Shown: piece after piece, positions 1 through 64,000 of the stretch
Numbering within the stretch: the first letter of the stretch is position 1
Layout: the number at the start of each line of letters is the position of its first letter
The notes under the pieces: model-generated
What the model saw: only the letters and a program-made list of their open reading frames with translations
Told to the model about the DNA's origin: nothing
Database searches by the model: none
Assembly: GCF_000244875.1 (NCBI RefSeq)
Contig: NC_016791.1
Coordinates: 539,501 to 603,500, forward strand
DNA from: Clostridium sp. BNL1100
GTDB lineage: Bacteria; Bacillota; Clostridia; Acetivibrionales; DSM-1351
Reading direction: 5' to 3'
DNA: 64,000 nt
Made by a program: the position numbers and the translations under genes

Positions 1-3000
1 TGAGAAGAATACTCCCAGATTATATGATACCGAATTATATGATGACAATCGATGAAATACCTCTTACTTTGAACGGAAAACTGGATAAGAGAAAGCTGCC
101 GATAATAGATGTCAAGAGCAGTACAGAATATCTGGCTCCAAGAAATGAGATTGAAAAAAGTATTTGTAACATATTTGAGGAGGTCTTAAATAAAGAAAAA
201 ATAGGCGTTCGGGACAATTTTTTTGAAATCGGAGGCCATAGCCTTAGAGCTACCCGGGTCATAAACCAGATTGAGATTAATACCGGAATAAGACTTCCGT
301 TACAGCTTATATTCGGCAAACCTACAGCTGAAGAGATTGCAGAGGAACTGGCAACCCGAATTAAGGGCCAGCATACTTCCATACCCAAAGCAGAAACCAA
401 AAAGTATTATCCCATGTCTTCAACCCAAAAGAGAATGTACTTTATGTACCAGATTGATGAGTCGGGTATTTCCTACAATATGCCAAACATTATGAGGGTC
501 AGAGGCAGTCTGGACATTGAAAAGCTAAAGGATGCTTTTTCATATCTTCTAAGCAGACATGAGATTTTAAGAACTGAGTTCCATATGCAGGACGGCAATA
601 TGGTTCAGGAAATCCACGAAAATCCTGTTGTTGACTTTACATACATAGAATCCCAACTGTCAGTTGACGAACTTGCAGAATCATTTATCAGAAAATTTGA
701 ACTGGAAAAGCTTCCGCTGATAAGAATGCAGGTTGCAAAAACAAATGATGAAATGTACATTCTTCTTGATATGCATCATATTGTTTCAGATGGTGTAAGT
801 GAGGGTGTATTTATCAATGAACTCTTAAAATACTATAATGGTATGGAACTTGAAGAACTCAGAATCCAATACAAGGATTATAGTGAGTGGATGAATACCA
901 GAGATTTTTCCAAGCAAAAAGAATTCTGGATAAAGACCTTTGAGGGAGAAATACCTGTTATTGACCTGCCTTATGATTTTACTCGCCCACAAAATCGCAG
1001 CTATAAAGGTAAAATGGTAAAAACATCATTCGGTAAAGAAATAAAGGACCAAATTATGAAGGTCTCAAAGAGCACAGGTTCAACAGAGTATATGATACTA
1101 TTGTCTGCCGTAATGATTTTGCTTGGCAAATACAGTCGGCAGGAAGATATCATTGTGGGAAGTCCTATATCCGGGAGAACTCACAGGGATATTGAGAATA
1201 TGATGGGTATGTTTATCAATACACTTGCAATGAGGGCCAGACCACGAAAAGATGAGACGGTTCTTGGATTTATTAATAACGTAAAGGAAATGACCCTGCA
1301 AGCCTATGAGAATCAGGAATACCCATTTGAGCAACTTGTAGAAGATCTGAATATTCAAAGTGAAATTTCAAGAAATGTTCTTTTTGATGTAATGTTCGTA
1401 TACCAGAATTATGAAAAGCGTAACTTGAAATCAAAGGAACTTACTCTGGAGGCCTGCGCCCCTGAAATAGATATTGAAAAGTTTGATTTGACAATACATG
1501 TAGACGTTACGGATGATGAATACCTTGTTGCGTTCAGCTATTGCTTGGATTTGTATTGTGAAGATTCAATTAGAATCATGATGAAGCATCTGGAAGTAAT
1601 TCTATGCAGTATGATGGCGGATACCAGTCAAAAAATCAAGGATGTAGGTATTCTTACTGTTGACGAGAAGGATCAGGTTATCCATCAGTTTAATAATACA
1701 TTTGAATCTTATCCATTTGAGAGAACTGTAATTGAGATGTTTGAAGAACAGGTAAAAATAAGTCCTGATAAAATTGTATTGGAGTATGGTGACATACATT
1801 TGACATATGGTGAGCTTAATGCAAGAGCAAATTGTATTGCCTCCAAGTTGAGAAATCTCGGAGTAAAAAATGACGACAGAGTGGCCATAATTGCAGAACG
1901 CAGTATTGAGACAGTTCTCGGTATTGTTGCTGTTCTTAAGGCTGGAGGAGCGTATGTTCCCGTTGATCCCGGCTATCCTGTGGACAGGATACAGTTTATG
2001 CTTGAGGATTGCAGTCCGAAAGCTATACTCATGGGTAAGACAGAACAATCCGTTAAGGATTGCATAATAACATTGAATATAGAAACAATAGATTTAAAAA
2101 ATCTGGAAAATTACAGTGGCATACAGGACAACATACCTTTAATTTGCAGTGAGGATAGTCTAGTTTACATCATTTATACATCAGGAACAACTGGTAAACC
2201 AAAGGGTGTAATGATTGAACACAGATCTTTGATGAATTATATTACATATGCCAGAAACAGCTATGTAAAGTCTGAAATTTGCATGCCATTTTTCACGAAT
2301 CCGAGCTTTGATTTAACACAGACATCTATATTCCTGCCATTATGCTTTGGTGGGAAATTAGTAGTGTATAATGATACGGTTGATAATGACATAAACAATA
2401 TATTCCGAAATCAGGAGCTGACGTCAGTAAAGCTAACACCATTACATTTGAAGGAAGCTGCGGCACTTCAGGAGGTGGACAGACTTCCTAATTTGAATTC
2501 ACTTATACTCGGAGGAGAGGAACTGGATTCGCATACTTCGAGACTTATAATGGAGAAATATGGTGAGCACATATATATACATAACGAGTACGGACCTACT
2601 GAAACTACTATAGGTTGCTGTGATTATGTATATCATAAAGAGGTTAAAACCAGAACTGTATCAATCGGTAAGCCTATTGCGAACACCCAGATATTTATTA
2701 TGAACGATGCGGAGGCTTGTGGTATCGGAGTACCCGGAGAATTATGCATAGCAGGTATTGGCGTGGCAAGAGGGTATTTGAACAGACCTGAATTAAATGC
2801 CGAGAAATTCATTGATAATCCTTTCGGTGAGGGGAAAATGTACCGCTCAGGAGATTTGGCACGCTGGACCTCCGATGGAAATCTTGAATATATGGGAAGA
2901 ATTGATGAACAGGTTAAAATCAGGGGTTTCAGAGTTGAGCCCGGTGAAATAGAAAATGTTATAAAGAAACTTGAAGATATAAAAGAAGCGGTTGTAATTG

Positions 3001-6000
3001 CAAGAGAAAAGGATGGAATAAAGTATCTCCTTGCATACATAGTTTCGGACAAAACTATAGACATCGGTAAAATAAAAAATCTGTTAAATAGTGAACTGCC
3101 CAATTATATGGTGCCGGCAAGAATAATGCAAATTGAATCTTTACCAATGAACAAAAACGGAAAGCTGGACAAGAAAAGTCTGCCGGAGATTGAGTTGTCA
3201 GGTTCCGATGAATATGAAGCACCCCGTAATGAAACCGAAGAGAAAATATGCGGGATTTTTAAGGAGATTCTGGGGGTACAGAAAGTCGGAGTACATGATG
3301 GGTTCTTTGATCTGGGAGGACACTCCCTCAGTGCGACCAAACTTGTAAACCGCATAGGGTCAGAATTAGGGGTTAAAGTTCCCCTGAAAACCATTTTCAG
3401 GGCCGGAAGTCCTGAGGAAATAGCCAAGGAACTGGACATATTAAGAGAAAACATATATTCACCAATTCCGAAGGCAAATTATATGGAATACTACCCAATG
3501 TCTTCATCTCAAAAGCGTTTGTATTTAATTAATCAAATTGGTGATATATCAACTGTATATAACATTTCCGGTTCATTTTCTCTCTACGGTGAGTTTAATG
3601 AAATGAAGATAAAGCATGCAGTTGAGAAAATGACACAACGCCATGAAATTTTAAGAACAAGCTTTCATATGATAAATGGCGAAATGGTACAAAAAATAAG
3701 TCAGAATAATAAAATAGATTTTACGATTATTGAGGATGGTAAAACTGAACTAAGTAAGCTTCAGGATAATTTCAGAAAGCCCTTTGACCTTCAGGAAGCA
3801 CCTCTTATGAGAGTTTGTGCAGTAAAAAGGGAGAATGAGACAGTACTGCTCGTTGATATCCACCATATCATATCAGACGGTATGAGCATGGATATATTGA
3901 AGGATGAGCTGCTGAAGTTGTATGCCGGTGAAGAACTTAATGAAATAAAGGTTCACTATAAGGATTACAGCCAATGGATGAATCACAGGGATTTATCAAG
4001 GCAAAAAGAATATTGGGTCAGCCGATTCAGTGATGAGGTACCTGTTTTAAATCTGCCTCTGGATTATAAGAGACCCTCTGTTCAGTCATTTAAAGGCGGT
4101 GGGGTGAGCACCTTTATAGGCCCTGACCGGACTGCGGCTATCAAAAATCTGGCTCGCAGAACCGGAACAACGGAATATATGGTACTCCTCAGTGCTGTAT
4201 TCATTTTGCTTGGAAAGTACAGCAGACAAAATGATATTACAGTAGGTACCCCGGTCTCCGGCAGAACCCATAAGGACACCGAAGGTATGCTGGGTATGTT
4301 CGTTAATACCCTTGTGATGAGGGCAAAACCTGAAACAACAAGACAGTATACTGATTTCTTGTCAGAAATAAGGGAAATCTGTTTATCTGCATATGAAAAT
4401 CAAGAATTTCCTTTTGAAGAACTTTTGGAAGAAATCAAGGTTAACAGGGATATATCCCGTAACCCTTTGTTTGATGTCATGTTTTCAGTTCAGAATAACA
4501 GGAATTTTGATGATGAATTTGAAGGTATAAATATAAACGAAACTGCAGAGGTTTTAAACCACAATATTGCAAAATTTGATTTGGCTATCAGCGCCGGTGA
4601 AAGCAATGGCGGATATCTGGTTCTGTTTGAATATTGCAGCGATCTATTTAAAAAAGCAAGCATACTTGCTATGGCCGGGCATTTTAAAAAGATTATCGAT
4701 GAAATTACGGACAGTAACGATTTGACTTTAGAGGAAATCAATACTGTAACAAACGAAGAAAAGAATAACATACTGAACGTATTTAATGATACCTCAAAGC
4801 AGTATGCAAAAGAAAAAACCGTCGTTGAATTATTTGAAGAGCAGGTCAAAAATTCACCTGATCGTATGGCAATAACTTATAAAGACACAAAAATAACATA
4901 TTCAGAACTAAATAGCAGGGTAAATTGTGTTGCAGCCAGATTACGTGAAATGGGTATCCGGCCGGATGATTTTGTGGCTGTAATGGCTGAACGAAGTATG
5001 GAAATGATAGTGGGTATGCTGGCGGTTATAAAGGCCGGAGGAGCTTATGTACCAATAGATGCCTCATACCCTGCTGAAAGAATTGATTATATATTGGAGG
5101 ACAGCAGAGCCAAAGCTTTGCTTGTATATAAGGCTGAGGTTAAAACAGATATCCCTGTTATTGATCTTGCAGAAAAGCAGCTTTGGGAGGGAAAACTGGA
5201 CAATCTTCCTGTTGTTAATAAACCAAATGATCTGATGTATTTGATTTATACTTCAGGTACCTCCGGAAAACCTAAAGGTGTAATGTTGGAGCACAAGGGT
5301 GTTGTATCAATGACATCTTATCTTGCCGACTTGTACCAAATGAGTGGAGATGATGTAGTTCTGCAGTTCGCAAACTGTATATTTGATGCATCGGTTTGGG
5401 AGCTTACAATTTCACTGTTTACCGGAGCAAGTCTGTGCTTGATACCACAGGAAGTAATAGCTGATGTAAAGTTATTTGAAGAATATGTAGAGGAGCACAA
5501 AGTAACAGTTACACTTCTCCCGCCACAGTTCTGTCTTCAGACCTCAGTAAAGGGACTCAGAGTATTGACCACCGGAGGTTCTGCAGCAAACCGGGAAGTT
5601 ATAAGGAAGTATGATGAAAAGACCAGATTTATAAACGCTTATGGCCCTACAGAGAATACGGTATTGGCAACACATTGGGAATATGCTCCCAATACTGAAA
5701 TACCGAATAATGTCCCTATCGGAAAACCGATATACAATAGCAGGATATATATCCTCGATGGGAATAACCTGTGCGGTACGGGTATACCGGGTGAATTGTG
5801 CATTACTGGTGATGGAGTAGCAAGAGGATATTTGAATCTTCCTGACTTAACAAATGAAAAGTTTGTTGATAATCCCTTTGGAGAAGGTAAAATGTACAGG
5901 TCGGGGGACTTGGCACGCTGGCTGCCTGACGGAAATATAGAGTACCTTGGCAGAATTGATGAACAGGTGAAAATCAGAGGCTTTAGAATAGAGCTTGAGG

Positions 6001-9000
6001 AAATAGAAAGTGTTATCAGGAAAATACCATACATAAAGGACTCAGTAGCAATAGCCAAGCCGGATAATAGCGGTGACAATGCCATTTATGCATACGTGGT
6101 GTCTGATGAAGAAGTTGATTTAGGTGTATTGAAGGATGAAATCAGAAAATCACTGCCGGAATATATGATTCCCGGGTACATGATGCAGATTGAGTCAATT
6201 CCGGTTACCGGAAGCGGAAAGGTCGATAAACGTGCGCTGCCGGATATAGAAATCAGAAGTTCCGGAGAGTATCTGGCTCCGCAGAATGAAACGGAAGCAA
6301 TAATATGTGCCGCATTTTGTTATGTACTGAATATAGAGAAGATGGGAATCCATGATAATTTCTTCGAGTTGGGCGGGCACTCATTGAGAGCCACTAAACT
6401 GGTAAATAAAATAGAGGCTGATACAGGTGTCAGATTATCATTGAAAGATATATTCAGCAGTCCTACACCGGAGCTTATCGCCTCATTGGTTGACGCACAT
6501 TCCGGCAAGGTGTACAGCAGCATAACCCCTGCTGTACAAAAAGAATATTATACTGTTTCATCGGCTCAGAAAAGGATGTACTTGCTTAATGAACTTGATA
6601 ATACAGGAGTAGCTTATAATATATCAGGTATTTTGGAGCTATCCGGAAAATTAGATAGTGTTAAGTTCGAGAGAGCTGTTGAGCAGTTGATCCACAGACA
6701 TGAGGCTTTGAGAACCAGCTTTACTGTTATAAATGGTGAACCAGTTCAAGTTATTAATGATAATGTTGCTATTGACATAGCTTTTACCGAGGCAGAGGAA
6801 GCTGAGATTATAAAGCTGTACAGGGGATTCGTCAGACCATTTGATCTGAGCAAAGCCCCACTAATGCGGTTAATGGTTGTTTATACCAGAAATGGGATTA
6901 CAAATATATTGATTGACATGCATCATATTATTTCAGATGGCATGAGCTTAAGCATTATCCAAAATGATCTTATAAGACTGTACAACGGTGAGGAACTTCC
7001 CAAACTTGATTTACAATACAAGGATTACAGTGAGTGGATGCTTTCAAGGGATTTGACTTCCCAACAGGAATATTGGAAAAATCAATTCAGCTATGAAATT
7101 CCGGTACTGGAAATGCCATTGGATTATCCCAGACCTTCAAAGCAAAGTTTTAACGGAAGCTCTGTGAAATCCTTCATTAGTGAAGCTCTGAAGGAACGCC
7201 TGCGCCAGCTGGCCCAAAAATCGGGAACTACAGAGTACATGGTGCTTTTTAGTGCTTTAATGATTCTCCTTTCAAAATATAGCAGACAGCATGATATTAT
7301 AGTTGGAAGTCCTGTATCAGGGAGAAATCATAAAGATACCGAGGGAATAGCCGGTATGTTTGTAAATACCCTGCCCTTGAGAGCTAAACCTGAGGATGGG
7401 AAAAAGTACCTTGATTTTCTTGGAGAAATAAAAGAGACATGTCTCAAAGCATATGAAAATCAGGAATTTCCATTTGAAGAGATAGTAGAAGCAGCAGGTG
7501 TTAGTAGGGACTTATCAAGAAATCCGCTTTTTGATGTAATGTTTGTAATGGAAAACAATGATCAGAACACGGAAAGTTTTGATGGACTAGTGTTCAATGA
7601 CTCGGCACAGGATGACACACACACTACATCCAAATTTGATTTGACGTTCACTTTGTTGCCATATAAAGATGGATATCAGTTGCTGTTGGAATACAGTACG
7701 GATTTGTACAAGGAAGACAGTGTTCTTGGAATAATGAAGCATTATATACAAGTACTAGATTCCATTACGGCCAACTATTACGGAACCGTTGGTGATGTTG
7801 AGATACTTACCGAGGAGGACAGGGTTAGTATTGCCAAGTTCAACTGGACTGAAACAGACTATCCGAAGGACAAAACCCTAGTTGAACTCCTTGAGGAGCA
7901 GGTTAACAAAGCTCCGGATAGTATTGCGGTAGTGTTCGATGATAACAATATAACGTACTATGAATTGAATAAACGATCTAATATATTGGCCAACAAGCTG
8001 CGCAGTATGGGGGTACGGCCGGATGACAGGATTGCTGTTCTGGCAGAACGAAGTGTAGAAATGATTATAGGTATCTGTGCGATTCTTAAGGCGGGTGGAG
8101 CATATGTACCTATAGACACCAGATATCCAGAAACAAGAATCAGATATATCATAGAAGATTGTTCTGCAAAAGCGGTTCTTGTACATAAGAACTTAATAGA
8201 TGTAGGAATACCTTTATTTGATCTGGCAGAAAAGGGTACATGGGAAGGTAGCAGTGATAATCTGCCTAGGGTCAATACACCTTCGGATTTGGCATACATT
8301 ATTTATACATCGGGTACCACTGGAAATCCAAAAGGTTCCATGATAGAACACAGGAGTGTTATCAGGCTTGTAAAGGACACCAACTATATAACATTTGGAG
8401 CTGATTCGGTAATCCTGCAAACAGGTGCAATGGCTTTTGACGCTTCAACCATGGAAGTCTGGGGACCGTTACTTAATGGAGGAAGGCTTGTCCTGGCTGA
8501 CTACGATGTAATACTTGAAGCAAATGCATTGGAAAAGGTTATTTTAAAGCACAAAGTTAATACAATGTGGCTTACATCAACATTATTCAACCAGCTGGTA
8601 GAAATGAAATGCAGCATTTTTGACTCTCTGGACACCCTCCTGATAGGGGGAGAGAAGCTGTCTGACAAACACGTAAGGATATTTAAGAAGGAAAATGTTA
8701 AAACCAGACTGATTAACGGATACGGTCCAACTGAAAATACTACATTCACAACAACCTTCTGTATTCCCGATGGCTTTGAGAGAATACCGATAGGAACCCC
8801 AATTGCGAATACCAGAGTTTATATTGTTGGTGAACGGAAAGAACTTTGCGGAATCGGGATTCCGGGTGAGATATGTGCTGCGGGCGCAGGTGTTTCCCGG
8901 GGATATCTGAACAGACCTGAACTCACGGAGGAAAAGTTTATTCCGGGTGTTTTAGGTGAAGACAGGCTGTATTGCACCGGGGATTTGGGAAGGTGGCTTC

Positions 9001-12000
9001 CCGACGGTAACATTGAGTATTTAGGAAGAATTGACGAGCAAATCAAAATAAGGGGTTTCAGAATTGAGCTTAGTGAGATAGAGACTGTGATAAAAGGACT
9101 TGATGAAGTCAGTGACTGTGCAGTAATGGTTCGTGAGTATGAAGCGGCACAGAAGTCAATATATGCATATATTGTCCCTAAAAACACCATTTCGACTACG
9201 GATGTTAAGGAACAATTACGAAAGCTGCTGCCGGATTATATGATACCTTCTTTTATAGCAGTGCTGGATAAATTACCTGTAACCGCAAACGGAAAGCTGG
9301 ATAAAAGGGCTTTGATGAACATAAAGGCATCAAGCCTCAGAGAACAGGTTGCACCGGGTACTCAAACTGAAAAGGCGATATATTCGATTTTCAGCAGTGT
9401 ATTGAAAACAGATGAGTTGTCCATAAAGGATGATTTCTTTGAAATGGGTGGACACAGCCTCAGGGCTATGCGTGTTATCAATGAGATTGAAGAAGCAATG
9501 GGGATTCGACTTTCATTAAAAGATATTTTTGAATATCCTACAATTGAGAAATTGTCTCAATTTGCAGAAAAAGCTATAAATGGTGGTTTTGAGCCTATCC
9601 CTGTTGTTGATAAGAAAGAATATTACCCAATGTCATCAGCCCAGAAGAGAATGTACATGATTTACCATATGGATGAGACAGGGCTTTCATATAATATGCC
9701 TTTTATAATGAAGGTGTCCGGAGGTCAGCTAGATTTTGGAAGATTGGAAAATGCCTTCTCGGAACTACTTAGACGACATGAAATTCTGAGAACCGTATTT
9801 AAAATGATAGACGGTAATTTGGTTCAGGAAATTCTGGACAAGCCTCTGGTGAATTGTACATATGAAGAATGCAATGATTCACTTGAAAATATAATTAATG
9901 GTTTTGTAAGAAGGTTCAAGCTGGAGGAACTATCCCTCATAAGGTTAAAGTTAGTTCGCACGGAATTAGAAGAATATGTGATGCTGGATATGCACCATAT
10001 TATATCTGACGGAATGAGCTCAGTAATTTTGTTTGATGAGCTTATGAAACTGTACGGCGAACAGGAACTCATTCCATTAAGAGTACAATACAAGGATTAC
10101 AGCCAGTGGATTAATTCGAGAGATTTCCATACCCAAAGACAGTACTGGAAAGATCAATTCAAAGGCGATATACCGGTACTTGATTTTCCACTGGACTTTA
10201 CAAGACCGCAGATTCAAACCTTCCGGGGGAAGACTATAGAGACAACTATTACCCATGAGACAAGAAGTAAGATAATAAAGCTTACTCAGGATACTGGTAC
10301 AACAGAATATATGGTGCTGTTGGCTGCATTTACACTCCTGCTGGGCAAATATACCAGACAGGAAGATATAATCGTAGGCAGCCCTATATCAGGAAGAACA
10401 CACAAGGATACTGAAAGTATGCTGGGGATGTTTGTAAATACTTTGGCCTTCAGAACATTTCCAGAAAAGGAAAAGAGCTTTGGAGAATTCCTGAAAGAAG
10501 TAAAAAGCACAGTTATGAATGGATACGATAATCAAGAATATCCATTTGAAGAATTACTGGAAGATTTAAATATAGAGAGAACCATATCCAGAAATCCATT
10601 GTTTGATGTGATGTTTGTCTACCAGAATAATGAGAGGATAAACTTAACAACAGAGGAATTCAGCCTTGAACCTTGTGCTTCAGGTACGGATATTGAAAAG
10701 TTTGATATAACTATAATCATAAGTCCTGCAGAAGAGGGTTATACCGTATCCGCGAGTTATTGTACCGATCTCTTCAGAGAAGAGTCAATTGATTTATTAT
10801 TGGTACACTTTAAAAATGTTATACAAAATGCTATTGGGGATACAAGTCTTAAGCTCAGGGAAATAAGTGCCCTTAATAATGATGAGTATACAAAAGTAAC
10901 AGATTGGTTTAATGACAATAAAACAGCCTATCCTTCACATAAGACTATCGGAGAGTTGTTTGCAGAACAGGCAAGGCTTTCACCTGACTCGGTAGCATTA
11001 ATGTCTGACAGTACTGCCATAACATATGCAGAGCTTGATATCCTATCAGGTAAGATAGCCGCAACTTTGAGAAATGAAGGAGTAAGAGCAGGTGATTTTG
11101 TTGCGGTCACAACTGAGAGGACATCGGAGACTATTATCGGAATTTTGGGTATTGTAAAGGCTGGAGGTGCATACGTACCTATTGATTTAAACTATCCTGC
11201 GGAAAGACTCAAGTATATTCTCGAAGACTGTAAACCAAAAGTTTGTCTGCAGGGTAAGGAAAAATTACCGCTGGATACCGGGTATAAAGTTATTGATATT
11301 ACCGATATAGGTGACTATCCGGTAGAAACTCCGGAAAATATCAATGGCCCGGAGGATTTGGCATATCTGATTTATACATCGGGAACAACGGGAACACCAA
11401 AGGGTGTTATGGTGAAGCATAGGAATGTTGTCAGACTGGTCAAAAATACAAACTATGTGTCCCTTGACGGAAATACTGTAATAATGCAAACCGGTTCACT
11501 TGCCTTTGATGCCTCCACATTTGAAATCTGGGGAGCTCTGCTAAACGGCGGAAAATTGATTATTGCATCCAATGAGGTGCTTACAAATGAGAAATATCTA
11601 TACAAGGAGATAGTAAATAAGGGTGTTAATACAATGTGGTTGACAGCATCCCTTTATAATCAGATGGTTTCAGTCGACAGTAATATGTTTGACAGTATTT
11701 TATACCTTTTGATTGGCGGAGAAAAATTGTCGGAAAAGCATGTTAATATGCTAAAGTCCGAAAACACTTCAACCCACTTAATAAATGGCTATGGGCCTAC
11801 TGAAAATACTACATTTACAACAACATACGAAATTAAAGAATGCATGAACCAGATACCGATTGGACGCCCGATTGCAAATACACAAGTGTACATAATGAAT
11901 GGACATGAGGTGTGTGGAATAGGAATGCCCGGAGAATTATGCACATCAGGGGACGGTTTATCTGATGGCTATCTCAATAATCCTCAGCTGACTACTGAGA

Positions 12001-15000
12001 AATTCGAGCCAAATATTTTCGGAGAAGGCAACATGTACCACACAGGAGACCTTGTAAGATGGCTTCCTGACGGAAATATTGAATACCTTGGGAGAATTGA
12101 CCAACAGGTTAAAATAAGGGGCTTCAGGATCGAGTTGGGAGAGATAGAAGCAACCATAAGAAAAAGTGACACTGTAGAAGATGCAGCGGTGGTATTAAAA
12201 GAGAAGCCCGATAACGAGAAGTATATCTGTGCATATGTGGTCATGAAAGACGGAAATGAAGCTTCTGGATTGAAAAATGAGTTGCGTAAAACTTTGCCGG
12301 AATATATGATCCCGGCCAGAGTAATTCAATTGAAGGAACTCCCGTTAACTATAAACGGAAAACTCGACAGAAAGCGACTTCCAGAGGTTGATTTTACTGA
12401 GGATACAGAATATATTGCCCCTAGAAATGAACTTGAAAATACTGTTGCCGGAATATTTGCGGATATTCTTAATATTGAAAAAGTAGGAGTAACAGACAAC
12501 TTCTTTGAATTGGGCGGTCATTCGCTGCGTGCAACAAGGCTTATTAACCGTATTGAAGAAACAGCCGGAGCAAGAATTTCATTAAAAGACATATTCGTTT
12601 ATCCTACAGTTGAAATGCTTTGTTCATTTATAGCTGAAAATAAAAACAACAGTAAATATGAACACATTCCAAAGGCTAAAATTAAAACTTATTATGATAT
12701 GTCTTCGGTTCAGAGAAGGATTTATCTGCTGAATCAAATGGAGCCTGACGGCATCGCATATAATATGCCAAGGTTTATGAAGATTGAAGGAACTCTGGAT
12801 GCTGAAAAAATGAAGCAATCATTTGTAGATATGCTTGAACGGCATGAGATACTGAGAACCTGCTTTATGATGCTTGACGGAAGAATGGTTCAGAAGATAG
12901 AAACTTCTGTAGACGTAGATTTTGAATTTAGTAGGTTAAACAATGATGAATTGGAAAAAACCATGAAGGACTTTGTCCGTCCCTTTGATTTAGACAAGGC
13001 ACCGTTATTCCGTGTTAAGCTGATAGAAAACGGCAGTTGTTGGTATATGCTCTTTGACATCCATCACATTATCTCGGATGGAATGAGCAGTTCACTATTC
13101 TGGAAAGAGGTAATGCAGTACTACATGGGAAAGAATCCTGATGAATTAAATCTACAGTACAGGGATTACAGTGAATGGATGCTTTCAAGGGATATGAAAC
13201 CGCAGGAAGATTACTGGATATCCAAGTTCCAGAATCATGTACCGGAGCTTGACCTTAGGTTGGACTATCCTCGTTCAAGAGTTCAGGGATTTAGTGGAGA
13301 TACGGTGGAGTATTCTATCGGAAGTGAACTTAAGCAAAAAATAGACCAATTCTGCAAGACTGAGAATGTGACTCCATATATGGTATTTATGTCAGCGGTT
13401 ATGGTACTGCTTTCCATACACAGTGGGCAGGAGGAAATATTATTAGGAACTGCAATGTCCGGAAGAAATCACAAAGATACCGAGGAAATGCTAGGCATGT
13501 TTGTTAATACAGTGGTTGTTGACGGTAATCCTGCACCCTACAAGCAGTGTCTTGAATTTATAAATGAAATAAGGACTGCATCTTTAAGAGCTGCGGAAAA
13601 TCAGGAGTACCCATTTGATGAATTGTTGGACAAGCTGGAGATTAAAAGGGATATATCCAGAAATCCGTTATTTGATGTTATGTTTGTTATGCAGAATAAT
13701 GAAAAATACATGTTTGATGCCGGAGAAATCAGAATAACAGATATCTCGGCAGAGTTTAAGGTTGAGAAATTCGACATCACAATAGCTGTTGGTGAGCAGG
13801 ACAGCGAATATATAGTCAACCTGGGATATCGGAATGATTTATTTAATGAGTCCTCAATGAAGGTTATGCTATCACACCTTAATACTATTATCAGCAGTAT
13901 GGTGCAGGATCCTTATCAAAGTATCAAAGCCATCCAGCGGATTAGTAGGGATGAGAAGCATAAAATACTGAATGTATTCAATAACACGGACACTGAGTAT
14001 CCAAGAGATAAAGCAGTGCCTGAAATCCTTAACGAGCAGGCAGAAGTGAACCCTGATGACATAGCAGTCATATGTGGTAATGATGAAATTTCATATGCGG
14101 AACTTGGAAGGAAATCCGGTGTATTGGCATTCAAGTTGAGAAACATGGGTGTCGGAAGAGATGATACGGTTGCTGTTCTGGCACAAACAAGTATAGAAAT
14201 GATTATTGGTATATGTGCCATACTTAAAGCAGGAGGAGCGTATGTACCTATTGACATCAGGTATCCGGAGGCGAGGGCACAGTTTATAATTCAAGACTGC
14301 AATCCTAAAGCGATTCTTACATATAATGCGAGGATTGACACAGAGGTTCCTTTGATAGATCTGGCAGATGCAAATATATTTGAAGGAGCTTGCAGTAAGA
14401 TTGAGGTTATAAATAGGCCTACAGATTTGGCATATATTATTTATACATCAGGAACAACAGGGAATCCTAAAGGCACAATGATTGAGCACAAGAGCATATT
14501 GCGTCTTGTTAAGAACAATAATTTCTTGGAGCTAAACAGGGACACTGTCATTATGCAGACAGGCGCTATGGCCTTTGATGCCTCAACCTTGGAAGTCTGG
14601 GGGTCATTGCTGAACGGAGGTAAGCTTGTTCTGGCGGAACAGGAGGTAATATTAAACGCAAGTCTTCTGGGTGCTGCTATAGAAAAATACCATGTAAATA
14701 CAATGTGGCTGACTTCTACTTTGTTTAACCAACTTGTAGAAACTGATTGCGGGATATTTGATCCTCTGGAGTCTTTACTGATAGGTGGGGAGAAACTGTC
14801 TGACAAGCACGTGAGAATGTTTAAGCAAAATAATATATCGACTAGGCTGATAAACGGGTATGGGCCTACTGAAAATACAACCTTTACTACTACATATTCC
14901 ATACCGGACAAGTTTGAAAGGATGTCCATAGGTAGCCCGGTTTCAAATACAAAGGTATATATACTTGATAAAAATAGCAACCTCTGCGGAATAAATGTAC

Positions 15001-18000
15001 CGGGTGAATTGTGTACAACAGGAGATGGTCTGGCACGAGGGTATCTCAACAGAGAACAACTCACCAGAGAAAAGTTTACGGATAATCCTTTCGGAGAAGG
15101 CAGGATGTACCATACTGGAGATTTGGCAAGATGGCTTCCAGATGGAAATATCGAATTTCTTGGAAGAATTGACGAACAGGTAAAAATAAGAGGATTCAGG
15201 ATTGAACTTGGTGAAGTTGAGACAGTAATCAAAGGAATCGACGGTATAAAGGATTGTGCTGTTATTGTCCGTGAAGATGATAAGGGAGATAAGAGAATAT
15301 GTGCATATACCGTAGAGGATGGTTCTAGCAAAGAAGTTGATGTCAGGGCATGTCTGAGAAATCTGTTCCCTGATTATATGATACCTTCATATATTACCAA
15401 GGTGGCTTCCCTCCCAATGACCAGAAATGGAAAGCTGGATGTTAGGGCTTTGCCTGACATTATTATGGAGGAGACGGATACATATGCTGCACCTGAAAAT
15501 GATACCCAAAAAATAATAGCCGGTATTTTTGAAGATGTATTGGGAATTAAGAAAGTAGGAATTAAAGACGATTTCTTTGAACTGGGAGGACATTCCCTGA
15601 AAGCCACCAAGGTAATAAACAGGCTTGAAGCAGAGCTGGGTTACAGAGTTTCTCTGAAGGATATATTTACATATTCGACTGTTGAAAAACTCAGTGAAAT
15701 AGTAGATAAAGGTAATAACAATTTTACTGAAATACCGGTATGTGAAGAAAAACCATATTATCTCATGAGCTCTGCACAAAAAAGAATATTTATCGTAAGC
15801 CAGTTTGATGAGACCCGGACAGCATATAATATGCCAATGGTATACGTTGTTCACGGTAATTTGGATATAGAAAAATTAAAATCTGCATTTACCGGATTGG
15901 TATTCCGCCATGAGATATTGCATACCCGCTTTTACATGAAACAGAATGAGGCGGTACAGGAAATTATTGATTCCTGCCGGGTAGATTTCGAATTCGAAGA
16001 AAGTAACAGCTTTAATGTGGACGAAGTCGTGAGAAAATTTGTAAGACCTTTTGATTTCATGGAGGGATGTTTGTTAAGGGTAAAGGTTGTAAGGTACTGT
16101 GACAGTTATTACCTGTTTATTGACACTCATCATATAATTTCAGACGGTATGAGCGTATCAATAATGTTTAGAGAATTATCTGAGTTATATATGGGCAAAG
16201 AACTGCCGCAATTGAGAATTCAATACAGAGATTATTGCCAATGGATGACCACACGGGGTATTGAGAAGCAGAAAGAATATTGGTTGCAGGAATTTTCTGA
16301 TGAAATACCTGTACTTGAGTTACCTCTTGATTTTAAACGTGAAAAAACACAAAGCTTTAATGGTAAAATAATAAATTCATCCATTGACGAATCCATAAGG
16401 GAGAATGTAAAAAAACTGTCAAAGAGTACCGGAGCTACAGAATACATGGTGCTTTTATCAGCTATTATGATTACTTTGGGCAGGTTCAGCAATCAGGAGG
16501 ATATTGTGGTGGGAAGCCCTATATTCGGAAGGACCCACAAGGATGTTGAAAACCTCATAGGTGTATTTGTTAATACTCTGGCACTACGAGGCAAACCGGA
16601 AGGTCATAAGAAATATATTGATTTTCTGAATGAAATCAAGGAAAAATCATTAAAGGCATACCAAAATCAGGATTACCAGTTTGACGATCTTGTGGAGGCA
16701 CTGGACATAAAAAGGGACTTCTCCAGAAATCCACTGTTTGATGTTATGTTTTCATTCCAGAATAATGATAATGCAATACTGGAAATAGATAATATAACAA
16801 TGGAACCGGTAGAGCATTGTATGGAAAGTCAGAAGTTTGATCTGACAATATATATCGGAGAATCTGAAAATTCGGGCTATGATATGAGTATAGGCTACTG
16901 TACAGACTTGTTCAAAGAAGATACCATCCGAAATATTATCAGTCACTTTATGCTTATACTTAAAAATACACTGGAAAATCCGGAACAAAAAATAATGGAT
17001 ATTGAGATTCTGAGTCCGGAAGAAAAGGACAGGCTGCTGAATCAATTCAACAATACAGGGACAAAGTATCCAAGCAATCTTACAATATGCCATCTGTTTG
17101 AAAAACAGGCTGATTCAGCCCCGGATGCCATAGCGGCAGTATATAAGGGCGTCAGGCAGTCATATTCGGAGCTGAATAGTGCGGCAAACCGCATTGCCAA
17201 TCATCTGAAGAGACATAATGTGGGCAAAGAGGACATAGTAGGGATAATGCTTGAGCCATCCGAGTTTATTTTGCCAGGGCTACTCGGAATACTGAAATCA
17301 GGAGCAGCATATTTGCCGATAGACCCTGATTACCCTGAAGAACGAATAGAATACATGCTTGAGGACAGTAAAGCGGAAATTTTACTGACACAGCAAAGTC
17401 TGGCAGGTAAAGTGAAGTTTTCGGGAAAGACAATATGTATTGATAATGATTTCTCATATGAAGCTACGGAATTTGTATCAGAAAACAAACCGTCTGATCT
17501 GGCATATGTAATTTATACTTCGGGATCTACAGGAAAGCCAAAGGGGGTAATGGTTGAGCACAGATGTATAACCAATCTGGTTTATTGGCACAACCGTGTA
17601 TATGGTGTTACAGAAAAAGACATAGCCACCAAGTACGCCGGCTTTGGATTTGATGCATCTGTATGGGAGATATATCCTTACTTGGCGGTAGGTGCACAGA
17701 TTCACATAATTGAGAAGGATCTGCGGATGAATATGGCCGGACTGAATAAATACTTCGAGGAAAACCGTGTTACTGTCAGCTTCCTGCCAACTCAGATATG
17801 TGAACAGTTCATAAAACAGGATAACAGGTCCCTCAGGGTATTGTTAACCGGAGGAGACAAGCTGAGAAGCTTCGTTTCCAGAGGATATTCATTGGTGAAT
17901 AATTATGGGCCAACGGAAAATACTGTTGTTTCCACCTACTTCACGGTTGACAGGGAATATGACAATATACCTATAGGAAGGCCCGTGGATAACGTCAGAG

Positions 18001-19367
18001 CTTATGTAATAGATAAAAATTATAAGCTGGTTCCCGAAGGAATGCCAGGCCAGCTTGCCGTTGCAGGAGACAGCCTGGCTCGGGGATATTTATATAATGA
18101 AAGCCTTACAAAGGAGAAATTTATTGAAGATGCTTTTTCCTATGATTCAAGGATATACCTGACCGGAGACATTGTAAGGTGGACCAAGGATGGAAATCTG
18201 GAGTATCTGGGAAGATGCGATGAGCAGGTTAAAATAAGAGGCAACAGAGTGGAAATAGGCGAAATTGAAAAGGTGGCATTGCAGTTCCATGGTATTACAG
18301 ATTGTGTGGCAACTGTGTGGGAGACGAAATCGGCTGATAAAAGGATAGCTTTGTATTACTGTGCTTCGGAGACTATAGATTCACAGGAGCTGAAAGCTTT
18401 CATTGTAAGGTTCCTCCCGGGATACATGATACCAAATGCATATTGCTTCCTGGATAATATGCCTGTAACTTCAAACGGAAAAGTTGATAAAAAGAAGCTG
18501 CCTGATCCGGAAGCTTTTGAAGAAAAAGTAGAAATTACAGTTGAAATGACAGAAATAATGCAAAATGTGCTGAATGTGTGGAAAGAAGTATTAGAAACAG
18601 AAAATATAGGTGTATATGATAATTTCTTTGATGTGGGTGGAAATTCCATATTATTAATTAGTATGCACGAAAAACTAGAAGAAATTTATCCGAAAGCGCT
18701 TAGTATTTCCGACATTTTTGCAAACCCTTCAATTGTTATGTTGGCAGAAGTTATTGAGAAACAGCAGAACAGAAATGGCGAATTTAGGCAATTAAAGGGA
18801 ATCGTTTTCCCAGAGGTGTTTTTCAGTGGGGACAAGGAAAATGGGGGAACCGGCAGATACAATTACTCGTGTACACCGGAACAGGTAAACGGCATACTCA
18901 GACAAGAGGCTGATTACATTGAATTACAGAATATATTTACAGGTATATACTATTACCTGCTGAATAATATCAGTAAGCAGGAGCAAATACAAATTCAATG
19001 CAGGAACAGTGACAGTAAATATTACTCTTTGGACATTGATCTTGAGAATAATCATTTGCTGGACAGTATAGTAAATAAGGTTAAAGAGGCTAGGGAGAAT
19101 GCTGTAAAGAATTCTTACGGTTTAAATGAAATATCAAGGGCCTTCATAGAAAATATGGATGGAAATCAGGTCGTACCCCTCTTGAAGTTTGGTAATAAGT
19201 CTTCAAAAGAAGAGGCCGTGCTATTTGACTATGAGATTTGTATAAAAATCATGGAGGATACAATTTCCTTTGATTTGATTCAATTTAATGAAAGGCTTAA
19301 TGGAGAATATATGGAACATATGCTTAATTCATATATTAACCTGATACTTAAGCTTTTCGGCTTGTAA
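1..19367 (+). CDS. Giant nonribosomal peptide synthetase, 5' end outside window
   Basis: The reading frame is open from the first base (first full codon at 3) and in-frame residues before the first ATG at 24 already read as the end of an adenylation domain, so the true start lies upstream. Visible order: A-domain end, T (Ser codon 240), then six C-A-T modules with condensation HHxxxDG motifs at about 774, 3861, 6921, 9993, 13062 and 16128, and carrier Ser codons at 3324, 6381, 9456, 12522, 15594 and 18645. All six C motifs and all carrier serines are intact. T and C domains are joined by short linkers, so there is no epimerization domain. After the last T there are about 200 residues resembling the C-terminal lobe of a condensation domain, and no thioesterase or reductase. 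It assembles a peptide on phosphopantetheine arms in the cytoplasm. At least 6450 residues are present here. The product is unknown. Confidence 0.97.
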   Translation, partial: RRILPDYMIPNYMMTIDEIPLTLNGKLDKRKLPIIDVKSSTEYLAPRNEIEKSICNIFEEVLNKEKIGVRDNFFEIGGHSLRATRVINQIEINTGIRLPLQLIFGKPTAEEIAEELATRIKGQHTSIPKAETKKYYPMSSTQKRMYFMYQIDESGISYNMPNIMRVRGSLDIEKLKDAFSYLLSRHEILRTEFHMQDGNMVQEIHENPVVDFTYIESQLSVDELAESFIRKFELEKLPLIRMQVAKTNDEMYILLDMHHIVSDGVSEGVFINELLKYYNGMELEELRIQYKDYSEWMNTRDFSKQKEFWIKTFEGEIPVIDLPYDFTRPQNRSYKGKMVKTSFGKEIKDQIMKVSKSTGSTEYMILLSAVMILLGKYSRQEDIIVGSPISGRTHRDIENMMGMFINTLAMRARPRKDETVLGFINNVKEMTLQAYENQEYPFEQLVEDLNIQSEISRNVLFDVMFVYQNYEKRNLKSKELTLEACAPEIDIEKFDLTIHVDVTDDEYLVAFSYCLDLYCEDSIRIMMKHLEVILCSMMADTSQKIKDVGILTVDEKDQVIHQFNNTFESYPFERTVIEMFEEQVKISPDKIVLEYGDIHLTYGELNARANCIASKLRNLGVKNDDRVAIIAERSIETVLGIVAVLKAGGAYVPVDPGYPVDRIQFMLEDCSPKAILMGKTEQSVKDCIITLNIETIDLKNLENYSGIQDNIPLICSEDSLVYIIYTSGTTGKPKGVMIEHRSLMNYITYARNSYVKSEICMPFFTNPSFDLTQTSIFLPLCFGGKLVVYNDTVDNDINNIFRNQELTSVKLTPLHLKEAAALQEVDRLPNLNSLILGGEELDSHTSRLIMEKYGEHIYIHNEYGPTETTIGCCDYVYHKEVKTRTVSIGKPIANTQIFIMNDAEACGIGVPGELCIAGIGVARGYLNRPELNAEKFIDNPFGEGKMYRSGDLARWTSDGNLEYMGRIDEQVKIRGFRVEPGEIENVIKKLEDIKEAVVIAREKDGIKYLLAYIVSDKTIDIGKIKNLLNSELPNYMVPARIMQIESLPMNKNGKLDKKSLPEIELSGSDEYEAPRNETEEKICGIFKEILGVQKVGVHDGFFDLGGHSLSATKLVNRIGSELGVKVPLKTIFRAGSPEEIAKELDILRENIYSPIPKANYMEYYPMSSSQKRLYLINQIGDISTVYNISGSFSLYGEFNEMKIKHAVEKMTQRHEILRTSFHMINGEMVQKISQNNKIDFTIIEDGKTELSKLQDNFRKPFDLQEAPLMRVCAVKRENETVLLVDIHHIISDGMSMDILKDELLKLYAGEELNEIKVHYKDYSQWMNHRDLSRQKEYWVSRFSDEVPVLNLPLDYKRPSVQSFKGGGVSTFIGPDRTAAIKNLARRTGTTEYMVLLSAVFILLGKYSRQNDITVGTPVSGRTHKDTEGMLGMFVNTLVMRAKPETTRQYTDFLSEIREICLSAYENQEFPFEELLEEIKVNRDISRNPLFDVMFSVQNNRNFDDEFEGININETAEVLNHNIAKFDLAISAGESNGGYLVLFEYCSDLFKKASILAMAGHFKKIIDEITDSNDLTLEEINTVTNEEKNNILNVFNDTSKQYAKEKTVVELFEEQVKNSPDRMAITYKDTKITYSELNSRVNCVAARLREMGIRPDDFVAVMAERSMEMIVGMLAVIKAGGAYVPIDASYPAERIDYILEDSRAKALLVYKAEVKTDIPVIDLAEKQLWEGKLDNLPVVNKPNDLMYLIYTSGTSGKPKGVMLEHKGVVSMTSYLADLYQMSGDDVVLQFANCIFDASVWELTISLFTGASLCLIPQEVIADVKLFEEYVEEHKVTVTLLPPQFCLQTSVKGLRVLTTGGSAANREVIRKYDEKTRFINAYGPTENTVLATHWEYAPNTEIPNNVPIGKPIYNSRIYILDGNNLCGTGIPGELCITGDGVARGYLNLPDLTNEKFVDNPFGEGKMYRSGDLARWLPDGNIEYLGRIDEQVKIRGFRIELEEIESVIRKIPYIKDSVAIAKPDNSGDNAIYAYVVSDEEVDLGVLKDEIRKSLPEYMIPGYMMQIESIPVTGSGKVDKRALPDIEIRSSGEYLAPQNETEAIICAAFCYVLNIEKMGIHDNFFELGGHSLRATKLVNKIEADTGVRLSLKDIFSSPTPELIASLVDAHSGKVYSSITPAVQKEYYTVSSAQKRMYLLNELDNTGVAYNISGILELSGKLDSVKFERAVEQLIHRHEALRTSFTVINGEPVQVINDNVAIDIAFTEAEEAEIIKLYRGFVRPFDLSKAPLMRLMVVYTRNGITNILIDMHHIISDGMSLSIIQNDLIRLYNGEELPKLDLQYKDYSEWMLSRDLTSQQEYWKNQFSYEIPVLEMPLDYPRPSKQSFNGSSVKSFISEALKERLRQLAQKSGTTEYMVLFSALMILLSKYSRQHDIIVGSPVSGRNHKDTEGIAGMFVNTLPLRAKPEDGKKYLDFLGEIKETCLKAYENQEFPFEEIVEAAGVSRDLSRNPLFDVMFVMENNDQNTESFDGLVFNDSAQDDTHTTSKFDLTFTLLPYKDGYQLLLEYSTDLYKEDSVLGIMKHYIQVLDSITANYYGTVGDVEILTEEDRVSIAKFNWTETDYPKDKTLVELLEEQVNKAPDSIAVVFDDNNITYYELNKRSNILANKLRSMGVRPDDRIAVLAERSVEMIIGICAILKAGGAYVPIDTRYPETRIRYIIEDCSAKAVLVHKNLIDVGIPLFDLAEKGTWEGSSDNLPRVNTPSDLAYIIYTSGTTGNPKGSMIEHRSVIRLVKDTNYITFGADSVILQTGAMAFDASTMEVWGPLLNGGRLVLADYDVILEANALEKVILKHKVNTMWLTSTLFNQLVEMKCSIFDSLDTLLIGGEKLSDKHVRIFKKENVKTRLINGYGPTENTTFTTTFCIPDGFERIPIGTPIANTRVYIVGERKELCGIGIPGEICAAGAGVSRGYLNRPELTEEKFIPGVLGEDRLYCTGDLGRWLPDGNIEYLGRIDEQIKIRGFRIELSEIETVIKGLDEVSDCAVMVREYEAAQKSIYAYIVPKNTISTTDVKEQLRKLLPDYMIPSFIAVLDKLPVTANGKLDKRALMNIKASSLREQVAPGTQTEKAIYSIFSSVLKTDELSIKDDFFEMGGHSLRAMRVINEIEEAMGIRLSLKDIFEYPTIEKLSQFAEKAINGGFEPIPVVDKKEYYPMSSAQKRMYMIYHMDETGLSYNMPFIMKVSGGQLDFGRLENAFSELLRRHEILRTVFKMIDGNLVQEILDKPLVNCTYEECNDSLENIINGFVRRFKLEELSLIRLKLVRTELEEYVMLDMHHIISDGMSSVILFDELMKLYGEQELIPLRVQYKDYSQWINSRDFHTQRQYWKDQFKGDIPVLDFPLDFTRPQIQTFRGKTIETTITHETRSKIIKLTQDTGTTEYMVLLAAFTLLLGKYTRQEDIIVGSPISGRTHKDTESMLGMFVNTLAFRTFPEKEKSFGEFLKEVKSTVMNGYDNQEYPFEELLEDLNIERTISRNPLFDVMFVYQNNERINLTTEEFSLEPCASGTDIEKFDITIIISPAEEGYTVSASYCTDLFREESIDLLLVHFKNVIQNAIGDTSLKLREISALNNDEYTKVTDWFNDNKTAYPSHKTIGELFAEQARLSPDSVALMSDSTAITYAELDILSGKIAATLRNEGVRAGDFVAVTTERTSETIIGILGIVKAGGAYVPIDLNYPAERLKYILEDCKPKVCLQGKEKLPLDTGYKVIDITDIGDYPVETPENINGPEDLAYLIYTSGTTGTPKGVMVKHRNVVRLVKNTNYVSLDGNTVIMQTGSLAFDASTFEIWGALLNGGKLIIASNEVLTNEKYLYKEIVNKGVNTMWLTASLYNQMVSVDSNMFDSILYLLIGGEKLSEKHVNMLKSENTSTHLINGYGPTENTTFTTTYEIKECMNQIPIGRPIANTQVYIMNGHEVCGIGMPGELCTSGDGLSDGYLNNPQLTTEKFEPNIFGEGNMYHTGDLVRWLPDGNIEYLGRIDQQVKIRGFRIELGEIEATIRKSDTVEDAAVVLKEKPDNEKYICAYVVMKDGNEASGLKNELRKTLPEYMIPARVIQLKELPLTINGKLDRKRLPEVDFTEDTEYIAPRNELENTVAGIFADILNIEKVGVTDNFFELGGHSLRATRLINRIEETAGARISLKDIFVYPTVEMLCSFIAENKNNSKYEHIPKAKIKTYYDMSSVQRRIYLLNQMEPDGIAYNMPRFMKIEGTLDAEKMKQSFVDMLERHEILRTCFMMLDGRMVQKIETSVDVDFEFSRLNNDELEKTMKDFVRPFDLDKAPLFRVKLIENGSCWYMLFDIHHIISDGMSSSLFWKEVMQYYMGKNPDELNLQYRDYSEWMLSRDMKPQEDYWISKFQNHVPELDLRLDYPRSRVQGFSGDTVEYSIGSELKQKIDQFCKTENVTPYMVFMSAVMVLLSIHSGQEEILLGTAMSGRNHKDTEEMLGMFVNTVVVDGNPAPYKQCLEFINEIRTASLRAAENQEYPFDELLDKLEIKRDISRNPLFDVMFVMQNNEKYMFDAGEIRITDISAEFKVEKFDITIAVGEQDSEYIVNLGYRNDLFNESSMKVMLSHLNTIISSMVQDPYQSIKAIQRISRDEKHKILNVFNNTDTEYPRDKAVPEILNEQAEVNPDDIAVICGNDEISYAELGRKSGVLAFKLRNMGVGRDDTVAVLAQTSIEMIIGICAILKAGGAYVPIDIRYPEARAQFIIQDCNPKAILTYNARIDTEVPLIDLADANIFEGACSKIEVINRPTDLAYIIYTSGTTGNPKGTMIEHKSILRLVKNNNFLELNRDTVIMQTGAMAFDASTLEVWGSLLNGGKLVLAEQEVILNASLLGAAIEKYHVNTMWLTSTLFNQLVETDCGIFDPLESLLIGGEKLSDKHVRMFKQNNISTRLINGYGPTENTTFTTTYSIPDKFERMSIGSPVSNTKVYILDKNSNLCGINVPGELCTTGDGLARGYLNREQLTREKFTDNPFGEGRMYHTGDLARWLPDGNIEFLGRIDEQVKIRGFRIELGEVETVIKGIDGIKDCAVIVREDDKGDKRICAYTVEDGSSKEVDVRACLRNLFPDYMIPSYITKVASLPMTRNGKLDVRALPDIIMEETDTYAAPENDTQKIIAGIFEDVLGIKKVGIKDDFFELGGHSLKATKVINRLEAELGYRVSLKDIFTYSTVEKLSEIVDKGNNNFTEIPVCEEKPYYLMSSAQKRIFIVSQFDETRTAYNMPMVYVVHGNLDIEKLKSAFTGLVFRHEILHTRFYMKQNEAVQEIIDSCRVDFEFEESNSFNVDEVVRKFVRPFDFMEGCLLRVKVVRYCDSYYLFIDTHHIISDGMSVSIMFRELSELYMGKELPQLRIQYRDYCQWMTTRGIEKQKEYWLQEFSDEIPVLELPLDFKREKTQSFNGKIINSSIDESIRENVKKLSKSTGATEYMVLLSAIMITLGRFSNQEDIVVGSPIFGRTHKDVENLIGVFVNTLALRGKPEGHKKYIDFLNEIKEKSLKAYQNQDYQFDDLVEALDIKRDFSRNPLFDVMFSFQNNDNAILEIDNITMEPVEHCMESQKFDLTIYIGESENSGYDMSIGYCTDLFKEDTIRNIISHFMLILKNTLENPEQKIMDIEILSPEEKDRLLNQFNNTGTKYPSNLTICHLFEKQADSAPDAIAAVYKGVRQSYSELNSAANRIANHLKRHNVGKEDIVGIMLEPSEFILPGLLGILKSGAAYLPIDPDYPEERIEYMLEDSKAEILLTQQSLAGKVKFSGKTICIDNDFSYEATEFVSENKPSDLAYVIYTSGSTGKPKGVMVEHRCITNLVYWHNRVYGVTEKDIATKYAGFGFDASVWEIYPYLAVGAQIHIIEKDLRMNMAGLNKYFEENRVTVSFLPTQICEQFIKQDNRSLRVLLTGGDKLRSFVSRGYSLVNNYGPTENTVVSTYFTVDREYDNIPIGRPVDNVRAYVIDKNYKLVPEGMPGQLAVAGDSLARGYLYNESLTKEKFIEDAFSYDSRIYLTGDIVRWTKDGNLEYLGRCDEQVKIRGNRVEIGEIEKVALQFHGITDCVATVWETKSADKRIALYYCASETIDSQELKAFIVRFLPGYMIPNAYCFLDNMPVTSNGKVDKKKLPDPEAFEEKVEITVEMTEIMQNVLNVWKEVLETENIGVYDNFFDVGGNSILLISMHEKLEEIYPKALSISDIFANPSIVMLAEVIEKQQNRNGEFRQLKGIVFPEVFFSGDKENGGTGRYNYSCTPEQVNGILRQEADYIELQNIFTGIYYYLLNNISKQEQIQIQCRNSDSKYYSLDIDLENNHLLDSIVNKVKEARENAVKNSYGLNEISRAFIENMDGNQVVPLLKFGNKSSKEEAVLFDYEICIKIMEDTISFDLIQFNERLNGEYMEHMLNSYINLILKLFGL
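1740..3190 (+). other. Adenylation domain A1, Asn-like pocket
   Basis: Aligned by eye to the GrsA Phe-activating domain, the ten pocket residues read DLTKIGEIGK. The known Asn code from tyrocidine and bacitracin synthetases is DLTKLGEVGK, so only two conservative changes separate them. The phosphate-binding motif YTSGTTGKPKG and the catalytic lysine near the end (NGKLDKK) are present. The Asn call is an inference from code similarity. Confidence 0.7.
4815..6250 (+). other. Adenylation domain A2, aromatic-like pocket (uncertain)
   Basis: The pocket reads DAWLTGAVLK. It resembles the published Tyr code DALVTGAVVK at seven of ten positions and is not an exact match to any code I recall. All core motifs (YTSGTSGKPKG, GELCITGDG, RGFRIE, final Lys) are intact, so the domain should be active. 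Tyr or Phe is the best guess. Confidence 0.45.
7875..9315 (+). other. Adenylation domain A3, Val-like pocket
   Basis: The pocket reads DAMWLGGTFK, close to the gramicidin S synthetase Val code DAFWIGGTFK. The domain is strongly similar to A4 and A5 over the whole A3-A8 stretch (for example RLVK..N, TMWLTS.L.NQ, INGYGPTENTTFTT), pointing to module duplication. Core motifs are intact. Confidence 0.6.
10940..12385 (+). other. Adenylation domain A4, Val-like pocket
   Basis: The pocket reads DAFWLGGTFK, one conservative change from the Val code DAFWIGGTFK. Core motifs are intact. It is a close relative of A3 and A5. Confidence 0.65.
14005..15455 (+). other. Adenylation domain A5, Val-like pocket
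   Basis: The pocket reads DALWLGGTFK, a member of the branched-chain (Val) code group. Core motifs are intact. It is closely related to A3 and A4, so three consecutive modules probably add the same or similar branched-chain residues. Confidence 0.6.
17085..18500 (+). other. Adenylation domain A6, Leu pocket
   Basis: The pocket reads DAWFLGNVVK, identical to a published Leu code. This is the most divergent A domain of the set (LKSGAAYLPIDPDYP rather than the KAGGAYVPID form of A1-A5) and it loads the last carrier domain of the protein. Confidence 0.75.
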
Positions 19368-19377
19368 TAACATTATA

Positions 19378-19411
19378 CCGGAGGGGCGTATTAGCCCCTC
19401 CGGCTTGTTTT
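19378..19411 (+). terminator. Terminator of the NRPS gene
   Basis: A perfect ten-base inverted repeat (arms 19378-19387 and 19394-19403, loop GTATTA) is followed by a T-rich tract, eleven bases after the NRPS stop codon. It has the form of a strong intrinsic terminator and marks the 3' end of the synthetase transcript. Confidence 0.9.
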
Positions 19412-19448
19412 TTGCAGATATATACGGAAAGAAAAAGTGTTCCAATTT

Positions 19449-19625
19449 CAAATTAGCTGGATCAATATATGCCACACTTACTATAAATGCAGGCCCTAAA
19501 AATTTAAGTACGGTTCTAATTCTACCAATTGATTTACTATTATGTGGTATAACCCTTCCAACACTTAAGGATTCGGCTTGTGAACCCAATGCCGGTGAAA
19601 AGCTCTCATCCAACAAAATTAACAC
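19449..19625 (-). pseudogene. Truncated Nramp (MntH) manganese transporter N-terminus
   Basis: On the minus strand this stretch encodes a short leader followed by RTVLKFLGPAFIVSVAYIDP and then AN. That is the hallmark first membrane segment of Nramp divalent-metal transporters, whose DPGN motif binds the metal (here DPAN). Homology stops abruptly after residue 58, near position 19450; the frame then runs into unrelated sequence containing the NRPS terminator. An intact Nramp protein has over 400 residues, so this is a 5' remnant. A GTG or TTG start near 19613-19625 has a weak AGAGG upstream. The MntR-type regulator lies just upstream on the same strand, the usual partner of mntH. Best explained by a rearrangement that placed the NRPS gene next to, and deleted most of, mntH. 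Confidence 0.7.
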
Positions 19626-19734
19626 CTCTAGACATTTTTTATACTTAACTAATAACTTTAGCTGAGTCTAATTTCGTTTACCTAATCTAAAATATGTATC
19701 ATTATATAAAAGTGTTACATATGGGTACAAAAAT

Positions 19735-19772
19735 TAAAAAGCTGCTTTGCGATTAAGTCACAAAGCAGCTGA
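19735..19772 (-). terminator. Terminator of the MntR-type gene
   Basis: Inverted repeat AGCTGCTTTG / CAAAGCAGCT (arms 19740-19749 and 19761-19770). Read on the minus strand it is followed by a T-rich run, just beyond the stop codon at 19785. Confidence 0.85.
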
Positions 19773-19784
19773 ATTAAAAACTTT

Positions 19785-20264
19785 TTAACCGATCTCTTGT
19801 TTACAGAAATCCCGGAATTTTTGAATCAAATCCGGATTTAATAACAGAAATTTGTTAAACATATTTAATGTTGATAAGGTTCCGGCAGAAATACTGTGTT
19901 CCACCAATTCTGTTTCAACGAGAACATCTTCATCTGCCCCAAGATTCTTTAGAAAGCTTTCTATAATATTGTGTCTATCCAACAAAAACTTACCAAGCTC
20001 ACGACCATTATCAGTCAGGAAAATAATTCCATACTTTTTATATTGCAACAATCCAATCTTACTTAGCTTTTGAACCATCTTAGTTGCAGAGGGAGCTGCT
20101 ACATTAAGAAGCTCAGAAATGGTATTAATTCTCATATAGCCCTCTGTCAGGCTGTTTCTGTATATCATTTCAAGATAATCTTCCATTGAGGAGGTGAGGA
20201 GATTTTTATTCTGCATTAAAAGCTGGTATCCTCGTACAGTATGAAATTTTGATAACTCTTCCAT
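19785..20264 (-). CDS. mntR: DtxR/MntR-family metal-dependent transcriptional regulator
   Basis: About 159 residues. The N-terminal winged helix-turn-helix (SMEDYLEMIY, then the recognition segment VAAPSATKMVQKL) and the following dimerization/metal-binding segment (HNIIESFL, EHSISAGT) fit the DtxR/MntR family. It is expected to bind Mn(II) or Fe(II) and repress metal uptake genes. A GTG at 20273 is in frame, but the AGAAGGAA sequence sits directly against it and is well placed (about nine bases) for the ATG at 20264, which I prefer. The neighbouring Nramp gene, its likely target, is a remnant, so the regulator may have lost its local target. Confidence 0.85.
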   Translation of the reverse strand: MEELSKFHTVRGYQLLMQNKNLLTSSMEDYLEMIYRNSLTEGYMRINTISELLNVAAPSATKMVQKLSKIGLLQYKKYGIIFLTDNGRELGKFLLDRHNIIESFLKNLGADEDVLVETELVEHSISAGTLSTLNMFNKFLLLNPDLIQKFRDFCKQEIG

Positions 20265-20483
20265 TAATGTCACTTCCTTCTGTGAAACTGCCTGAACAAG
20301 TATCTATAGACATTTATATTCATTTTAAAAAAATATATCACATAAAATTCCCTGCATGGTGCATGAACCGTAGGGGCTGAGCACAAACTAACCATTTATT
20401 ATATTGTTTTTGATGCCATAATATAATAAAATTAGGATGTTAAAAATAAAGGGTTTTGTTTAGGATAAAATGTGGAGGTAAAA

Positions 20484-21674
20484 ATGCTTTTAATATATAA
20501 CGGCAAAGTAGTAACAATGTCAGATACAGATTATGAAAATGGATACGTGCTTATTGATAATGATAAAATAATAGCTGTAGGAAAGGATATATCAGAGGTT
20601 AAAGAACAACTGATGCCGGATACAAAGAGGATAGATGCAAACGGAGGCTACGTATTACCGGGCTTTATAGACCCTCACAGCCATATTGGAATGTGGGAGG
20701 ATGCAGTTGGCTTTGAAGGTGACGACGGAAACGAGTCCACTGATCCGGTAACACCGCAATTAAGAGCAATAGATGCTATTTACCACGCAGACAGGTCTTT
20801 TGTGGAAGCTTATGAAAGCGGTGTGACAACTGTTGTTACCGGTCCGGGCAGTGCTAACGTAATAGGCGGACAGTTTGCTGCTCTGAAAACTTACGGGCGA
20901 TGTGTAGATGAGATGGTTATAAAGCATCCTGTAGCAATGAAGGTGGCATTCGGAGAAAATCCAAAAACAGTGTATAACGAAAAACATCAGGCACCTATGA
21001 CCAGAATGGCTACTGCTGCAATACTTCGTGAAAGTCTGTTTAAGGCAAAAGAATATAGGGAACTTTGTGAAGAATATAAAAAAGACCCTGAAGAATATGA
21101 TAAGCCTGAGTTTGACTTTAAGATGGAAGCATTGCTTCAGGTATTAAACAGGCAGATACCTTTGAAAGCTCATGCACATAGAGCCGATGACATAATAACG
21201 GCTATCAGGATAGCTAAAGAATTTGATGTAGATATTACACTTGACCACTGTACGGAAGGTTATCTTATAAAAGACATTCTGGCAGAAGCAGGACTTCCTG
21301 TGATTATAGGGCCAATGCTTACCGACAGATCAAAAATAGAATTGAGAAACCAAAACCTGAAAACACCGGGGATTCTTTCAAAAGCAGGGTTAAAGGTTGC
21401 AATAATGACCGATCACCCTTGTGTTCCCGAACATCATTTGTGTCTGTGTGCCGCAATCGCCGCCCGTGAAGGTATGGATGAAAAAGAAGCCTTAAAGGCA
21501 ATAACAATAAATGCTGCAGAAATAACAGGTATCAGTGAACGAGTAGGTTCTATAGAAAAAGGAAAGGATGCCGACATCGTTATATTTAACGGAAATCCGT
21601 TGGAATTGAAAACCACCGTACAGAAGACTATAATAAACGGTGTTGTAATTTATGAAAGGAAACAGGATGAATAA
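20484..21674 (+). CDS. Amidohydrolase, imidazolonepropionase-like family
   Basis: A 396-residue metal-dependent amidohydrolase. Visible metal ligands: PHSH after the first beta strand (GFIDPHSHIG), KAHAHR and LDHCTEG in the middle, and TDHP towards the end, with the typical C-terminal beta-sandwich ending (GKDADIVIFNGNPLE). The substrate is unknown; the family includes imidazolonepropionase-like enzymes and deaminases. The frame can start at GTG 20472, but GGAGG at 20474-20478 is placed five bases before ATG 20484, which is the better start. The stop overlaps the tsaE start, so the two are probably co-transcribed. Confidence 0.85.
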   Translation: MLLIYNGKVVTMSDTDYENGYVLIDNDKIIAVGKDISEVKEQLMPDTKRIDANGGYVLPGFIDPHSHIGMWEDAVGFEGDDGNESTDPVTPQLRAIDAIYHADRSFVEAYESGVTTVVTGPGSANVIGGQFAALKTYGRCVDEMVIKHPVAMKVAFGENPKTVYNEKHQAPMTRMATAAILRESLFKAKEYRELCEEYKKDPEEYDKPEFDFKMEALLQVLNRQIPLKAHAHRADDIITAIRIAKEFDVDITLDHCTEGYLIKDILAEAGLPVIIGPMLTDRSKIELRNQNLKTPGILSKAGLKVAIMTDHPCVPEHHLCLCAAIAAREGMDEKEALKAITINAAEITGISERVGSIEKGKDADIVIFNGNPLELKTTVQKTIINGVVIYERKQDE

Positions 21675-22119
21675 ACTTGAAACACATTCCTTTGAAGAAA
21701 CAGTTGAAGCAGGACTAAAGCTAGGTAATATTCTTAAACCCGGCGATGTTATCTGGCTGTCAGGGGATCTGGGAACGGGAAAAACCGCTTTGACCAACGG
21801 TATAGCAAAAGCTTTGGGAATAGACGCCTATATAACCAGCCCTACATTCAATTTGGTAAATGAATATGAAGGAAGACTGCCGTTATATCACTTCGATGTG
21901 TACAGGATTGCCGACCCGGATGAGATGTTTGATATTGGTTTCGAGGAATATTTAAGTAATGGCGGTGTGACGGTGATTGAGTGGGGAGAGCAGATAGCAG
22001 AAATTCTTCCGCCGGATATAATACGTGTTACTATAGCGAAAAATCTTCAAAAGGGATTGGATGTAAGAGAAATAACAATAGAATTTATAGGCAGTCGGTA
22101 TTCCGACTACAGGATTTAA
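21667..22119 (+). CDS. tsaE: tRNA t6A biosynthesis ATPase TsaE
   Basis: About 150 residues with the P-loop GDLGTGKT at residues 33-40, the TSPTFNLVNEY switch segment, and HFDVYR and VIEWGE motifs, all diagnostic of TsaE (YjeE). It drives the TsaB-TsaD complex that puts threonylcarbamoyl on A37 of ANN-decoding tRNAs. The start at 21667 (ATG overlapping the amidohydrolase stop) follows AAAGGA by six bases; the ATG at 21652 has no comparable site. tsaB and rimI follow with almost no gap, and tsaD is 20 kb away in this window. Confidence 0.95.
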   Translation: MNKLETHSFEETVEAGLKLGNILKPGDVIWLSGDLGTGKTALTNGIAKALGIDAYITSPTFNLVNEYEGRLPLYHFDVYRIADPDEMFDIGFEEYLSNGGVTVIEWGEQIAEILPPDIIRVTIAKNLQKGLDVREITIEFIGSRYSDYRI

Positions 22120-22131
22120 GCGGAGGCTAAT

Positions 22132-22845
22132 ATGAGAATACTTGCTGTGGACACTTCAACAAATGTTGCGTCAGCTGCAATATTAGAAGACGATACAATA
22201 ATAGGAGAATATAACTGCAATCGGGGAAAAACACATTCACAGAGGCTTATGCCCATGGTACAGCACCTTATGGAAACAGTGGGGCTGACTGTAAGTGATA
22301 TTGACGCCTTTTCTGCGTCAATAGGGCCGGGTTCCTTTACAGGCCTGCGAATAGGAGTTACAACAGTAAAGGCAATGGCATTTGCGGCAGAAAAGCCTGT
22401 AATAAGTGTACACACCCTTGATGCACTGGCGTATAATATCCCATTTGCAGAAAATCTTATTTGTCCCATGATAGATGCACGTAACAATCAGGTGTTTACC
22501 GCCATATATAGATTTATAGGGAATAAACTTGAAAGGCTAACCGACTACATGGGAATACCCGTTAAAGAATTGGCCGATGTATTAAGGAGTATGGAAGGAG
22601 ATACAGTCTTTCTGGGAGATGCCTGCATTATGCACAGGGACTACTTTGTGAGTGAACTGGGTAATAGAGTAAAGATTGCACCTCCCGGCACAGCGCTGGC
22701 AAAAGCATCATCAGTAGCCATACTGGCGGGAAAGGCCTATAGGGAAGGAAAACTGGAAAGCTGCTATGATATGGTACCTTTTTATTTGAGAAAATCCCAG
22801 GCTGAACGAGAAAGAGAGAATCAAAAGGTAAAATCAGATGATTAA
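22132..22845 (+). CDS. tsaB: tRNA t6A biosynthesis protein TsaB
   Basis: A 237-residue ASKHA-fold protein with the N-terminal ILAVDTST motif, THSQRLMP and the GPGSFTGLRIG loop. It is the partner and stabiliser of TsaD in t6A synthesis. A GGAGG lies seven bases before the ATG. It ends eight bases inside rimI, indicating translational coupling. Confidence 0.95.
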   Translation: MRILAVDTSTNVASAAILEDDTIIGEYNCNRGKTHSQRLMPMVQHLMETVGLTVSDIDAFSASIGPGSFTGLRIGVTTVKAMAFAAEKPVISVHTLDALAYNIPFAENLICPMIDARNNQVFTAIYRFIGNKLERLTDYMGIPVKELADVLRSMEGDTVFLGDACIMHRDYFVSELGNRVKIAPPGTALAKASSVAILAGKAYREGKLESCYDMVPFYLRKSQAERERENQKVKSDD

Positions 22846-23290
22846 CAAATTTGAAATAAAGGAAATGACAGCTGGCCATATAGACGGAGTGATGGTTGTA
22901 GAAAATCTCAGTTTTAAAATACCCTGGTCAAGACAGGCATTTGTGGATGAGATAACTACTAATGATATGGCCGTATATTTTGTAGCGTTGTGTAATGAGC
23001 AGGTTATCGGATATGGAGGTATGTGGAAAATATTTGATGAGGGACACATAACCAATATTGCCGTACACCCTGAATTCCGACGCTGTGGGGCAGCCTCGGG
23101 CATAATAGAGAAAATACTTGAAACATCGGAGGGAAAAGGGGTAAAAAGCCTTACCCTTGAGGTTCGGAAAAGCAATGTTGCAGCCCAAAATCTGTACTGC
23201 AAATATGGTTTTAAACCGGAGGGCATTCGCAAAGGTTATTATTCGGATACCGGAGAGGATGCACTGATAATGTGGAAACACGGTATCTAG
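22838..23290 (+). CDS. rimI: Ribosomal-protein-alanine N-acetyltransferase RimI-like (GNAT)
   Basis: A 150-residue GNAT acetyltransferase. The acetyl-CoA binding segment is IAVHPEFRRCGAASGIIE, followed by LEVRKSNVAAQNLYCKYGF and GYYSDTGEDALIM, typical of RimI. The substrate in Escherichia coli is the N-terminal alanine of ribosomal protein S18; here this is inferred from the family and from the classical tsaE-tsaB-rimI order. Confidence 0.9.
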   Translation: MINKFEIKEMTAGHIDGVMVVENLSFKIPWSRQAFVDEITTNDMAVYFVALCNEQVIGYGGMWKIFDEGHITNIAVHPEFRRCGAASGIIEKILETSEGKGVKSLTLEVRKSNVAAQNLYCKYGFKPEGIRKGYYSDTGEDALIMWKHGI

Positions 23291-23333
23291 AAATATCAGC
23301 TTTAAACATAAAAATGCAAAGCGGAGGTTAAAC

Positions 23334-25748
23334 ATGACAAAGCTAAAAGAGCTTTCATATCAAGATCTTGACAACAGATGTAAACTTGAATCATTACCAT
23401 TTAAGAGCACATCACAGTTAGAAACCTATGAAGGCATTATAGGTCAGGAAAGAGCTTCAAAGGCTATGAAATTCGGTCTCAAGATGAAAATGAGAGGCTA
23501 CAATATATATATGTCAGGGCCTACAGGAACAGGAAAAACAAGTTTTGCCAAACAAATATTAAATGAAACTGCCGCAAATCAGAAGATACCTGATGATTGG
23601 TGCTACATATACAATTTCAGTCAGCCTAATCAGCCTTTGGCTATAAACCTTCCAGCCGGAACAGGAAAGCAGTTTCAGCAAGACATGGACGAATTTACAA
23701 AAATAATAAAACAGGAAATAGTCAATGCCTTTGACAATGATCAGTACGAAAAAGAAAAATCAGAAATAATGGATGAGTACGAGGACAAGAAAGACGAGCT
23801 CCTTGATAAACTGAGCAAAGATGCTGAAGAGCATGGTTTCAAGGTTAATACAGGCAGCTCCGGAATATACTTTCTGCCTATCATAGAAGGAAGAACCATC
23901 AGTGAGGAAGAATTCAGCAGTCTGGATGAGGAAACAAAAGATGAAATAAACCAAAAAACAAATATTCTTCAGCAGGAAACACTGGATATAATAAGAAAGC
24001 TGAAAAACAATGACAAGGAAACAGAGAAGAAGGTGTCGGAATGGGAAAATAAAATCGCTTTACTGGCACTGGGCGTACATATAGATGATTTAAAGGAAAA
24101 ATACAGAAAATTTGAAGTAATACAAAAGTACCTTGAAGAGGTACAGAAGGACATTCTTGATAATCTGGACGACTTCAAGGAAGAAGAAGTTTCTGAAGAA
24201 CAGCAACAGCTGGTTATTCCTTGGATGCAAAAGCCGGAAACGTCCATTACAAAATATAAGGTAAATGTATTGGTTGATAATAGCACCCTAAAAGGAGCTC
24301 CGGTAATTCTGGATTCCAATCCTACATATTCCAACCTCATAGGAAAAATTGAATATGAAAATGAGTTTGGCTCTGTATCAACTGACTATACAAAAATAAA
24401 GCCCGGATTATTTCATGTTGCAAACGGAGGATATCTCATACTGCAAGCGAAAGATGTTCTCGGCAATCCACAGGCATATGAGGCTATAAACAGAGTATTG
24501 AAAACAAAGAAAATAATAATAGAGAACATGAAGGATCAAACAGGTGTAGTGGCTGTTACAGCAATTAAGCCCCAACCCATACCTGTAGATCTCAAAGTAA
24601 TATTAGTTGGGAGTACTACCATTTATGAGTTGCTGTATGAATACGAGGAAGATTTCAGAAAGCTATTTAAAGTCAAAGTAGACTTTGATGAGGAAATGGA
24701 AAGAAATGATGAAAATATATTAAAGCTGGCTCAATTCATAAGCGGCTTCTGTAAAAAAGAGAATACACTTCATTTTGATAAATCAGGTGTAGCCAAGGTA
24801 GTTGAATATGCTTCAGGGCTAGTAGAGGATAAAAACAAGCTGTCTACAAGGTTTAATGAAATAGTTGAAATACTTTGTGAATCATGTATGTGGGCAGAGG
24901 ATGACGGTGCAAAGCTTGTAAAAGCAAAGCACGTTCAGCAGGCTATTTCAGAAAAAGCTTACAGATGTGACCGTTTGGATAAAAAGCTTTTGGAAATGCT
25001 CAATGAGGGAACAATAATGGTAGACACCGAAGGCAGTGAAATTGGTCAGATTAACGGACTTACGGTCATGGATATGGGAGATTATTCCTTTGGAAAGCCT
25101 TCCAGAATAACTGCGTCAACCTACATTGGAGAAAGTGGGATAGTCAACGTTGAAAGGGAAGTTGATTTAAGCGGAACCTCTCACAGTAAGGGCGTTCTCA
25201 TATTAAGCGGATATATAGGTCAAAAATATGCACAGGAATTTCCGCTTTCACTTACGGCAAGCCTTTGCTTTGAACAAATGTATGGAGGCGTTGACGGAGA
25301 CAGTGCATCAAGTGCCGAGTTATACGCAATATTATCCAGTTTGGCGGAAGTACCCATAAAGCAATCAATAGCAGTAACCGGGTCTGTTAACCAGAAAGGT
25401 GAAATACAGCCTGTAGGCGGTGTAAGATATAAAATAGAAGGGTTTTTTGAACTTTGTAAACTCAGAGGCTTGACAGGTGAGCAGGGAGTAATTATACCTT
25501 GCCAGAATGTAAAGAATCTTGTTTTAAAGGACGAAGTAATAGATGCCGTAAAGAAAAAATTATTTCATATATACCCTGTTGAAACCATTGATCAGGGAAT
25601 TGAAATATTGACAGGCAAAAAAGCAGGTGAAAAAGGTAAGAATGGAGAATACAAAAGCGATACCATAAATTACCTGGTAAATGAAAAATTGAGAAGATTT
25701 GCCGCTACAGTATCATCATCAGGAGGAAAAAGAAACATAAAGAGATAA
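23334..25748 (+). CDS. Lon-like ATP-dependent protease (AAA ATPase plus Lon peptidase domain)
   Basis: An 804-residue protein. The Walker A GPTGTGKT is near residue 62, within a divergent AAA domain interrupted by a long charged, coiled-coil-rich insertion (about residues 130-290). The C-terminal Lon peptidase domain carries the catalytic serine in GDSASSAE (about residue 657) and the lysine in the GGVRYKIEG segment (about residue 700). This is the large Lon-related family found in many Firmicutes and archaea, distinct from LonB at 34.6 kb. An AGCGGAGG site precedes the ATG. No terminator separates it from rimI, so it may belong to the same operon. Confidence 0.9.
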   Translation: MTKLKELSYQDLDNRCKLESLPFKSTSQLETYEGIIGQERASKAMKFGLKMKMRGYNIYMSGPTGTGKTSFAKQILNETAANQKIPDDWCYIYNFSQPNQPLAINLPAGTGKQFQQDMDEFTKIIKQEIVNAFDNDQYEKEKSEIMDEYEDKKDELLDKLSKDAEEHGFKVNTGSSGIYFLPIIEGRTISEEEFSSLDEETKDEINQKTNILQQETLDIIRKLKNNDKETEKKVSEWENKIALLALGVHIDDLKEKYRKFEVIQKYLEEVQKDILDNLDDFKEEEVSEEQQQLVIPWMQKPETSITKYKVNVLVDNSTLKGAPVILDSNPTYSNLIGKIEYENEFGSVSTDYTKIKPGLFHVANGGYLILQAKDVLGNPQAYEAINRVLKTKKIIIENMKDQTGVVAVTAIKPQPIPVDLKVILVGSTTIYELLYEYEEDFRKLFKVKVDFDEEMERNDENILKLAQFISGFCKKENTLHFDKSGVAKVVEYASGLVEDKNKLSTRFNEIVEILCESCMWAEDDGAKLVKAKHVQQAISEKAYRCDRLDKKLLEMLNEGTIMVDTEGSEIGQINGLTVMDMGDYSFGKPSRITASTYIGESGIVNVEREVDLSGTSHSKGVLILSGYIGQKYAQEFPLSLTASLCFEQMYGGVDGDSASSAELYAILSSLAEVPIKQSIAVTGSVNQKGEIQPVGGVRYKIEGFFELCKLRGLTGEQGVIIPCQNVKNLVLKDEVIDAVKKKLFHIYPVETIDQGIEILTGKKAGEKGKNGEYKSDTINYLVNEKLRRFAATVSSSGGKRNIKR

Positions 25749-25857
25749 ATATAATTCAGACATATTTGAATTCTTTACGTAACTATTGTATTAACTTTTT
25801 TGGGGAAAGATAAATTAAACCTTTAAGATGATATTCTACTAGGGGGTGAATCAACTC

Positions 25858-26412
25858 TTGGCACTTACGGATGCAGAGCTGGTGTCTCAGTGCGTGAATG
25901 GAGATAGTAGTGCGTTTGAGGAAATAGTTACCAGATATAAGAAGCTGGTCTACAGCGTTGTATATAAAATGATATCGGACAAGGAAGAGGTACATGATGT
26001 ATGTCAGGAGGTTTTTATAAGGCTTTACCGTTCCCTTGATAAATACAATCCGGAGTTTAAAATGTCTACATGGATTGTAAAAATCACCTCCAATTTATGT
26101 CTGGATACCCTCAGAAAGAAAAAACAGGACACTGTTACGCTGGACGATGCAATCGGAGTTTCAAGTGGGGTTGATACACCTGAAGAAGCAGTTATAAAGC
26201 ATCAAAGATCTCAATTGATAAAAAAGGCCATAGATGAACTGCCGGAAAAGTATAAAATATTAATAGTACTTTTTCATAACCGAGGAATGTCATATGAAGA
26301 AATGACAAAGATATTAAACGAACCTATGTCAATTATAAAAAACCGCCTTTACAGAGCGAGGCTAATGTTGAAGGAAAAGCTTGAGAGTGCAAGAAAGGAG
26401 GAGGTATTATGA
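25858..26412 (+). CDS. ECF RNA polymerase sigma factor
   Basis: A sigma-70 ECF protein of about 184 residues. Region 2 (YKKLVYSVVYKM, then the -10 recognition part FKMSTWIVKITSN) and region 4 (LPEKYKILIVLFHN, YEEMTKILN, KNRLYRARLMLKEKL) are clear. Two starts are possible: GTG 25846, which lies inside the AGGGGG sequence, and TTG 25858, placed nine bases after it. I prefer TTG. The 3' end overlaps the next gene as ATGA, the classic sigma/anti-sigma arrangement. It probably autoregulates its operon. Confidence 0.9.
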   Translation: MALTDAELVSQCVNGDSSAFEEIVTRYKKLVYSVVYKMISDKEEVHDVCQEVFIRLYRSLDKYNPEFKMSTWIVKITSNLCLDTLRKKKQDTVTLDDAIGVSSGVDTPEEAVIKHQRSQLIKKAIDELPEKYKILIVLFHNRGMSYEEMTKILNEPMSIIKNRLYRARLMLKEKLESARKEEVL

Positions 26413-26975
26413 ACTGTAACGAATCACAAAACTATATGATGAGATATTTTGACAAAGACTTAAATGATATTGAGCAGGCAAAGCTGAAACAGCACCTCAA
26501 AAATTGTGAGAAATGTTCGGAAGAATTCACTAATATGCAGGAGATATTTACCGAAATCGAACAGGATACAGAGTTTCTGGAACCTCCTGAAGACTTTGAA
26601 CTTCAAGTCCTGAACAGGATCGAAAAAGAAGCTTATATGTACCAAAAGCAAAAAAACGACAATGTTTTTGTTTATAATATATTATTAATGGCTGTTTCCC
26701 TGATATTTATAATTGTTTTTGGAAGTATAATGTGGGAAGTATTAAACAAGCCTATCGGATTAATACAGCAGACTCACCTGACATTGGAGATGGTCAGGGA
26801 CTTTTTATCAGCAGCCGTAAGTATGATTAAGGGTTTAGCCATAGCTGTTGTTGGTGTTACCGCTTCGATTTACAAAACATACTATTATGCATATATGATA
26901 CTGGGTATTTTACTGCTCGTAACACAAGGACTTTTTATCCGAATGGTAAAAGCGGGTAATGGAGGAGCACAATGA
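26409..26975 (+). CDS. Anti-sigma factor with zinc-finger (zf-HC2-like) and one membrane segment
   Basis: 188 residues. The N-terminus (MNCNESQNYMMRYFDKDL, then HLKNCEKC) has the His-x3-Cys-x2-Cys arrangement of ZAS-type anti-sigma domains. A hydrophobic membrane span (about residues 90-112) and a second hydrophobic stretch near the C-terminus follow. It is expected to hold the preceding ECF sigma factor at the membrane until a signal arrives. Start and stop overlap both neighbours by four bases. Confidence 0.85.
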   Translation: MNCNESQNYMMRYFDKDLNDIEQAKLKQHLKNCEKCSEEFTNMQEIFTEIEQDTEFLEPPEDFELQVLNRIEKEAYMYQKQKNDNVFVYNILLMAVSLIFIIVFGSIMWEVLNKPIGLIQQTHLTLEMVRDFLSAAVSMIKGLAIAVVGVTASIYKTYYYAYMILGILLLVTQGLFIRMVKAGNGGAQ

Positions 26976-27877
26976 GCAGAAAGATCAAGGCAATTTTAGT
27001 TTCACTGTTGTTCATACTATTTATACCCTGCATAGCATCGGCATCACAGTTCGACTTTTCAAATAAGTTGGTATTTTTTGAGGATAAGTTAATAACACAG
27101 CATAGTATGGGAAATGTTACCGTTGTTATTGGAGATGCAGATATCGAGACCAATATAAACGGAAGTGTAATAGTTGTCTTCGGAAAAGCTTCTATAAACG
27201 GCATGATAGGCGGAGATATTGTTTCGGTTTTTGGTGATGTTTATATTAAGGATAAATCTTTAATACAGGGAAATGTTGTATCCCTTGGAAAACTAAAAAA
27301 TGATAACGATGTAATAATAAACGGTACGAAAGTTAATATAGACGTTGATATTATATCAATGTTTAAATCAAACGGAATAATTATAAACGGCCTTATTATA
27401 TTGTCGTTAATAACACTTGCTGCTGGACTCATACTAATAAGTATATTTCCCGGAAGATACCGTGTTATGTCCTATAAGATGAGTAAAGGAATCTCCAGAC
27501 GTATGATAATGGGCGGCCTGGTAGTTATAGGATTTACAATTATCGTAATATTTCTTTTATTCTTGATGGTTGCTCCCATATTTTACGTACTGTTCCTTAT
27601 GTTCGCTGATATAGTTGCCAGTATTTTCGTCGGGACATTAATTTTTAAAGAAAATTATGATAGGACAACAATTTATCTTCAGTTTTTAGTAGGTCAAATA
27701 CTTGTAAGCATCCTTAAAATAGTTCCCTTAATACTGATACCAAGCGGCTCCTATACGGCTATGCTAATATATGGAATCTGTTTTATAATACTGCAATACT
27801 CAATGGCATTTTTGGGAATAGGTACAATTATTGATACCGGTTTTGGAAAGAAAACGATTGCTACAAATAAAAAATGA
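26972..27877 (+). CDS. Membrane protein with bactofilin-like beta-helix repeats
   Basis: 301 residues. A signal peptide (about 1-25) is followed by short repeats rich in G, N, I and V (GNVTVVIGDADI, GSVIVVFGKASI, GDIVSVFGDVYI) that read like right-handed beta-helix turns of polymer-forming, bactofilin-type proteins. Several membrane segments occupy the C-terminal half. It is the last gene of the sigma/anti-sigma operon and is probably a cell-envelope output or sensor partner. Function is unknown beyond this; the beta-helix call is from pattern only. Confidence 0.7.
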   Translation: MSRKIKAILVSLLFILFIPCIASASQFDFSNKLVFFEDKLITQHSMGNVTVVIGDADIETNINGSVIVVFGKASINGMIGGDIVSVFGDVYIKDKSLIQGNVVSLGKLKNDNDVIINGTKVNIDVDIISMFKSNGIIINGLIILSLITLAAGLILISIFPGRYRVMSYKMSKGISRRMIMGGLVVIGFTIIVIFLLFLMVAPIFYVLFLMFADIVASIFVGTLIFKENYDRTTIYLQFLVGQILVSILKIVPLILIPSGSYTAMLIYGICFIILQYSMAFLGIGTIIDTGFGKKTIATNKK

Positions 27878-27906
27878 CCTATTTGATTTTATAGGTTGTT
27901 TTTTGT
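27877..27906 (+). terminator. Terminator of the ECF sigma operon
   Basis: Arms ACCTAT and ATAGGT (27877-27882 and 27891-27896) are followed by TGTTTTTTG. It overlaps the stop codon of the membrane protein gene. Confidence 0.75.
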
Positions 27907-27917
27907 ATAATAGATGA

Positions 27918-28214
<297 letters not shown>

Positions 28215-28252
28215 AGACAAACCATAAATTTTAATTTTTTTGATATGATTTA

Positions 28253-28290
28253 CGGCTGTGGCTTAGGATATTGAGGTCACAGCTTTTTGT
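28253..28290 (+). terminator. Probable terminator after the HPr-like gene
   Basis: A short stem GCTGTG / CACAGC (28255-28260 and 28278-28283) with a long loop is followed by TTTTTG. It is a weak but well-placed intrinsic terminator. Confidence 0.5.
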
Positions 28291-28295
28291 CCTAT

Positions 28296-28339
28296 ATGCC
28301 GCTTCTGCTCCCGCTTAAAAAGCGTGATACAAGCGGCAT
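28296..28339 (+). promoter_or_regulatory. Nested hairpin in the leader before uvrC
   Basis: Outer arms ATGCCGCTT / AAGCGGCAT (28296-28304 and 28331-28339) enclose an inner hairpin CGCTT / AAGCG (28312-28316 and 28320-28324). No T-run follows, so it is not an intrinsic terminator. It could be a leader RNA element or a DNA site upstream of uvrC. Confidence 0.35.
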
Positions 28340-28384
28340 TGTGTTTAATTAAAGCCAAAACAAGCATATGAAGAGGTGAGATAA

Positions 28385-30226
28385 TTGTTTGATATTCAGG
28401 AAGAACTGAAAAAGTTACCCGATAAATCAGGTGTATATATAATGAAGGATGCCAACGGAGTGGTTATATATGTAGGTAAGGCTGTTGTACTCAAAAACCG
28501 GGTAAGACAGTACTTCCAGCAGTCTGCAAACCACCCTCCCAAGGTTCAGGCAATGGTTTCCAAGGTCAGCGAATTTGAGTATATTGTAGTTGACTCGGAA
28601 GTAGAAGCGCTTATGCTTGAATGTAATCTAATAAAAAAGTACAAGCCCAAATATAACATCCTCCTTAAAGATGATAAACATTATCCATATATAAAGGTAA
28701 CTTTAAATGAGGAATACCCCAGAATTCTGAAGACCAGAAGAGTTGAAAAGGACGGTGCCAGATATTTTGGCCCTTACTCCAGCGGTTTTGCGGTTAATGA
28801 TACCATAGATACTTTAAAAAAACTGTTTCCTCTTAAAACCTGTAATAAAAATTTGCCCAGGGATATAGGCAAAACCCGTCCCTGCCTGAACTACCACATG
28901 AAGCAGTGCTTGGCTCCCTGTCAAGGTGGGGTAAACAGGGATGAATACAGGGAAATGATGAAGAAAATATGCAGATTTTTAGGCGGACAGTATGACGAAA
29001 TAATAAATGATATTCGTGTACAAATGGAAAGTGCTGCAGAACAGTTAGACTTTGAGAAGGCGGCACAACTGCGAAATAAAATATCAAGCATAAAGCAACT
29101 CTCGGAATCTCAGAAGGTATTATCTACAGATTTGGAGGACAGGGATATAATAGGTTATTACGCAGATTCCACAGACCTCTGTGTACAGGTGTTTTTTGTA
29201 AGAAATGGTAGAGTTATTGGCAGGGAGCATTTTATATTTGAAGGGGAAGCTAACGAGGATAAGAGATATTCCCTTTCAACCTTTATAAAGCAGTTTTACA
29301 CTACAGTTCAGTATGTTCCTTCGGAAATAGTGCTTCAGAGTGAAATAGATGACAGTGAGACTATATCAAAATGGCTTAGTGAAAAGAGAGGCTTTAAAGT
29401 GGCTTTAAGGGTGCCTCAAAGAGGGGACTTGGTAAAGCTTGTTCATATGGTATCGGAGAACGCTGAAATTACATTAAAGCTTCACAGAGAACGTCAAAGC
29501 AGGGAAGGTACAGTGCCTGCGGAAGGAATGTCTCAGTTGGTAAAACTGTTAGGACTGGAGGAGGCTCCGGCAAGGATTGAATCTTATGATATATCCAACA
29601 CGGGCTCATCGGAAATAGTAGCCTCTATGGTAGTATTTGAAAATGGAAGGCCTGCCCGTCAGGAGTACAGAAAATTCAAAATGAAGTCCATAGAGCAGCA
29701 AAACGATTATGGAAGTATGCAGGAGACTTTGTTCAGAAGGTTAAACCGTGCAAAGCGTGAAAAGGAAGAGGCTGCTGAAAATGCCAAATTCTCAAAATTG
29801 CCGGACTTAATACTTGTGGATGGAGGCTTAAACCATGTGAATGCAGCCAGACAGGTTGTTGAGGAACTTGGCTATAGTTTTAAAATAGCAGGTATGGCCA
29901 AAGACGACAGACACCGTACAAAGTCACTTGTTTACATGGGAAATGAGTATGATTTAGCGGCAAATATGCCTTTGTTAAGGCTGATTACGGAAATACAGGA
30001 TGAGACTCACAGAGTTGCCGTAGAATATAACAGAAAACTCAGGGAAAAACGTTACGTCAAATCAGAGCTTGATGAAATAGAGGGTATAGGCCAAACCCGT
30101 AAAAAAGCCCTTATCAGGCATTTTAAATCAGTTGCGGCTATTAAAAAAGCAGATATTACACAATTGCAGGAAGTAGATGGTATAAGCGAGAAAATAGCAA
30201 AAAAGATTTATGAATATTTTAATTAA
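28385..30226 (+). CDS. uvrC: Excinuclease ABC subunit C
   Basis: 613 residues, the normal length for UvrC. An N-terminal GIY-YIG nuclease domain (SGVYIMKD then VIYVGKA), the UvrB-interacting UVR motif (about residues 200-240, MESAAEQLDFEKAAQLRNKI), the RNase H-like endonuclease domain (ESYDISNTGS, PDLILVDGG) and C-terminal helix-hairpin-helix motifs (LDEIEGIGQTRKKALI, VDGISEKIAKKI) are all present. It makes both incisions in nucleotide excision repair. Translation starts at TTG 28385 with GAGGTGAG upstream. Confidence 0.97.
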   Translation: MFDIQEELKKLPDKSGVYIMKDANGVVIYVGKAVVLKNRVRQYFQQSANHPPKVQAMVSKVSEFEYIVVDSEVEALMLECNLIKKYKPKYNILLKDDKHYPYIKVTLNEEYPRILKTRRVEKDGARYFGPYSSGFAVNDTIDTLKKLFPLKTCNKNLPRDIGKTRPCLNYHMKQCLAPCQGGVNRDEYREMMKKICRFLGGQYDEIINDIRVQMESAAEQLDFEKAAQLRNKISSIKQLSESQKVLSTDLEDRDIIGYYADSTDLCVQVFFVRNGRVIGREHFIFEGEANEDKRYSLSTFIKQFYTTVQYVPSEIVLQSEIDDSETISKWLSEKRGFKVALRVPQRGDLVKLVHMVSENAEITLKLHRERQSREGTVPAEGMSQLVKLLGLEEAPARIESYDISNTGSSEIVASMVVFENGRPARQEYRKFKMKSIEQQNDYGSMQETLFRRLNRAKREKEEAAENAKFSKLPDLILVDGGLNHVNAARQVVEELGYSFKIAGMAKDDRHRTKSLVYMGNEYDLAANMPLLRLITEIQDETHRVAVEYNRKLREKRYVKSELDEIEGIGQTRKKALIRHFKSVAAIKKADITQLQEVDGISEKIAKKIYEYFN

Positions 30227-30247
30227 ATAGGAAAGAGAAAAGTTTAT

Positions 30248-30949
30248 ATGTCAATTTTTACGATAGCAGACCTTCATCTTGCCTTGGGAATAGACAAGCC
30301 AATGGATGTATTTGGTGGCAGATGGTCAAACTATATGGAAAAGCTTAAAGAAAACTGGATAGGCAATGTTTCTGATAATGACACTGTAATTATTCCCGGT
30401 GATGTTTCTTGGGCCACCTATATAGACAGCGCTTATGAGGATTTCAGGTTTATAGAGGATTTACCGGGGAAAAAAGTAATTTCCAAGGGAAATCATGATT
30501 ATTGGTGGACTACTTCGTCAAAGCTTAATAAATATCTATCAGAGAACAACTTGAGTACCATATCTTTTATGCATAACAATGCCTTTGAATTGGAAGGAGT
30601 TGCGGTATGCGGTACGAGGGGATGGAAGGGCCCCGGAGAAGACGATTTTAAAAAAGATGATGAGAAAATATACAAGAGGGAAATAGAACGACTGGAGTTA
30701 TCCGTCAAGGCAGCTTTAAAGCTGGAACTTTCACATATGCTGGTATTTATGCATTATCCTCCGGTTACTGTCAAAAGTCCTATGACAGGATTTATTGATA
30801 TAATGAAGAAATACGAAATAAAAGAGTGTTACTACGGTCATTTGCATGGCGAAGGTATAAAAGGGGCAATCGAAGGAGAGTATGAAGGTATCGATTTAAA
30901 ACTTGTTTCAGCAGATTATTTGAACTTTAAACCATTTAAAATCATATAG
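30248..30949 (+). CDS. Calcineurin-like metallophosphoesterase
   Basis: 233 residues with the full metallophosphoesterase signature: ADLHL near the N-terminus (D-x-H), PGDVSW (GD), SKGNHDYWW (GNHD), MHYPP and GHLHGEG (GHxH). It is a cytosolic phosphoesterase of unknown substrate. It starts 21 bases after uvrC and is probably co-transcribed with it. Confidence 0.9.
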   Translation: MSIFTIADLHLALGIDKPMDVFGGRWSNYMEKLKENWIGNVSDNDTVIIPGDVSWATYIDSAYEDFRFIEDLPGKKVISKGNHDYWWTTSSKLNKYLSENNLSTISFMHNNAFELEGVAVCGTRGWKGPGEDDFKKDDEKIYKREIERLELSVKAALKLELSHMLVFMHYPPVTVKSPMTGFIDIMKKYEIKECYYGHLHGEGIKGAIEGEYEGIDLKLVSADYLNFKPFKII

Positions 30950-31027
30950 GTTTTCCCAAACAAAAAAAGCGTTGAAAAGGCTGATATAAGCGAAAGTTTA
31001 AAATTTAACATATAATTAAGGTTACAC

Positions 31028-31057
31028 TTGGAATTGTAATATTGTTTGTGGTATAAT
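31028..31057 (+). promoter_or_regulatory. Probable sigma-A promoter of tig
   Basis: TTGGAA (31028-31033), an 18-base spacer and TATAAT (31052-31057), in the gap before the trigger factor gene. The -10 is perfect and the -35 is moderate. A leader of about 120 bases follows; I see no riboswitch in it. Confidence 0.55.
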
Positions 31058-31185
31058 TGAGTGGTTAATTTTTAGAGTGTTAGGGAATTAGAGGTAACAT
31101 AATTGTGCGGCAGTTATTGCAGCCTACGTAAATGACGGATAAAATTAATAAAAATAAAACTAAATACCGGGAGGAAGTTTGTTAA

Positions 31186-32472
31186 ATGAAAGTAAAAGTT
31201 GAAAATGTTGAAAAGAATGTTGTACAGCTTGAGATAGAAGTTGATGCAGCTAAATTTGAAGAGGGAATGCAGCAATCATACTTGAAAAATGTAAAGAAGT
31301 TCAATGTACCGGGCTTCAGAAAAGGTAAAGCTCCAAGAAATATCATTGAACGTTATTACGGCGAACAGGCACTTTATGATGATGCAATAAATATTGTATG
31401 CTCAGAAGCATATGATAATGCTATAGAAGAGAACAATATTCATCCAGTAGACAGACCTGAAATTGATATAGTACAAATAGGAAACAAGGAGAACCTGATC
31501 TTTACTGCAAAGGTTACTGTTAAGCCTGAAGTTGAGCTTGGAGCTTACATGGGCGTAGAGGTTAAAAAGGCTGAAGCTAACGTAACTGATGAAGATGTTG
31601 AAAATGAATTCAACAAGGTTGTTGAAAAGAATGCACGTCTTGTTTCTGTAACTGACAGACCTATACAATCAGGCGACACAGCGGTAATCGACTTTGAAGG
31701 CTTTATTGATTCAGTTCCTTTCGAAGGCGGAAAAGGTGAGGACTACAGCCTTGTTATAGGTTCAGGAACATTTATTCCAGGCTTTGAAGACCAGCTTATC
31801 GGAAAGAATATTGCCGATGATGTTGATGTAAAGGTAACTTTCCCTGAAGAATACGGCAAAGAAGATTTGAATGGTAAAGAAGCATTATTCAAAGTATTAG
31901 TTAAGGAAATAAAAGTAAAGGAATTGCCTACGGTTGATGATGAATTTGCCAAGGATATAAGCGAGTTTGACACTCTTGAAGAATATAAGAAGGACTTGAG
32001 AAATAAACTTGAAGAAAGTGCAAAAAACAAAGCGGAACGCGATAATGAAGAAAGCGTAATCCAAGCTGTTGTTGGAAATGCAACTGTTGATGTACCAAAC
32101 GTTATGGTTGAAAAGCATATTGACGCCATGGCAAGAGATTTTGATATGAGACTCCGTTATCAGGGACTTGACCTTCAGAGATATCTGGAAATTATGGGAA
32201 CTGATTTTGAAGGCTTCAGAGAACAGTTCAGAGAAAGAGCTGCAAATGAAGTTAAGATTCAGCTGGTAGTTGAAAAGATCAGCAAGGTTGAAAATGTTGA
32301 AGCAACCGATGCAGACGTAGAAGAAGAAATCACAAAGACAGCAGAAGCATATAAGCAACCTGCTGAAGAGCTTAAAAAGACATTGAGACCGGAAGACCTT
32401 GAATACGTAAAGAATGATATCGCATTCAGAAAGACAATCAAGATTTTAACAGATAACGCAAAATTTAACTAA
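31186..32472 (+). CDS. tig: Trigger factor (ribosome-bound chaperone and prolyl isomerase)
   Basis: 428 residues, the standard length. The ribosome-binding loop GFRKGKAPRNIIERYYG lies near residue 45, the FKBP-type isomerase domain in the middle (SGDTAVIDFEGFID, SGTFIPGFEDQLIG), and the helical chaperone domain at the C-terminus. It binds L23 at the ribosome exit and folds nascent chains. A GGGAGG site precedes the ATG. clpP and clpX follow in the conserved bacterial order. Confidence 0.97.
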   Translation: MKVKVENVEKNVVQLEIEVDAAKFEEGMQQSYLKNVKKFNVPGFRKGKAPRNIIERYYGEQALYDDAINIVCSEAYDNAIEENNIHPVDRPEIDIVQIGNKENLIFTAKVTVKPEVELGAYMGVEVKKAEANVTDEDVENEFNKVVEKNARLVSVTDRPIQSGDTAVIDFEGFIDSVPFEGGKGEDYSLVIGSGTFIPGFEDQLIGKNIADDVDVKVTFPEEYGKEDLNGKEALFKVLVKEIKVKELPTVDDEFAKDISEFDTLEEYKKDLRNKLEESAKNKAERDNEESVIQAVVGNATVDVPNVMVEKHIDAMARDFDMRLRYQGLDLQRYLEIMGTDFEGFREQFRERAANEVKIQLVVEKISKVENVEATDADVEEEITKTAEAYKQPAEELKKTLRPEDLEYVKNDIAFRKTIKILTDNAKFN

Positions 32473-32577
32473 TTTGTGTTATTTAATTGTTGGTAAAATG
32501 GGTATCATTATATAAATACCATTGTTAAGGTTCCATCAATAATAACTAAACATATATTAAATAAGGGAGGTATGCAT

Positions 32578-33162
32578 ATGAGTTTAGTACCTATGGTTGT
32601 TGAACAAACTAATCGTGGTGAGAGATCATACGATATATTTTCGAGACTATTAAATGACAGGATTATTGTATTAAGTGATGAGGTTAATGACGCTACGGCC
32701 AGTTTGGTTGTTGCACAAATGCTTTATCTTGAAGCTCAGGACCCTGATAAGGATATACAGTTTTATATAAACAGCCCTGGGGGGTCAGTAGCATCAGGTT
32801 TTGCAATATATGATACTATGCAGTATGTAAAGTGCGATGTATCAACTATATGTATGGGAATGGCAGCAAGTATGGGTGCTTTCCTGTTAGCCGCAGGAGA
32901 AAAGGGAAAAAGATTTGCACTACCAAACAGTGAAATCATGATTCACCAGCCTCTTGGAGGAGCAAAAGGTCAGGCTACAGATATTAAGATTCATGCAGAG
33001 AATATACTTAGAACCAGAGATAAGCTCAATAAGATACTAAGCGAAAGAACAGGTCAACCTCTTGATAAGATAGAGAGAGACACTGAGAGAGACTTCTTTA
33101 TGTCTGCTGATGATGCTAAGGCCTACGGTATTATTGATGATATTATGGTTAGAAGAAAATAA
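32578..33162 (+). CDS. clpP: ATP-dependent Clp protease proteolytic subunit
   Basis: 194 residues from the ATG at 32578, which is seven bases after GGGAGG and gives the canonical N-terminus [19 protein letters not shown]. The ATG at 32572 is only one base from that site. The catalytic triad is visible: Ser98 in GMAASMGAF, the His in IMIHQPLGG and the Asp in [11 protein letters not shown]. It forms the tetradecameric protease chamber used with ClpX, encoded next door. Confidence 0.98.
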
Positions 33163-33172
33163 TTGAGGTGCA

Positions 33173-34471
33173 ATGATGACCAGATATGATGAGAAGAAGC
33201 AGTTAAAGTGCTCTTTTTGTGGGAAATCTCAGGAGCAGGTTAAACGGCTGGTTGCAGGACCGGGTGTATATATCTGTGACGAGTGTATCGAGCTGTGTTC
33301 CGAAATTATAGAAGAAGAATTTGAAGACACAAAGGTTGATGCAGAAGTTAGCGAGATACCGAAACCAAAAGAGATAAAGGAAATTCTCGACCAGTATGTA
33401 GTTGGTCAGGATACGGCTAAAAGGTCTCTTTCGGTGGCTGTTTACAACCACTATAAGAGAATAAACAGCGATGTGAAGACCTCTGATATAGAACTTCAGA
33501 AGAGTAACATAGTTATGCTGGGCCCTACCGGTAGCGGAAAAACTTTTCTTGCTCAAACACTTGCTAAGATACTCAATGTTCCTTTTGCAATAGCCGATGC
33601 TACTTCTCTCACTGAAGCAGGCTACGTAGGTGAAGATGTAGAAAATATCCTTTTAAGGCTTATACAGGCTGCGGATTATGACATTGAAAAGGCTGAAAAG
33701 GGAATTATCTACATTGATGAAATAGACAAGATTGCAAGAAAATCAGAGAATCCCTCCATAACAAGGGATGTCAGCGGTGAAGGTGTTCAGCAGGCGCTCT
33801 TGAAGATTTTGGAAGGAACACTTGCTTCAGTACCACCACAGGGTGGAAGGAAGCACCCCCATCAGGAGTTTATACAAATAGACACTACTAATATTTTGTT
33901 TATATGCGGTGGTGCTTTTGACGGAATAGACAAGATAATACAAAATAGAATAGGTAAGAAATCATTAGGCTTTGGTGCAAAAATTGAAAGCAACAAGGAC
34001 AAGGATGTTGGACAATTATTGAAAGACATACTTCCTCAGGATTTGCTGAAATTTGGGCTTATACCTGAGTTCGTAGGAAGACTTCCAATAGTTGTAACTC
34101 TTCAGTCTCTTGATAAAAATGCTCTTGTTCAAATACTTACCGAACCAAAGAACGCTTTGGTAAAGCAGTATCAGAAGCTCTTTGAAATGGACGATGTTAT
34201 ACTTGAAATACAGGATGAGGCTTTGGAGCTTATTGCTGAAAAAGCAATAGAGCGAAACACCGGAGCACGAGGACTGCGTGCCATTCTGGAAGAAGCAATG
34301 ATGGGAGTTATGTATGACATTCCTTCAATGACTAATGTGGAGAAGTGCATTATAGGGAAGGAAGTGATTGCGGAACATTCAGAACCTGAAATGATTCTCA
34401 ATGAAAACCGCAAATCGCTAAAAAAAGCGGGAGCCAAAAAAACAAGAGTTAAGAAGGAATCAGTTTCCTAG
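33173..34471 (+). CDS. clpX: ATP-dependent Clp protease ATP-binding subunit
   Basis: 432 residues. An N-terminal C4 zinc finger (CSFCGK, then CDECIELC), Walker A GPTGSGKT, Walker [11 protein letters not shown], the GYVGEDVEN pore loop and the IGF-loop region all fit ClpX. It unfolds substrates, including ssrA-tagged proteins made by the tmRNA encoded 13 kb downstream, and feeds them to ClpP. ATGs at 33173 and 33176 both fit the GAGGTG site. Confidence 0.98.
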
Positions 34472-34484
34472 TCCATTCTTATTA

Positions 34485-34536
34485 AAAAACAGGCAGGATG
34501 TATGTGTTTAATGAACATATACACCCTGTTTTTTTA
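34485..34536 (+). terminator. Terminator of tig-clpP-clpX
   Basis: A long imperfect hairpin with outer arms AAACAGG / CCTGTTT and an inner pairing of GTATGTGTT-like with AACATATAC-like sequence, followed by seven T residues. Confidence 0.8.
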
Positions 34537-34539
34537 TTT

Positions 34540-34569
34540 TCACATTTTCCATATTTTTTGGATAAAATA
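34540..34569 (+). promoter_or_regulatory. Possible sigma-F (forespore) promoter of lonB
   Basis: GGATAAAATA at 34560-34569 matches every position of the sigma-F/G -10 consensus GGnnAnAHTR. A weak -35 (TCACA against GYATA) sits 15 bases upstream. The known Bacillus subtilis lonB is sigma-F controlled, which supports the reading. The -35 is poor, so this is tentative. Confidence 0.4.
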
Positions 34570-34625
34570 AAACTTGTTGCCAATAATATCTTTATAGGAA
34601 TTTATCCAAGTTTAAGGAGGATATG

Positions 34626-36308
34626 ATGTTTACGACAACTTTGTTTATTATACAGTTCTTCTTCTCAGTTATTATCGGAATATATTTTTTATCTCTTCTG
34701 AAGAACCAGCAAGGTAATAAAAGTGCTATAGAAAAGGAATCCAAAAAAGAGCTGGAAAAGTTAAGAAGAATGAGGGATATTCATCTTACAGAACCTTTGT
34801 CGGAAAAGACAAGGCCTGCAACCTTATCAGACATAGTAGGACAGGAGCAGGGGCTAAAGGCACTCAGAGCTGCTTTGTGCGGAACAAATCCACAGCACAT
34901 AATTATATACGGCCCTCCCGGAGTAGGTAAAACTGCGGCTGCAAGGGTAATACTAGAAGAAGCTAAAAAGAACAGCATGTCGCCTTTCAGAAAAGAAGCA
35001 AAGTTCATAGAAATGGATGCTACAACATTGAGATTTGACGAAAGAGGGATTGCAGACCCGTTAATAGGCTCAGTACATGACCCGATATATCAGGGAGCAG
35101 GTGCATACGGTGTAGCAGGGATACCTCAGCCAAAGCAGGGAGCCGTTACAAAGGCACATGGCGGAATCCTTTTTATTGATGAGATAGGGGAACTTCATTC
35201 CATTCAAATGAACAAGCTGCTTAAAGTTCTTGAGGATAGGAAGGTATACCTTGAGAGTGCTTATTATAGCGCCGAGGATAGCAATATACCCTCTCATATA
35301 CATGATATTTTCCAAAAGGGTCTGCCTGCTGATTTCAGACTGGTAGGAGCTACAACAAGAACTCCTGATGAGATACCTGCAGCAATAAGGTCAAGATGTG
35401 TTGAAATACATTTCCGTTCCTTACGTTCAGATGAAATATGCAAAATATGCGAAAATGCAGCAATCAAAGGAGGCTTTGAACTGAAACCCGGATGCAGCGA
35501 GTTGGTGTCAAGATACGCTCAAAATGGAAGAGATGCAGTCAATATTATTCAAATAGCCGGTGGTGTTTCCATGATAGAGAACAGGAGCACTATTGATATA
35601 AAAGACATAGAATGGGTTATAGAGTTCGGTCACTACAGCCCCAGACTTGATAAGAAAGTCAGCCCTGTAAATCAGATAGGTTGTATCAACGGGCTGGCTG
35701 TCTTCGGAGACAGTACCGGAATGGTTATAGATGTTGAGGTTACGGCAATACCGGTTGCAAGTGGAACAGGAAATATAAGAATAACAGGCATTGTTGAAGA
35801 AGAAGAAATGGATAACAGGGGCCATAAGCTCAAAAGGACAAGTTCAGCCAAAGCTTCAGTTGAAAACGTATTAACTGTTTTAAGAAAATATATGGATGTT
35901 GACTTTAAGAATTACGAAATACATTTGAACTTTCCCGGAGGTATTCCTATTGATGGACCTTCTGCAGGAATTGCTATAGCAACAGCAGTATATTCTGCGG
36001 TCAAAAATATACCTGTAAGCGGAGAATTGGCAATGACAGGGGAAATATCAATCAAGGGAAAAGTAAAGCCTGTTGGGGGCGTTGTGGCTAAAGTAGATGC
36101 TGCTAAAGCCGCAGGTATAAAAAAGGTGTTTATTCCAAAAGATAATTATCAGGAGATATTCGAAGATATGGATATCGACGTTATACCGGTTGAAAATATC
36201 AGTGAAGTTATGAAGGCAGTATTTGATATTGATCTGGTAGAAAAAAAGGACGAAACAGTTCCCAGTGGTTCTGCACCGATTACGGTACTTACTGCACAAG
36301 GAACATAG
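34626..36308 (+). CDS. lonB: Membrane-anchored ATP-dependent protease LonB
   Basis: 560 residues. An N-terminal membrane segment (FIIQFFFSVIIGIYFLSLL) is followed by the AAA domain (GPPGVGKT, then ILFIDEIGEL) and a Lon peptidase domain with the catalytic Ser in DGPSAGIA and the Lys in the GGVVAKVDAAK segment. This matches sporulation LonB, which acts in the forespore. AGGAGG at 34615-34620 is five bases from ATG 34626 and two from ATG 34623, so 34626 is preferred. Confidence 0.95.
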   Translation: MFTTTLFIIQFFFSVIIGIYFLSLLKNQQGNKSAIEKESKKELEKLRRMRDIHLTEPLSEKTRPATLSDIVGQEQGLKALRAALCGTNPQHIIIYGPPGVGKTAAARVILEEAKKNSMSPFRKEAKFIEMDATTLRFDERGIADPLIGSVHDPIYQGAGAYGVAGIPQPKQGAVTKAHGGILFIDEIGELHSIQMNKLLKVLEDRKVYLESAYYSAEDSNIPSHIHDIFQKGLPADFRLVGATTRTPDEIPAAIRSRCVEIHFRSLRSDEICKICENAAIKGGFELKPGCSELVSRYAQNGRDAVNIIQIAGGVSMIENRSTIDIKDIEWVIEFGHYSPRLDKKVSPVNQIGCINGLAVFGDSTGMVIDVEVTAIPVASGTGNIRITGIVEEEEMDNRGHKLKRTSSAKASVENVLTVLRKYMDVDFKNYEIHLNFPGGIPIDGPSAGIAIATAVYSAVKNIPVSGELAMTGEISIKGKVKPVGGVVAKVDAAKAAGIKKVFIPKDNYQEIFEDMDIDVIPVENISEVMKAVFDIDLVEKKDETVPSGSAPITVLTAQGT

Positions 36309-36375
36309 ATGTTTTTTAACAGCCCTATGTAATTTTAATCAGCTTACGTGATATCGGCCAATACAATTTTAAACG

Positions 36376-36416
36376 CCAAAAGCCCTGTTCCCCATAGAGA
36401 GGAACAGGGCTTTTGG
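36376..36416. terminator. Bidirectional terminator between lonB and the Bce-like permease gene
   Basis: A perfect 16-base inverted repeat (arms 36376-36391 and 36401-36416, nine-base loop) with A-rich and T-rich ends, in the gap between two convergent genes, so it can serve both strands. Confidence 0.85.
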
Positions 36417-36424
36417 CTCGTTTA

Positions 36425-38338
36425 TTAATAAATCATCTTCATAAATTTTCTTGTAGTGACAACATAAAATATCCCATAGAACACCACAAAGGTGATAATT
36501 GCCTTTAGGGCCGGAACAGTGAGACTGAGGCCCATAACCCCTCTCAGTACATCAATTGCAAAGAGACTGTGAATAATACCTATTATCAGGGGCAGTATCA
36601 GAGACAAGCCTACCTGCATGGAAACTGATTGATGAATTTCTTTTCTTGTCATGCCTATTTTTTTAAGTATTTCGTATTTTTCCTTGTCGGCAAGACCCTC
36701 ACTCAATATTTTAAAATACATTATACTTCCTGTCGCAAGAATAAATACTATTGACATAAATGAGCCCAGAAAGTAGAACAAGCCCATAAAGGAATAAAGC
36801 CCCTCGTAATTTAATACATAGCTTGAAAATAGTGCGTTTTGTGGCAGTAGTTTACTAATCTTGTCCGATAATTCCTGAGATTTCTCAGCATCAGAAACAA
36901 TCAGGCCGTTAAAGGTCTCAGGTTTATGTCCTACGGATAACTTCTCATATTGCCGATCTGAAACTATAAGACAGTCACTAAGACCGATTGAACCGTTGCC
37001 AAACAGAGGTGTTTTTAAAGTTTTAGCAATTTTATAACCACTATTCCCGGAATGTTTTGCATCTTCTTTGTTTTCCAATAAGCATTGTACCCCTTCTTCG
37101 GAATACAAATTCAAGGTTATTGTTCCTGAAGCCCTTGCTAAAAGTGCCTCATTGTCTGATACCGGATAATAAAAAGGTATTTTGTCGGGGTAATATTCCT
37201 TTAGCTTTTTTGTGAGATTGTCAAAATCCGAATATTTTATTACAGTCATAATATTCGTTCCGGTCACAATACCTTTATTGATTTTTGTTTTAACTTTAAT
37301 ATAATCAATATTTTCGTTGAGTAGGAGCGTATGTCTTGAGGAATTAATCTCATTGATAACCTTGTCATTGATTTTATTATCGCTTTCAACATAAGAGAAT
37401 GAGTAGGGAAAATTAATATATCGTGTTTCTTCCACATAGTATTTCAGGGTCAGTGAGGTTCCAAAGGCAGATATTGTCGTGGCGGTCATTATCGCCAGCA
37501 TTGCAAGACTTCTATAGTTTGCCTTGATTCTGAAGGAGATATTGCTTATGCTTATCAGACGTACTCCTTTATAAAGAATACTTTTGTTACCAGACAGGTA
37601 TTTGGTAATGGCAGGGAGCAGTGCTCCAAACAACCAGTAGGTACCTATAACCACCAGTATAACTACAAAAAGCTCCATCAGAAGGTTTTTGCTGAGACGG
37701 TATCCAATTGCAATAAGAACTATTGAAAAGATGGCCCTGACAAGTTTTAATTTTGGTTCAGATTCATCTTTTGACGAGTCCTTTAGCAAATCAATAAGTT
37801 TGCTTCTGGAGATGGATATAAAGCTGTTTAAAGATGTTAATAAGAATATTGCTCCAAATACAATAAGCAACTCCTTAATACCCTTAAGGGGAATTACAAA
37901 GCCGATTGATACGTTTAGGAGAGAAACTTTGGCTACAGTCATCAGAAACAACCTGGAAAACAAAATTCCGACACCAAGTCCCGCAACTATGGACGCTAAC
38001 CCTGAAAAAAGGCTTTCAATGGCAAAAATGCGACCTATTTTCTTTGTACTGATGCCCATAAGGGTATAAATAGCAATTTCTTTTTTTCTCTGCTTTAGAA
38101 AGAATGAACTGGAGTACCAAATGAAGAAAAAAAGGAATATCACCATTATGAAGGAAGTTACAGATGATGCTATTTGTGCTGATTGGATAGCATCACGTGC
38201 TTTTAGAAAGTCAGGGCTGTATTTGAGCACCATAAAGTCGTAATATACAGCTACCGAAAATACCATTACGGCTAGATAAAAACCGTAGGATCTGAGATTT
38301 GATTTAAACATCTTTATAGCAATACTAAAGGAGTTCAT
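36425..38338 (-). CDS. ABC transporter permease, BceB/FtsX type
   Basis: 637 residues from the ATG at 38338, which follows GGGAGGTG and overlaps the ATPase gene by 14 bases; longer readings lack this site. About ten hydrophobic segments are seen, with the FtsX-type block LKQRKKEIAIYTLMGIS after the second and a large extracellular domain in the middle (about residues 310-500). This is the layout of BceB-type permeases, which sense and remove antimicrobial peptides such as bacitracin. It forms an operon with the ATPase, kinase and regulator genes upstream. Confidence 0.88.
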   Translation of the reverse strand: MNSFSIAIKMFKSNLRSYGFYLAVMVFSVAVYYDFMVLKYSPDFLKARDAIQSAQIASSVTSFIMVIFLFFFIWYSSSFFLKQRKKEIAIYTLMGISTKKIGRIFAIESLFSGLASIVAGLGVGILFSRLFLMTVAKVSLLNVSIGFVIPLKGIKELLIVFGAIFLLTSLNSFISISRSKLIDLLKDSSKDESEPKLKLVRAIFSIVLIAIGYRLSKNLLMELFVVILVVIGTYWLFGALLPAITKYLSGNKSILYKGVRLISISNISFRIKANYRSLAMLAIMTATTISAFGTSLTLKYYVEETRYINFPYSFSYVESDNKINDKVINEINSSRHTLLLNENIDYIKVKTKINKGIVTGTNIMTVIKYSDFDNLTKKLKEYYPDKIPFYYPVSDNEALLARASGTITLNLYSEEGVQCLLENKEDAKHSGNSGYKIAKTLKTPLFGNGSIGLSDCLIVSDRQYEKLSVGHKPETFNGLIVSDAEKSQELSDKISKLLPQNALFSSYVLNYEGLYSFMGLFYFLGSFMSIVFILATGSIMYFKILSEGLADKEKYEILKKIGMTRKEIHQSVSMQVGLSLILPLIIGIIHSLFAIDVLRGVMGLSLTVPALKAIITFVVFYGIFYVVTTRKFMKMIY

Positions 38339-39089
38339 TTGAATTTGCACCTCCCATAGCTCCAAGCATGTCAAGAATCTGATGGAATAATTCCTTTCTG
38401 TCCCTTGTTTTATCGATTCTGGCATGAATGGCCCCATCCTTTAAAAACATAATCCTGCTGCAATAGCTGGCTGCAAAAGCATCATGTGTAACCATTATGA
38501 TAGTCGTCCCATATTCCTCGTTGAGTCTTCTGAAACATTCGAGTATTCCCGCAGACGATTTGGAATCCAGAGCACCTGTAGGCTCATCGGCAAAAATTAC
38601 TGAAGGATTCATAATCAATGCCCTTGCGGCAGCAGCCCTCTGTTTTTGTCCTCCCGAAAGCTGATATGGGCGTTTCGGCAATTGTTCTTCAATATCGAAG
38701 AAAGCAGCTAATTCTTTTACCTTTGAGATTATTTTCTTATGATGAACCCGGTTCAAGGCAAGAGGGAGTGCAATATTATCCATTACAGTCATGTTATCCA
38801 GAAGATTGAAATCCTGAAATACAAAGCCTATTTTATCCCTTCTAAAACGTGCCAGTTCTTCACTTTTTATTTTAAATAGATCTGTTCCTTCAAATATAAC
38901 CTTGCCGGATGTGGGCTTGTCAATTGTTGAGAGCAAATTTAGAAGAGTGGTTTTTCCTGAGCCGGAGGGCCCCATTATTGCTAGAAATTCACCTTTTTCA
39001 ACCTCGAGATTTATGCCGTTGAGTGCTTGAAACTTCATTCCTTTCGAACCGTAATCCTTTTTAAGATCCTGTGTTTGTATAATAGTCAT
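38325..39089 (-). CDS. ABC transporter ATP-binding protein, BceA type
   Basis: About 254 residues from ATG 39089, seven bases after GGAGG. Walker A GPSGSGKTT, the signature LSGGQKQR and Walker B VIFADEPTGALDS are complete. It belongs to the LolD/MacB/BceA group and powers the adjacent permease. The RR-HK-ATPase-permease order is the standard peptide-detoxification module. Confidence 0.93.
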   Translation of the reverse strand: MTIIQTQDLKKDYGSKGMKFQALNGINLEVEKGEFLAIMGPSGSGKTTLLNLLSTIDKPTSGKVIFEGTDLFKIKSEELARFRRDKIGFVFQDFNLLDNMTVMDNIALPLALNRVHHKKIISKVKELAAFFDIEEQLPKRPYQLSGGQKQRAAAARALIMNPSVIFADEPTGALDSKSSAGILECFRRLNEEYGTTIIMVTHDAFAASYCSRIMFLKDGAIHARIDKTRDRKELFHQILDMLGAMGGANSNELL

Positions 39090-39196
39090 TTTTAATCCTC
39101 CAAACTTTAAACATTCATGGTAAACTAACAATAATGATTTTATAAAATAACAGGTAGTTTATCCATAATGCGAGGGTTACATTTTAAGGCTAAAGG

Positions 39197-40225
39197 TTAT
39201 ATTTTTGTCACATTGAGATAATCGCTGAATTTACCCAAACTTAACTGAAATTCTGTGTACTCACCTTCAACGGAGCTGACGCTTAATCCTATACCAAGTC
39301 TTGTAGAAATTTTTTTGGAGTAATATAACCCCATACCTGTTGATTTGGAAGTTTTACGTCCGTTTTTTCCTGTAAAACCCTTGTCAAAGACTCTTGAAAT
39401 ATCAGAAGGAGGTATTCCCATGCCATTGTCCTTAATATGGAGAACTATGGTTTTGTCGGTTTCCTCTGCAAATATCTCCACCCTGCCATCCTGCTGTACA
39501 TATTTACTTGTATTGTTTAAAATCTGCTCAAGGATATAAACTATCCATTTTTCATCTGTAGTTACGGTATAATCCAGTTTCCCGGTAGCAATCTCAATGT
39601 TTTTTGCCATCAGAAAGTATGCGTTGATTTTTATAGCTTCACCTACTGCTTTTTTTAGGCTGAATTGGGTTGCCATGTGATCTTCCTGATAATGGGCCGC
39701 CCGTCCGGCATACAAAACTTGGTTTACAAGAAACTTGATTCGCTCAAGCTCTCCTTTGAACTTTCTGGAAAACTCTATATCAGAATTATCGGAATTTTCA
39801 AGCATAAGTTCAGCAACGGAAATGGGGAGCTTTATTTCGTGAACCCATCTGGTTATATAATTATTCAACTCATCCAGATCGTTTTTATACACACTGACAA
39901 GCTCCAGATTTTCAGAAGTTTTTTGTGAAACAATGTCCCTGATAAGCTCCGAATAATAGCTGTCATCCTCCGGAAGAAAATAGTCTACAGAGGAATTTGA
40001 ATCCAGACATTTTCTTAAATTCCCATACTTCCTTTTTTCCCTCAGGAACCCGTAAATAAAGAAGAAAAGGAAAATCAAAAGCATAAGTAGATCAAGGTAG
40101 AGGATATCCGCAGTACTTTTTTCGAGATTGGTGCTGGCTAGAAGTACACCGTTTATTACGAGAATAAGAGCCCACTGACAAAAGATACTTATTAAGTTGC
40201 TTTTAATATATTCCGAAATCTTCAT
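39197..40225 (-). CDS. Sensor histidine kinase, BceS-like (intramembrane-sensing)
   Basis: 342 residues. Two N-terminal membrane helices (about 14-30 and 41-61) have almost no extracellular loop, as in BceS-type kinases that sense through their partner transporter. The phospho-acceptor His is in RWVHEIKLP (about residue 129); the N box (QILNNTSKY) and G boxes (DNGMGIP, KSTGMGLYYSKK) follow. The start overlaps the regulator stop as ATGA. Confidence 0.92.
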   Translation of the reverse strand: MKISEYIKSNLISIFCQWALILVINGVLLASTNLEKSTADILYLDLLMLLIFLFFFIYGFLREKRKYGNLRKCLDSNSSVDYFLPEDDSYYSELIRDIVSQKTSENLELVSVYKNDLDELNNYITRWVHEIKLPISVAELMLENSDNSDIEFSRKFKGELERIKFLVNQVLYAGRAAHYQEDHMATQFSLKKAVGEAIKINAYFLMAKNIEIATGKLDYTVTTDEKWIVYILEQILNNTSKYVQQDGRVEIFAEETDKTIVLHIKDNGMGIPPSDISRVFDKGFTGKNGRKTSKSTGMGLYYSKKISTRLGIGLSVSSVEGEYTEFQLSLGKFSDYLNVTKI

Positions 40226-40896
40226 ATAACTATATACCCCTGTCCCTTTTTTGTTTCAATATAATCCTCAAGACCCAGGTCGGAGAGTCTGCTACGTAGC
40301 CTATTTATGTTAACAGTCAGAGTATTATCATTAACATATTGATCATCATCCCATAGGAGCTTCATAATACTTTCTCTTGATACAATCCTGCCCTTGTTAC
40401 TCATTAGTAGTCTCAATATCTTCATTTCGTTCTTTGTCAGCTCTGACTTCGAATTCCCGTAAATAACAGAGCTTTCACCCATATTGAGAATAAGTCCCCT
40501 ATGTTCAATATAATCATGGTCTGAAGTGGCATAATCATATGCACGGCGGAGAATGGCCTGTATTTTAGCAATCAGAATCTGCATAGAGAACGGTTTTGCA
40601 ATATAGTCGTCCGCTCCTGTATTGACAGCCATAATTATATCCATGTTGGTATCCCGGGAAGAAAGGAAAATTACAGGTACTTTAGAGATTTCCCTTATTC
40701 TGCTGCACCAATAAAAGCCGTCGTAGCAAGGAAGATTTATATCCATGATTACAAGCTGAGGCTTGATTTTACTGAAATCATCAATGATATTTTCGAAATT
40801 GACTGCAGAATCCGCATTAAAGCCCCACTTTCTAAGTCCTTCTATTATTTGTGAACATAATGCACTGTCATCCTCCACAAGCATTATTCTATGCAT
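40222..40896 (-). CDS. OmpR-family response regulator, BceR-like
   Basis: 224 residues. The receiver domain has the acidic pair at residues 9-10, phospho-acceptor Asp52 (VIMDINLPCYD), the switch Ser (LSSRD) and Lys (YIAKPF). A C-terminal winged helix (NEMKILRLLMSN, VNINRLRSRL) completes the OmpR layout. It is the first gene of the leftward operon and should activate the transporter genes on peptide stress. GGAGG is eight bases before the ATG. Confidence 0.93.
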   Translation of the reverse strand: MHRIMLVEDDSALCSQIIEGLRKWGFNADSAVNFENIIDDFSKIKPQLVIMDINLPCYDGFYWCSRIREISKVPVIFLSSRDTNMDIIMAVNTGADDYIAKPFSMQILIAKIQAILRRAYDYATSDHDYIEHRGLILNMGESSVIYGNSKSELTKNEMKILRLLMSNKGRIVSRESIMKLLWDDDQYVNDNTLTVNINRLRSRLSDLGLEDYIETKKGQGYIVI

Positions 40897-40929
40897 ATTC
40901 CATTACCTCCATGGTATAAATTCCTTTTT

Positions 40930-40964
40930 ATTATAGCATGAAAAAAGAAACTATGTTCTTTTTT
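40930..40964 (-). promoter_or_regulatory. Promoter and inverted repeat before the Bce-like operon
   Basis: On the minus strand a TATAAT -10 lies at 40930-40935. A perfect nine-base inverted repeat, AAAAAAGAA / TTCTTTTTT (40941-40949 and 40956-40964), covers the expected -35 position. It sits between the divergent regulator and nuclease genes and could be an operator. I do not recognise the regulator. Confidence 0.4.
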
Positions 40965-41035
40965 AGTTAAAAGTGATAGAATATCAAGAGCAAATTTTTA
41001 TTATTGAATATTATTACATATTGAAAGGAAAATAT

Positions 41036-41704
41036 ATGAAGAAAAAAACTATAGCATCGGTAGCCTCTATAATAACTGCTGCTTTTGTGGTTTTCGGTGG
41101 CTACTTATATCAAGACGGAAACAAGACACCTGTTAATGATAAATCAAGTACATACAGCAGTATTCAGACACTGGAAAAAGTAGAGTTTCCGGATTCAATA
41201 ATTGACGTAGCAGGAGAGGGTATTGAACCTTTTGGCTATATAAATGCCACTGTTACAAAGGTTACGGACGGTGACACTTTTCATGCCGAATATAAAGACA
41301 AGGAGTACAAGGTCAGAATGCTTGATATAGATACTCCCGAATCAGTTAAATCAGGTGTTGATCCCCAACCTTTTTCCGGTGAGGCATCAGATTTAACTAA
41401 AGATACTCTCACAAATAAGACGGTAAAACTGATTTTTGAAGAGGATACTACAGATCAGTACGGCAGACTTCTTGCTCATGTAGTTCTTGAGGACGGAAGC
41501 TTTTACAATGCCATGATGGTAAACGAAGGGTACGCTATTTCAGTTTTTTATAGTCCAAACACCCATTTAAAGTCCTTTTATGATAAACTGCAAAATGACG
41601 CTATTACAGAGGGCAAGGGCTTCTGGGAACTGCCCGAAAGCAAACGACCATATACTAAAAACCAAAAGGGGAAATATGTAGCGTCATACAAAAATAGTAA
41701 ATAG
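41036..41704 (+). CDS. Secreted thermonuclease (staphylococcal nuclease homolog)
   Basis: 222 residues from ATG 41036 (GAAAGGA upstream); the frame is open to 40973 but that part has no ribosome site. An N-terminal signal/anchor (KKKTIASVASIITAAFVVF) is followed by the SNase domain. Catalytic residues are visible: VTDGDTF and RMLDIDTPES (Arg, Asp, Glu) and DQYGRLLAHV (Arg). It is a calcium-dependent nuclease exported or anchored outside the cell, probably used for nucleotide scavenging. Confidence 0.92.
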   Translation: MKKKTIASVASIITAAFVVFGGYLYQDGNKTPVNDKSSTYSSIQTLEKVEFPDSIIDVAGEGIEPFGYINATVTKVTDGDTFHAEYKDKEYKVRMLDIDTPESVKSGVDPQPFSGEASDLTKDTLTNKTVKLIFEEDTTDQYGRLLAHVVLEDGSFYNAMMVNEGYAISVFYSPNTHLKSFYDKLQNDAITEGKGFWELPESKRPYTKNQKGKYVASYKNSK

Positions 41705-41835
41705 CATAGTAATTAATCGAAATTTCACAAAATTTGGGACTTTAGAACTATTATATTGGTAAAATTTTTCTATATATTGTATAAGGATTTTTTGGTAATA
41801 TAATATTGAACATTAGCATTTCTCCTTTTTAGGGG

Positions 41836-41864
41836 CATGGAGCCCGTAGGCTCCATGTTTTTTT
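41836..41864 (+). terminator. Terminator downstream of the thermonuclease gene
   Basis: A perfect nine-base stem CATGGAGCC / GGCTCCATG with loop CGTA, followed by a run of T. The 130 bases between the stop codon and this hairpin hold nothing else I can identify. Confidence 0.9.
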
Positions 41865-41961
41865 GTGCCCTTTTTTCAAATTGAACAAATAAGTAAACAT
41901 AAAGTGTAAACTTTCATATTATGTACTATGAAATAAAAATGGTATGTAGTAGGAGGTATTT

Positions 41962-42153
41962 ATGAACAGATTGAGAAGCCCGGTTGCATGGGCAGCCTTT
42001 GTTGCTTTGGTATTGTTTGTACTAAAAACCTTTAACCTTCTTGCACCTATAGGCTTGAGCGAGGATAGTTTTAAGGAATTGACAACCCTTATCTTTGCGA
42101 CACTAACGGCTTTTGGTATTTTTAATAACCCTACGGATAAAGATTCATTCTAG
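41962..42153 (+). CDS. Small holin-like membrane protein
   Basis: 63 residues with a start like phi-LC3-type phage holins (NRLRSPVAWAAFVALVLFVL), one strong membrane helix, a second weaker one (TTLIFATLTAFGIF) and a short charged tail after NNPTDKDSF. A GGAGG precedes the ATG. It stands alone between two terminators with no phage genes nearby, so it may be a domesticated holin or a small envelope protein. Confidence 0.55.
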   Translation: MNRLRSPVAWAAFVALVLFVLKTFNLLAPIGLSEDSFKELTTLIFATLTAFGIFNNPTDKDSF

Positions 42154-42182
42154 CAGCTCTTATACTTTAACGATAAATAAAA

Positions 42183-42242
42183 TATCTGTATAAATAAAGT
42201 GTTTCCCCTGAAAAGGGGCCGATTCATACAGATACTTTTTTA
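42183..42242 (+). terminator. Terminator of the holin-like gene
   Basis: Outer arms TATCTGTAT / ATACAGATA (42183-42191 and 42226-42234), an inner CCCCT-GAAA-AGGGG hairpin (42205-42218), then C and seven T. Confidence 0.8.
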
Positions 42243-42338
42243 TATGGAAAAGGTGGCTTTTTGGCTTTTCCCAGTCCTTGATTATTGAAGACCATTAAGC
42301 TATGATAAAATAAAGCATACGAAATCGGAGGAAAATTG

Positions 42339-43388
42339 ATGGATACACTTATACTTGGCATAGAAAGCAGCTGTGATGAAACCGCTGCTTCGGTTATAAA
42401 AAACGGAAGATATATAATGTCAAATGTTATTTCATCTCAAATAGATTTGCATAAAAAGTATGGTGGAGTTGTTCCGGAAATCGCATCGAGGAAACATGTG
42501 GAGTTGATTATGCCGGTTGTACATCAGGCACTGGAGGAGGCGGGTGTTTCCTTAAAGGAAATTGATGCGGTAGGTGTTACCTATGGACCCGGTTTGGTAG
42601 GAGCTCTACTTGTGGGTTTGACTGCGGCCAAGGCAATTGCATTTGCTGCCAACAAGCCGCTTGTCGGAGTACATCATATAGAGGGACATATTGCGGCAAA
42701 CTATTTGCAGGAGCCGGAGTTGGAGCCTCCCTTTATATGTCTTGTGGCTTCCGGCGGACACAGCCATATAGTCTACGTGAAAAGCTACAGCGAATTTGAG
42801 ATTCTGGGACAGACCAGGGATGATGCCGCCGGAGAAGCTTTTGATAAGATTTCCAGAGCTATCGGACTTGGGTATCCGGGAGGCCCTTTAATTGATAAAA
42901 ATGCACTGACCGGCAACAGTAAAGCAATTCAATTTCCACGTGTAACCTTTGAGGACGGTTCACTGGATTTTAGTTTCAGTGGTCTAAAAACCGCAGTTTT
43001 GAATTACCTCAACAGGATGGAGCAAACCGGGGAGAAGATTAATATTCCTGATGTAGCAGCAAGCTTTCAGCAGGCAGTTGTGGATGTTCTGGTGAGAAAT
43101 ACCATAGCAGCAGCAAAAATGAAGAACATTGACAAAATAGCTTTAGCAGGTGGGGTTGCAGCAAATACACAACTGCGAAATGACATGAAGCAAAAAGCAG
43201 AAAAGCAAGGTATCAAGGTAATGTATCCGGGTTTAATACTTTGTACTGATAACGCAGCTATGATAGGTTGTGCTGCACACTACGAATTTATAAACGGAAA
43301 AAGAGCAGGGATGGATTTAAATGCCGTTCCGGGATTAAAGTTATCCACAAGTATTTCCAAAGACAAGAATGACCCCCTTTCACAGTGA
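42339..43388 (+). CDS. tsaD: tRNA t6A threonylcarbamoyltransferase TsaD
   Basis: 349 residues with the N-terminal [14 protein letters not shown] motif, the metal-binding pair in [23 protein letters not shown] and the [14 protein letters not shown] segment. It transfers the threonylcarbamoyl group to tRNA A37 with TsaB and TsaE. CGGAGG is seven bases before ATG 42339; the in-frame TTG at 42336 is less likely. It is a single-gene unit here, away from tsaE-tsaB. Confidence 0.96.
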
Positions 43389-43485
43389 TATTAGTAAACA
43401 GAACCGTATTACATTTTTTTACACTATTTTTATAATCACCGTTAAACCCGGTAAACATAGGCATTCCCGCCTTTGAAGTCTTAAA

Positions 43486-43593
43486 TGTGAATAAAAAACT
43501 GTGAATAATTTATAGATTCTGTGGAAACTCGGTAGAACATTTGGGAAATAAGTGTTTGAGACTTGTGGATAATTTTGTGGATAGTGTGAATAA
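43486..43593 (+). promoter_or_regulatory. Cluster of five DnaA-box-like 9-mers
   Basis: Five 9-mers fit TGTGNATAA, the complement of the DnaA box TTATNCACA, all in one orientation: 43486-43494, 43500-43508, 43564-43572, 43576-43584 (one mismatch at the last base) and 43585-43593. They lie in the gap between tsaD and a convergent transglycosylase gene. No dnaA or dnaN is nearby, so a DnaA-binding cluster is more likely than an origin. Confidence 0.55.
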
Positions 43594-43646
43594 GTTTGGG
43601 GTTAACTGTTCTAAAATTCAGGAAATGTAATAGCTAGAAATAAAAT

Positions 43647-43670
43647 ACAAGCAGGTGATTACCTGCTTGT
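43647..43670 (-). terminator. Terminator of the lytic transglycosylase gene
   Basis: Perfect ten-base arms ACAAGCAGGT / ACCTGCTTGT with loop GATT, overlapping the stop codon of the minus-strand gene and followed on that strand by a T-rich stretch. Confidence 0.75.
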
Positions 43671-44366
43671 TGACATTTTATACTGATTAAAATATTCTAT
43701 GACATTTTTTACATAATTCTGGGTTTCCGTATAGGGTGGAATTCCACCGTATTTGTCCACACTGTTTGGGCCGGCATTATATGCTGCCAAGGCAAGACTT
43801 ATGTTTCCGTTGAATCTTTCCAACTGGTTTTTTAAATAACGTGTTCCACCATCAATGTTTTGGACAATATCAAAGGGGTCTTTTATGCCAAGTCCGTCTG
43901 CGGTGCCGGGCATCAGTTGCATTAAGCCTTCTGCTCCTGCATTAGAAATAGCAGTAGGGTCAAAGGAGGATTCCTGCTTAATGACTGCTCTAATTAATTC
44001 TTTGTCTACTCCGTACTTTGCCGAGGCATTGTCGATACTTGAATTGATTAAATTCATCAGTTCAGTTACATCAGTGGGTATATAGGCTTTTGAATTTGCC
44101 AGAGCCGTACGAGCTTTTAAAATGTTACTTGTACTACTGTTATCAAGCTGACCAAGTAAGTCTGTCAGTGACGTGTCCTTCAAAGGGTTATCTACAAGTC
44201 CGTTGAGGGAATTAGCCAAACCCGGCTGGGTTACGTCATCGAGATACTTCTGAAAAGGAATATCTGAGCTGTCGGAGTTTCCTGTATTCATTCCGGGAAT
44301 TCCAGCCAGTCTGCTTTCTATCTCTGCCAGTTTTTGTTTAAAAATTGCGTCTATATCAATATTCAT
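43659..44366 (-). CDS. Lytic transglycosylase (SLT domain)
   Basis: 235 residues. The C-terminal half is a Slt70-type domain: the catalytic Glu is in [10 protein letters not shown], followed by [19 protein letters not shown] and [19 protein letters not shown]. The N-terminal 110 residues are low in complexity, with no signal peptide that I can see, so export may be non-classical or the protein may act within a cell-wall complex. It cleaves peptidoglycan glycan strands. It convergently faces tsaD across the DnaA-box cluster. Confidence 0.9.
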
Positions 44367-44473
44367 ATAATCACCTGACTACATTTCCTTTGTAAGTATA
44401 AACTACATTAATTATATCGGTATAACTGAATAAACATTTAATAGACATTTTAAAGGCTTGAATATACACTGCA

Positions 44474-44779
44474 TTATGATATTAGTATTTTTTTACTGAA
44501 TTTGGAACAAGGGTTCCTGTTGGTACCATCAAAATGTCTTTCTGAGAAGAGCTTGCAACGGCCTACATTTTCATTTGGAGAGTCAATATGTACAATGAAA
44601 TTCTCACAGTGAATACATTTAAGGCTAACGTCTTTTGAAGCGGTTAAAACGGTACTCTCCTTATATCTGAAACAAACGTAATCCGGCGTTACAACTCCGT
44701 GGTATTTGCATAATATATCATTTGTCAGATGCAGGGATAAACCTCTCTCACAGCTTTTGCAGCACTTCTTATGCTTCAT
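44474..44779 (-). CDS. Small cysteine-rich protein, function unknown
   Basis: 101 residues with nine cysteines, including KCCKSCERG at the N-terminus and LKCIHCENF in the middle, plus single Cys later. The spacing suggests two zinc or metal knuckles. ACGGAGG lies before the ATG, so it is a genuine gene. I do not recognise the family. It is flanked by the lytic transglycosylase and, divergently, by the DUF402 gene. Confidence 0.7.
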   Translation of the reverse strand: MKHKKCCKSCERGLSLHLTNDILCKYHGVVTPDYVCFRYKESTVLTASKDVSLKCIHCENFIVHIDSPNENVGRCKLFSERHFDGTNRNPCSKFSKKILIS

Positions 44780-44963
44780 AATTAAAAACCTCCGTGACCC
44801 TAACTGCCATAAAAATAAAATAATTTACTACATTATAGCATTAACTGTTAGAGAAGTGATAAAATGGGAAATACATTTAGCATATAATAAGATAGACACT
44901 TCAAAAATAATTATTTGTAATGTATAATAACCATAAGAATTTTTGATGACTTTAGGAGATAAA

Positions 44964-45446
44964 ATGAATAAGCCAAGCATATTTCGAACCAGATATATCC
45001 CATTTGAGACTGTTGATATTTCCAGCGATGAACTTTTGTTTAGGGACGAGGAGTTATTAATCACAAGGTGGAAAGCAATTAAGCCGAGAAATGATATTTC
45101 CGGTGGAATTTCATATACTTTTTTGAAAGAAGGCATTAAGATAAGCCGATTCTACGACGCAGACAAAAGGTTTGCATATTGGTACTGTGATATAATTGAT
45201 GTTGAGTTTGATAATGAAACCGACAGGTTTACATTGATTGACTTACTTTTGGATGTCAAACTGATGCCTGATGGTACTATGAAAGTACTTGATGCCGACG
45301 AGCTTGCGGAAGCACTGGAAAAAGGACTGATAACCCAGAAACAGGCGTGCAGTTCTCTTAAAAAAATGGATAACATTTTACAGCAGATATATAAAGGTGT
45401 TTTTCCCCCTGCAATATGTATGGAAGAAATATACTGGAAGGTTTAG
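44964..45446 (+). CDS. DUF402 family protein
   Basis: About 160 residues. The central block (RFAYWYCDIIDVEFD, LIDLLLDVKLMPDG, LDADELAEALEKG) matches the DUF402 / FomD-like fold, a beta-barrel with some members acting as nucleoside di- or triphosphate phosphatases. AGGAG is placed correctly for ATG 44964; the earlier in-frame ATG at 44943 has no site. The actual reaction here is unknown. Confidence 0.8.
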   Translation: MNKPSIFRTRYIPFETVDISSDELLFRDEELLITRWKAIKPRNDISGGISYTFLKEGIKISRFYDADKRFAYWYCDIIDVEFDNETDRFTLIDLLLDVKLMPDGTMKVLDADELAEALEKGLITQKQACSSLKKMDNILQQIYKGVFPPAICMEEIYWKV

Positions 45447-45477
45447 TTAATGTTTTTACGATTTAGGAAAAACTAAG

Positions 45478-45489
45478 CGGGATATCCCG
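45478..45489. repeat. 12-base perfect palindrome
   Basis: CGGGATATCCCG, between the DUF402 and PHP genes and about 25 bases before the PHP ribosome site. Its position suits a small operator or a weak hairpin; no T-run follows. No regulator is recognised. Confidence 0.3.
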
Positions 45490-45515
45490 ATTACTTTAAA
45501 CACGGAGATGATTGG

Positions 45516-46373
45516 ATGGAGAAATTTATTGATTTGCATACGCATAGTACAGCATCAGATGGAAGCATGAGCCCGGCAGAACTTGTCCGCCATGCGAAGG
45601 ATAGAGGGCTTGCAGCAGTGGCGTTAACCGATCATGATACTGTGGATGGCATTGAAGAGGCTATCAAGGAAGGAAAGCGGTCAGGTGTTGAAGTTATACC
45701 CGGGATAGAAATAAGCGTCAGATATAAACCTGAAATGCACATTTTGGGCCTGTTTCCCGATAGTGATAATTATATGAATATGCGTTCTGAGCTATTAACT
45801 GTAAAGAAGGGCAGAGAAGATAGGAACAAAAAAATCATCAGCAGGCTTAATGAGTTAGGGATTGAAATTACAGAGGAGGAGGTAAAGGATGTGGCAATGG
45901 GTGATATTACGGGAAGGCCCCATATCGCCAGAGTTTTGGTGGCTAAAGGATATGTCAAAACCATAGACGAAGCCTTTGACATTTATTTATGTAAGGAAGG
46001 ACTTGCTTATTTTCAGAGATTTGAGCTTAAGCCTGTGGATGGAATTAAGGCTATTAGAAAATCCGGGGGTATACCGGTTATTGCTCATCCTGTTTTTTTA
46101 AGGAAAAGTTATGCTGAGATGGATAAACTGCTGCAAGAACTTAAAGGGTACGGCCTTGCAGGTATAGAAGCTCATTATAGTGAAAATACTAAAGAGGATA
46201 CGGGTAATTTTTTAAGGCTTGCTATTAAGCATGAACTGGTTGCAACCGGGGGCAGTGATTTTCATGGAAATTTTAAACCCGGAATTGAGTTGGGGTGCGG
46301 AAGAGGCGGCCTCAAGATTCCATATGAATTGTTGGATAAACTTAGGGAATACCAGAATAACATGAATAGGTAG
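45516..46373 (+). CDS. PHP-domain phosphatase (YciV/TrpH-like)
   Basis: 285 residues. The PHP metal-binding motifs are complete: DLHTHSTASDG (residues 6-16), LTDHDTVDG, PGIEIS, GRPHIA, VIAHP and GGSDFHGN near the C-terminus. Family members are 3',5'-nucleotide bisphosphate phosphatases or 5'-3' exonucleases acting on short RNA. The ATG follows CGGAGATG. It lies upstream of smpB with a weak terminator between. Confidence 0.9.
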   Translation: MEKFIDLHTHSTASDGSMSPAELVRHAKDRGLAAVALTDHDTVDGIEEAIKEGKRSGVEVIPGIEISVRYKPEMHILGLFPDSDNYMNMRSELLTVKKGREDRNKKIISRLNELGIEITEEEVKDVAMGDITGRPHIARVLVAKGYVKTIDEAFDIYLCKEGLAYFQRFELKPVDGIKAIRKSGGIPVIAHPVFLRKSYAEMDKLLQELKGYGLAGIEAHYSENTKEDTGNFLRLAIKHELVATGGSDFHGNFKPGIELGCGRGGLKIPYELLDKLREYQNNMNR

Positions 46374-46417
46374 GTTTACTTGACCTTTGTGTTATTGTAG
46401 TGATATAATTAATTTTA

Positions 46418-46445
46418 GCCCTTTCACAAAAGGGTTATTTTTATC
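46418..46445 (+). terminator. Weak terminator after the PHP gene
   Basis: Stem CCCTTT / AAAGGG with loop CACA, followed by TTATTTTTA. It is short but in the right place between the PHP gene and smpB. Confidence 0.5.
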
Positions 46446-46492
46446 TTAATGAAACATGGCATTAATTAAAATTAGCAGTGGGCGGTAAGAAA

Positions 46493-46957
46493 ATGGTTAA
46501 GGAAGCAGTTAAGATTGTTGCTCAAAATAAAAAAGCTCGACATGATTATTTTATCGAAGAAACGATGGAAGCAGGCATTGTGCTGTCAGGTACAGAGGTA
46601 AAGTCTGTCAGACAGGGCAAGCTTAATTTAAAGGAAAGCTACGCATCTATTGTTGATGGCGAAGTTATTGTCAGCGGAATGCATATAAGCCCTTATGAAC
46701 AAGGTAATATTTTTAACAAAGATCCCTTGCGTGACAGGAAGCTTCTTTTACACAAGTCTGAAATAAACAGGCTTATAGGGTTGACCCAGCAAAAAGGATT
46801 CACATTGGTTCCTGTTCAGGCATACCTAAAACATGGTATGGTTAAAATAGAGCTTGGCGTTGCTCGCGGTAAAAAATTGTATGACAAAAGAGATGATATT
46901 GCAGCCCGTGATGCTAAGAGAGAAATTGACAGAAAGATGAAAGAGCAGCTTAGGTAA
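46493..46957 (+). CDS. smpB: SsrA-binding protein
   Basis: 154 residues from ATG 46493; a GTG at 46478 is in frame but would add a short unconserved leader. Family motifs are clear: [38 protein letters not shown], and the basic C-terminal tail [18 protein letters not shown] that enters the empty mRNA channel. It brings tmRNA to stalled ribosomes. ssrA lies 182 bases downstream. Confidence 0.97.
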
Positions 46958-47122
46958 TATATGTGAATTTTCCATAAATCAGTTGTTGTAGTTCTGTATA
47001 TCAGATGTTATCATAATAGTCTGATTATTGATAATTTAATATTGTTTAAAAGCTTATTTGTTCGCCTTTAATTTGTTAAATTAATCTGTTACAATTTATT
47101 TATAGGTCAATATTTTTGATTC

Positions 47123-47128
47123 TATAAT
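47123..47128 (+). promoter_or_regulatory. -10 box of ssrA
   Basis: TATAAT twelve bases before the mature tmRNA 5' end. No convincing -35 is seen at the usual spacing. Confidence 0.5.
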
Positions 47129-47139
47129 ATTTTATACAT

Positions 47140-47559
47140 GGGGGCGTAATGGTTTCGACGGGATTGTTGAGACTTGATAAGCGGGTAGAGGATTCTCGTG
47201 GGCCTCTTAAAAAACGAGAACTTAAAATTAAACGCTAAAAACGATAATTTCGCTTTAGCTGCTGCCTAATGGCAGCCCGTCAGTCCCAGGTTGCTGCACC
47301 TGGGGGCACTGGCGTCGATAAGTCAGCCCTTTTGCATAGGAAGGTTAAATGCTAGCACTGATTTGGCCGTAGCCTTGAGCCGAGTCGGAACTTAAAGGCT
47401 ACCGAAAGTGGCACCCTGCCTGTAGGGGTCCACCGTAGGGAAACGCAGGGTTCAAGTCCCGTAAGGGATACTGAGCAATGCACAAATTACAGGCTACACC
47501 CGTAGAAGTTCTTGAGGATATGGTTTCGGACAGGGGTTCGACTCCCCTCGCCTCCACCA
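47140..47559 (+). ncRNA. ssrA: tmRNA (transfer-messenger RNA)
   Basis: The 5' end GGGGGCGTAATGGTTTCGACG and the 3' end GGTTCGACTCCCCTCGCCTCCACCA-type T-arm and acceptor pair as GGGGGCG with CGCCTCC (one G-U), ending in CCA. The reading frame for the tag runs ...AKNDNFALAAA then TAA (stop at about 47268), a typical clostridial tag ending. Pseudoknot-like GC-rich hairpins follow. It rescues stalled ribosomes with SmpB and tags proteins for ClpXP. At 420 nt it is longer than the roughly 350 nt usual for the group, the extra length being in the region about 47380-47480. The prophage begins directly after its 3' end. Confidence 0.95.
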
Positions 47560-47562
47560 ACA
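47487..47562. other. Probable left attachment site at the 3' end of ssrA
   Basis: The 3' part of the tmRNA gene directly abuts the serine recombinase gene, whose last codons read antisense through it. This is the expected layout of attL for an element integrated at the tmRNA 3' end. The matching attR is outside the window, so the core cannot be defined here. Confidence 0.6.
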
Positions 47563-49034
47563 AAGCTAACAATTGTGTCAGTTTCGATATGGTTATCGAA
47601 AACGACAACACGGCAAACATAAGCCTGGATGATCCGTTTCTGATCTTCCAGGCTTTTGTTTTTTATATCGGCATCCTGACTGAGGTAGTAGTAAATCTGA
47701 TCTCTGGACGGGGAATTTATTTCAGCCTGACGCTTTGCTTCCTCGATCCTGATTACCAGAGCTGATTTTCTTGCCTCCAATTCGTCCATCTTCTGCTTCA
47801 TGGAAGGGTGGAACATTCCGTTGGCAATAGCATTTACGGTATTATTTATCTTTGTTTGAATTCCTGCTAGTTCGTTTTCGAATTCTTTTATGTTGTTTGA
47901 AATTTCAGAGGAACGGGACATTGCATATTCGGAAAGCATGTCGGCCATTCTTTCAATAGCCCCCGGAGCGAAAATTTCATTATAAAGTTGGTCAATGACA
48001 ACGTTCTCTACAAAATCAGCACCAATAGATTTCATATTGCAGGTATGATTCCTGTACCTTGTACCGCAGGTGTAGCACCTGTATTTACTTTTGTTCCTTC
48101 CTGCAAACTTTCTTTGACCGTACATACCACCATTACATTCCCCGCAAAAAACCAGACCACTCAAAAGGTAGTTTTCCTTTGCAGAGTTGGCGGCCCTGGC
48201 ACGTTTGTTTCCGATCATCTTTTTACTCACCTCATTCCATAATTCCTTTGAAATAATAGCAGGCATTCCGTTTTCCACCCGGATTATATGTTCATCCGAT
48301 TTTGAACTATGGTTATTACGCTTGCCTCCGGCTTTGCTAACAGTGCGGTTGAAAATATATGTACCGGTATATTTCTCGTTTTTCAGTATATCGTGGAGGC
48401 TATTCTTGCCGAAGGACCGCCCGGACTTGCTCCTGTAGCCCTCACGGTTCATGGTGTCAATTATCTCATTGTAGCTGTGGCCTGAAGCATACATTTCAAA
48501 TATGGTTCTTACAATCCGTGCTTCAGATTCATTTATAGCATAGCTTTTGTCAGAGAGTACATCGTAACCAAGGGGTGGAGTACCTCCGTTGTGCCTGCAC
48601 TGTAGGGCAGTTTCCTTCATGCCCTTCATAACCTCACGGGCAAGGTTTGCACTGTAGTACTCGGCCATGCCTTCCAACACTGATTCAAGAATGATATTCT
48701 CCGGGCTGTCGTCCAGATTTTCCAGAACAGATATAAGCTTCACACCGTTCTTTTTCAGCTGTCTTTTGTAGAAGGCAGAATCGTACCTGTCACGGCTGAA
48801 CCTGTCCAGTATGTGGACTATAACAGCATTGAACAGCCCTGTTGCACTGTCTTTCATCATCTGCAGGAACTGTGGCCTGTTGTCTGTTGTGGCGGATCGT
48901 GCCTCATCAGAATATATCTTTACTATGCTATAACCGTTTCTTTGGGCATATTCATTAATGGCCCTTACCTGTGCATCTATGGATTCCTCTCTTTGGTTGT
49001 CGCTTGAATATCTTGCATATATAGCAGCTATCAT
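47487..49034 (-). CDS. Large serine recombinase (integrase)
   Basis: About 515 residues from ATG 49034, eight bases after GGAGG; longer readings lack this site. The N-terminal resolvase domain has the catalytic serine in IYARYSSDNQ and arginines in DRFSRDRYDS. Next come the recombinase domain (GTPPLGYDV, LHDILKNEKYTGTY), a zinc ribbon (CGECNGG, then CYTCGTRYRNHTC) and a coiled-coil. It integrates and excises the element. About the last 24 residues (from GGGEGSRTPVRNHILK) are encoded by the antisense of the tmRNA 3' end, so the native C-terminus in the excised form may differ. immA lies 16 bases upstream in the same operon. Confidence 0.93.
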   Translation of the reverse strand: MIAAIYARYSSDNQREESIDAQVRAINEYAQRNGYSIVKIYSDEARSATTDNRPQFLQMMKDSATGLFNAVIVHILDRFSRDRYDSAFYKRQLKKNGVKLISVLENLDDSPENIILESVLEGMAEYYSANLAREVMKGMKETALQCRHNGGTPPLGYDVLSDKSYAINESEARIVRTIFEMYASGHSYNEIIDTMNREGYRSKSGRSFGKNSLHDILKNEKYTGTYIFNRTVSKAGGKRNNHSSKSDEHIIRVENGMPAIISKELWNEVSKKMIGNKRARAANSAKENYLLSGLVFCGECNGGMYGQRKFAGRNKSKYRCYTCGTRYRNHTCNMKSIGADFVENVVIDQLYNEIFAPGAIERMADMLSEYAMSRSSEISNNIKEFENELAGIQTKINNTVNAIANGMFHPSMKQKMDELEARKSALVIRIEEAKRQAEINSPSRDQIYYYLSQDADIKNKSLEDQKRIIQAYVCRVVVFDNHIETDTIVSFVGGGEGSRTPVRNHILKNFYGCSL

Positions 49035-49050
49035 GACATACACCTCCATG

Positions 49051-49557
49051 TTATATTCTTTCATAAATATGTACTGACGGAAAGTTGGCAAGGTACAAAC
49101 TTCTTTTACCGTCTATGTCCCACAGACAATTCTGCTTTGACATAAATTCCAACTTTTGAAGCATGAACTCATTTGTTACCTGAAAGTATTCCACCAGACC
49201 ATCAAATGACGGTTGAAGCCATTCTCTAAGGGAATCAATTAGCATACCTGTAGGTACCATGAAATCTGTTGCCCACCGTAAGGCCAATTGTTCAATTTTG
49301 TCCACCGTGAGCCTATCCCTGTAGCACATGTATTTCCGTGGGGTTATATCGCCGATGGTGGTCCTGTAGTGGCCTATCTCTTCTGCAAGGACACAGCGGT
49401 AAAGCTTCTCATCATCCCTGATACTTTCGTTAATCAAAATAACATAGTAGTTCCCATCACAATAATAGTATCCCAGTATTGATTCCGGCAAGGGGGCAAA
49501 TTCCTTGATAATGTGACATTTTCTACATATAAATTCTAGTTTTTCTGTTAGTATCAT
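49051..49557 (-). CDS. ImmA/IrrE-type metallopeptidase
   Basis: About 168 residues from ATG 49557 (GAGGTAACC upstream). The motif LAEEIGHYRTT keeps the Glu and second His of the HExxH metallopeptidase site with Ala in place of the first His, a variant I associate with phage ImmA-like proteins; the following LRWATDFMVP fits the family. In ICEBs1 ImmA cleaves the repressor to start induction. Here it is the first gene of a leftward operon with the recombinase and has a LexA box at its promoter. Its usual neighbour, the repressor gene, is 8 kb away. Confidence 0.82.
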   Translation of the reverse strand: MILTEKLEFICRKCHIIKEFAPLPESILGYYYCDGNYYVILINESIRDDEKLYRCVLAEEIGHYRTTIGDITPRKYMCYRDRLTVDKIEQLALRWATDFMVPTGMLIDSLREWLQPSFDGLVEYFQVTNEFMLQKLEFMSKQNCLWDIDGKRSLYLANFPSVHIYERI

Positions 49558-49579
49558 ATGGTTACCTCGAATAATTTGT

Positions 49580-49599
49580 CGAACGTATGTTCTATTATA
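49580..49599 (-). promoter_or_regulatory. SOS (LexA) box and -10 of the immA-recombinase operon
   Basis: CGAACGTATGTTCT at 49580-49593 fits the Gram-positive LexA consensus CGAACRNRYGTTCG at all but the last position. It lies directly downstream of a minus-strand TATAAT at 49594-49599, so LexA would cover the start site. The -35 is weak. This links excision functions to DNA damage. Confidence 0.7.
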
Positions 49600-49627
49600 T
49601 AACATAACTTATAATTTTAAAAGGATA

Positions 49628-49656
49628 AAAAATGTGACATGTTGTTTCACATTTTT
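49628..49656. repeat. Ten-base inverted repeat before the restriction gene
   Basis: Perfect arms AAAAATGTGA / TCACATTTTT (49628-49637 and 49647-49656, nine-base loop) between divergent immA and endonuclease genes. It could be an operator for restriction-gene control or a terminator-like boundary of the cargo. Confidence 0.4.
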
Positions 49657-49714
49657 ACGCATGCTGATATAATTAACGTATAAAATGTATAAAATTAACA
49701 AGTGAGGTAGGTAT

Positions 49715-51130
49715 ATGTTCTTAACTGAGGAATTACCTTATAAGCACGATTGTCCTAAATCTATTGAAGATTATGCTAAAAAACTTATAGATAAAAGCTT
49801 TAAAGAAATATTTAATAAGGATATTGAAAAGGCTGGAAATAAAGGTGGTCTTGGTCAGTTACTAGAAGAAGAGTTTTTTTATCTTCAGAACAATAGTGAT
49901 TCTGAACCTGATTTCAAAGAAGCTGGCGTTGAGTTGAAGGCGACACCTTTTAAAAAGAAAAAGTCCAATTCGTTTTGTGCGAAAGAACGTCTTGTACTCG
50001 GCATAATCAATTATATGGAAGTACATAAGGAAGAGTTTGATAAGAGTTCTTTCATGAAGAAAAATGCCTTATTACTTTTGGTTTTTTATTTATATGAAGA
50101 AGGCGTAAGTCGCTTAGATTATTTAATAAAGTTTGTACAGTTATTTCAATTTCCTGAAAAGGATCTTTTGATAATCAGGGACGATTGGAACAAAATTGTG
50201 GGAAAAATAAGGTTAGGACAAGCACATGAACTTTCTGAGGGGGATACTAATTTTTTAGGGGCATGTACGAAAGGTGCCAATAAGGAGACGGTAAGACAAC
50301 AACCTTTTAACAACATAAAGGCAAGGCAGAGAGCTTTTTGTCTTAAGCAATCATATATGACTTACGTTTTAAATGAGTACATTATAAAGGAAAAGAAAAC
50401 TTATGATGCAACTCTAATAAAAGATCCTAAAGTATTAAAAAATCAATCATTTGAAGATTTTGTAATATCAAAAATATCAGCTTTTGCCGGAAAGAGTATA
50501 GATGAATTGTCAACAATCTTTGATGTACATATAGACCCTAAGGCAAAAAATTATGCATCAAGAGTTGCTGACAATGTAATGTTGGGAATTTTAGGTGTAA
50601 ATAGTAAGAAAATAGAGGAATTTAAAAAGGCTAACATAAAAATAAAGACTATAAGGTTGGAGAACAATGGTAAATTAGTTGAAAGCATGTCGTTTCCTGC
50701 TTTTAAGTTCACAGAAATAATAAAAGAAGAATGGGAAGAATCAACTTTAAGAGAAATGTTCCTTAATACCAGATTTTTATTTGTAATTTATCAATACGAT
50801 GAAAATGAGGTGCTTAAACTTAAAAAAGCTATGTTTTGGAATATACCATTTAATGATTTAGAGGATGATGTCAGGGATGTTTGGCAAAAGACAGTTGAAA
50901 CGGTTATATCAGGGGTTAAGGTTATAAAGAAAAGTGGTAAAAGGGAATTCAATAACCTACCTAGTGCAAAAGAAAACAGAGTGGCACATGTAAGGCCTCA
51001 TGGTCGGGATAAGACTGATACGTATCCATTACCTACTGGAGGAGAATTCCCAAAACAGTGTTTTTGGTTAAATAATAGTTATATTCTGGGGCAGATTACA
51101 AAGAATGATTCTATAGGAGGTATAGAATAA
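49715..51130 (+). CDS. Sau3AI/MutH-family restriction endonuclease
   Basis: 471 residues, close to the 489 of Sau3AI. The MutH-type catalytic core is visible near the N-terminus: KGGLGQLLEEEFF (first acidic residues), then Asp66 in EPDFKEAG and Glu73-x-Lys75 in VELKATPF, and KERLVLG. The second half likely forms the MutH-like C-terminal domain that helps bind a second site. Sau3AI recognises GATC; this target is an inference. A C5-cytosine methyltransferase is encoded convergently 280 bases away, completing a type II pair. Base composition is AT-rich compared with the recombinase gene, suggesting separate acquisition. Confidence 0.85.
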   Translation: MFLTEELPYKHDCPKSIEDYAKKLIDKSFKEIFNKDIEKAGNKGGLGQLLEEEFFYLQNNSDSEPDFKEAGVELKATPFKKKKSNSFCAKERLVLGIINYMEVHKEEFDKSSFMKKNALLLLVFYLYEEGVSRLDYLIKFVQLFQFPEKDLLIIRDDWNKIVGKIRLGQAHELSEGDTNFLGACTKGANKETVRQQPFNNIKARQRAFCLKQSYMTYVLNEYIIKEKKTYDATLIKDPKVLKNQSFEDFVISKISAFAGKSIDELSTIFDVHIDPKAKNYASRVADNVMLGILGVNSKKIEEFKKANIKIKTIRLENNGKLVESMSFPAFKFTEIIKEEWEESTLREMFLNTRFLFVIYQYDENEVLKLKKAMFWNIPFNDLEDDVRDVWQKTVETVISGVKVIKKSGKREFNNLPSAKENRVAHVRPHGRDKTDTYPLPTGGEFPKQCFWLNNSYILGQITKNDSIGGIE

Positions 51131-51131
51131 A

Positions 51132-51384
51132 ATGGCTTGGAAAGAGGATTAAACAGCGGAGGAGGAATTATACAAAAATAAGTCTGATTAAAAAGGCTCA
51201 AGCTATCAGAAATACGAATCAATATGGTCCCATTGACAAGGATAGAAGTAAGAAATTTTATTTTTACTTTACTGAAAATAAAGATGAAAAGCCCATAAAC
51301 CTTGTTATTTACAAAGATAAGCTAATCCAATTAGCAGATAGTCATTACATAGTAACAAAAGAAAAAGTAACAAGATTAAAATAA
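51132..51384 (+). pseudogene. Small decayed gene between endonuclease and methyltransferase
   Basis: An ATG at 51132 starts a frame MAWKED, TAA, TAEEELYKNKSD, TAA, KGSSYQKYESIWSH. It looks protein-like but has two in-frame stops. An overlapping frame is then open to 51384 and reads like a conserved C-terminus (KFYFYFTENKDEKPINLVIY, then KVTRLK), with no ATG, GTG or TTG start of its own. Best read as one small gene broken by stops and a frameshift. The family is unrecognised; it could have been a controller or accessory protein of the restriction system. Confidence 0.5.
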
Positions 51385-51405
51385 GGTCGGATTTCCGACC
51401 TTATT
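51380..51405. terminator. Bidirectional terminator between endonuclease region and methyltransferase
   Basis: Perfect 11-base arms AATAAGGTCGG / CCGACCTTATT with a four-base loop, between convergent units. Confidence 0.8.
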
Positions 51406-51407
51406 CT

Positions 51408-52607
51408 TTATAGTTCATTTTCAAATATCTGATTCAATTTCCTTCCCATACGCTCAATCAGACCTACTACTAAAGCATTACCCATGCAGAAATATCTGAA
51501 TTTTTCAGGCATGCCAGTATTTGTCCAGTTATCGGGGAAGCCGTTAATTCTTTCAGCCTCCACCGGAGTAATTAACCTGTATTTATCGGGATGGTCAATA
51601 TCACTAACAACATGGGTACTCCTGTTCAGGCTGGATTCGCTTGTTAGCATTGTTCTTGCAGGTCTATCATGTGGATCAGGGAAAACCATAGCTCCCTCAG
51701 AAAATGTATATTTGAAGCCTTGTGCAGTAGTTCTTTCAATTTTTTTTGCCCCTTTGAGGAATTCCCATTTGGCTAAATCCCCATTTAAAAAGTACCTTTC
51801 ATCTACGTTATGTTCAAGGATTTGTCCAATTGTAACCGGGTTTTCATATATAGGAACTGTTTCTTCGGTATAAATCCTACCACCTGTCATAAAACCGGAA
51901 TTTTTAAAACTGAATGTAAAATGATTTGATATATCGGCTATATCATTGTAGATTAAATCAGTCTCAGAATTTAACTTTGATTCTAGCTCTACAGGAAATT
52001 GGTCTGCGAAGAAACCATTTCTGTGTATATGGCTTTCCAAATCGGTAGGATTTATATTGTTAAAATACATGGTGTCATTCCTACAGGCAAAAATGAATAT
52101 CCTGCGACGTCTCTGAGCCATTCCATAGTCGGCTGCATTAATAACTCTCCATTCTACAGAATAACCAAGGTCATTGAAGCAAGCTAGCATTATACCAAAG
52201 TCTCTACCTCTCTGGCTTGATGGTGATTTCAGTAGTCTGTCTACATTTTCAAGAAGTACGAAGGCTGGATTCTTCTCAATCAATATGTCCCTTATCTGCC
52301 ACCACAGTACGCCTTTATGGCCGACTATTCCTTGAGCCCCTGTCCTTGCCACGGAATAGTCCTGACATGGGAAACCGCCCATAAGCAGATTGTGGTCAGG
52401 TATAGTGCTTTTATCAATTTCTGCAATGTCCCTATTGACATGCTCAGGCCTATTACCGAAATGTTGAACATAACAATTAAAGGCGTGCTGAGAAGCCTTT
52501 TTTGGTTCCCACTGATTAGCCCATACACAGTGCCAATTACCTGCTTGTTCCAAACCTTTCCGAAACCCGCCGACCCCCGCAAACAACTCACAAACCGTTT
52601 TTTCCAA
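51408..52607 (-). CDS. DNA (cytosine-5)-methyltransferase
   Basis: 399 residues from TTG 52607, which follows GGGGGG; the longer frame to 52694 starts at a TTG with no site. All C5-methylase motifs are seen in order: I (ELFAGVGGF), IV with catalytic Cys81 (GGFPCQDYS), VI (LLENVDRLL), VIII (QRRRRIFIFA) and X (GNALVVGLIERMG), with the target-recognition region between. It protects the sites cut by the neighbouring Sau3AI-type enzyme, presumably by methylating C in GATC. Some other defence systems (DISARM) also pair a C5 methylase with an SNF2 helicase, as found here. Confidence 0.93.
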   Translation of the reverse strand: MEKTVCELFAGVGGFRKGLEQAGNWHCVWANQWEPKKASQHAFNCYVQHFGNRPEHVNRDIAEIDKSTIPDHNLLMGGFPCQDYSVARTGAQGIVGHKGVLWWQIRDILIEKNPAFVLLENVDRLLKSPSSQRGRDFGIMLACFNDLGYSVEWRVINAADYGMAQRRRRIFIFACRNDTMYFNNINPTDLESHIHRNGFFADQFPVELESKLNSETDLIYNDIADISNHFTFSFKNSGFMTGGRIYTEETVPIYENPVTIGQILEHNVDERYFLNGDLAKWEFLKGAKKIERTTAQGFKYTFSEGAMVFPDPHDRPARTMLTSESSLNRSTHVVSDIDHPDKYRLITPVEAERINGFPDNWTNTGMPEKFRYFCMGNALVVGLIERMGRKLNQIFENEL

Positions 52608-52809
52608 AAGAGACCCCCCATTAACTACAGTTAAAAAATGATATGCAATAAGATTATACAATAAAAACATGTGTTTGGGAAGATCAAATTTCAAAGAATC
52701 ATAACCCTTTGGATGAATTGGAAAAAGACCTTATGTAATTCTTAAACAACTTATTATGTTTTAAAAAGAACTCATGCTTAATCTGCTGTTATCAAAAAAT
52801 GTCACTCTA

Positions 52810-52838
52810 TTGAATGCAATGCCATAGTTTGGTAAAAT
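52810..52838 (+). promoter_or_regulatory. Promoter of the ParB-like/SNF2 operon
   Basis: TTGAAT, a 17-base spacer and TAAAAT, ending about 33 bases before the ParB-like start. The spacing is ideal and the boxes are good. Confidence 0.6.
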
Positions 52839-52870
52839 TTACAGTATATGAATTGAAATAGGAGGATACA

Positions 52871-54184
52871 ATGGAGAAAAAAGAGAGAATTAGTAAATTG
52901 AATGATATTAAAGATCAACAGAAAGATAATCCGGCAATGTCTGGAATAAAAATAAAATATAATGGCTCGGTTCAAAAATTTAATGCTTTTAGAATACCTT
53001 TGGATTGCTTGATTTTTAATAAATATAATGGAAGGATTGCTAGATTTGTAAAATCATACGAGAAACAGTATCACCATGAACTGGATGCAGAAAATCCTGA
53101 TGATGAAAAAGTAATAGAAAATTTTTTGTGGGAATCGAACAAGCCTAAAAATCGAATAACAATGAACAATATAGTTATGAATGAGCAACAGAAATATGGA
53201 ATAGTTACCAGCGATGGACGAATTATTGACGGAAATCGTAGGGCTATGATTTTAAAAAGAATACATAAAAACAGAGATGAATGGCGTAAAAAAGGCCATG
53301 ACGTTGGACATAGCGAGTATTTTACTGCAGTAATCTTGCCGGGAGATATGTCTCCCAAAGATATTATGGAGCTTGAAACCACTTATCAAATGGGAGAAGA
53401 TGAAAAACTTTCATACGATGCAATAGAAAAATACTTAAAGTGCAAGGATTTAAAACAGGCTGGATTTAATGAAGGCGATATCGCTTTAATGATGAGCGAA
53501 ACAAAGGAAAAAATAGTAGAATGGCTAGAAATAATGAAATTGATGGATGATTATTTGCGGACTAAAGGGTATGAAGGAATATACACTCAACTTGAAGATA
53601 GCGAGGATCTTTTTATCAATTTAAACAATACATTAAAAAGATTAATATCTGGTAGTAGTCAAGTAAATTGGGGATATAATAATTTAAACATATCTAGACT
53701 TAAGGCAGTATGCTTTGATTACATAAGAGCAAAATACGAAGGTAAAGAATACAGAAATATTATAAAATTAAGCAAGAAGGATGGGGTTTTTTGTAATAAA
53801 GAGGCTTGGGACCAATTCAATAAAGAGCATAAAGAAAGTATTGACAAAGTAAGTAAAGAAGAGAAAACCGTTGAAGAGTATATCAAGGAAAATCCCGGTG
53901 TCGATTTGACGAGACTTTTAAAAGAAAGAGATTCGCTTTGGAAAAAGCAAGTTGAAGATAATATGAAGGAGAACCTTGGAAAAACGGTCGCTTGGATCCA
54001 GAATAAAAATAAAGCTAATGAACCTATAGAACTGTTAACAAAGATTTTAAGCATAATTGATTTAATAGATCCTTATAAACCTACTTTTTATGAGGATACA
54101 AAAGTTGAAGATTTAGTTAATGCTATTAATTCAGCTACGTATGATTATAAGAAAATAATAAAAGAGAAAAGGAAGAGTAAGTGA
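52871..54184 (+). CDS. ParB-like protein (partner of SNF2 helicase)
   Basis: 437 residues. The segment VTSDGRIIDGNRRAMILKRI has Asp120-Gly-Asn-Arg-Arg124, the DGNRR-type motif of ParB/sulfiredoxin-fold proteins (CTP/ATP binding or nuclease). The rest is mostly charged and helical with no recognised domain. A TAGGAGG precedes the ATG, and its TGA overlaps the helicase ATG, so the two are made in equal amounts and probably act together. It is divergent from the methyltransferase. Function in defence is an inference from position; I do not recognise a described system with this exact pair. Confidence 0.7.
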   Translation: MEKKERISKLNDIKDQQKDNPAMSGIKIKYNGSVQKFNAFRIPLDCLIFNKYNGRIARFVKSYEKQYHHELDAENPDDEKVIENFLWESNKPKNRITMNNIVMNEQQKYGIVTSDGRIIDGNRRAMILKRIHKNRDEWRKKGHDVGHSEYFTAVILPGDMSPKDIMELETTYQMGEDEKLSYDAIEKYLKCKDLKQAGFNEGDIALMMSETKEKIVEWLEIMKLMDDYLRTKGYEGIYTQLEDSEDLFINLNNTLKRLISGSSQVNWGYNNLNISRLKAVCFDYIRAKYEGKEYRNIIKLSKKDGVFCNKEAWDQFNKEHKESIDKVSKEEKTVEEYIKENPGVDLTRLLKERDSLWKKQVEDNMKENLGKTVAWIQNKNKANEPIELLTKILSIIDLIDPYKPTFYEDTKVEDLVNAINSATYDYKKIIKEKRKSK

Positions 54185-56133
54185 TGGGAGCTATTCAAAT
54201 AGATATTGATAAAGAAAAAAATTCATACATACTAAAGGGTGATTTGATAGAACTTAAATCGGATGTAACAGCAGTATTCTTTTTAAAGGATTTTCTTCAT
54301 GCCGAGTTTCAAAATCCAGAAGAGATATTAGTTCCATTTGAGAAAGACACTAAAGAGTCAATCCTTAACCAAATTAGAGAAATGTTAATAGAATTTGGTA
54401 TGGCTGAATATCAATCTGAATATTTAAAAAAAGAGATGGAAGATTTCCTTCAGGAGGATGTTAATTTTAAAGAATTTTCTAAAAAGGCTTATAATATTCG
54501 TAATAATAACTGCGACAGTACAGAATTTGATAGCTTTATTAAAAGTTTAGAAGCTAATTTACCTGAAAGGACGTTATACCCTTTACAAGCTTTATGCTCA
54601 TTCCATCTCGCTTTTTCACAGAATGCTTGTAATTTTTCTGTACCTGGAGCTGGAAAAACAAGTATTGTGTACGGAACATATTGTTATTTGAAATCATTAG
54701 ATACAAGAGATAATAAGCATGTTGATAAGATACTTGTTATTGGGCCGTTGAGTTCCTTCGGCCCATGGGAGAATGAATATGAAGAATGTTTTGGGGTAAA
54801 ACCTAATTCTAAAAGACTTTCTGGAGGAGTAAATAGAGAGGAAAAAATCGATTATCTATACTCAACAGAGACAGCAGAGGTGACATTAATATCTTACCAA
54901 GGGATATTAAACATTTTTCAAGAATTGGTATACTTTTTAAATAAAAATAAGGTAATGGTAGTTTTAGATGAGGCTCATAGAATTAAAAATACTTCAGGTG
55001 GTAGTATTGCATCAACTGCTCTTGAGCTTTCTAGATTTTCAAAATCACGAGTGATTTTGACTGGTACGCCTGTGCCGAATGGGTATGAAGATTTATATAA
55101 TTTATTTAAATTTATTTGGCCCACAAAGAAAATTATTAGATTTCACCTTTATCAACTAAAGGATATGTCGATTCATCGTGATGAGGAAAGAGTTCGTATG
55201 CTTATTGATGATATATCACCTTATTTTATAAGAATTAAAAAAAGTGATTTAAAAATTCCCGAACCGATAGAACATCCACCGATAAAAGTTGAAATGGGTT
55301 ATCAACAGAGACGGATTTATGAATACATAGAAAATAATTATGTGAGGTCTTTTAATTGCATGCAGGGTACTGGAATTAGAGATGCAATAATAAATGCAAA
55401 GCTCATAAGATTGATGCAGACAGCAACTAATCCATTCATGCTAAGAAAACCGATTGATGAATATTATTCACAGGACGGATTTAATGAAGGGGTCTTTATT
55501 GATGATTATGAAATCATTCAAAGTATAATTAATTATAAATCAAATGAAGTACCTCAAAAGTTTATTAGAACAGCAGAACTAGTAAAAGAGATTTTAAATC
55601 GTGATGAAAAAGTTATTATATGGACTGTATTCATTCAAAACATTTTAGATTTACAAGAATATCTTATGTCAATAGGAATAAATGTTGAAGTCTTGTATGG
55701 TGCTGTGCCTATTGATATGGAAGAGAATGAAATAACAGCATATACACGAGAAAGTATAATAAGAGAGTTTCACAAAACAGACTCTATGTTTAAAGTTATT
55801 ATTGCAAACCCTATGGCTGCCTCAGAATCTATTTCTCTACATAAGGTATGTCATAACGCAATTTTCCTCGATAGATCTTTTAATGTTTCACATTTTATTC
55901 AATCAAAGGATAGAATCCACAGGTATGGCCTTGAGAAAAAAGTCAACTATTATTATATTCTATCAAATAATTCAATTGACGAGGTCATTCACGAAAGATT
56001 GGCAATAAAGGAGAAAAGAATGATGGAAATAATAGAAAATGAGCCAATACCTCTCTTTAAAAATATAGAGGATGACTATGATGAAAGTGATTTTAAACTC
56101 ATATTAAAGAGATATACAGAAAGATTAGGTTAA
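54184..56133 (+). CDS. SNF2-family helicase/ATPase
   Basis: About 649 residues. Walker A is SVPGAGKTS (Lys158), Walker B DEAH at 262-265 (VVLDEAHRIKN), motif III ILTGTPVPNGYEDLYNLF, and motif VI QSKDRIHRYG near 573, in the SNF2 order. The P-loop PGAGKT differs from the usual DEMGLGKT. The N-terminal 130 residues are unassigned. It likely moves along double-stranded DNA and remodels or restricts invading DNA with its coupled ParB-like partner and perhaps the neighbouring restriction-modification pair. The ATG follows AAGGAAG. Confidence 0.88.
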   Translation: MGAIQIDIDKEKNSYILKGDLIELKSDVTAVFFLKDFLHAEFQNPEEILVPFEKDTKESILNQIREMLIEFGMAEYQSEYLKKEMEDFLQEDVNFKEFSKKAYNIRNNNCDSTEFDSFIKSLEANLPERTLYPLQALCSFHLAFSQNACNFSVPGAGKTSIVYGTYCYLKSLDTRDNKHVDKILVIGPLSSFGPWENEYEECFGVKPNSKRLSGGVNREEKIDYLYSTETAEVTLISYQGILNIFQELVYFLNKNKVMVVLDEAHRIKNTSGGSIASTALELSRFSKSRVILTGTPVPNGYEDLYNLFKFIWPTKKIIRFHLYQLKDMSIHRDEERVRMLIDDISPYFIRIKKSDLKIPEPIEHPPIKVEMGYQQRRIYEYIENNYVRSFNCMQGTGIRDAIINAKLIRLMQTATNPFMLRKPIDEYYSQDGFNEGVFIDDYEIIQSIINYKSNEVPQKFIRTAELVKEILNRDEKVIIWTVFIQNILDLQEYLMSIGINVEVLYGAVPIDMEENEITAYTRESIIREFHKTDSMFKVIIANPMAASESISLHKVCHNAIFLDRSFNVSHFIQSKDRIHRYGLEKKVNYYYILSNNSIDEVIHERLAIKEKRMMEIIENEPIPLFKNIEDDYDESDFKLILKRYTERLG

Positions 56134-56184
56134 TCCTTATTAATCTTTAATAAAGAAATTTAAAGAGAGTTTAAAACATATTTA

Positions 56185-56646
56185 CTATATATACCGTAAG
56201 GCTTTCTTCAACCACACAACCACTATAATAAAATATGTTAAGCCAAAAAGGAAAGAAGCGTTTTCAATATTAAATATGATAATATTATTTGTTCTGGTGA
56301 TTAGGGTTACAAGTGCGAATAAGGCTGACAATACGTGAAAAGCTATTCCCCAGAATACACTTCTTTCTATTTTAGCCCAATATCCAGCTTTTATTAAGGT
56401 TTGAATGAAACTTTTATCCCTAATACTAATCATTATTCCTATGCCTGTTAACAAAAAACCAGCTAGTGTCAAATTAATAGTAAGTATAGCATTTTGGTCA
56501 ACTTTAGTTAAATCAAGTTTACCATTAATATTGATTATCCAAAAAAATAGCTCAAAAAAGAGTAAAGCAATAACAGGAAAGAACCAAATATAATTTTTCC
56601 TAAAAAATCTATTTATATCTGAAATAGCATTAAGAACTTTAAACAC
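56185..56646 (-). CDS. Four-helix membrane protein, possible effector
   Basis: 153 residues, starting at GTG 56646 directly after the upstream stop codon (coupled). Four membrane segments at about 20-37, 50-73, 95-118 and 128-146, with a positively charged N-terminus. I do not recognise a family. Its coupling to a soluble zinc-finger-like protein under a LexA-like box suggests a membrane effector (pore or depolariser) controlled by a sensor, but this is inference. Confidence 0.6.
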   Translation of the reverse strand: MFKVLNAISDINRFFRKNYIWFFPVIALLFFELFFWIININGKLDLTKVDQNAILTINLTLAGFLLTGIGIMISIRDKSFIQTLIKAGYWAKIERSVFWGIAFHVLSALFALVTLITRTNNIIIFNIENASFLFGLTYFIIVVVWLKKALRYI

Positions 56647-56647
56647 A

Positions 56648-57589
56648 TTAAACCCCTACCTTCACATGAAGAACAATGTTTTCTAGTAATTCTGCTTTAA
56701 TAGTATTATATGCTTCATAAAGAGCAATTTTTATTATTTCCTCTGTAAAATTTTCATCAATTTTTATATTCATTCCTTTAGTGAAATAAAGTTCAAGGAC
56801 GTTGATACATTGCTGATGGTCATCAGTTGGTTTGGCTAATAATTCTAACTTCTCAAGTTTGTATTCATTTTCAAAAGAGCCATTAACTAATTTATAAGTT
56901 TCTTTTGTATGATTTATTATATCATGGGGATTCTTCCGCTTTGGGTTTTTACTATCCATGTATAGCTTTAACTGACAACGCTCAAAACCATCCTTTTTAA
57001 ATTGATTAATAATTTCAAAACTTGTACATAATTTGTTATCACCTAATAGCTCTTCTGGCGGAACTGCAAATGATAACTCAACAGCAGCCACTTCCTCGAT
57101 TTTATCCAGGGACCTGTTTACATCCCGATTTTTAATAGCATATATTTCTGGATCTAACTCAGCATCATGGTTAATTATATTTTTTAGAATCTTTATATCA
57201 GGTGCACCTTTAGCACTCATAACAGATATTATTCCAGTAAAGTAGTCCATATAAAAATATGTATAATCTTCAAGAATTGTGTTGGGAGCCAAACTTAATT
57301 CACTATGAGCCAAATTAGTGATATCACGGATTCTGCGCTGCCGCTTTTCATTTCTTGTCCTTCCAATAGTACCAAATAAACAGGTCTTATTATGTTCTAA
57401 AATATCTACAAAGTGATCATTACAAATTGAACACGATGAGTATGGACCCCAATCAGGATCTTTATTTGCTTTTATATCATTCATATTAAATCTTTCATCG
57501 AAAATTTTGTAAAATGTACTTTCAGGGAAATAATCTAATTGAAACAATTTTTTAATATCAAGTTTATAAAAATAAATATTTTTATACAT
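56648..57589 (-). CDS. Unknown soluble protein with N-terminal zinc-finger-like motif
   Basis: 313 residues. CSICNDH (Cys53, Cys56, His59), then His66 and Cys70 form a plausible zinc site followed by a basic stretch (RTRNEKRQRRIRD). The remainder is alpha/beta with no recognised domain and no membrane segments. It is the first gene of a two-gene minus-strand operon with the four-helix membrane protein, and a LexA-like box lies 41 bases upstream. The gene is AT-rich. Possibly a sensor or inhibitor for the membrane partner. Confidence 0.6.
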   Translation of the reverse strand: MYKNIYFYKLDIKKLFQLDYFPESTFYKIFDERFNMNDIKANKDPDWGPYSSCSICNDHFVDILEHNKTCLFGTIGRTRNEKRQRRIRDITNLAHSELSLAPNTILEDYTYFYMDYFTGIISVMSAKGAPDIKILKNIINHDAELDPEIYAIKNRDVNRSLDKIEEVAAVELSFAVPPEELLGDNKLCTSFEIINQFKKDGFERCQLKLYMDSKNPKRKNPHDIINHTKETYKLVNGSFENEYKLEKLELLAKPTDDHQQCINVLELYFTKGMNIKIDENFTEEIIKIALYEAYNTIKAELLENIVLHVKVGV

Positions 57590-57629
57590 AGAATTACTCC
57601 TTTATTTTATCACAAAAATTCTAAAAAGA

Positions 57630-57641
57630 GAACATATGTTT
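57630..57641 (-). promoter_or_regulatory. LexA-like box before the two-gene cassette
   Basis: GAACATATGTTT fits the core GAACRNRYGTTY at every position, though the outer C and G of the full box are missing. It lies about 41 bases before the start of the minus-strand operon. Confidence 0.5.
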
Positions 57642-57739
57642 TACAAAATAATTCCAAGCTTTACAAAAATATTATCATTTGTTGCTATAAAAAACAATGA
57701 AATTGTGTAAGATAATGTCACAATTCTTATAAAATTAAA

Positions 57740-57761
57740 AAACAGCATATAAATGCTGTTT
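57740..57761 (-). terminator. Terminator of the first Xre repressor gene
   Basis: Perfect arms AAACAGCAT / ATGCTGTTT with loop ATAA, followed on the minus strand by TTTTAATTTT, just past the repressor stop codon. Confidence 0.8.
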
Positions 57762-57773
57762 CCTAAATAAAAT

Positions 57774-58121
57774 TTACTTCCCTTTCAAACCCCCATCCGG
57801 GTTATATTTCAGTTTTATAAGTTCGATATAATCTTCCACTTGCTTTAAAGCTTCATCCGGCAAGCCAGTAACATCAAGATTGTAATAGGCCTTTGTTGCA
57901 ATTTTGGATTCATTAAAATTCTGTATATTTGAACGTCCAAGTAAATAATCAATGGAAACACCGAAATAATCAGCTATTTTGATTAGCATTTCAGGGACTG
58001 GTTTACTTTTTCCTGACTCATATTTAGTATACGTGCTTCTTCCAATTTTAAGAGCAGAAGCCACATCAGCTTGGGTTAATTTTTTTGATTCTCTTAATTT
58101 CCTAAGTAATTTTTCTTCCAT
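57774..58121 (-). CDS. Xre-family repressor, copy A
   Basis: 115 residues: an N-terminal helix-turn-helix (LTQADVASALKIGRSTYTKY) and a short C-terminal tail (GLPDEALKQVEDYIELIKLK) shared almost word for word with copy B at 58570. The DNA-reading helices differ strongly between the copies. It should repress the divergent Cro-like gene through GTGAA/TTCAC sites. GAGGTATACTT precedes the ATG. Confidence 0.88.
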   Translation of the reverse strand: MEEKLLRKLRESKKLTQADVASALKIGRSTYTKYESGKSKPVPEMLIKIADYFGVSIDYLLGRSNIQNFNESKIATKAYYNLDVTGLPDEALKQVEDYIELIKLKYNPDGGLKGK

Positions 58122-58145
58122 AAGTATACCTCTATATTATTGTAT

Positions 58146-58194
58146 GTGAATTATTTTCACCTTGTAAACGTGAAATGTGAATATTACCCTTCAC
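58146..58194. promoter_or_regulatory. Operator-like sites of immunity copy A
   Basis: GTGAA-N5-TTCAC at 58146-58160, and GTGAA at 58170-58174 and 58177-58181 with TTCAC at 58190-58194. They lie in the divergent gap between repressor A and Cro A, and differ from the operators of copy B. Confidence 0.55.
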
Positions 58195-58216
58195 TTGATA
58201 TGGAAGTAAATGAGAA

Positions 58217-58414
58217 ATGAAGTGGTTTAAAATCATTAGAGAAAACTCAGACTTAACACAGGGAAAGATTGCCGAGAGAAGGGTGATTAGTAAATTTGAA
58301 ACTGGAAGTGCGGAACCTTCACCTGACACAGCAAAAGCGATTGCTGTGGTCTTGGATTTTGAATGGACAAAGTTCCTTTATGAAAAGCAAGAATCCGAGG
58401 CAAGGGAAATATGA
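58217..58414 (+). CDS. Cro-like HTH protein of copy A, shortened HTH
   Basis: 65 residues. The helix-turn-helix reads GKIAERRVISKFETG; compared with the B-copy protein (EAAEKLDISKDYLCMLENG) it is about five residues shorter between the first helix and the recognition helix. The rest of the Xre pattern is kept (SAEPSPDTAKAIAVVL). The shortening likely damages DNA binding, in line with decay of copy A. The start site is weak (GGAAG). Confidence 0.6.
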   Translation: MKWFKIIRENSDLTQGKIAERRVISKFETGSAEPSPDTAKAIAVVLDFEWTKFLYEKQESEAREI

Positions 58415-58450
58415 ATATCCCTTTTAAAAACAATATTCAAAAATTACGGG
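58397..58450 (+). repeat. 54-base direct repeat, copy 1
   Basis: 50 of 54 bases match 59286-59339. The match begins before and ends within the coding start of the third gene of each immunity module, and stops sharply after ACGGG. Confidence 0.9.
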
Positions 58451-58482
58451 TACTTGCTCATATAAAATATTTGAATCTTTGA
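58411..58482 (+). pseudogene. Truncated Xre gene of copy A
   Basis: 23 codons: MNIPFKNNIQKLR, matching the start of the intact gene at 59300, then unrelated VLAHIKYLNL and stop. It is the 5' remnant left by a deletion inside the duplicated module. Confidence 0.75.
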
Positions 58483-58569
58483 AATTATTCTTTCTATGGA
58501 CATAATATAAAGTATCTTTATAAATATTTTAAATAAATGCAAAAAAGGAATGTACTTTTTATTTATAAT

Positions 58570-58905
58570 TTACTTCTTTAAACTCCCATCCGGGTTATAC
58601 TTCTGCTTTACAAATTCAATATAGTCCTCAACCTGTTTAATGGCTTCATCAGGCAGGCCAGCAATATCAAGATTGTGGTAAGCCTTCGTTTCAACTTTTC
58701 CGGTTTTACGGATATCAGATCTACATAGGAGATAATCTATAGATACATCAAAAAAATCAGATAGTTTTCTTAATGTATCGGTATCAGGATCTCTTTCTCC
58801 TGTTTCATAGAACCCAACTGATCTGTCGGAAACATTAAGTTGTTTAGCTAATTCCATTTGGGTTAAACCTTTTTCTTTTCTTAATTCCCTTAATCTATTA
58901 TTCAA
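58570..58905 (-). CDS. Xre-family repressor, copy B
   Basis: About 111 residues, with HTH GLTQMELAKQLNVSDRSVGF and a C-terminal tail (GLPDEAIKQVEDYIEFVKQK) almost the same as copy A. AGGAG lies one base before GTG 58914 but about ten bases before TTG 58905, which I prefer. It is probably the working repressor of the element, acting on the ATTGTWCGAT sites. ImmA, its likely antagonist, is encoded at 49 kb. Confidence 0.88.
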   Translation of the reverse strand: MNNRLRELRKEKGLTQMELAKQLNVSDRSVGFYETGERDPDTDTLRKLSDFFDVSIDYLLCRSDIRKTGKVETKAYHNLDIAGLPDEAIKQVEDYIEFVKQKYNPDGSLKK

Positions 58906-58929
58906 AAAATTCACACTCCTATTACATAA

Positions 58930-59037
58930 ATTATAACTAATTGTTCGATTTATTTAAACAATGTGAACTAATTGTACAGAAAAATAAAATAATAACTTGA
59001 CATCGTACAATATGTTCAATATAATAAATCGAACAAT
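58930..59037. promoter_or_regulatory. Divergent promoters and four operators of copy B
   Basis: Rightward promoter: TTGACA (58997-59002), 17-base spacer, TATAAT (59020-59025), a perfect consensus. Leftward -10 at 58930-58935 (minus TATAAT). Four related sites: ATTGTTCGAT at 58940-58949 and 59028-59037 (opposite strands, within a 14-base inverted repeat 58941-58954 / 59023-59036), ATTGTACAGA at 58971-58980 and ATTGTACGAT (minus) at 59002-59011. The last two overlap the rightward promoter, so repressor binding would shut off the Cro side. Confidence 0.75.
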
Positions 59038-59054
59038 AAGTACGGAGGTGTGCA

Positions 59055-59285
59055 ATGGATACGCTTAAGGAAATAAGAGAATCAACTGGTTTAAAACAAT
59101 ACGAAGCAGCAGAAAAGCTCGACATTTCAAAAGATTATTTGTGTATGCTTGAAAACGGTAAAAGGCAACCAAGTAATAAATTGATTTCAAGAATGTCAAC
59201 ATTATATGATATCAATCCAGAAAAAATTTTTTTAGTATGCAACAGAACAATATGTACGGAAAAGGTTTGCCGAGAATCCGCATAG
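59055..59285 (+). CDS. Cro-like Xre regulator of copy B
   Basis: 76 residues with HTH LKQYEAAEKLDISKDYLCML. GGAGG precedes the ATG. It is the first gene from the strong rightward promoter, in the position of Cro. Confidence 0.82.
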   Translation: MDTLKEIRESTGLKQYEAAEKLDISKDYLCMLENGKRQPSNKLISRMSTLYDINPEKIFLVCNRTICTEKVCRESA

Positions 59286-59339
59286 GAGGCAAGGGAAATA
59301 TGAACATTCCTATCAAAAACAATATTCAAAAATTACGGG
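59286..59339 (+). repeat. 54-base direct repeat, copy 2
   Basis: Second copy of the repeat at 58397-58450 (four mismatches), here leading into the intact Xre gene. Confidence 0.9.
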
Positions 59340-59524
59340 AGTCCAGGGGACTTATTCAGGAAGACCTTGCAGAAGCCTTGGGAGTGACCCGTACATATTT
59401 GTCCAAGCTTGAGAACCAGAGGTTTTCTCCCGGGCCGGGCCTAATGCAGAAAGTTTGCTTATTCTTTGGTAAGGAGCTGGGGGAAGTATTCTATATTGCC
59501 GGAGGTGATGGAAGTGGCAGTTGA
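59300..59524 (+). CDS. Small Xre-family regulator
   Basis: About 74 residues from ATG 59300 (AGGAGG upstream). HTH LIQEDLAEALGVTRTYLSKLEN followed by GELGEVF-like tail (ELGEVFYIAG). Its truncated double lies at 58411. Role within the early region unknown. Confidence 0.8.
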   Translation: MNIPIKNNIQKLRESRGLIQEDLAEALGVTRTYLSKLENQRFSPGPGLMQKVCLFFGKELGEVFYIAGGDGSGS

Positions 59525-59774
59525 GGCTGATGTGAAGGTTAAGCAGTATATCCATAAGGTGTCGGTTGACAGGAAAACAGGGGAGAAACTTTCCGAAACT
59601 TATGAGCCGTATGGGGAAGTGCCTGAAATAACACTTGAGGAACATACCAACAAGCTACTAAGAGCCACAGTCGGAGATGTTGACCGCTATGTTGGCAAAA
59701 TGCTTGAGGATTTGAAGATGCAGGAGGGGGAGAGAACTCCCCAGGGACTGGAACACCGGGCGGAAGGGGCTTGA
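59514..59774 (+). CDS. Small phage protein, unknown
   Basis: About 86 residues from GTG 59514, eight bases after GGAGG; the ATG at 59508 is too close to that site. Charged, no membrane segment or known domain (KQYIHKVSVDRKTGEKLSE). It overlaps the preceding gene by 11 bases and belongs to the early operon. Confidence 0.6.
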   Translation: MAVEADVKVKQYIHKVSVDRKTGEKLSETYEPYGEVPEITLEEHTNKLLRATVGDVDRYVGKMLEDLKMQEGERTPQGLEHRAEGA

Positions 59775-59885
59775 GAAGTGAAGGCATGGTATGAAGTGTT
59801 TGACAATGCCATTATATTACCAGCTACATTGCAAGTCTATTTCAGTTGGTACATTTCAACTTTACGAATAGGAGGTGAAAGTAAA

Positions 59886-60395
59886 ATGAAGTTTGGAGAA
59901 ATTGCACGGCAGGCTCGGATCACTTGTGGGCTTGGTACAAAGGAAGCGGCTGGAAAGCTTCACGTCACACGGCAGACTCTTTCAAATATGGAGAATGGCG
60001 AAACAATGCCGGATCCTCAGAATGTTTTCAATATGGCCCGGCTTTACAACGAACCTGCTCTGCTAAATGCACACTGCAAATGTAATTGCCCTATAGGAAG
60101 GAAACTTAATTTTATACTTCCAAACAAGATGCCCAAAAATCTGACTGCTATTACTGTCAGGAATATGAAGGAAGCCGAGGAGCATGTAAACAGTCTCAAG
60201 GAGTTTGCATACCAGAGTGTCACAAACACTGATATGTCCCGTATGCGGAAGATGGTTAAGGAAATACTGGAGGCTGAATACTGGATTGAAACCCTTAAAG
60301 AACAGCTTATCAGGGAATATGGTGTTGGTGAACTTGAAAGTCTTATAAGGGAAGTAAATTGCGGATATATTGACGAAGGTCTTGTGTGTTTGTAG
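59886..60395 (+). CDS. Xre-HTH phage regulator with C-terminal extension
   Basis: 169 residues from ATG 59886 (AGGAGGTG upstream). HTH GTKEAAGKLHVTRQTLSNMEN at about 15-35, then a Cys-containing linker (CKCNCPIG) and a helical C-terminal half (EAEEHVNSLKEFAYQ). An early-region transcription regulator of unknown target. Confidence 0.8.
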   Translation: MKFGEIARQARITCGLGTKEAAGKLHVTRQTLSNMENGETMPDPQNVFNMARLYNEPALLNAHCKCNCPIGRKLNFILPNKMPKNLTAITVRNMKEAEEHVNSLKEFAYQSVTNTDMSRMRKMVKEILEAEYWIETLKEQLIREYGVGELESLIREVNCGYIDEGLVCL

Positions 60396-60410
60396 GGAGG
60401 GGCAGAGTTT

Positions 60411-60548
60411 ATGACAGTCAAACTTGCATTATTGCTCAGAAAGCTGGGCTTGAGTGTTTCCTATGATGGAGACAGAAAGATTGTTTTAGTAGAAAAAGAC
60501 ATAAAAAAGCAGCTATTGAAAGCCGCTAAAATAAATACGTTAATTTGA
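60411..60548 (+). CDS. Small phage ORF, unknown
   Basis: 45 residues (MTVKLALLLRKLGLSV, then DRKIVLVEKDIKKQLL), with AGGGAGGGG upstream of the ATG and placed 15 bases after the Xre gene. Small basic helical protein with no recognised family. Confidence 0.55.
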   Translation: MTVKLALLLRKLGLSVSYDGDRKIVLVEKDIKKQLLKAAKINTLI

Positions 60549-60671
60549 TTCTAGCATGGGCAGTTGGCCTGTGTCAATAAGTATAAAGACACAATTCTGC
60601 CTATTTAGAAGGTCGAATAGCAATATTGAGTTATTTAAAATATTACAAATTCTAAGGAGGATTTAAATTAT

Positions 60672-60923
60672 ATGAAAGCTACTGGTATTGTAAGAAAAGT
60701 TGATGAGTTGGGTAGAGTTGTTTTACCCGTTGAGCTGAGAAGAACACTTGCTATTGAGGAGAAGGATGCTTTAGAGATTTTTGTGGATGAAGAAACTATT
60801 GTTTTGAAAAAGTACGAGCCGGCTTGTATATTCTGCGGTAATGCTAAGAAGATTACAAATTTTAAGGGGAAAAATATATGTCCTCATTGTATAGCTGATA
60901 TTAGTTCGGGAGTAAAGGCATGA
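60672..60923 (+). CDS. AbrB-type regulator with C-terminal zinc-binding motif
   Basis: 83 residues. The swapped-hairpin AbrB domain (TGIVRKVDELGRVVLPVELR) is followed by CIFCGN and CPHCIAD, a four-Cys zinc site common in clostridial AbrB-like proteins. AAGGAGG lies 11 bases before the ATG. A likely DNA-binding regulator carried by the element. Confidence 0.88.
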   Translation: MKATGIVRKVDELGRVVLPVELRRTLAIEEKDALEIFVDEETIVLKKYEPACIFCGNAKKITNFKGKNICPHCIADISSGVKA

Positions 60924-61028
60924 TCAGTTTAATAAGGTTTTGTCAAAAGAAAATATTTCTTCAGTCGAGGCAACTTTCATTATTTGATTTAGCGGAGGTT
61001 GCAGTTCCAATATACAGGAGGCGGTAAT

Positions 61029-61898
61029 ATACAAGGTTTTATAAAAGAATATAGAAATATTGTTGATCATTGGGTTTTTCAAGATGCATATGCTTTTAAA
61101 GTCTGGAACTATATTCTTCTTAGTGCTGCATACAAAGACTATAAAAAGCCCTGTAAGGGAACAATGGTGACTATTCATTCAGGACAGCTGATCTATGGCC
61201 GTCCTGAGTGGAGCAGGCTACTTAATATTCCAGAGGGCAAGCTTAGAAGTATTATTGACCTCTTGAAGCAGGATTCAATGATTACACTTGACACTGTAGG
61301 CAGAAGGTATTCTGTTATTACGGTTGTAAACTGGGAGAAGTATCAGGCAAATGACACTTTAGACACTGATAGGGTAAATATACTCCAAAACATAACCAAC
61401 GATACAACCAACGACAACGCTAGTAATGATAAGGCTTTAAAGGATATTGACAACCAACAAAATAACCAACAGACAACCAACCGAGAACCAAATAAAAAGA
61501 ATATAAAGAATGTTAAGAATATTAAAGAAATAAAAGATATATATGTGTCAAATCCTAAAACACAAAAATTTGTTCCTCCTACACTTGAGGAAGTACAAGA
61601 TTATTGTCAGGAACGAAATAATAGTGTGGATGCTGAAAAATTTGTTGACCATTACATAGCTAACGGATGGATGAGAGGTAAATCAAAAGTGAAGGATTGG
61701 AAAGCCTGTGTAAGGACATGGGAAAAGAACAGTACCTTGTTTTCCTCCCAGAAAAAGGAGCAGACATCTAACAGGAGCAACTTCGAACAGAGGGAATACG
61801 GAGACGAATACTTTGATGGTTCTTTAATAACACGGGCTGAAAATGTAAAAATGATAGAAAATAGATTGAGAAGGAAATGGAGTGATTTTTATGGTTGA
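61029..61898 (+). CDS. Phage replisome organiser-like (DnaD/DnaB-loader type) protein
   Basis: About 290 residues. The N-terminus (QGFIKEYRNIVDHWVFQD, then GTMVTIHSGQLIYGRPEW) is a winged-helix domain of phage replication proteins, followed by an Asn/Lys-rich linker and the tail block (PPTLEEVQDYCQERN, WKACVRTWEKN) typical of these proteins. The frame is open from TTG 60999, but GGAGG touches that codon. AGGAGG at 61016-61021 is seven bases before ATA 61029, exactly where relatives have MQGFIK. The start is therefore an apparent AUA. It recruits the host helicase to the phage origin. Confidence 0.75.
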   Translation: MQGFIKEYRNIVDHWVFQDAYAFKVWNYILLSAAYKDYKKPCKGTMVTIHSGQLIYGRPEWSRLLNIPEGKLRSIIDLLKQDSMITLDTVGRRYSVITVVNWEKYQANDTLDTDRVNILQNITNDTTNDNASNDKALKDIDNQQNNQQTTNREPNKKNIKNVKNIKEIKDIYVSNPKTQKFVPPTLEEVQDYCQERNNSVDAEKFVDHYIANGWMRGKSKVKDWKACVRTWEKNSTLFSSQKKEQTSNRSNFEQREYGDEYFDGSLITRAENVKMIENRLRRKWSDFYG

Positions 61899-62091
61899 AT
61901 ACACTGACACCTTAATTGTTTCAGAATTTAGAATCGGTAAGTCCATTGATAGAATTGCACACGATATGCTTCTGTCGGAGAAAGTCAGAGGAAACAAGGT
62001 AGATAAATGGATTTGCAAACAGAAGGTTGAAGCTGCTATTTTAAATTACTTGATACTAAACAACAGGTGCAAAAAAAGAGTAATAGGGTAA
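61891..62091 (+). CDS. Small phage protein, unknown
   Basis: About 66 residues from ATG 61891, overlapping the replication gene by eight bases. Basic C-terminus, no recognised domain. The next 110 bases contain nothing I can identify before the terminator at 62202. Confidence 0.55.
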   Translation: MVEYTDTLIVSEFRIGKSIDRIAHDMLLSEKVRGNKVDKWICKQKVEAAILNYLILNNRCKKRVIG

Positions 62092-62201
62092 GCGGGATTT
62101 TTAGTTGGCTGGACTTTGAAAATTGAATAGGTGATATGAGGTATATAACTGTTGCTAGAATGGTAAAAATAAACGAATGATAAGCAGAAAATAATTAAAA
62201 A

Positions 62202-62222
62202 AATAGGCTCATAGAGCCTATT
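62202..62222 (-). terminator. Terminator of the TIR/deoxyribosyltransferase-like gene
   Basis: Perfect arms AATAGGCTC / GAGCCTATT with loop ATA, followed on the minus strand by a T-run. It may also act on rightward transcripts. Confidence 0.8.
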
Positions 62223-62250
62223 AAAAATTTATTAGAATAATACTTAGACA

Positions 62251-62934
62251 TTAATCACTATACTTTTTCATCATTTCCATAAGACTTATGAATTTTTCTG
62301 GGTCATTTAGCAATGTAGGTAAAAGAGTTTCAATTAAAGTAGCTTCACTAGTTTTGGAACCGTTATGTAGTAGTTTATCAGCCAACACAGAAACTGTATT
62401 ATTATCTTTAGATGATATTTCATTTGTTAATTGCATAATTAAATCTTGAATTTTAAATATTTCTTGTAAAATTTGCTCATTAAAATTAGGTGTCTGAGTT
62501 TGTATAACAGGTTTAACATTATCGAAGTTCATACTTTGAATGGTTTTAACTAGCCTGTTTTTGAGTTCATACACTGCATCCAAATCAGAAAGATCATAAA
62601 AAAATGTTCTGATTGCAGCCAGATCAAACGGAAGGGGTGTTCCTTTTTCACATAATAGAATTACCGGTTTACTTAAAGAAAATCGGTACCCTAGTTCAAA
62701 AAATGCATTAGGGTTATGGTCTGTTAAATCTGCTAACACCAGATCAGATTCATGGAGATTATTAATTATTGATTCAGTAATTGAACCAGTGTCGTTTATC
62801 TGATCAACTCTAACAGGTTCAAACTCACAAGACGAACATACAGCAGTAATTATATGCTTAAATAGCGAGTCAGATCGCTTACGCGTTGGAGAGTTGTCGT
62901 CTCCGATAGGGCACACAATAAAACATTTTTTCAT
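62251..62934 (-). CDS. TIR-like / nucleoside 2-deoxyribosyltransferase-fold protein
   Basis: About 227 residues from ATG 62934 (AAAGGAG upstream). The first 130 residues hold a flavodoxin-like fold with FIVCPIGDDNSPTRKRSD, SDLVLADLTDHNPNAFFELG (Glu80, the position of the catalytic Glu) and PVILLCEKG, PFDLAAIR. These are marks of the deoxyribosyltransferase/TIR-like group, many of which cleave NAD or nucleosides. The C-terminal 100 residues are helical and unassigned. It is opposite to all neighbours and sits between two terminators facing its own strand, so it is an independent cassette. A defence role is plausible but not shown. Confidence 0.7.
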   Translation of the reverse strand: MKKCFIVCPIGDDNSPTRKRSDSLFKHIITAVCSSCEFEPVRVDQINDTGSITESIINNLHESDLVLADLTDHNPNAFFELGYRFSLSKPVILLCEKGTPLPFDLAAIRTFFYDLSDLDAVYELKNRLVKTIQSMNFDNVKPVIQTQTPNFNEQILQEIFKIQDLIMQLTNEISSKDNNTVSVLADKLLHNGSKTSEATLIETLLPTLLNDPEKFISLMEMMKKYSD

Positions 62935-63039
62935 ATGAATCAACTCCTTTATGAAATTTTATCATAAAAAAGTCGATAATACAAAAGTTTTACTAATATC
63001 CCATTAAATTCAAATATGTAAAAATTATTACACATTACG

Positions 63040-63064
63040 CAAAAAAAAAGGGCTCTCTCGCCCA
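63040..63064 (-). terminator. Minus-strand terminator upstream of the TIR-like cassette
   Basis: GGGC / GCCC (63050-63053 and 63060-63063) with a six-base loop, followed on the minus strand by nine T. Confidence 0.6.
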
Positions 63065-63137
63065 AACACATGTTCATTTTTATTATAACACAGATGCAGA
63101 AGAAAACAAGATTAGAGAGAGAAAGGCGGGAGATGAA

Positions 63138-63674
63138 GTGGAATTTTCAATTGACAAGATTATTCAGATTGGAGTCCAAGCCGGAGTCAGGGAAGCTCTG
63201 GACAGGATCAACAAGGAGAAGGAGGAAAAAAGGAAATCAAGGTTTGACAGGAGGTTAAGGAACACTGATTTACTGCTTAAGAATTACAACAAATTTGTTG
63301 CACACTGCAACACAGCATTGTATACCAGCAAACAGCTAAAGCAGGCCAATGCAATTGATATTCTGGATGAGGTGGAGGACGATGAGGACGAAGTTTATGT
63401 CCGTTCAATTATGAGGACAAGGGAAAGAACATTTCTTATTGTTAACCACATCAAAAGGATTCTTGGGTACTACAAGTACATAACAAAATCCGAGCCGGAA
63501 AAGGAGAGAAAATACAAGGTGCTTGTGGGTCTGTATATTGACAAAAAGACTTACAACCAGATGGCCGAAGAGCTGTATTGCAGTACCAAGACTATTGAAA
63601 GGGACAGGAAAGATGCCATTGAAGAATTATCGGTTTTGATATTTGGTGTGGATGGGTTGAAGCTGGATGCATAA
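63138..63674 (+). CDS. ArpU-like phage transcriptional regulator
   Basis: 178 residues, GTG start after CGGGAG. The C-terminus (YNQMAEELYCSTKTIERDRKDAIEELSVL) is a sigma-region-4-like HTH, as in ArpU/RinA-type late-gene activators of Firmicute phages; the N-terminal half is charged and helical. It probably switches on packaging and structural genes to the right. Confidence 0.78.
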   Translation: MEFSIDKIIQIGVQAGVREALDRINKEKEEKRKSRFDRRLRNTDLLLKNYNKFVAHCNTALYTSKQLKQANAIDILDEVEDDEDEVYVRSIMRTRERTFLIVNHIKRILGYYKYITKSEPEKERKYKVLVGLYIDKKTYNQMAEELYCSTKTIERDRKDAIEELSVLIFGVDGLKLDA

Positions 63675-63734
63675 ATGTCCAAAACATGTCGATGCAATGT
63701 CACAATGAATGATGTTATTATGTAATCTGAAAAG

Positions 63735-63770
63735 TACCGTTTCGGGGTGAAGGCCGGAGCGGTATTTTTG
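63735..63770 (+). terminator. Terminator after the ArpU-like gene
   Basis: An 11-base stem with two G-U pairs (63735-63745 and 63754-63764) followed by TTTTTGTTTT. Confidence 0.8.
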
Positions 63771-63807
63771 TTTTCCTAAAGATTTAAATAAAAGAAGGTG
63801 GTTTGAG

Positions 63808-64000
63808 ATGAACACTGTTGACCCTATAAGGGATCCTGAAAAAATCAAACAAATTTGTTCGTACCTAAAGATGAATAATAAAAGAGACTTTATTATGTTC
63901 TACACTGTTGCTTATTCAGGACTTAGAATTTCAGACATTCTTAAACTACGGATATGTGATGTTAAAAATAAAGACGTAATCGGGATTCGTGAAAAGAAAA
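63808..64000 (+). CDS. Tyrosine recombinase, 3' end cut by the window edge
   Basis: The first 64 residues are visible. PEKIKQICSYLK and FYTVAYSGLRISDILKLR contain the first catalytic Arg (SGLRISDIL), so the usual N-terminal core-binding domain is missing and the protein starts almost at the catalytic domain. AAGGTGG precedes the ATG. Such short recombinases are common in clostridial prophages; its role next to a serine integrase is unclear. Confidence 0.82.
   Translation, partial: MNTVDPIRDPEKIKQICSYLKMNNKRDFIMFYTVAYSGLRISDILKLRICDVKNKDVIGIREKK

Follow-up and report, generated by a model that had tools for sequence, protein, structure and literature searches.

The window, by which we mean the whole stretch of 64,000 nucleotides of Clostridium sp. 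BNL1100 that was analysed, contains a Sau3AI-type restriction endonuclease, a C5 cytosine methylase, a ParB-like protein and an SNF2-family ATPase, and all four open reading frames described in an earlier note on this DNA are present at 49715-56133. They lie in a prophage. To their left stand ssrA, the tmRNA gene and probable attachment site (47140-47559, plus strand), whose 3' end has an 18-base near-copy (one mismatch, E 0.03) about 37.6 kb downstream; a prophage serine integrase (47487-49091, minus strand; Pfam Resolvase/Recombinase, PHROG integrase E 6e-121); and an ImmA/IrrE-like protease (49051-49605, minus strand; Pfam Peptidase_M78 6e-7, PHROG metallo-protease 2e-20), which forms the left edge of a cargo slot (49600-59270, no strand assigned) recognized by blastn against same-genus prophages. 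One of these prophages (G009) had no blastn match within the slot, while both flanks were 91-95% identical, and another (G005) had only a 0.6-kb repressor stretch of the slot in common. Both carry other genes there, and the slot contents are exchanged with other restriction and toxin-like genes. The four-gene cassette is exchangeable cargo of the ssrA prophage. This cargo status had been overlooked in the earlier note.

The endonuclease gene (49715-51130, plus strand) was assigned from NCBIfam, Pfam, a solved structure and alignment. Its protein matched the NCBIfam Sau3AI family at E 7e-172, above the curated cut-off of that family, and Pfam MutH at E 4e-39, which bears out the MutH-type endonuclease previously claimed; it also matched the solved Sau3AI structure over the full length (E 9e-81). 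D66, E73 and K75 were invariant in eight aligned sequences (the window's included) and are, judging from this alignment, the catalytic residues. The C5 methylase gene (51408-52694, minus strand; Pfam E 1e-67), also as claimed, is convergent with it, and a terminator-like hairpin (51378-51407, no strand assigned) lies between the two, although such sites were no commoner in the region than expected by chance. The TTG start listed for the methylase is probably too early, judging by its relatives, and those in loci L010, L012, L014 and L015 were 46-47% identical to it. An endonuclease with both MutH-like halves and the D/E/K residues, adjoining a C5 methylase, has the features of a Sau3AI-type II R-M system.

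The other two genes are on the plus strand. A ribosome-binding site, AGGAGG (52860-52865), precedes the gene for the ParB-like protein (52871-54184), which has a DGNRR box (residues 120-124), a box III-like LETTYQ and an HTH. Its 3' end overlaps by 4 bases the GTG start of the gene for the SNF2-family ATPase (54181-56133; 650 aa; Pfam E 3e-23), so the stop-start coupling reported before is real. The SNF2 motifs GK159T, DEAH and QSKDRIHR were invariant in 19 sequences; the helicase lysine formerly singled out as K158 is among these residues, but counted from the GTG it is K159. No fused nuclease domain was found in the SNF2 protein of the window (no PLD by Pfam), nor did Pfam detect an ABC-ATPase in any of the nine proteins scanned in this region. 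The promoter formerly assigned to the pair fared less well: the gap between the methylase and ParB-like genes holds a single plus-strand match resembling a promoter (52810-52838), and it was no better than chance, with 52 such matches across the region vs. 49.1 ± 8.1 expected. Because the methylase gene is divergent, however, we infer that the pair must be transcribed apart from it.

The relationship of the ParB-like protein to ParB emerged from family profiles. With the ORF itself, nothing exceeded the cut-off in Pfam, no match was listed in NCBIfam, PADLOC or PHROGs, and the profile search against solved structures produced weak matches, three in all and none to a ParB. The family profile aligned with ParB at an hhalign E of 1.4e-4 (probability 53%), co-linearly over DGNRR, box III and HTH, compared with E 0.09-0.74 for four control families. 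Two sub-family profiles taken singly gave E 0.0039 and 0.011, and the ddrB-ParB match was below the cut-off in 6 of 10 relatives. R123 and R124 were invariant (29/29), and the order typical of the ParB superfamily (box II arginines, box III, HTH) was recovered, if modestly. The protein appears to be a diverged member of this superfamily, linked to it through a modest match of family profiles only, and may bind NTP.

To what extent the pair recurs was determined in loci collected by ParB similarity, several of which are near copies of one another. A same-strand SNF2 gene came next, at -23 to +15 bases, after 48 of 53 ParB-like ORFs; of the other five, two were cut by contig ends, two stood before a hydrolase gene, and one had no SNF2 gene (the count leaves aside short excerpts, duplicates and controls, namely L018-L020, L040-L046, L055-L071, L081-L110 and L114). 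SNF2 was also next in all three later-fetched loci, with overlaps of up to 34 bases. The distances of ParB and SNF2 were tightly correlated (r 0.97, n = 34), and those of the C5 methylase followed SNF2 as well (r 0.73, n = 10). The recurrence of the pair is far beyond chance, and the pair is a true module. A C5 methylase lay within 8 kb in 41 of 51 cases, and among the 10 pairs without one, three are next to type III genes and one is next to type I genes. The variable partners include Sau3AI-type, BanI/DpnII-like, NOV_C (DUF3883), fused PLD, TIR and type III or type I genes. Recurrence near different R-M types, which the earlier note had proposed to check, was thus observed. The loci are spread over Bacillota, Bacteroidota, Pseudomonadota and candidate phyla, and many relatives occupy chromosomal or plasmid R-M loci. 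The pair, whose proteins are probably ATP-powered, looks like a poorly recognised part of antivirus defence that several systems share. Its ParB-like members had nothing over the cut-off in the libraries searched, and its SNF2 members gave generic matches only, except that the PLD type has a PbeA-like N-terminal domain. Our literature search, which had most subscription papers outside its reach, found no description of a ParB-SNF2 pair.

The nuclease accompanying the pair was exchanged. Sau3AI and SNF2 distances hardly agreed (r 0.10, n = 8, without L026, which has half a protein, and L047, which has two copies), and on the SNF2 tree (built without the near copies or cut loci L031, L033, L037, L039 and L048 and the later-fetched L134-L136) the Sau3AI label needed 8 changes, vs. 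a mean of 9.2 for shuffled labels, 93 of 500 being as low. Sau3AI was repeatedly gained or lost relative to SNF2. In the window's clade (30 tree rows), all 24 rows without Sau3AI had a third gene (NOV_C in 23 and TIR in one), whereas five of the six rows with Sau3AI had none (Fisher 4e-5, uncorrected for kinship). NOV_C and Sau3AI occur together in L014, and NOV_C is also carried by L031, L033, L134 and L135, all outside the tree. Sau3AI lies 3 bases 3' of SNF2 in L012 and 9 bases in L015, and it stands at the position of the NOV_C gene in relatives. DUF3883 (NOV_C) is termed an REase domain in the accessible text of PMC3710099. Profiles detected no NOV_C gene in the window cassette, and in the window and four related loci without NOV_C the Sau3AI-type endonuclease is the sole recognised nuclease in the set. 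That the window is missing the nuclease gene or domain of many relatives had been overlooked before. Only the catalytic half of Sau3AI remains in L010 and L038; in L026, the other, noncatalytic half stands alone beside a PLD-SNF2 protein. L025, L052 and L077 contain a three-gene row of an 815-896 aa protein, the ParB-like protein and SNF2, and the first of these genes is absent from the window.

Considering that most Sau3AI systems lack the pair, it is dispensable for Sau3AI restriction and might use another effector. Of the 11 further genomes with Sau3AI that the phylum and class samples contain, one had a ParB-like match (E 1e-10 or better); none of the seven from the class sample did. None of four viral-contig Sau3AI loci (one on a short contig) had the pair, and a half-length MutH scan yielded only L038 again, a pair carrier. 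Among the 397 other genomes sampled from the phylum, one had both genes (expected 0.06, p 0.06, not significant), and among the 390 of the class sample none did. On plasmids, 6 of 19 Sau3AI records also had the pair vs. 67 of 72,556 records with a ParB-like protein, a figure that is descriptive only, being strongly inflated by near-identical plasmids and including one case with the genes about 12 kb apart. The adjacency of Sau3AI and the pair in genome G434 (L077) weighs more than genome co-occurrence.

Several named systems resemble the locus in part. Sau3AI type II R-M systems share the Sau3AI-family endonuclease and C5 methylase, but have no ParB-SNF2 pair in L050, L111-L113 and L118-L121. 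DISARM likewise combines a C5 methylase with an SNF2-family helicase. In a PADLOC scan of six cassette proteins (best 25 of 61 matches for the methylase and best 25 of 29 for SNF2), the matches listed included ZorD (3e-32), DpdE (5e-18) and DrmD (3e-10) for SNF2, and a type II methylase model (1e-173) vs. DrmMII (2e-37) for the methylase. DISARM was rejected, since the DrmD match is generic for SNF2 proteins and no DrmB or DrmC was among the matches listed; DrmA appeared only as a 19-bit helicase match, in keeping, among the matches listed, with the absence of all three noted earlier. Zorya and BREX were rejected as generic SNF2 similarity only. PbeABCD, in the accessible text of its description, consists of an HKD/PLD-SF2 helicase, a small protein, a CxC ABC-ATPase and a DndE-like protein, is linked with phosphorothioation or, in some cases, located near methylases, and resembles our locus as a motor-nuclease guarded by DNA modification. 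The PbeA N-terminal domain is common to the PLD-SNF2 members L026 (E 5e-67) and L049 (3e-62). However, Pfam found no PLD in the window's SNF2 protein and no ABC-ATPase in the nine proteins scanned, and none of the four Pbe proteins is ParB-like in the accessible description. Dpd, as far as the available text goes, unites ParB-like DpdB and SNF2-like DpdE in one modification-based system; here the ParB-like protein has no PADLOC match, the methylase is an ordinary C5 enzyme, and no deazaguanine gene, DpdA-type transglycosylase or DpdB was listed for the proteins scanned.

We tentatively favour, at somewhat less than even confidence, a prophage-carried module for restriction or exclusion that depends on ATP, is guarded by methylation and can exchange its nuclease. 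The C5 methylase would mark self DNA, presumably at GATC, and the ParB-like protein, by putative NTP and DNA binding, would load the SNF2 motor onto foreign DNA; the earlier note had likewise suggested that it could load or license the translocase on unmodified DNA. The motor would then travel along or remodel this DNA, leading to nuclease action or a replication block. In many relatives, the nuclease would be the dedicated NOV_C protein or the PLD fused to SNF2, and in the window the Sau3AI-type endonuclease probably fills this position. Several observations speak against this reading: the scarcity of the pair among Sau3AI systems, the presence of both NOV_C and Sau3AI in L014, methylase distances that track those of SNF2, the modest profile match to ParB, and the collection of loci by ParB similarity with several near copies among them.

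Among named systems AbiR comes closest, and a possible though doubtful alternative is that the pair represents a diverged form of this abortive infection system. It would then stop phage DNA from being replicated and rely on the adjacent R-M system for its methylase only, with Sau3AI cutting independently. LlaKR2I is an isoschizomer of Sau3AI that cuts GATC. AbiR acts on phage DNA replication, and its three genes form two loci that surround LlaKR2I. As far as the partly accessible sources go, a preprint gives AbiRc as an SNF2-family protein, and AbiR, which accompanies the LlaKR2I R-M system on Lactococcus plasmid pKR223, is said to need the associated methylase, a cited title naming the LlaKR2I methylase. 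The three-gene row and the scarcity of the pair among Sau3AI systems would suit AbiR. However, the window has two such genes and no 815-896 aa gene, its locus lies in a prophage rather than on a plasmid, and the comparison is by description only, the window's SNF2 being set against an AbiRc known from a partial account. NOV_C or PLD nucleases in many relatives suggest DNA cleavage, AbiR was not named among the PADLOC matches listed (coverage of AbiR by that library is uncertain), and the 19 plasmid Sau3AI records include no Lactococcus and no pKR223-like record. The pair has perhaps been seen once already, as lactococcal AbiR. The earlier claim that no described system ties a ParB-like protein to SNF2 is probably wrong, given, in the accessible sources, AbiR with its SNF2-family AbiRc and methylase need, the Dpd proteins, and the PbeA domain of PLD-type members.

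It is unlikely that the R-M system and the pair are independent passengers of one cargo slot. Such chance company would accord with the varied slot content, the general clustering of defence genes, the disagreement of Sau3AI and SNF2 distances and the nonsignificant genome co-occurrence, but not with an adjacency repeated across distant lineages (L012, L015) or with Sau3AI in the NOV_C position. Still less probable is a regulatory role for the pair: a regulatory function has been suggested for DndB, according to the accessible text, and the methylase is divergently placed, but a regulator would need no SNF2 ATPase and would bring no nuclease domains such as PLD or NOV_C. The ParB resemblance and the mobile-element setting also recall a prophage partition or replication function, which we consider extremely improbable: the nine proteins scanned around the cassette included no ParA, and many relatives lie in chromosomal or plasmid R-M loci.

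Returning to the favoured restriction or exclusion module, a bolder version, which we rate as rather improbable, is that the pair, as a ParB-type NTP switch combined with an SNF2 motor, acts as a portable activator by which varied nucleases become ATP-dependent, modification-guarded restriction machines. If so, its role in GATC restriction with a MutH-type partner would parallel that of MutS and MutL towards MutH in repair; L010 and L038, with the catalytic MutH-like half only, would be the purest form of this activation, and L026 its mirror image. Should the favoured reading be right, one motor-plus-switch unit would underlie accessory defence at R-M systems of types I, II and III, AbiR-like abortive infection would be joined to restriction, and the ParB fold, known chiefly for clamping DNA in segregation, would gain a role in restriction. 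Two questions would become testable, namely the way in which SNF2 motors read foreign DNA and the possible status of AbiR as a restriction-type system.

Two further candidates were set aside. GATC stood at 0.45 of expectation in the window flank and 0.60 in the prophage, but its avoidance was rejected as a trace left by the locus, GATC being scarce as well (0.66 and 0.81) in stretches from two relatives that do not have these genes. The 153-aa and 313-aa minus-strand genes 3' of SNF2, considered as a missing third part, were kept as separate cargo; blastp found no matches to their proteins beside L001-L017, and the 313-aa protein has one weak relative, in an Acetoanaerobium phage, which also occurs in the genome record of that host.

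We found that the ParB-like gene and the SNF2 ATPase gene form a widespread module linked to restriction-modification (R-M), and that the version in the window is this pair with a Sau3AI-type system, carried as prophage cargo. All four genes were present where the earlier note had placed them: a full-length Sau3AI-family endonuclease (49715-51130, +; NCBIfam E 7e-172, and E 9e-81 against the solved Sau3AI structure), a C5 methylase as the next gene in convergent orientation (51408-52694, -), the ParB-like gene (52871-54184, +), and the SNF2 ATPase (54181-56133, +), whose motifs are intact and whose start overlaps the ParB-like ORF by 4 bases. No curated family in Pfam, NCBIfam, PADLOC, or PHROGs matched the ParB-like ORF over threshold, and there was no ParB among its matches in a search of solved structures. 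A joint profile of 39 sequences (the window ParB-like family and its distant plasmid relatives) matched 30 canonical ParB proteins (E 1.4e-4, probability 53%), aligning DGNRR with GERR, LETTYQ with the ENLQ box, and HTH with HTH. As a control, four unrelated families gave E 0.09-0.74; either sub-family profile by itself matched ParB more weakly (E 0.0039 and 0.011). R123 and R124 were invariant in 29 of 29 sequences, and a survey of ParB-fold proteins reports that nucleotide binding was lost when the conserved arginine of box II was replaced (PMC12704722). On these alignments, the window ORF is taken as a diverged ParB-type protein.

ParB-like relatives were collected from genome contigs (17 loci), viral contigs (13), phages (5 records), and plasmids (67 records, with gene order read for the 12 stretches carrying the pair), and gene order was determined using profiles made from the collected loci. 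With the own genome counted, ParB-like genes occurred in 3 of 100 relatives, 7 of 398 genomes of the phylum, and 5 of 391 of the class. SNF2 was the next gene on the same strand for 48 of 53 ParB-like ORFs (spacing -23 to +15 bases), the other five being two cut by contig ends, two paralogues before a hydrolase gene, and one of 705 aa without SNF2; it was also next in 3/3 of a further set. The distances of the two proteins were tightly correlated (r 0.97, 34 loci). A C5 methylase lay within 8 kb of 41 of 51 pairs, two of these calls being weak matches (loci L079, 38 bits, and L053, 58 bits). Among the 10 remaining pairs, L023, L024, and L051 adjoin type III Mod and Res genes, L025 has type I hsd genes nearby, L031 is a locus cut short, and L022 has a dcm gene ~9 kb from the ParB start; no C5 methylase, type III, or type I genes were noted beside the pair in L052, L054, L076 (a 9.7-kb contig), and L080. 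The earlier note had left it to a neighbourhood search whether the pair recurs near different R-M types, and it does, beside C5 methylase, type III, and type I genes. Judged by context, its function is likely defence; its mechanism we infer.

The relatives fell into several layouts. In the first, C5 methylase, ParB-like, and SNF2 genes are followed by a ~330-aa protein with a C-terminal NOV_C (DUF3883) domain, GYD...EVK, and a Pedobacter variant (L003) has a TIR domain in the NOV_C position. This TIR protein (L003:13241-14293) is ThsB-like (PADLOC E 1e-45), the TIR replacing the NOV_C nuclease domain and the N-terminal part being related. The second, seen in loci of phages and viral contigs and in some of the genome loci, comprises a BanI/DpnII-like endonuclease (Pfam match tested for L021 only, relatives assigned by blastp), ParB-like, SNF2, NOV_C protein, and C5 methylase. 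Sau3AI-type genes define the third, found in the window, L010, L012, L014, L015, L038, and a distant branch (L026, L047, L048, L049, and L077). In the fourth, SNF2 carries an N-terminal PLD-like domain with the HxK motif present in 6/6 checked; the SNF2 of L026 matched PLDc_2 (Pfam), and the PLD-like domain matched PbeA, the HKD/PLD-SF2 helicase of PbeABCD, with E 5e-67 (L026) and 3e-62 (L049). In the fifth, the pair has type III genes, type I genes, or an 815-896 aa protein beside it. The methylase-ParB-SNF2 set has a further ParB-like paralogue at its side at L004:14343-16443 and L011:6384-8477, in both cases followed by an alpha/beta-hydrolase gene (weakly LmuA-like in L004, PADLOC E 1e-12); this could be the same sensor coupled to a lipase-type effector. 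At L078:7346-10795 (genome G082), a 705-aa ORF with a ParB-like domain adjoins a C5 methylase, with no SNF2.

Sau3AI mostly occurs without the pair. A ParB-like match was found in 1 of 11 other Sau3AI genomes of the phylum and class samples (G434) and in none of the four viral-contig loci found with Sau3AI, one of which is a short contig; a half-length MutH scan of viral contigs gave no locus beyond L038, and genome-level co-occurrence alone was not significant (p 0.06). SNF2 distances were not correlated with those of Sau3AI (r 0.10, p 0.25, 8 loci), those with the C5 methylase being intermediate (r 0.73, 10 loci). The Sau3AI label requires 8 changes on the SNF2 tree (shuffled-label mean 9.2; 93 of 500 shuffles as low), close to the shuffled expectation, which implies several gains or losses of the link. 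In the window's clade (30 tree rows), the third gene was kept in 24/24 rows without Sau3AI (NOV_C 23, TIR 1) and missing in 5/6 with it (Fisher 4e-5, uncorrected for kinship); L014 has both Sau3AI and NOV_C. Sau3AI is reduced to its catalytic half in L010 and L038, with D, E, and K in place, and to the non-catalytic half in L026; L047 and L048 encode a 512-aa protein with the non-catalytic half, its MutH match weak at most. The mostly missing third gene where Sau3AI is present, together with these partial forms, suggests that Sau3AI-type nucleases substitute for the NOV_C nuclease.

The main rival explanation is that the pair is a member of AbiR, a lactococcal system of three genes placed around LlaKR2I, an R-M neighbour which we take to cut as Sau3AI does. 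AbiRc, its component, is counted among the SNF2-family helicases in a preprint (PMC10925250), and an SNF2 protein is present in the window pair. Another text says that AbiR depends on an associated methylase and cites a title naming the LlaKR2I methylase. Mutually related 815-896 aa proteins lie directly 5' of the ParB-like gene (L025:5513-7960, L052:4825-7419, and L077:4561-7251), that of L052 with a sigma-70 region-4-like HTH, and are a candidate third AbiR-like component. No Sau3AI plasmid record was from Lactococcus. Because AbiR may cover the pair, its novelty is only moderate. PbeABCD is a tested system with a motor-nuclease guarded by DNA modification, and Dpd likewise combines a ParB-like with an SNF2-like protein. 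The PADLOC matches listed do not support a DISARM identity.

A prophage at the tmRNA gene carries the R-M-linked cassette of the window as cargo. To the left of the cassette are a serine integrase and ImmA/IrrE; to its right are repressors and a loader of DnaD type, which are followed by genes for terminase, portal, protease, capsid, tail, and endolysin. The prophage probably ends ~37.6 kb downstream of the tmRNA gene, where 18 bases nearly repeat the end of that gene (E 0.03). The integrase has close counterparts (88% and 87%) in two same-genus genomes. In these, G009 and G005, the prophage flanks are 91-95% identical (to ~49595 and from ~59273), and the segment between had no match except a 0.6-kb repressor stretch in G005. 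Among scanned genes with matches (a few others there being unscanned or without a match), the G009 slot (L072:7393-13712) holds a TPR protein, an RnlA-like toxin, an RNase HII-family protein, and an AAA ATPase, and the G005 slot (L073:3628-11317) holds a C5 methylase with a BsaWI-like endonuclease, a GmrSD_N protein, an AIPR protein, and a SIR2-like match below cut-off. Since the flanks are conserved and the contents differ among the three, the slot is a cargo site for defence-type genes. Two proteins, one of 153 aa that is probably a membrane protein and one of 313 aa, are encoded between SNF2 and the repressors (56185-57589, -), neither with a family match over cut-off (Pfam, NCBIfam, PADLOC, PHROGs); the 313-aa protein has one weak relative, in an Acetoanaerobium phage and again in that host's genome record. 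GATC was under-represented, at 0.45 of expectation in window 1-47480 and 0.60 from 47480 to ~85170 (including L115-L116); the values were 0.66 and 0.81 in two same-genus prophage stretches without the cassette genes.
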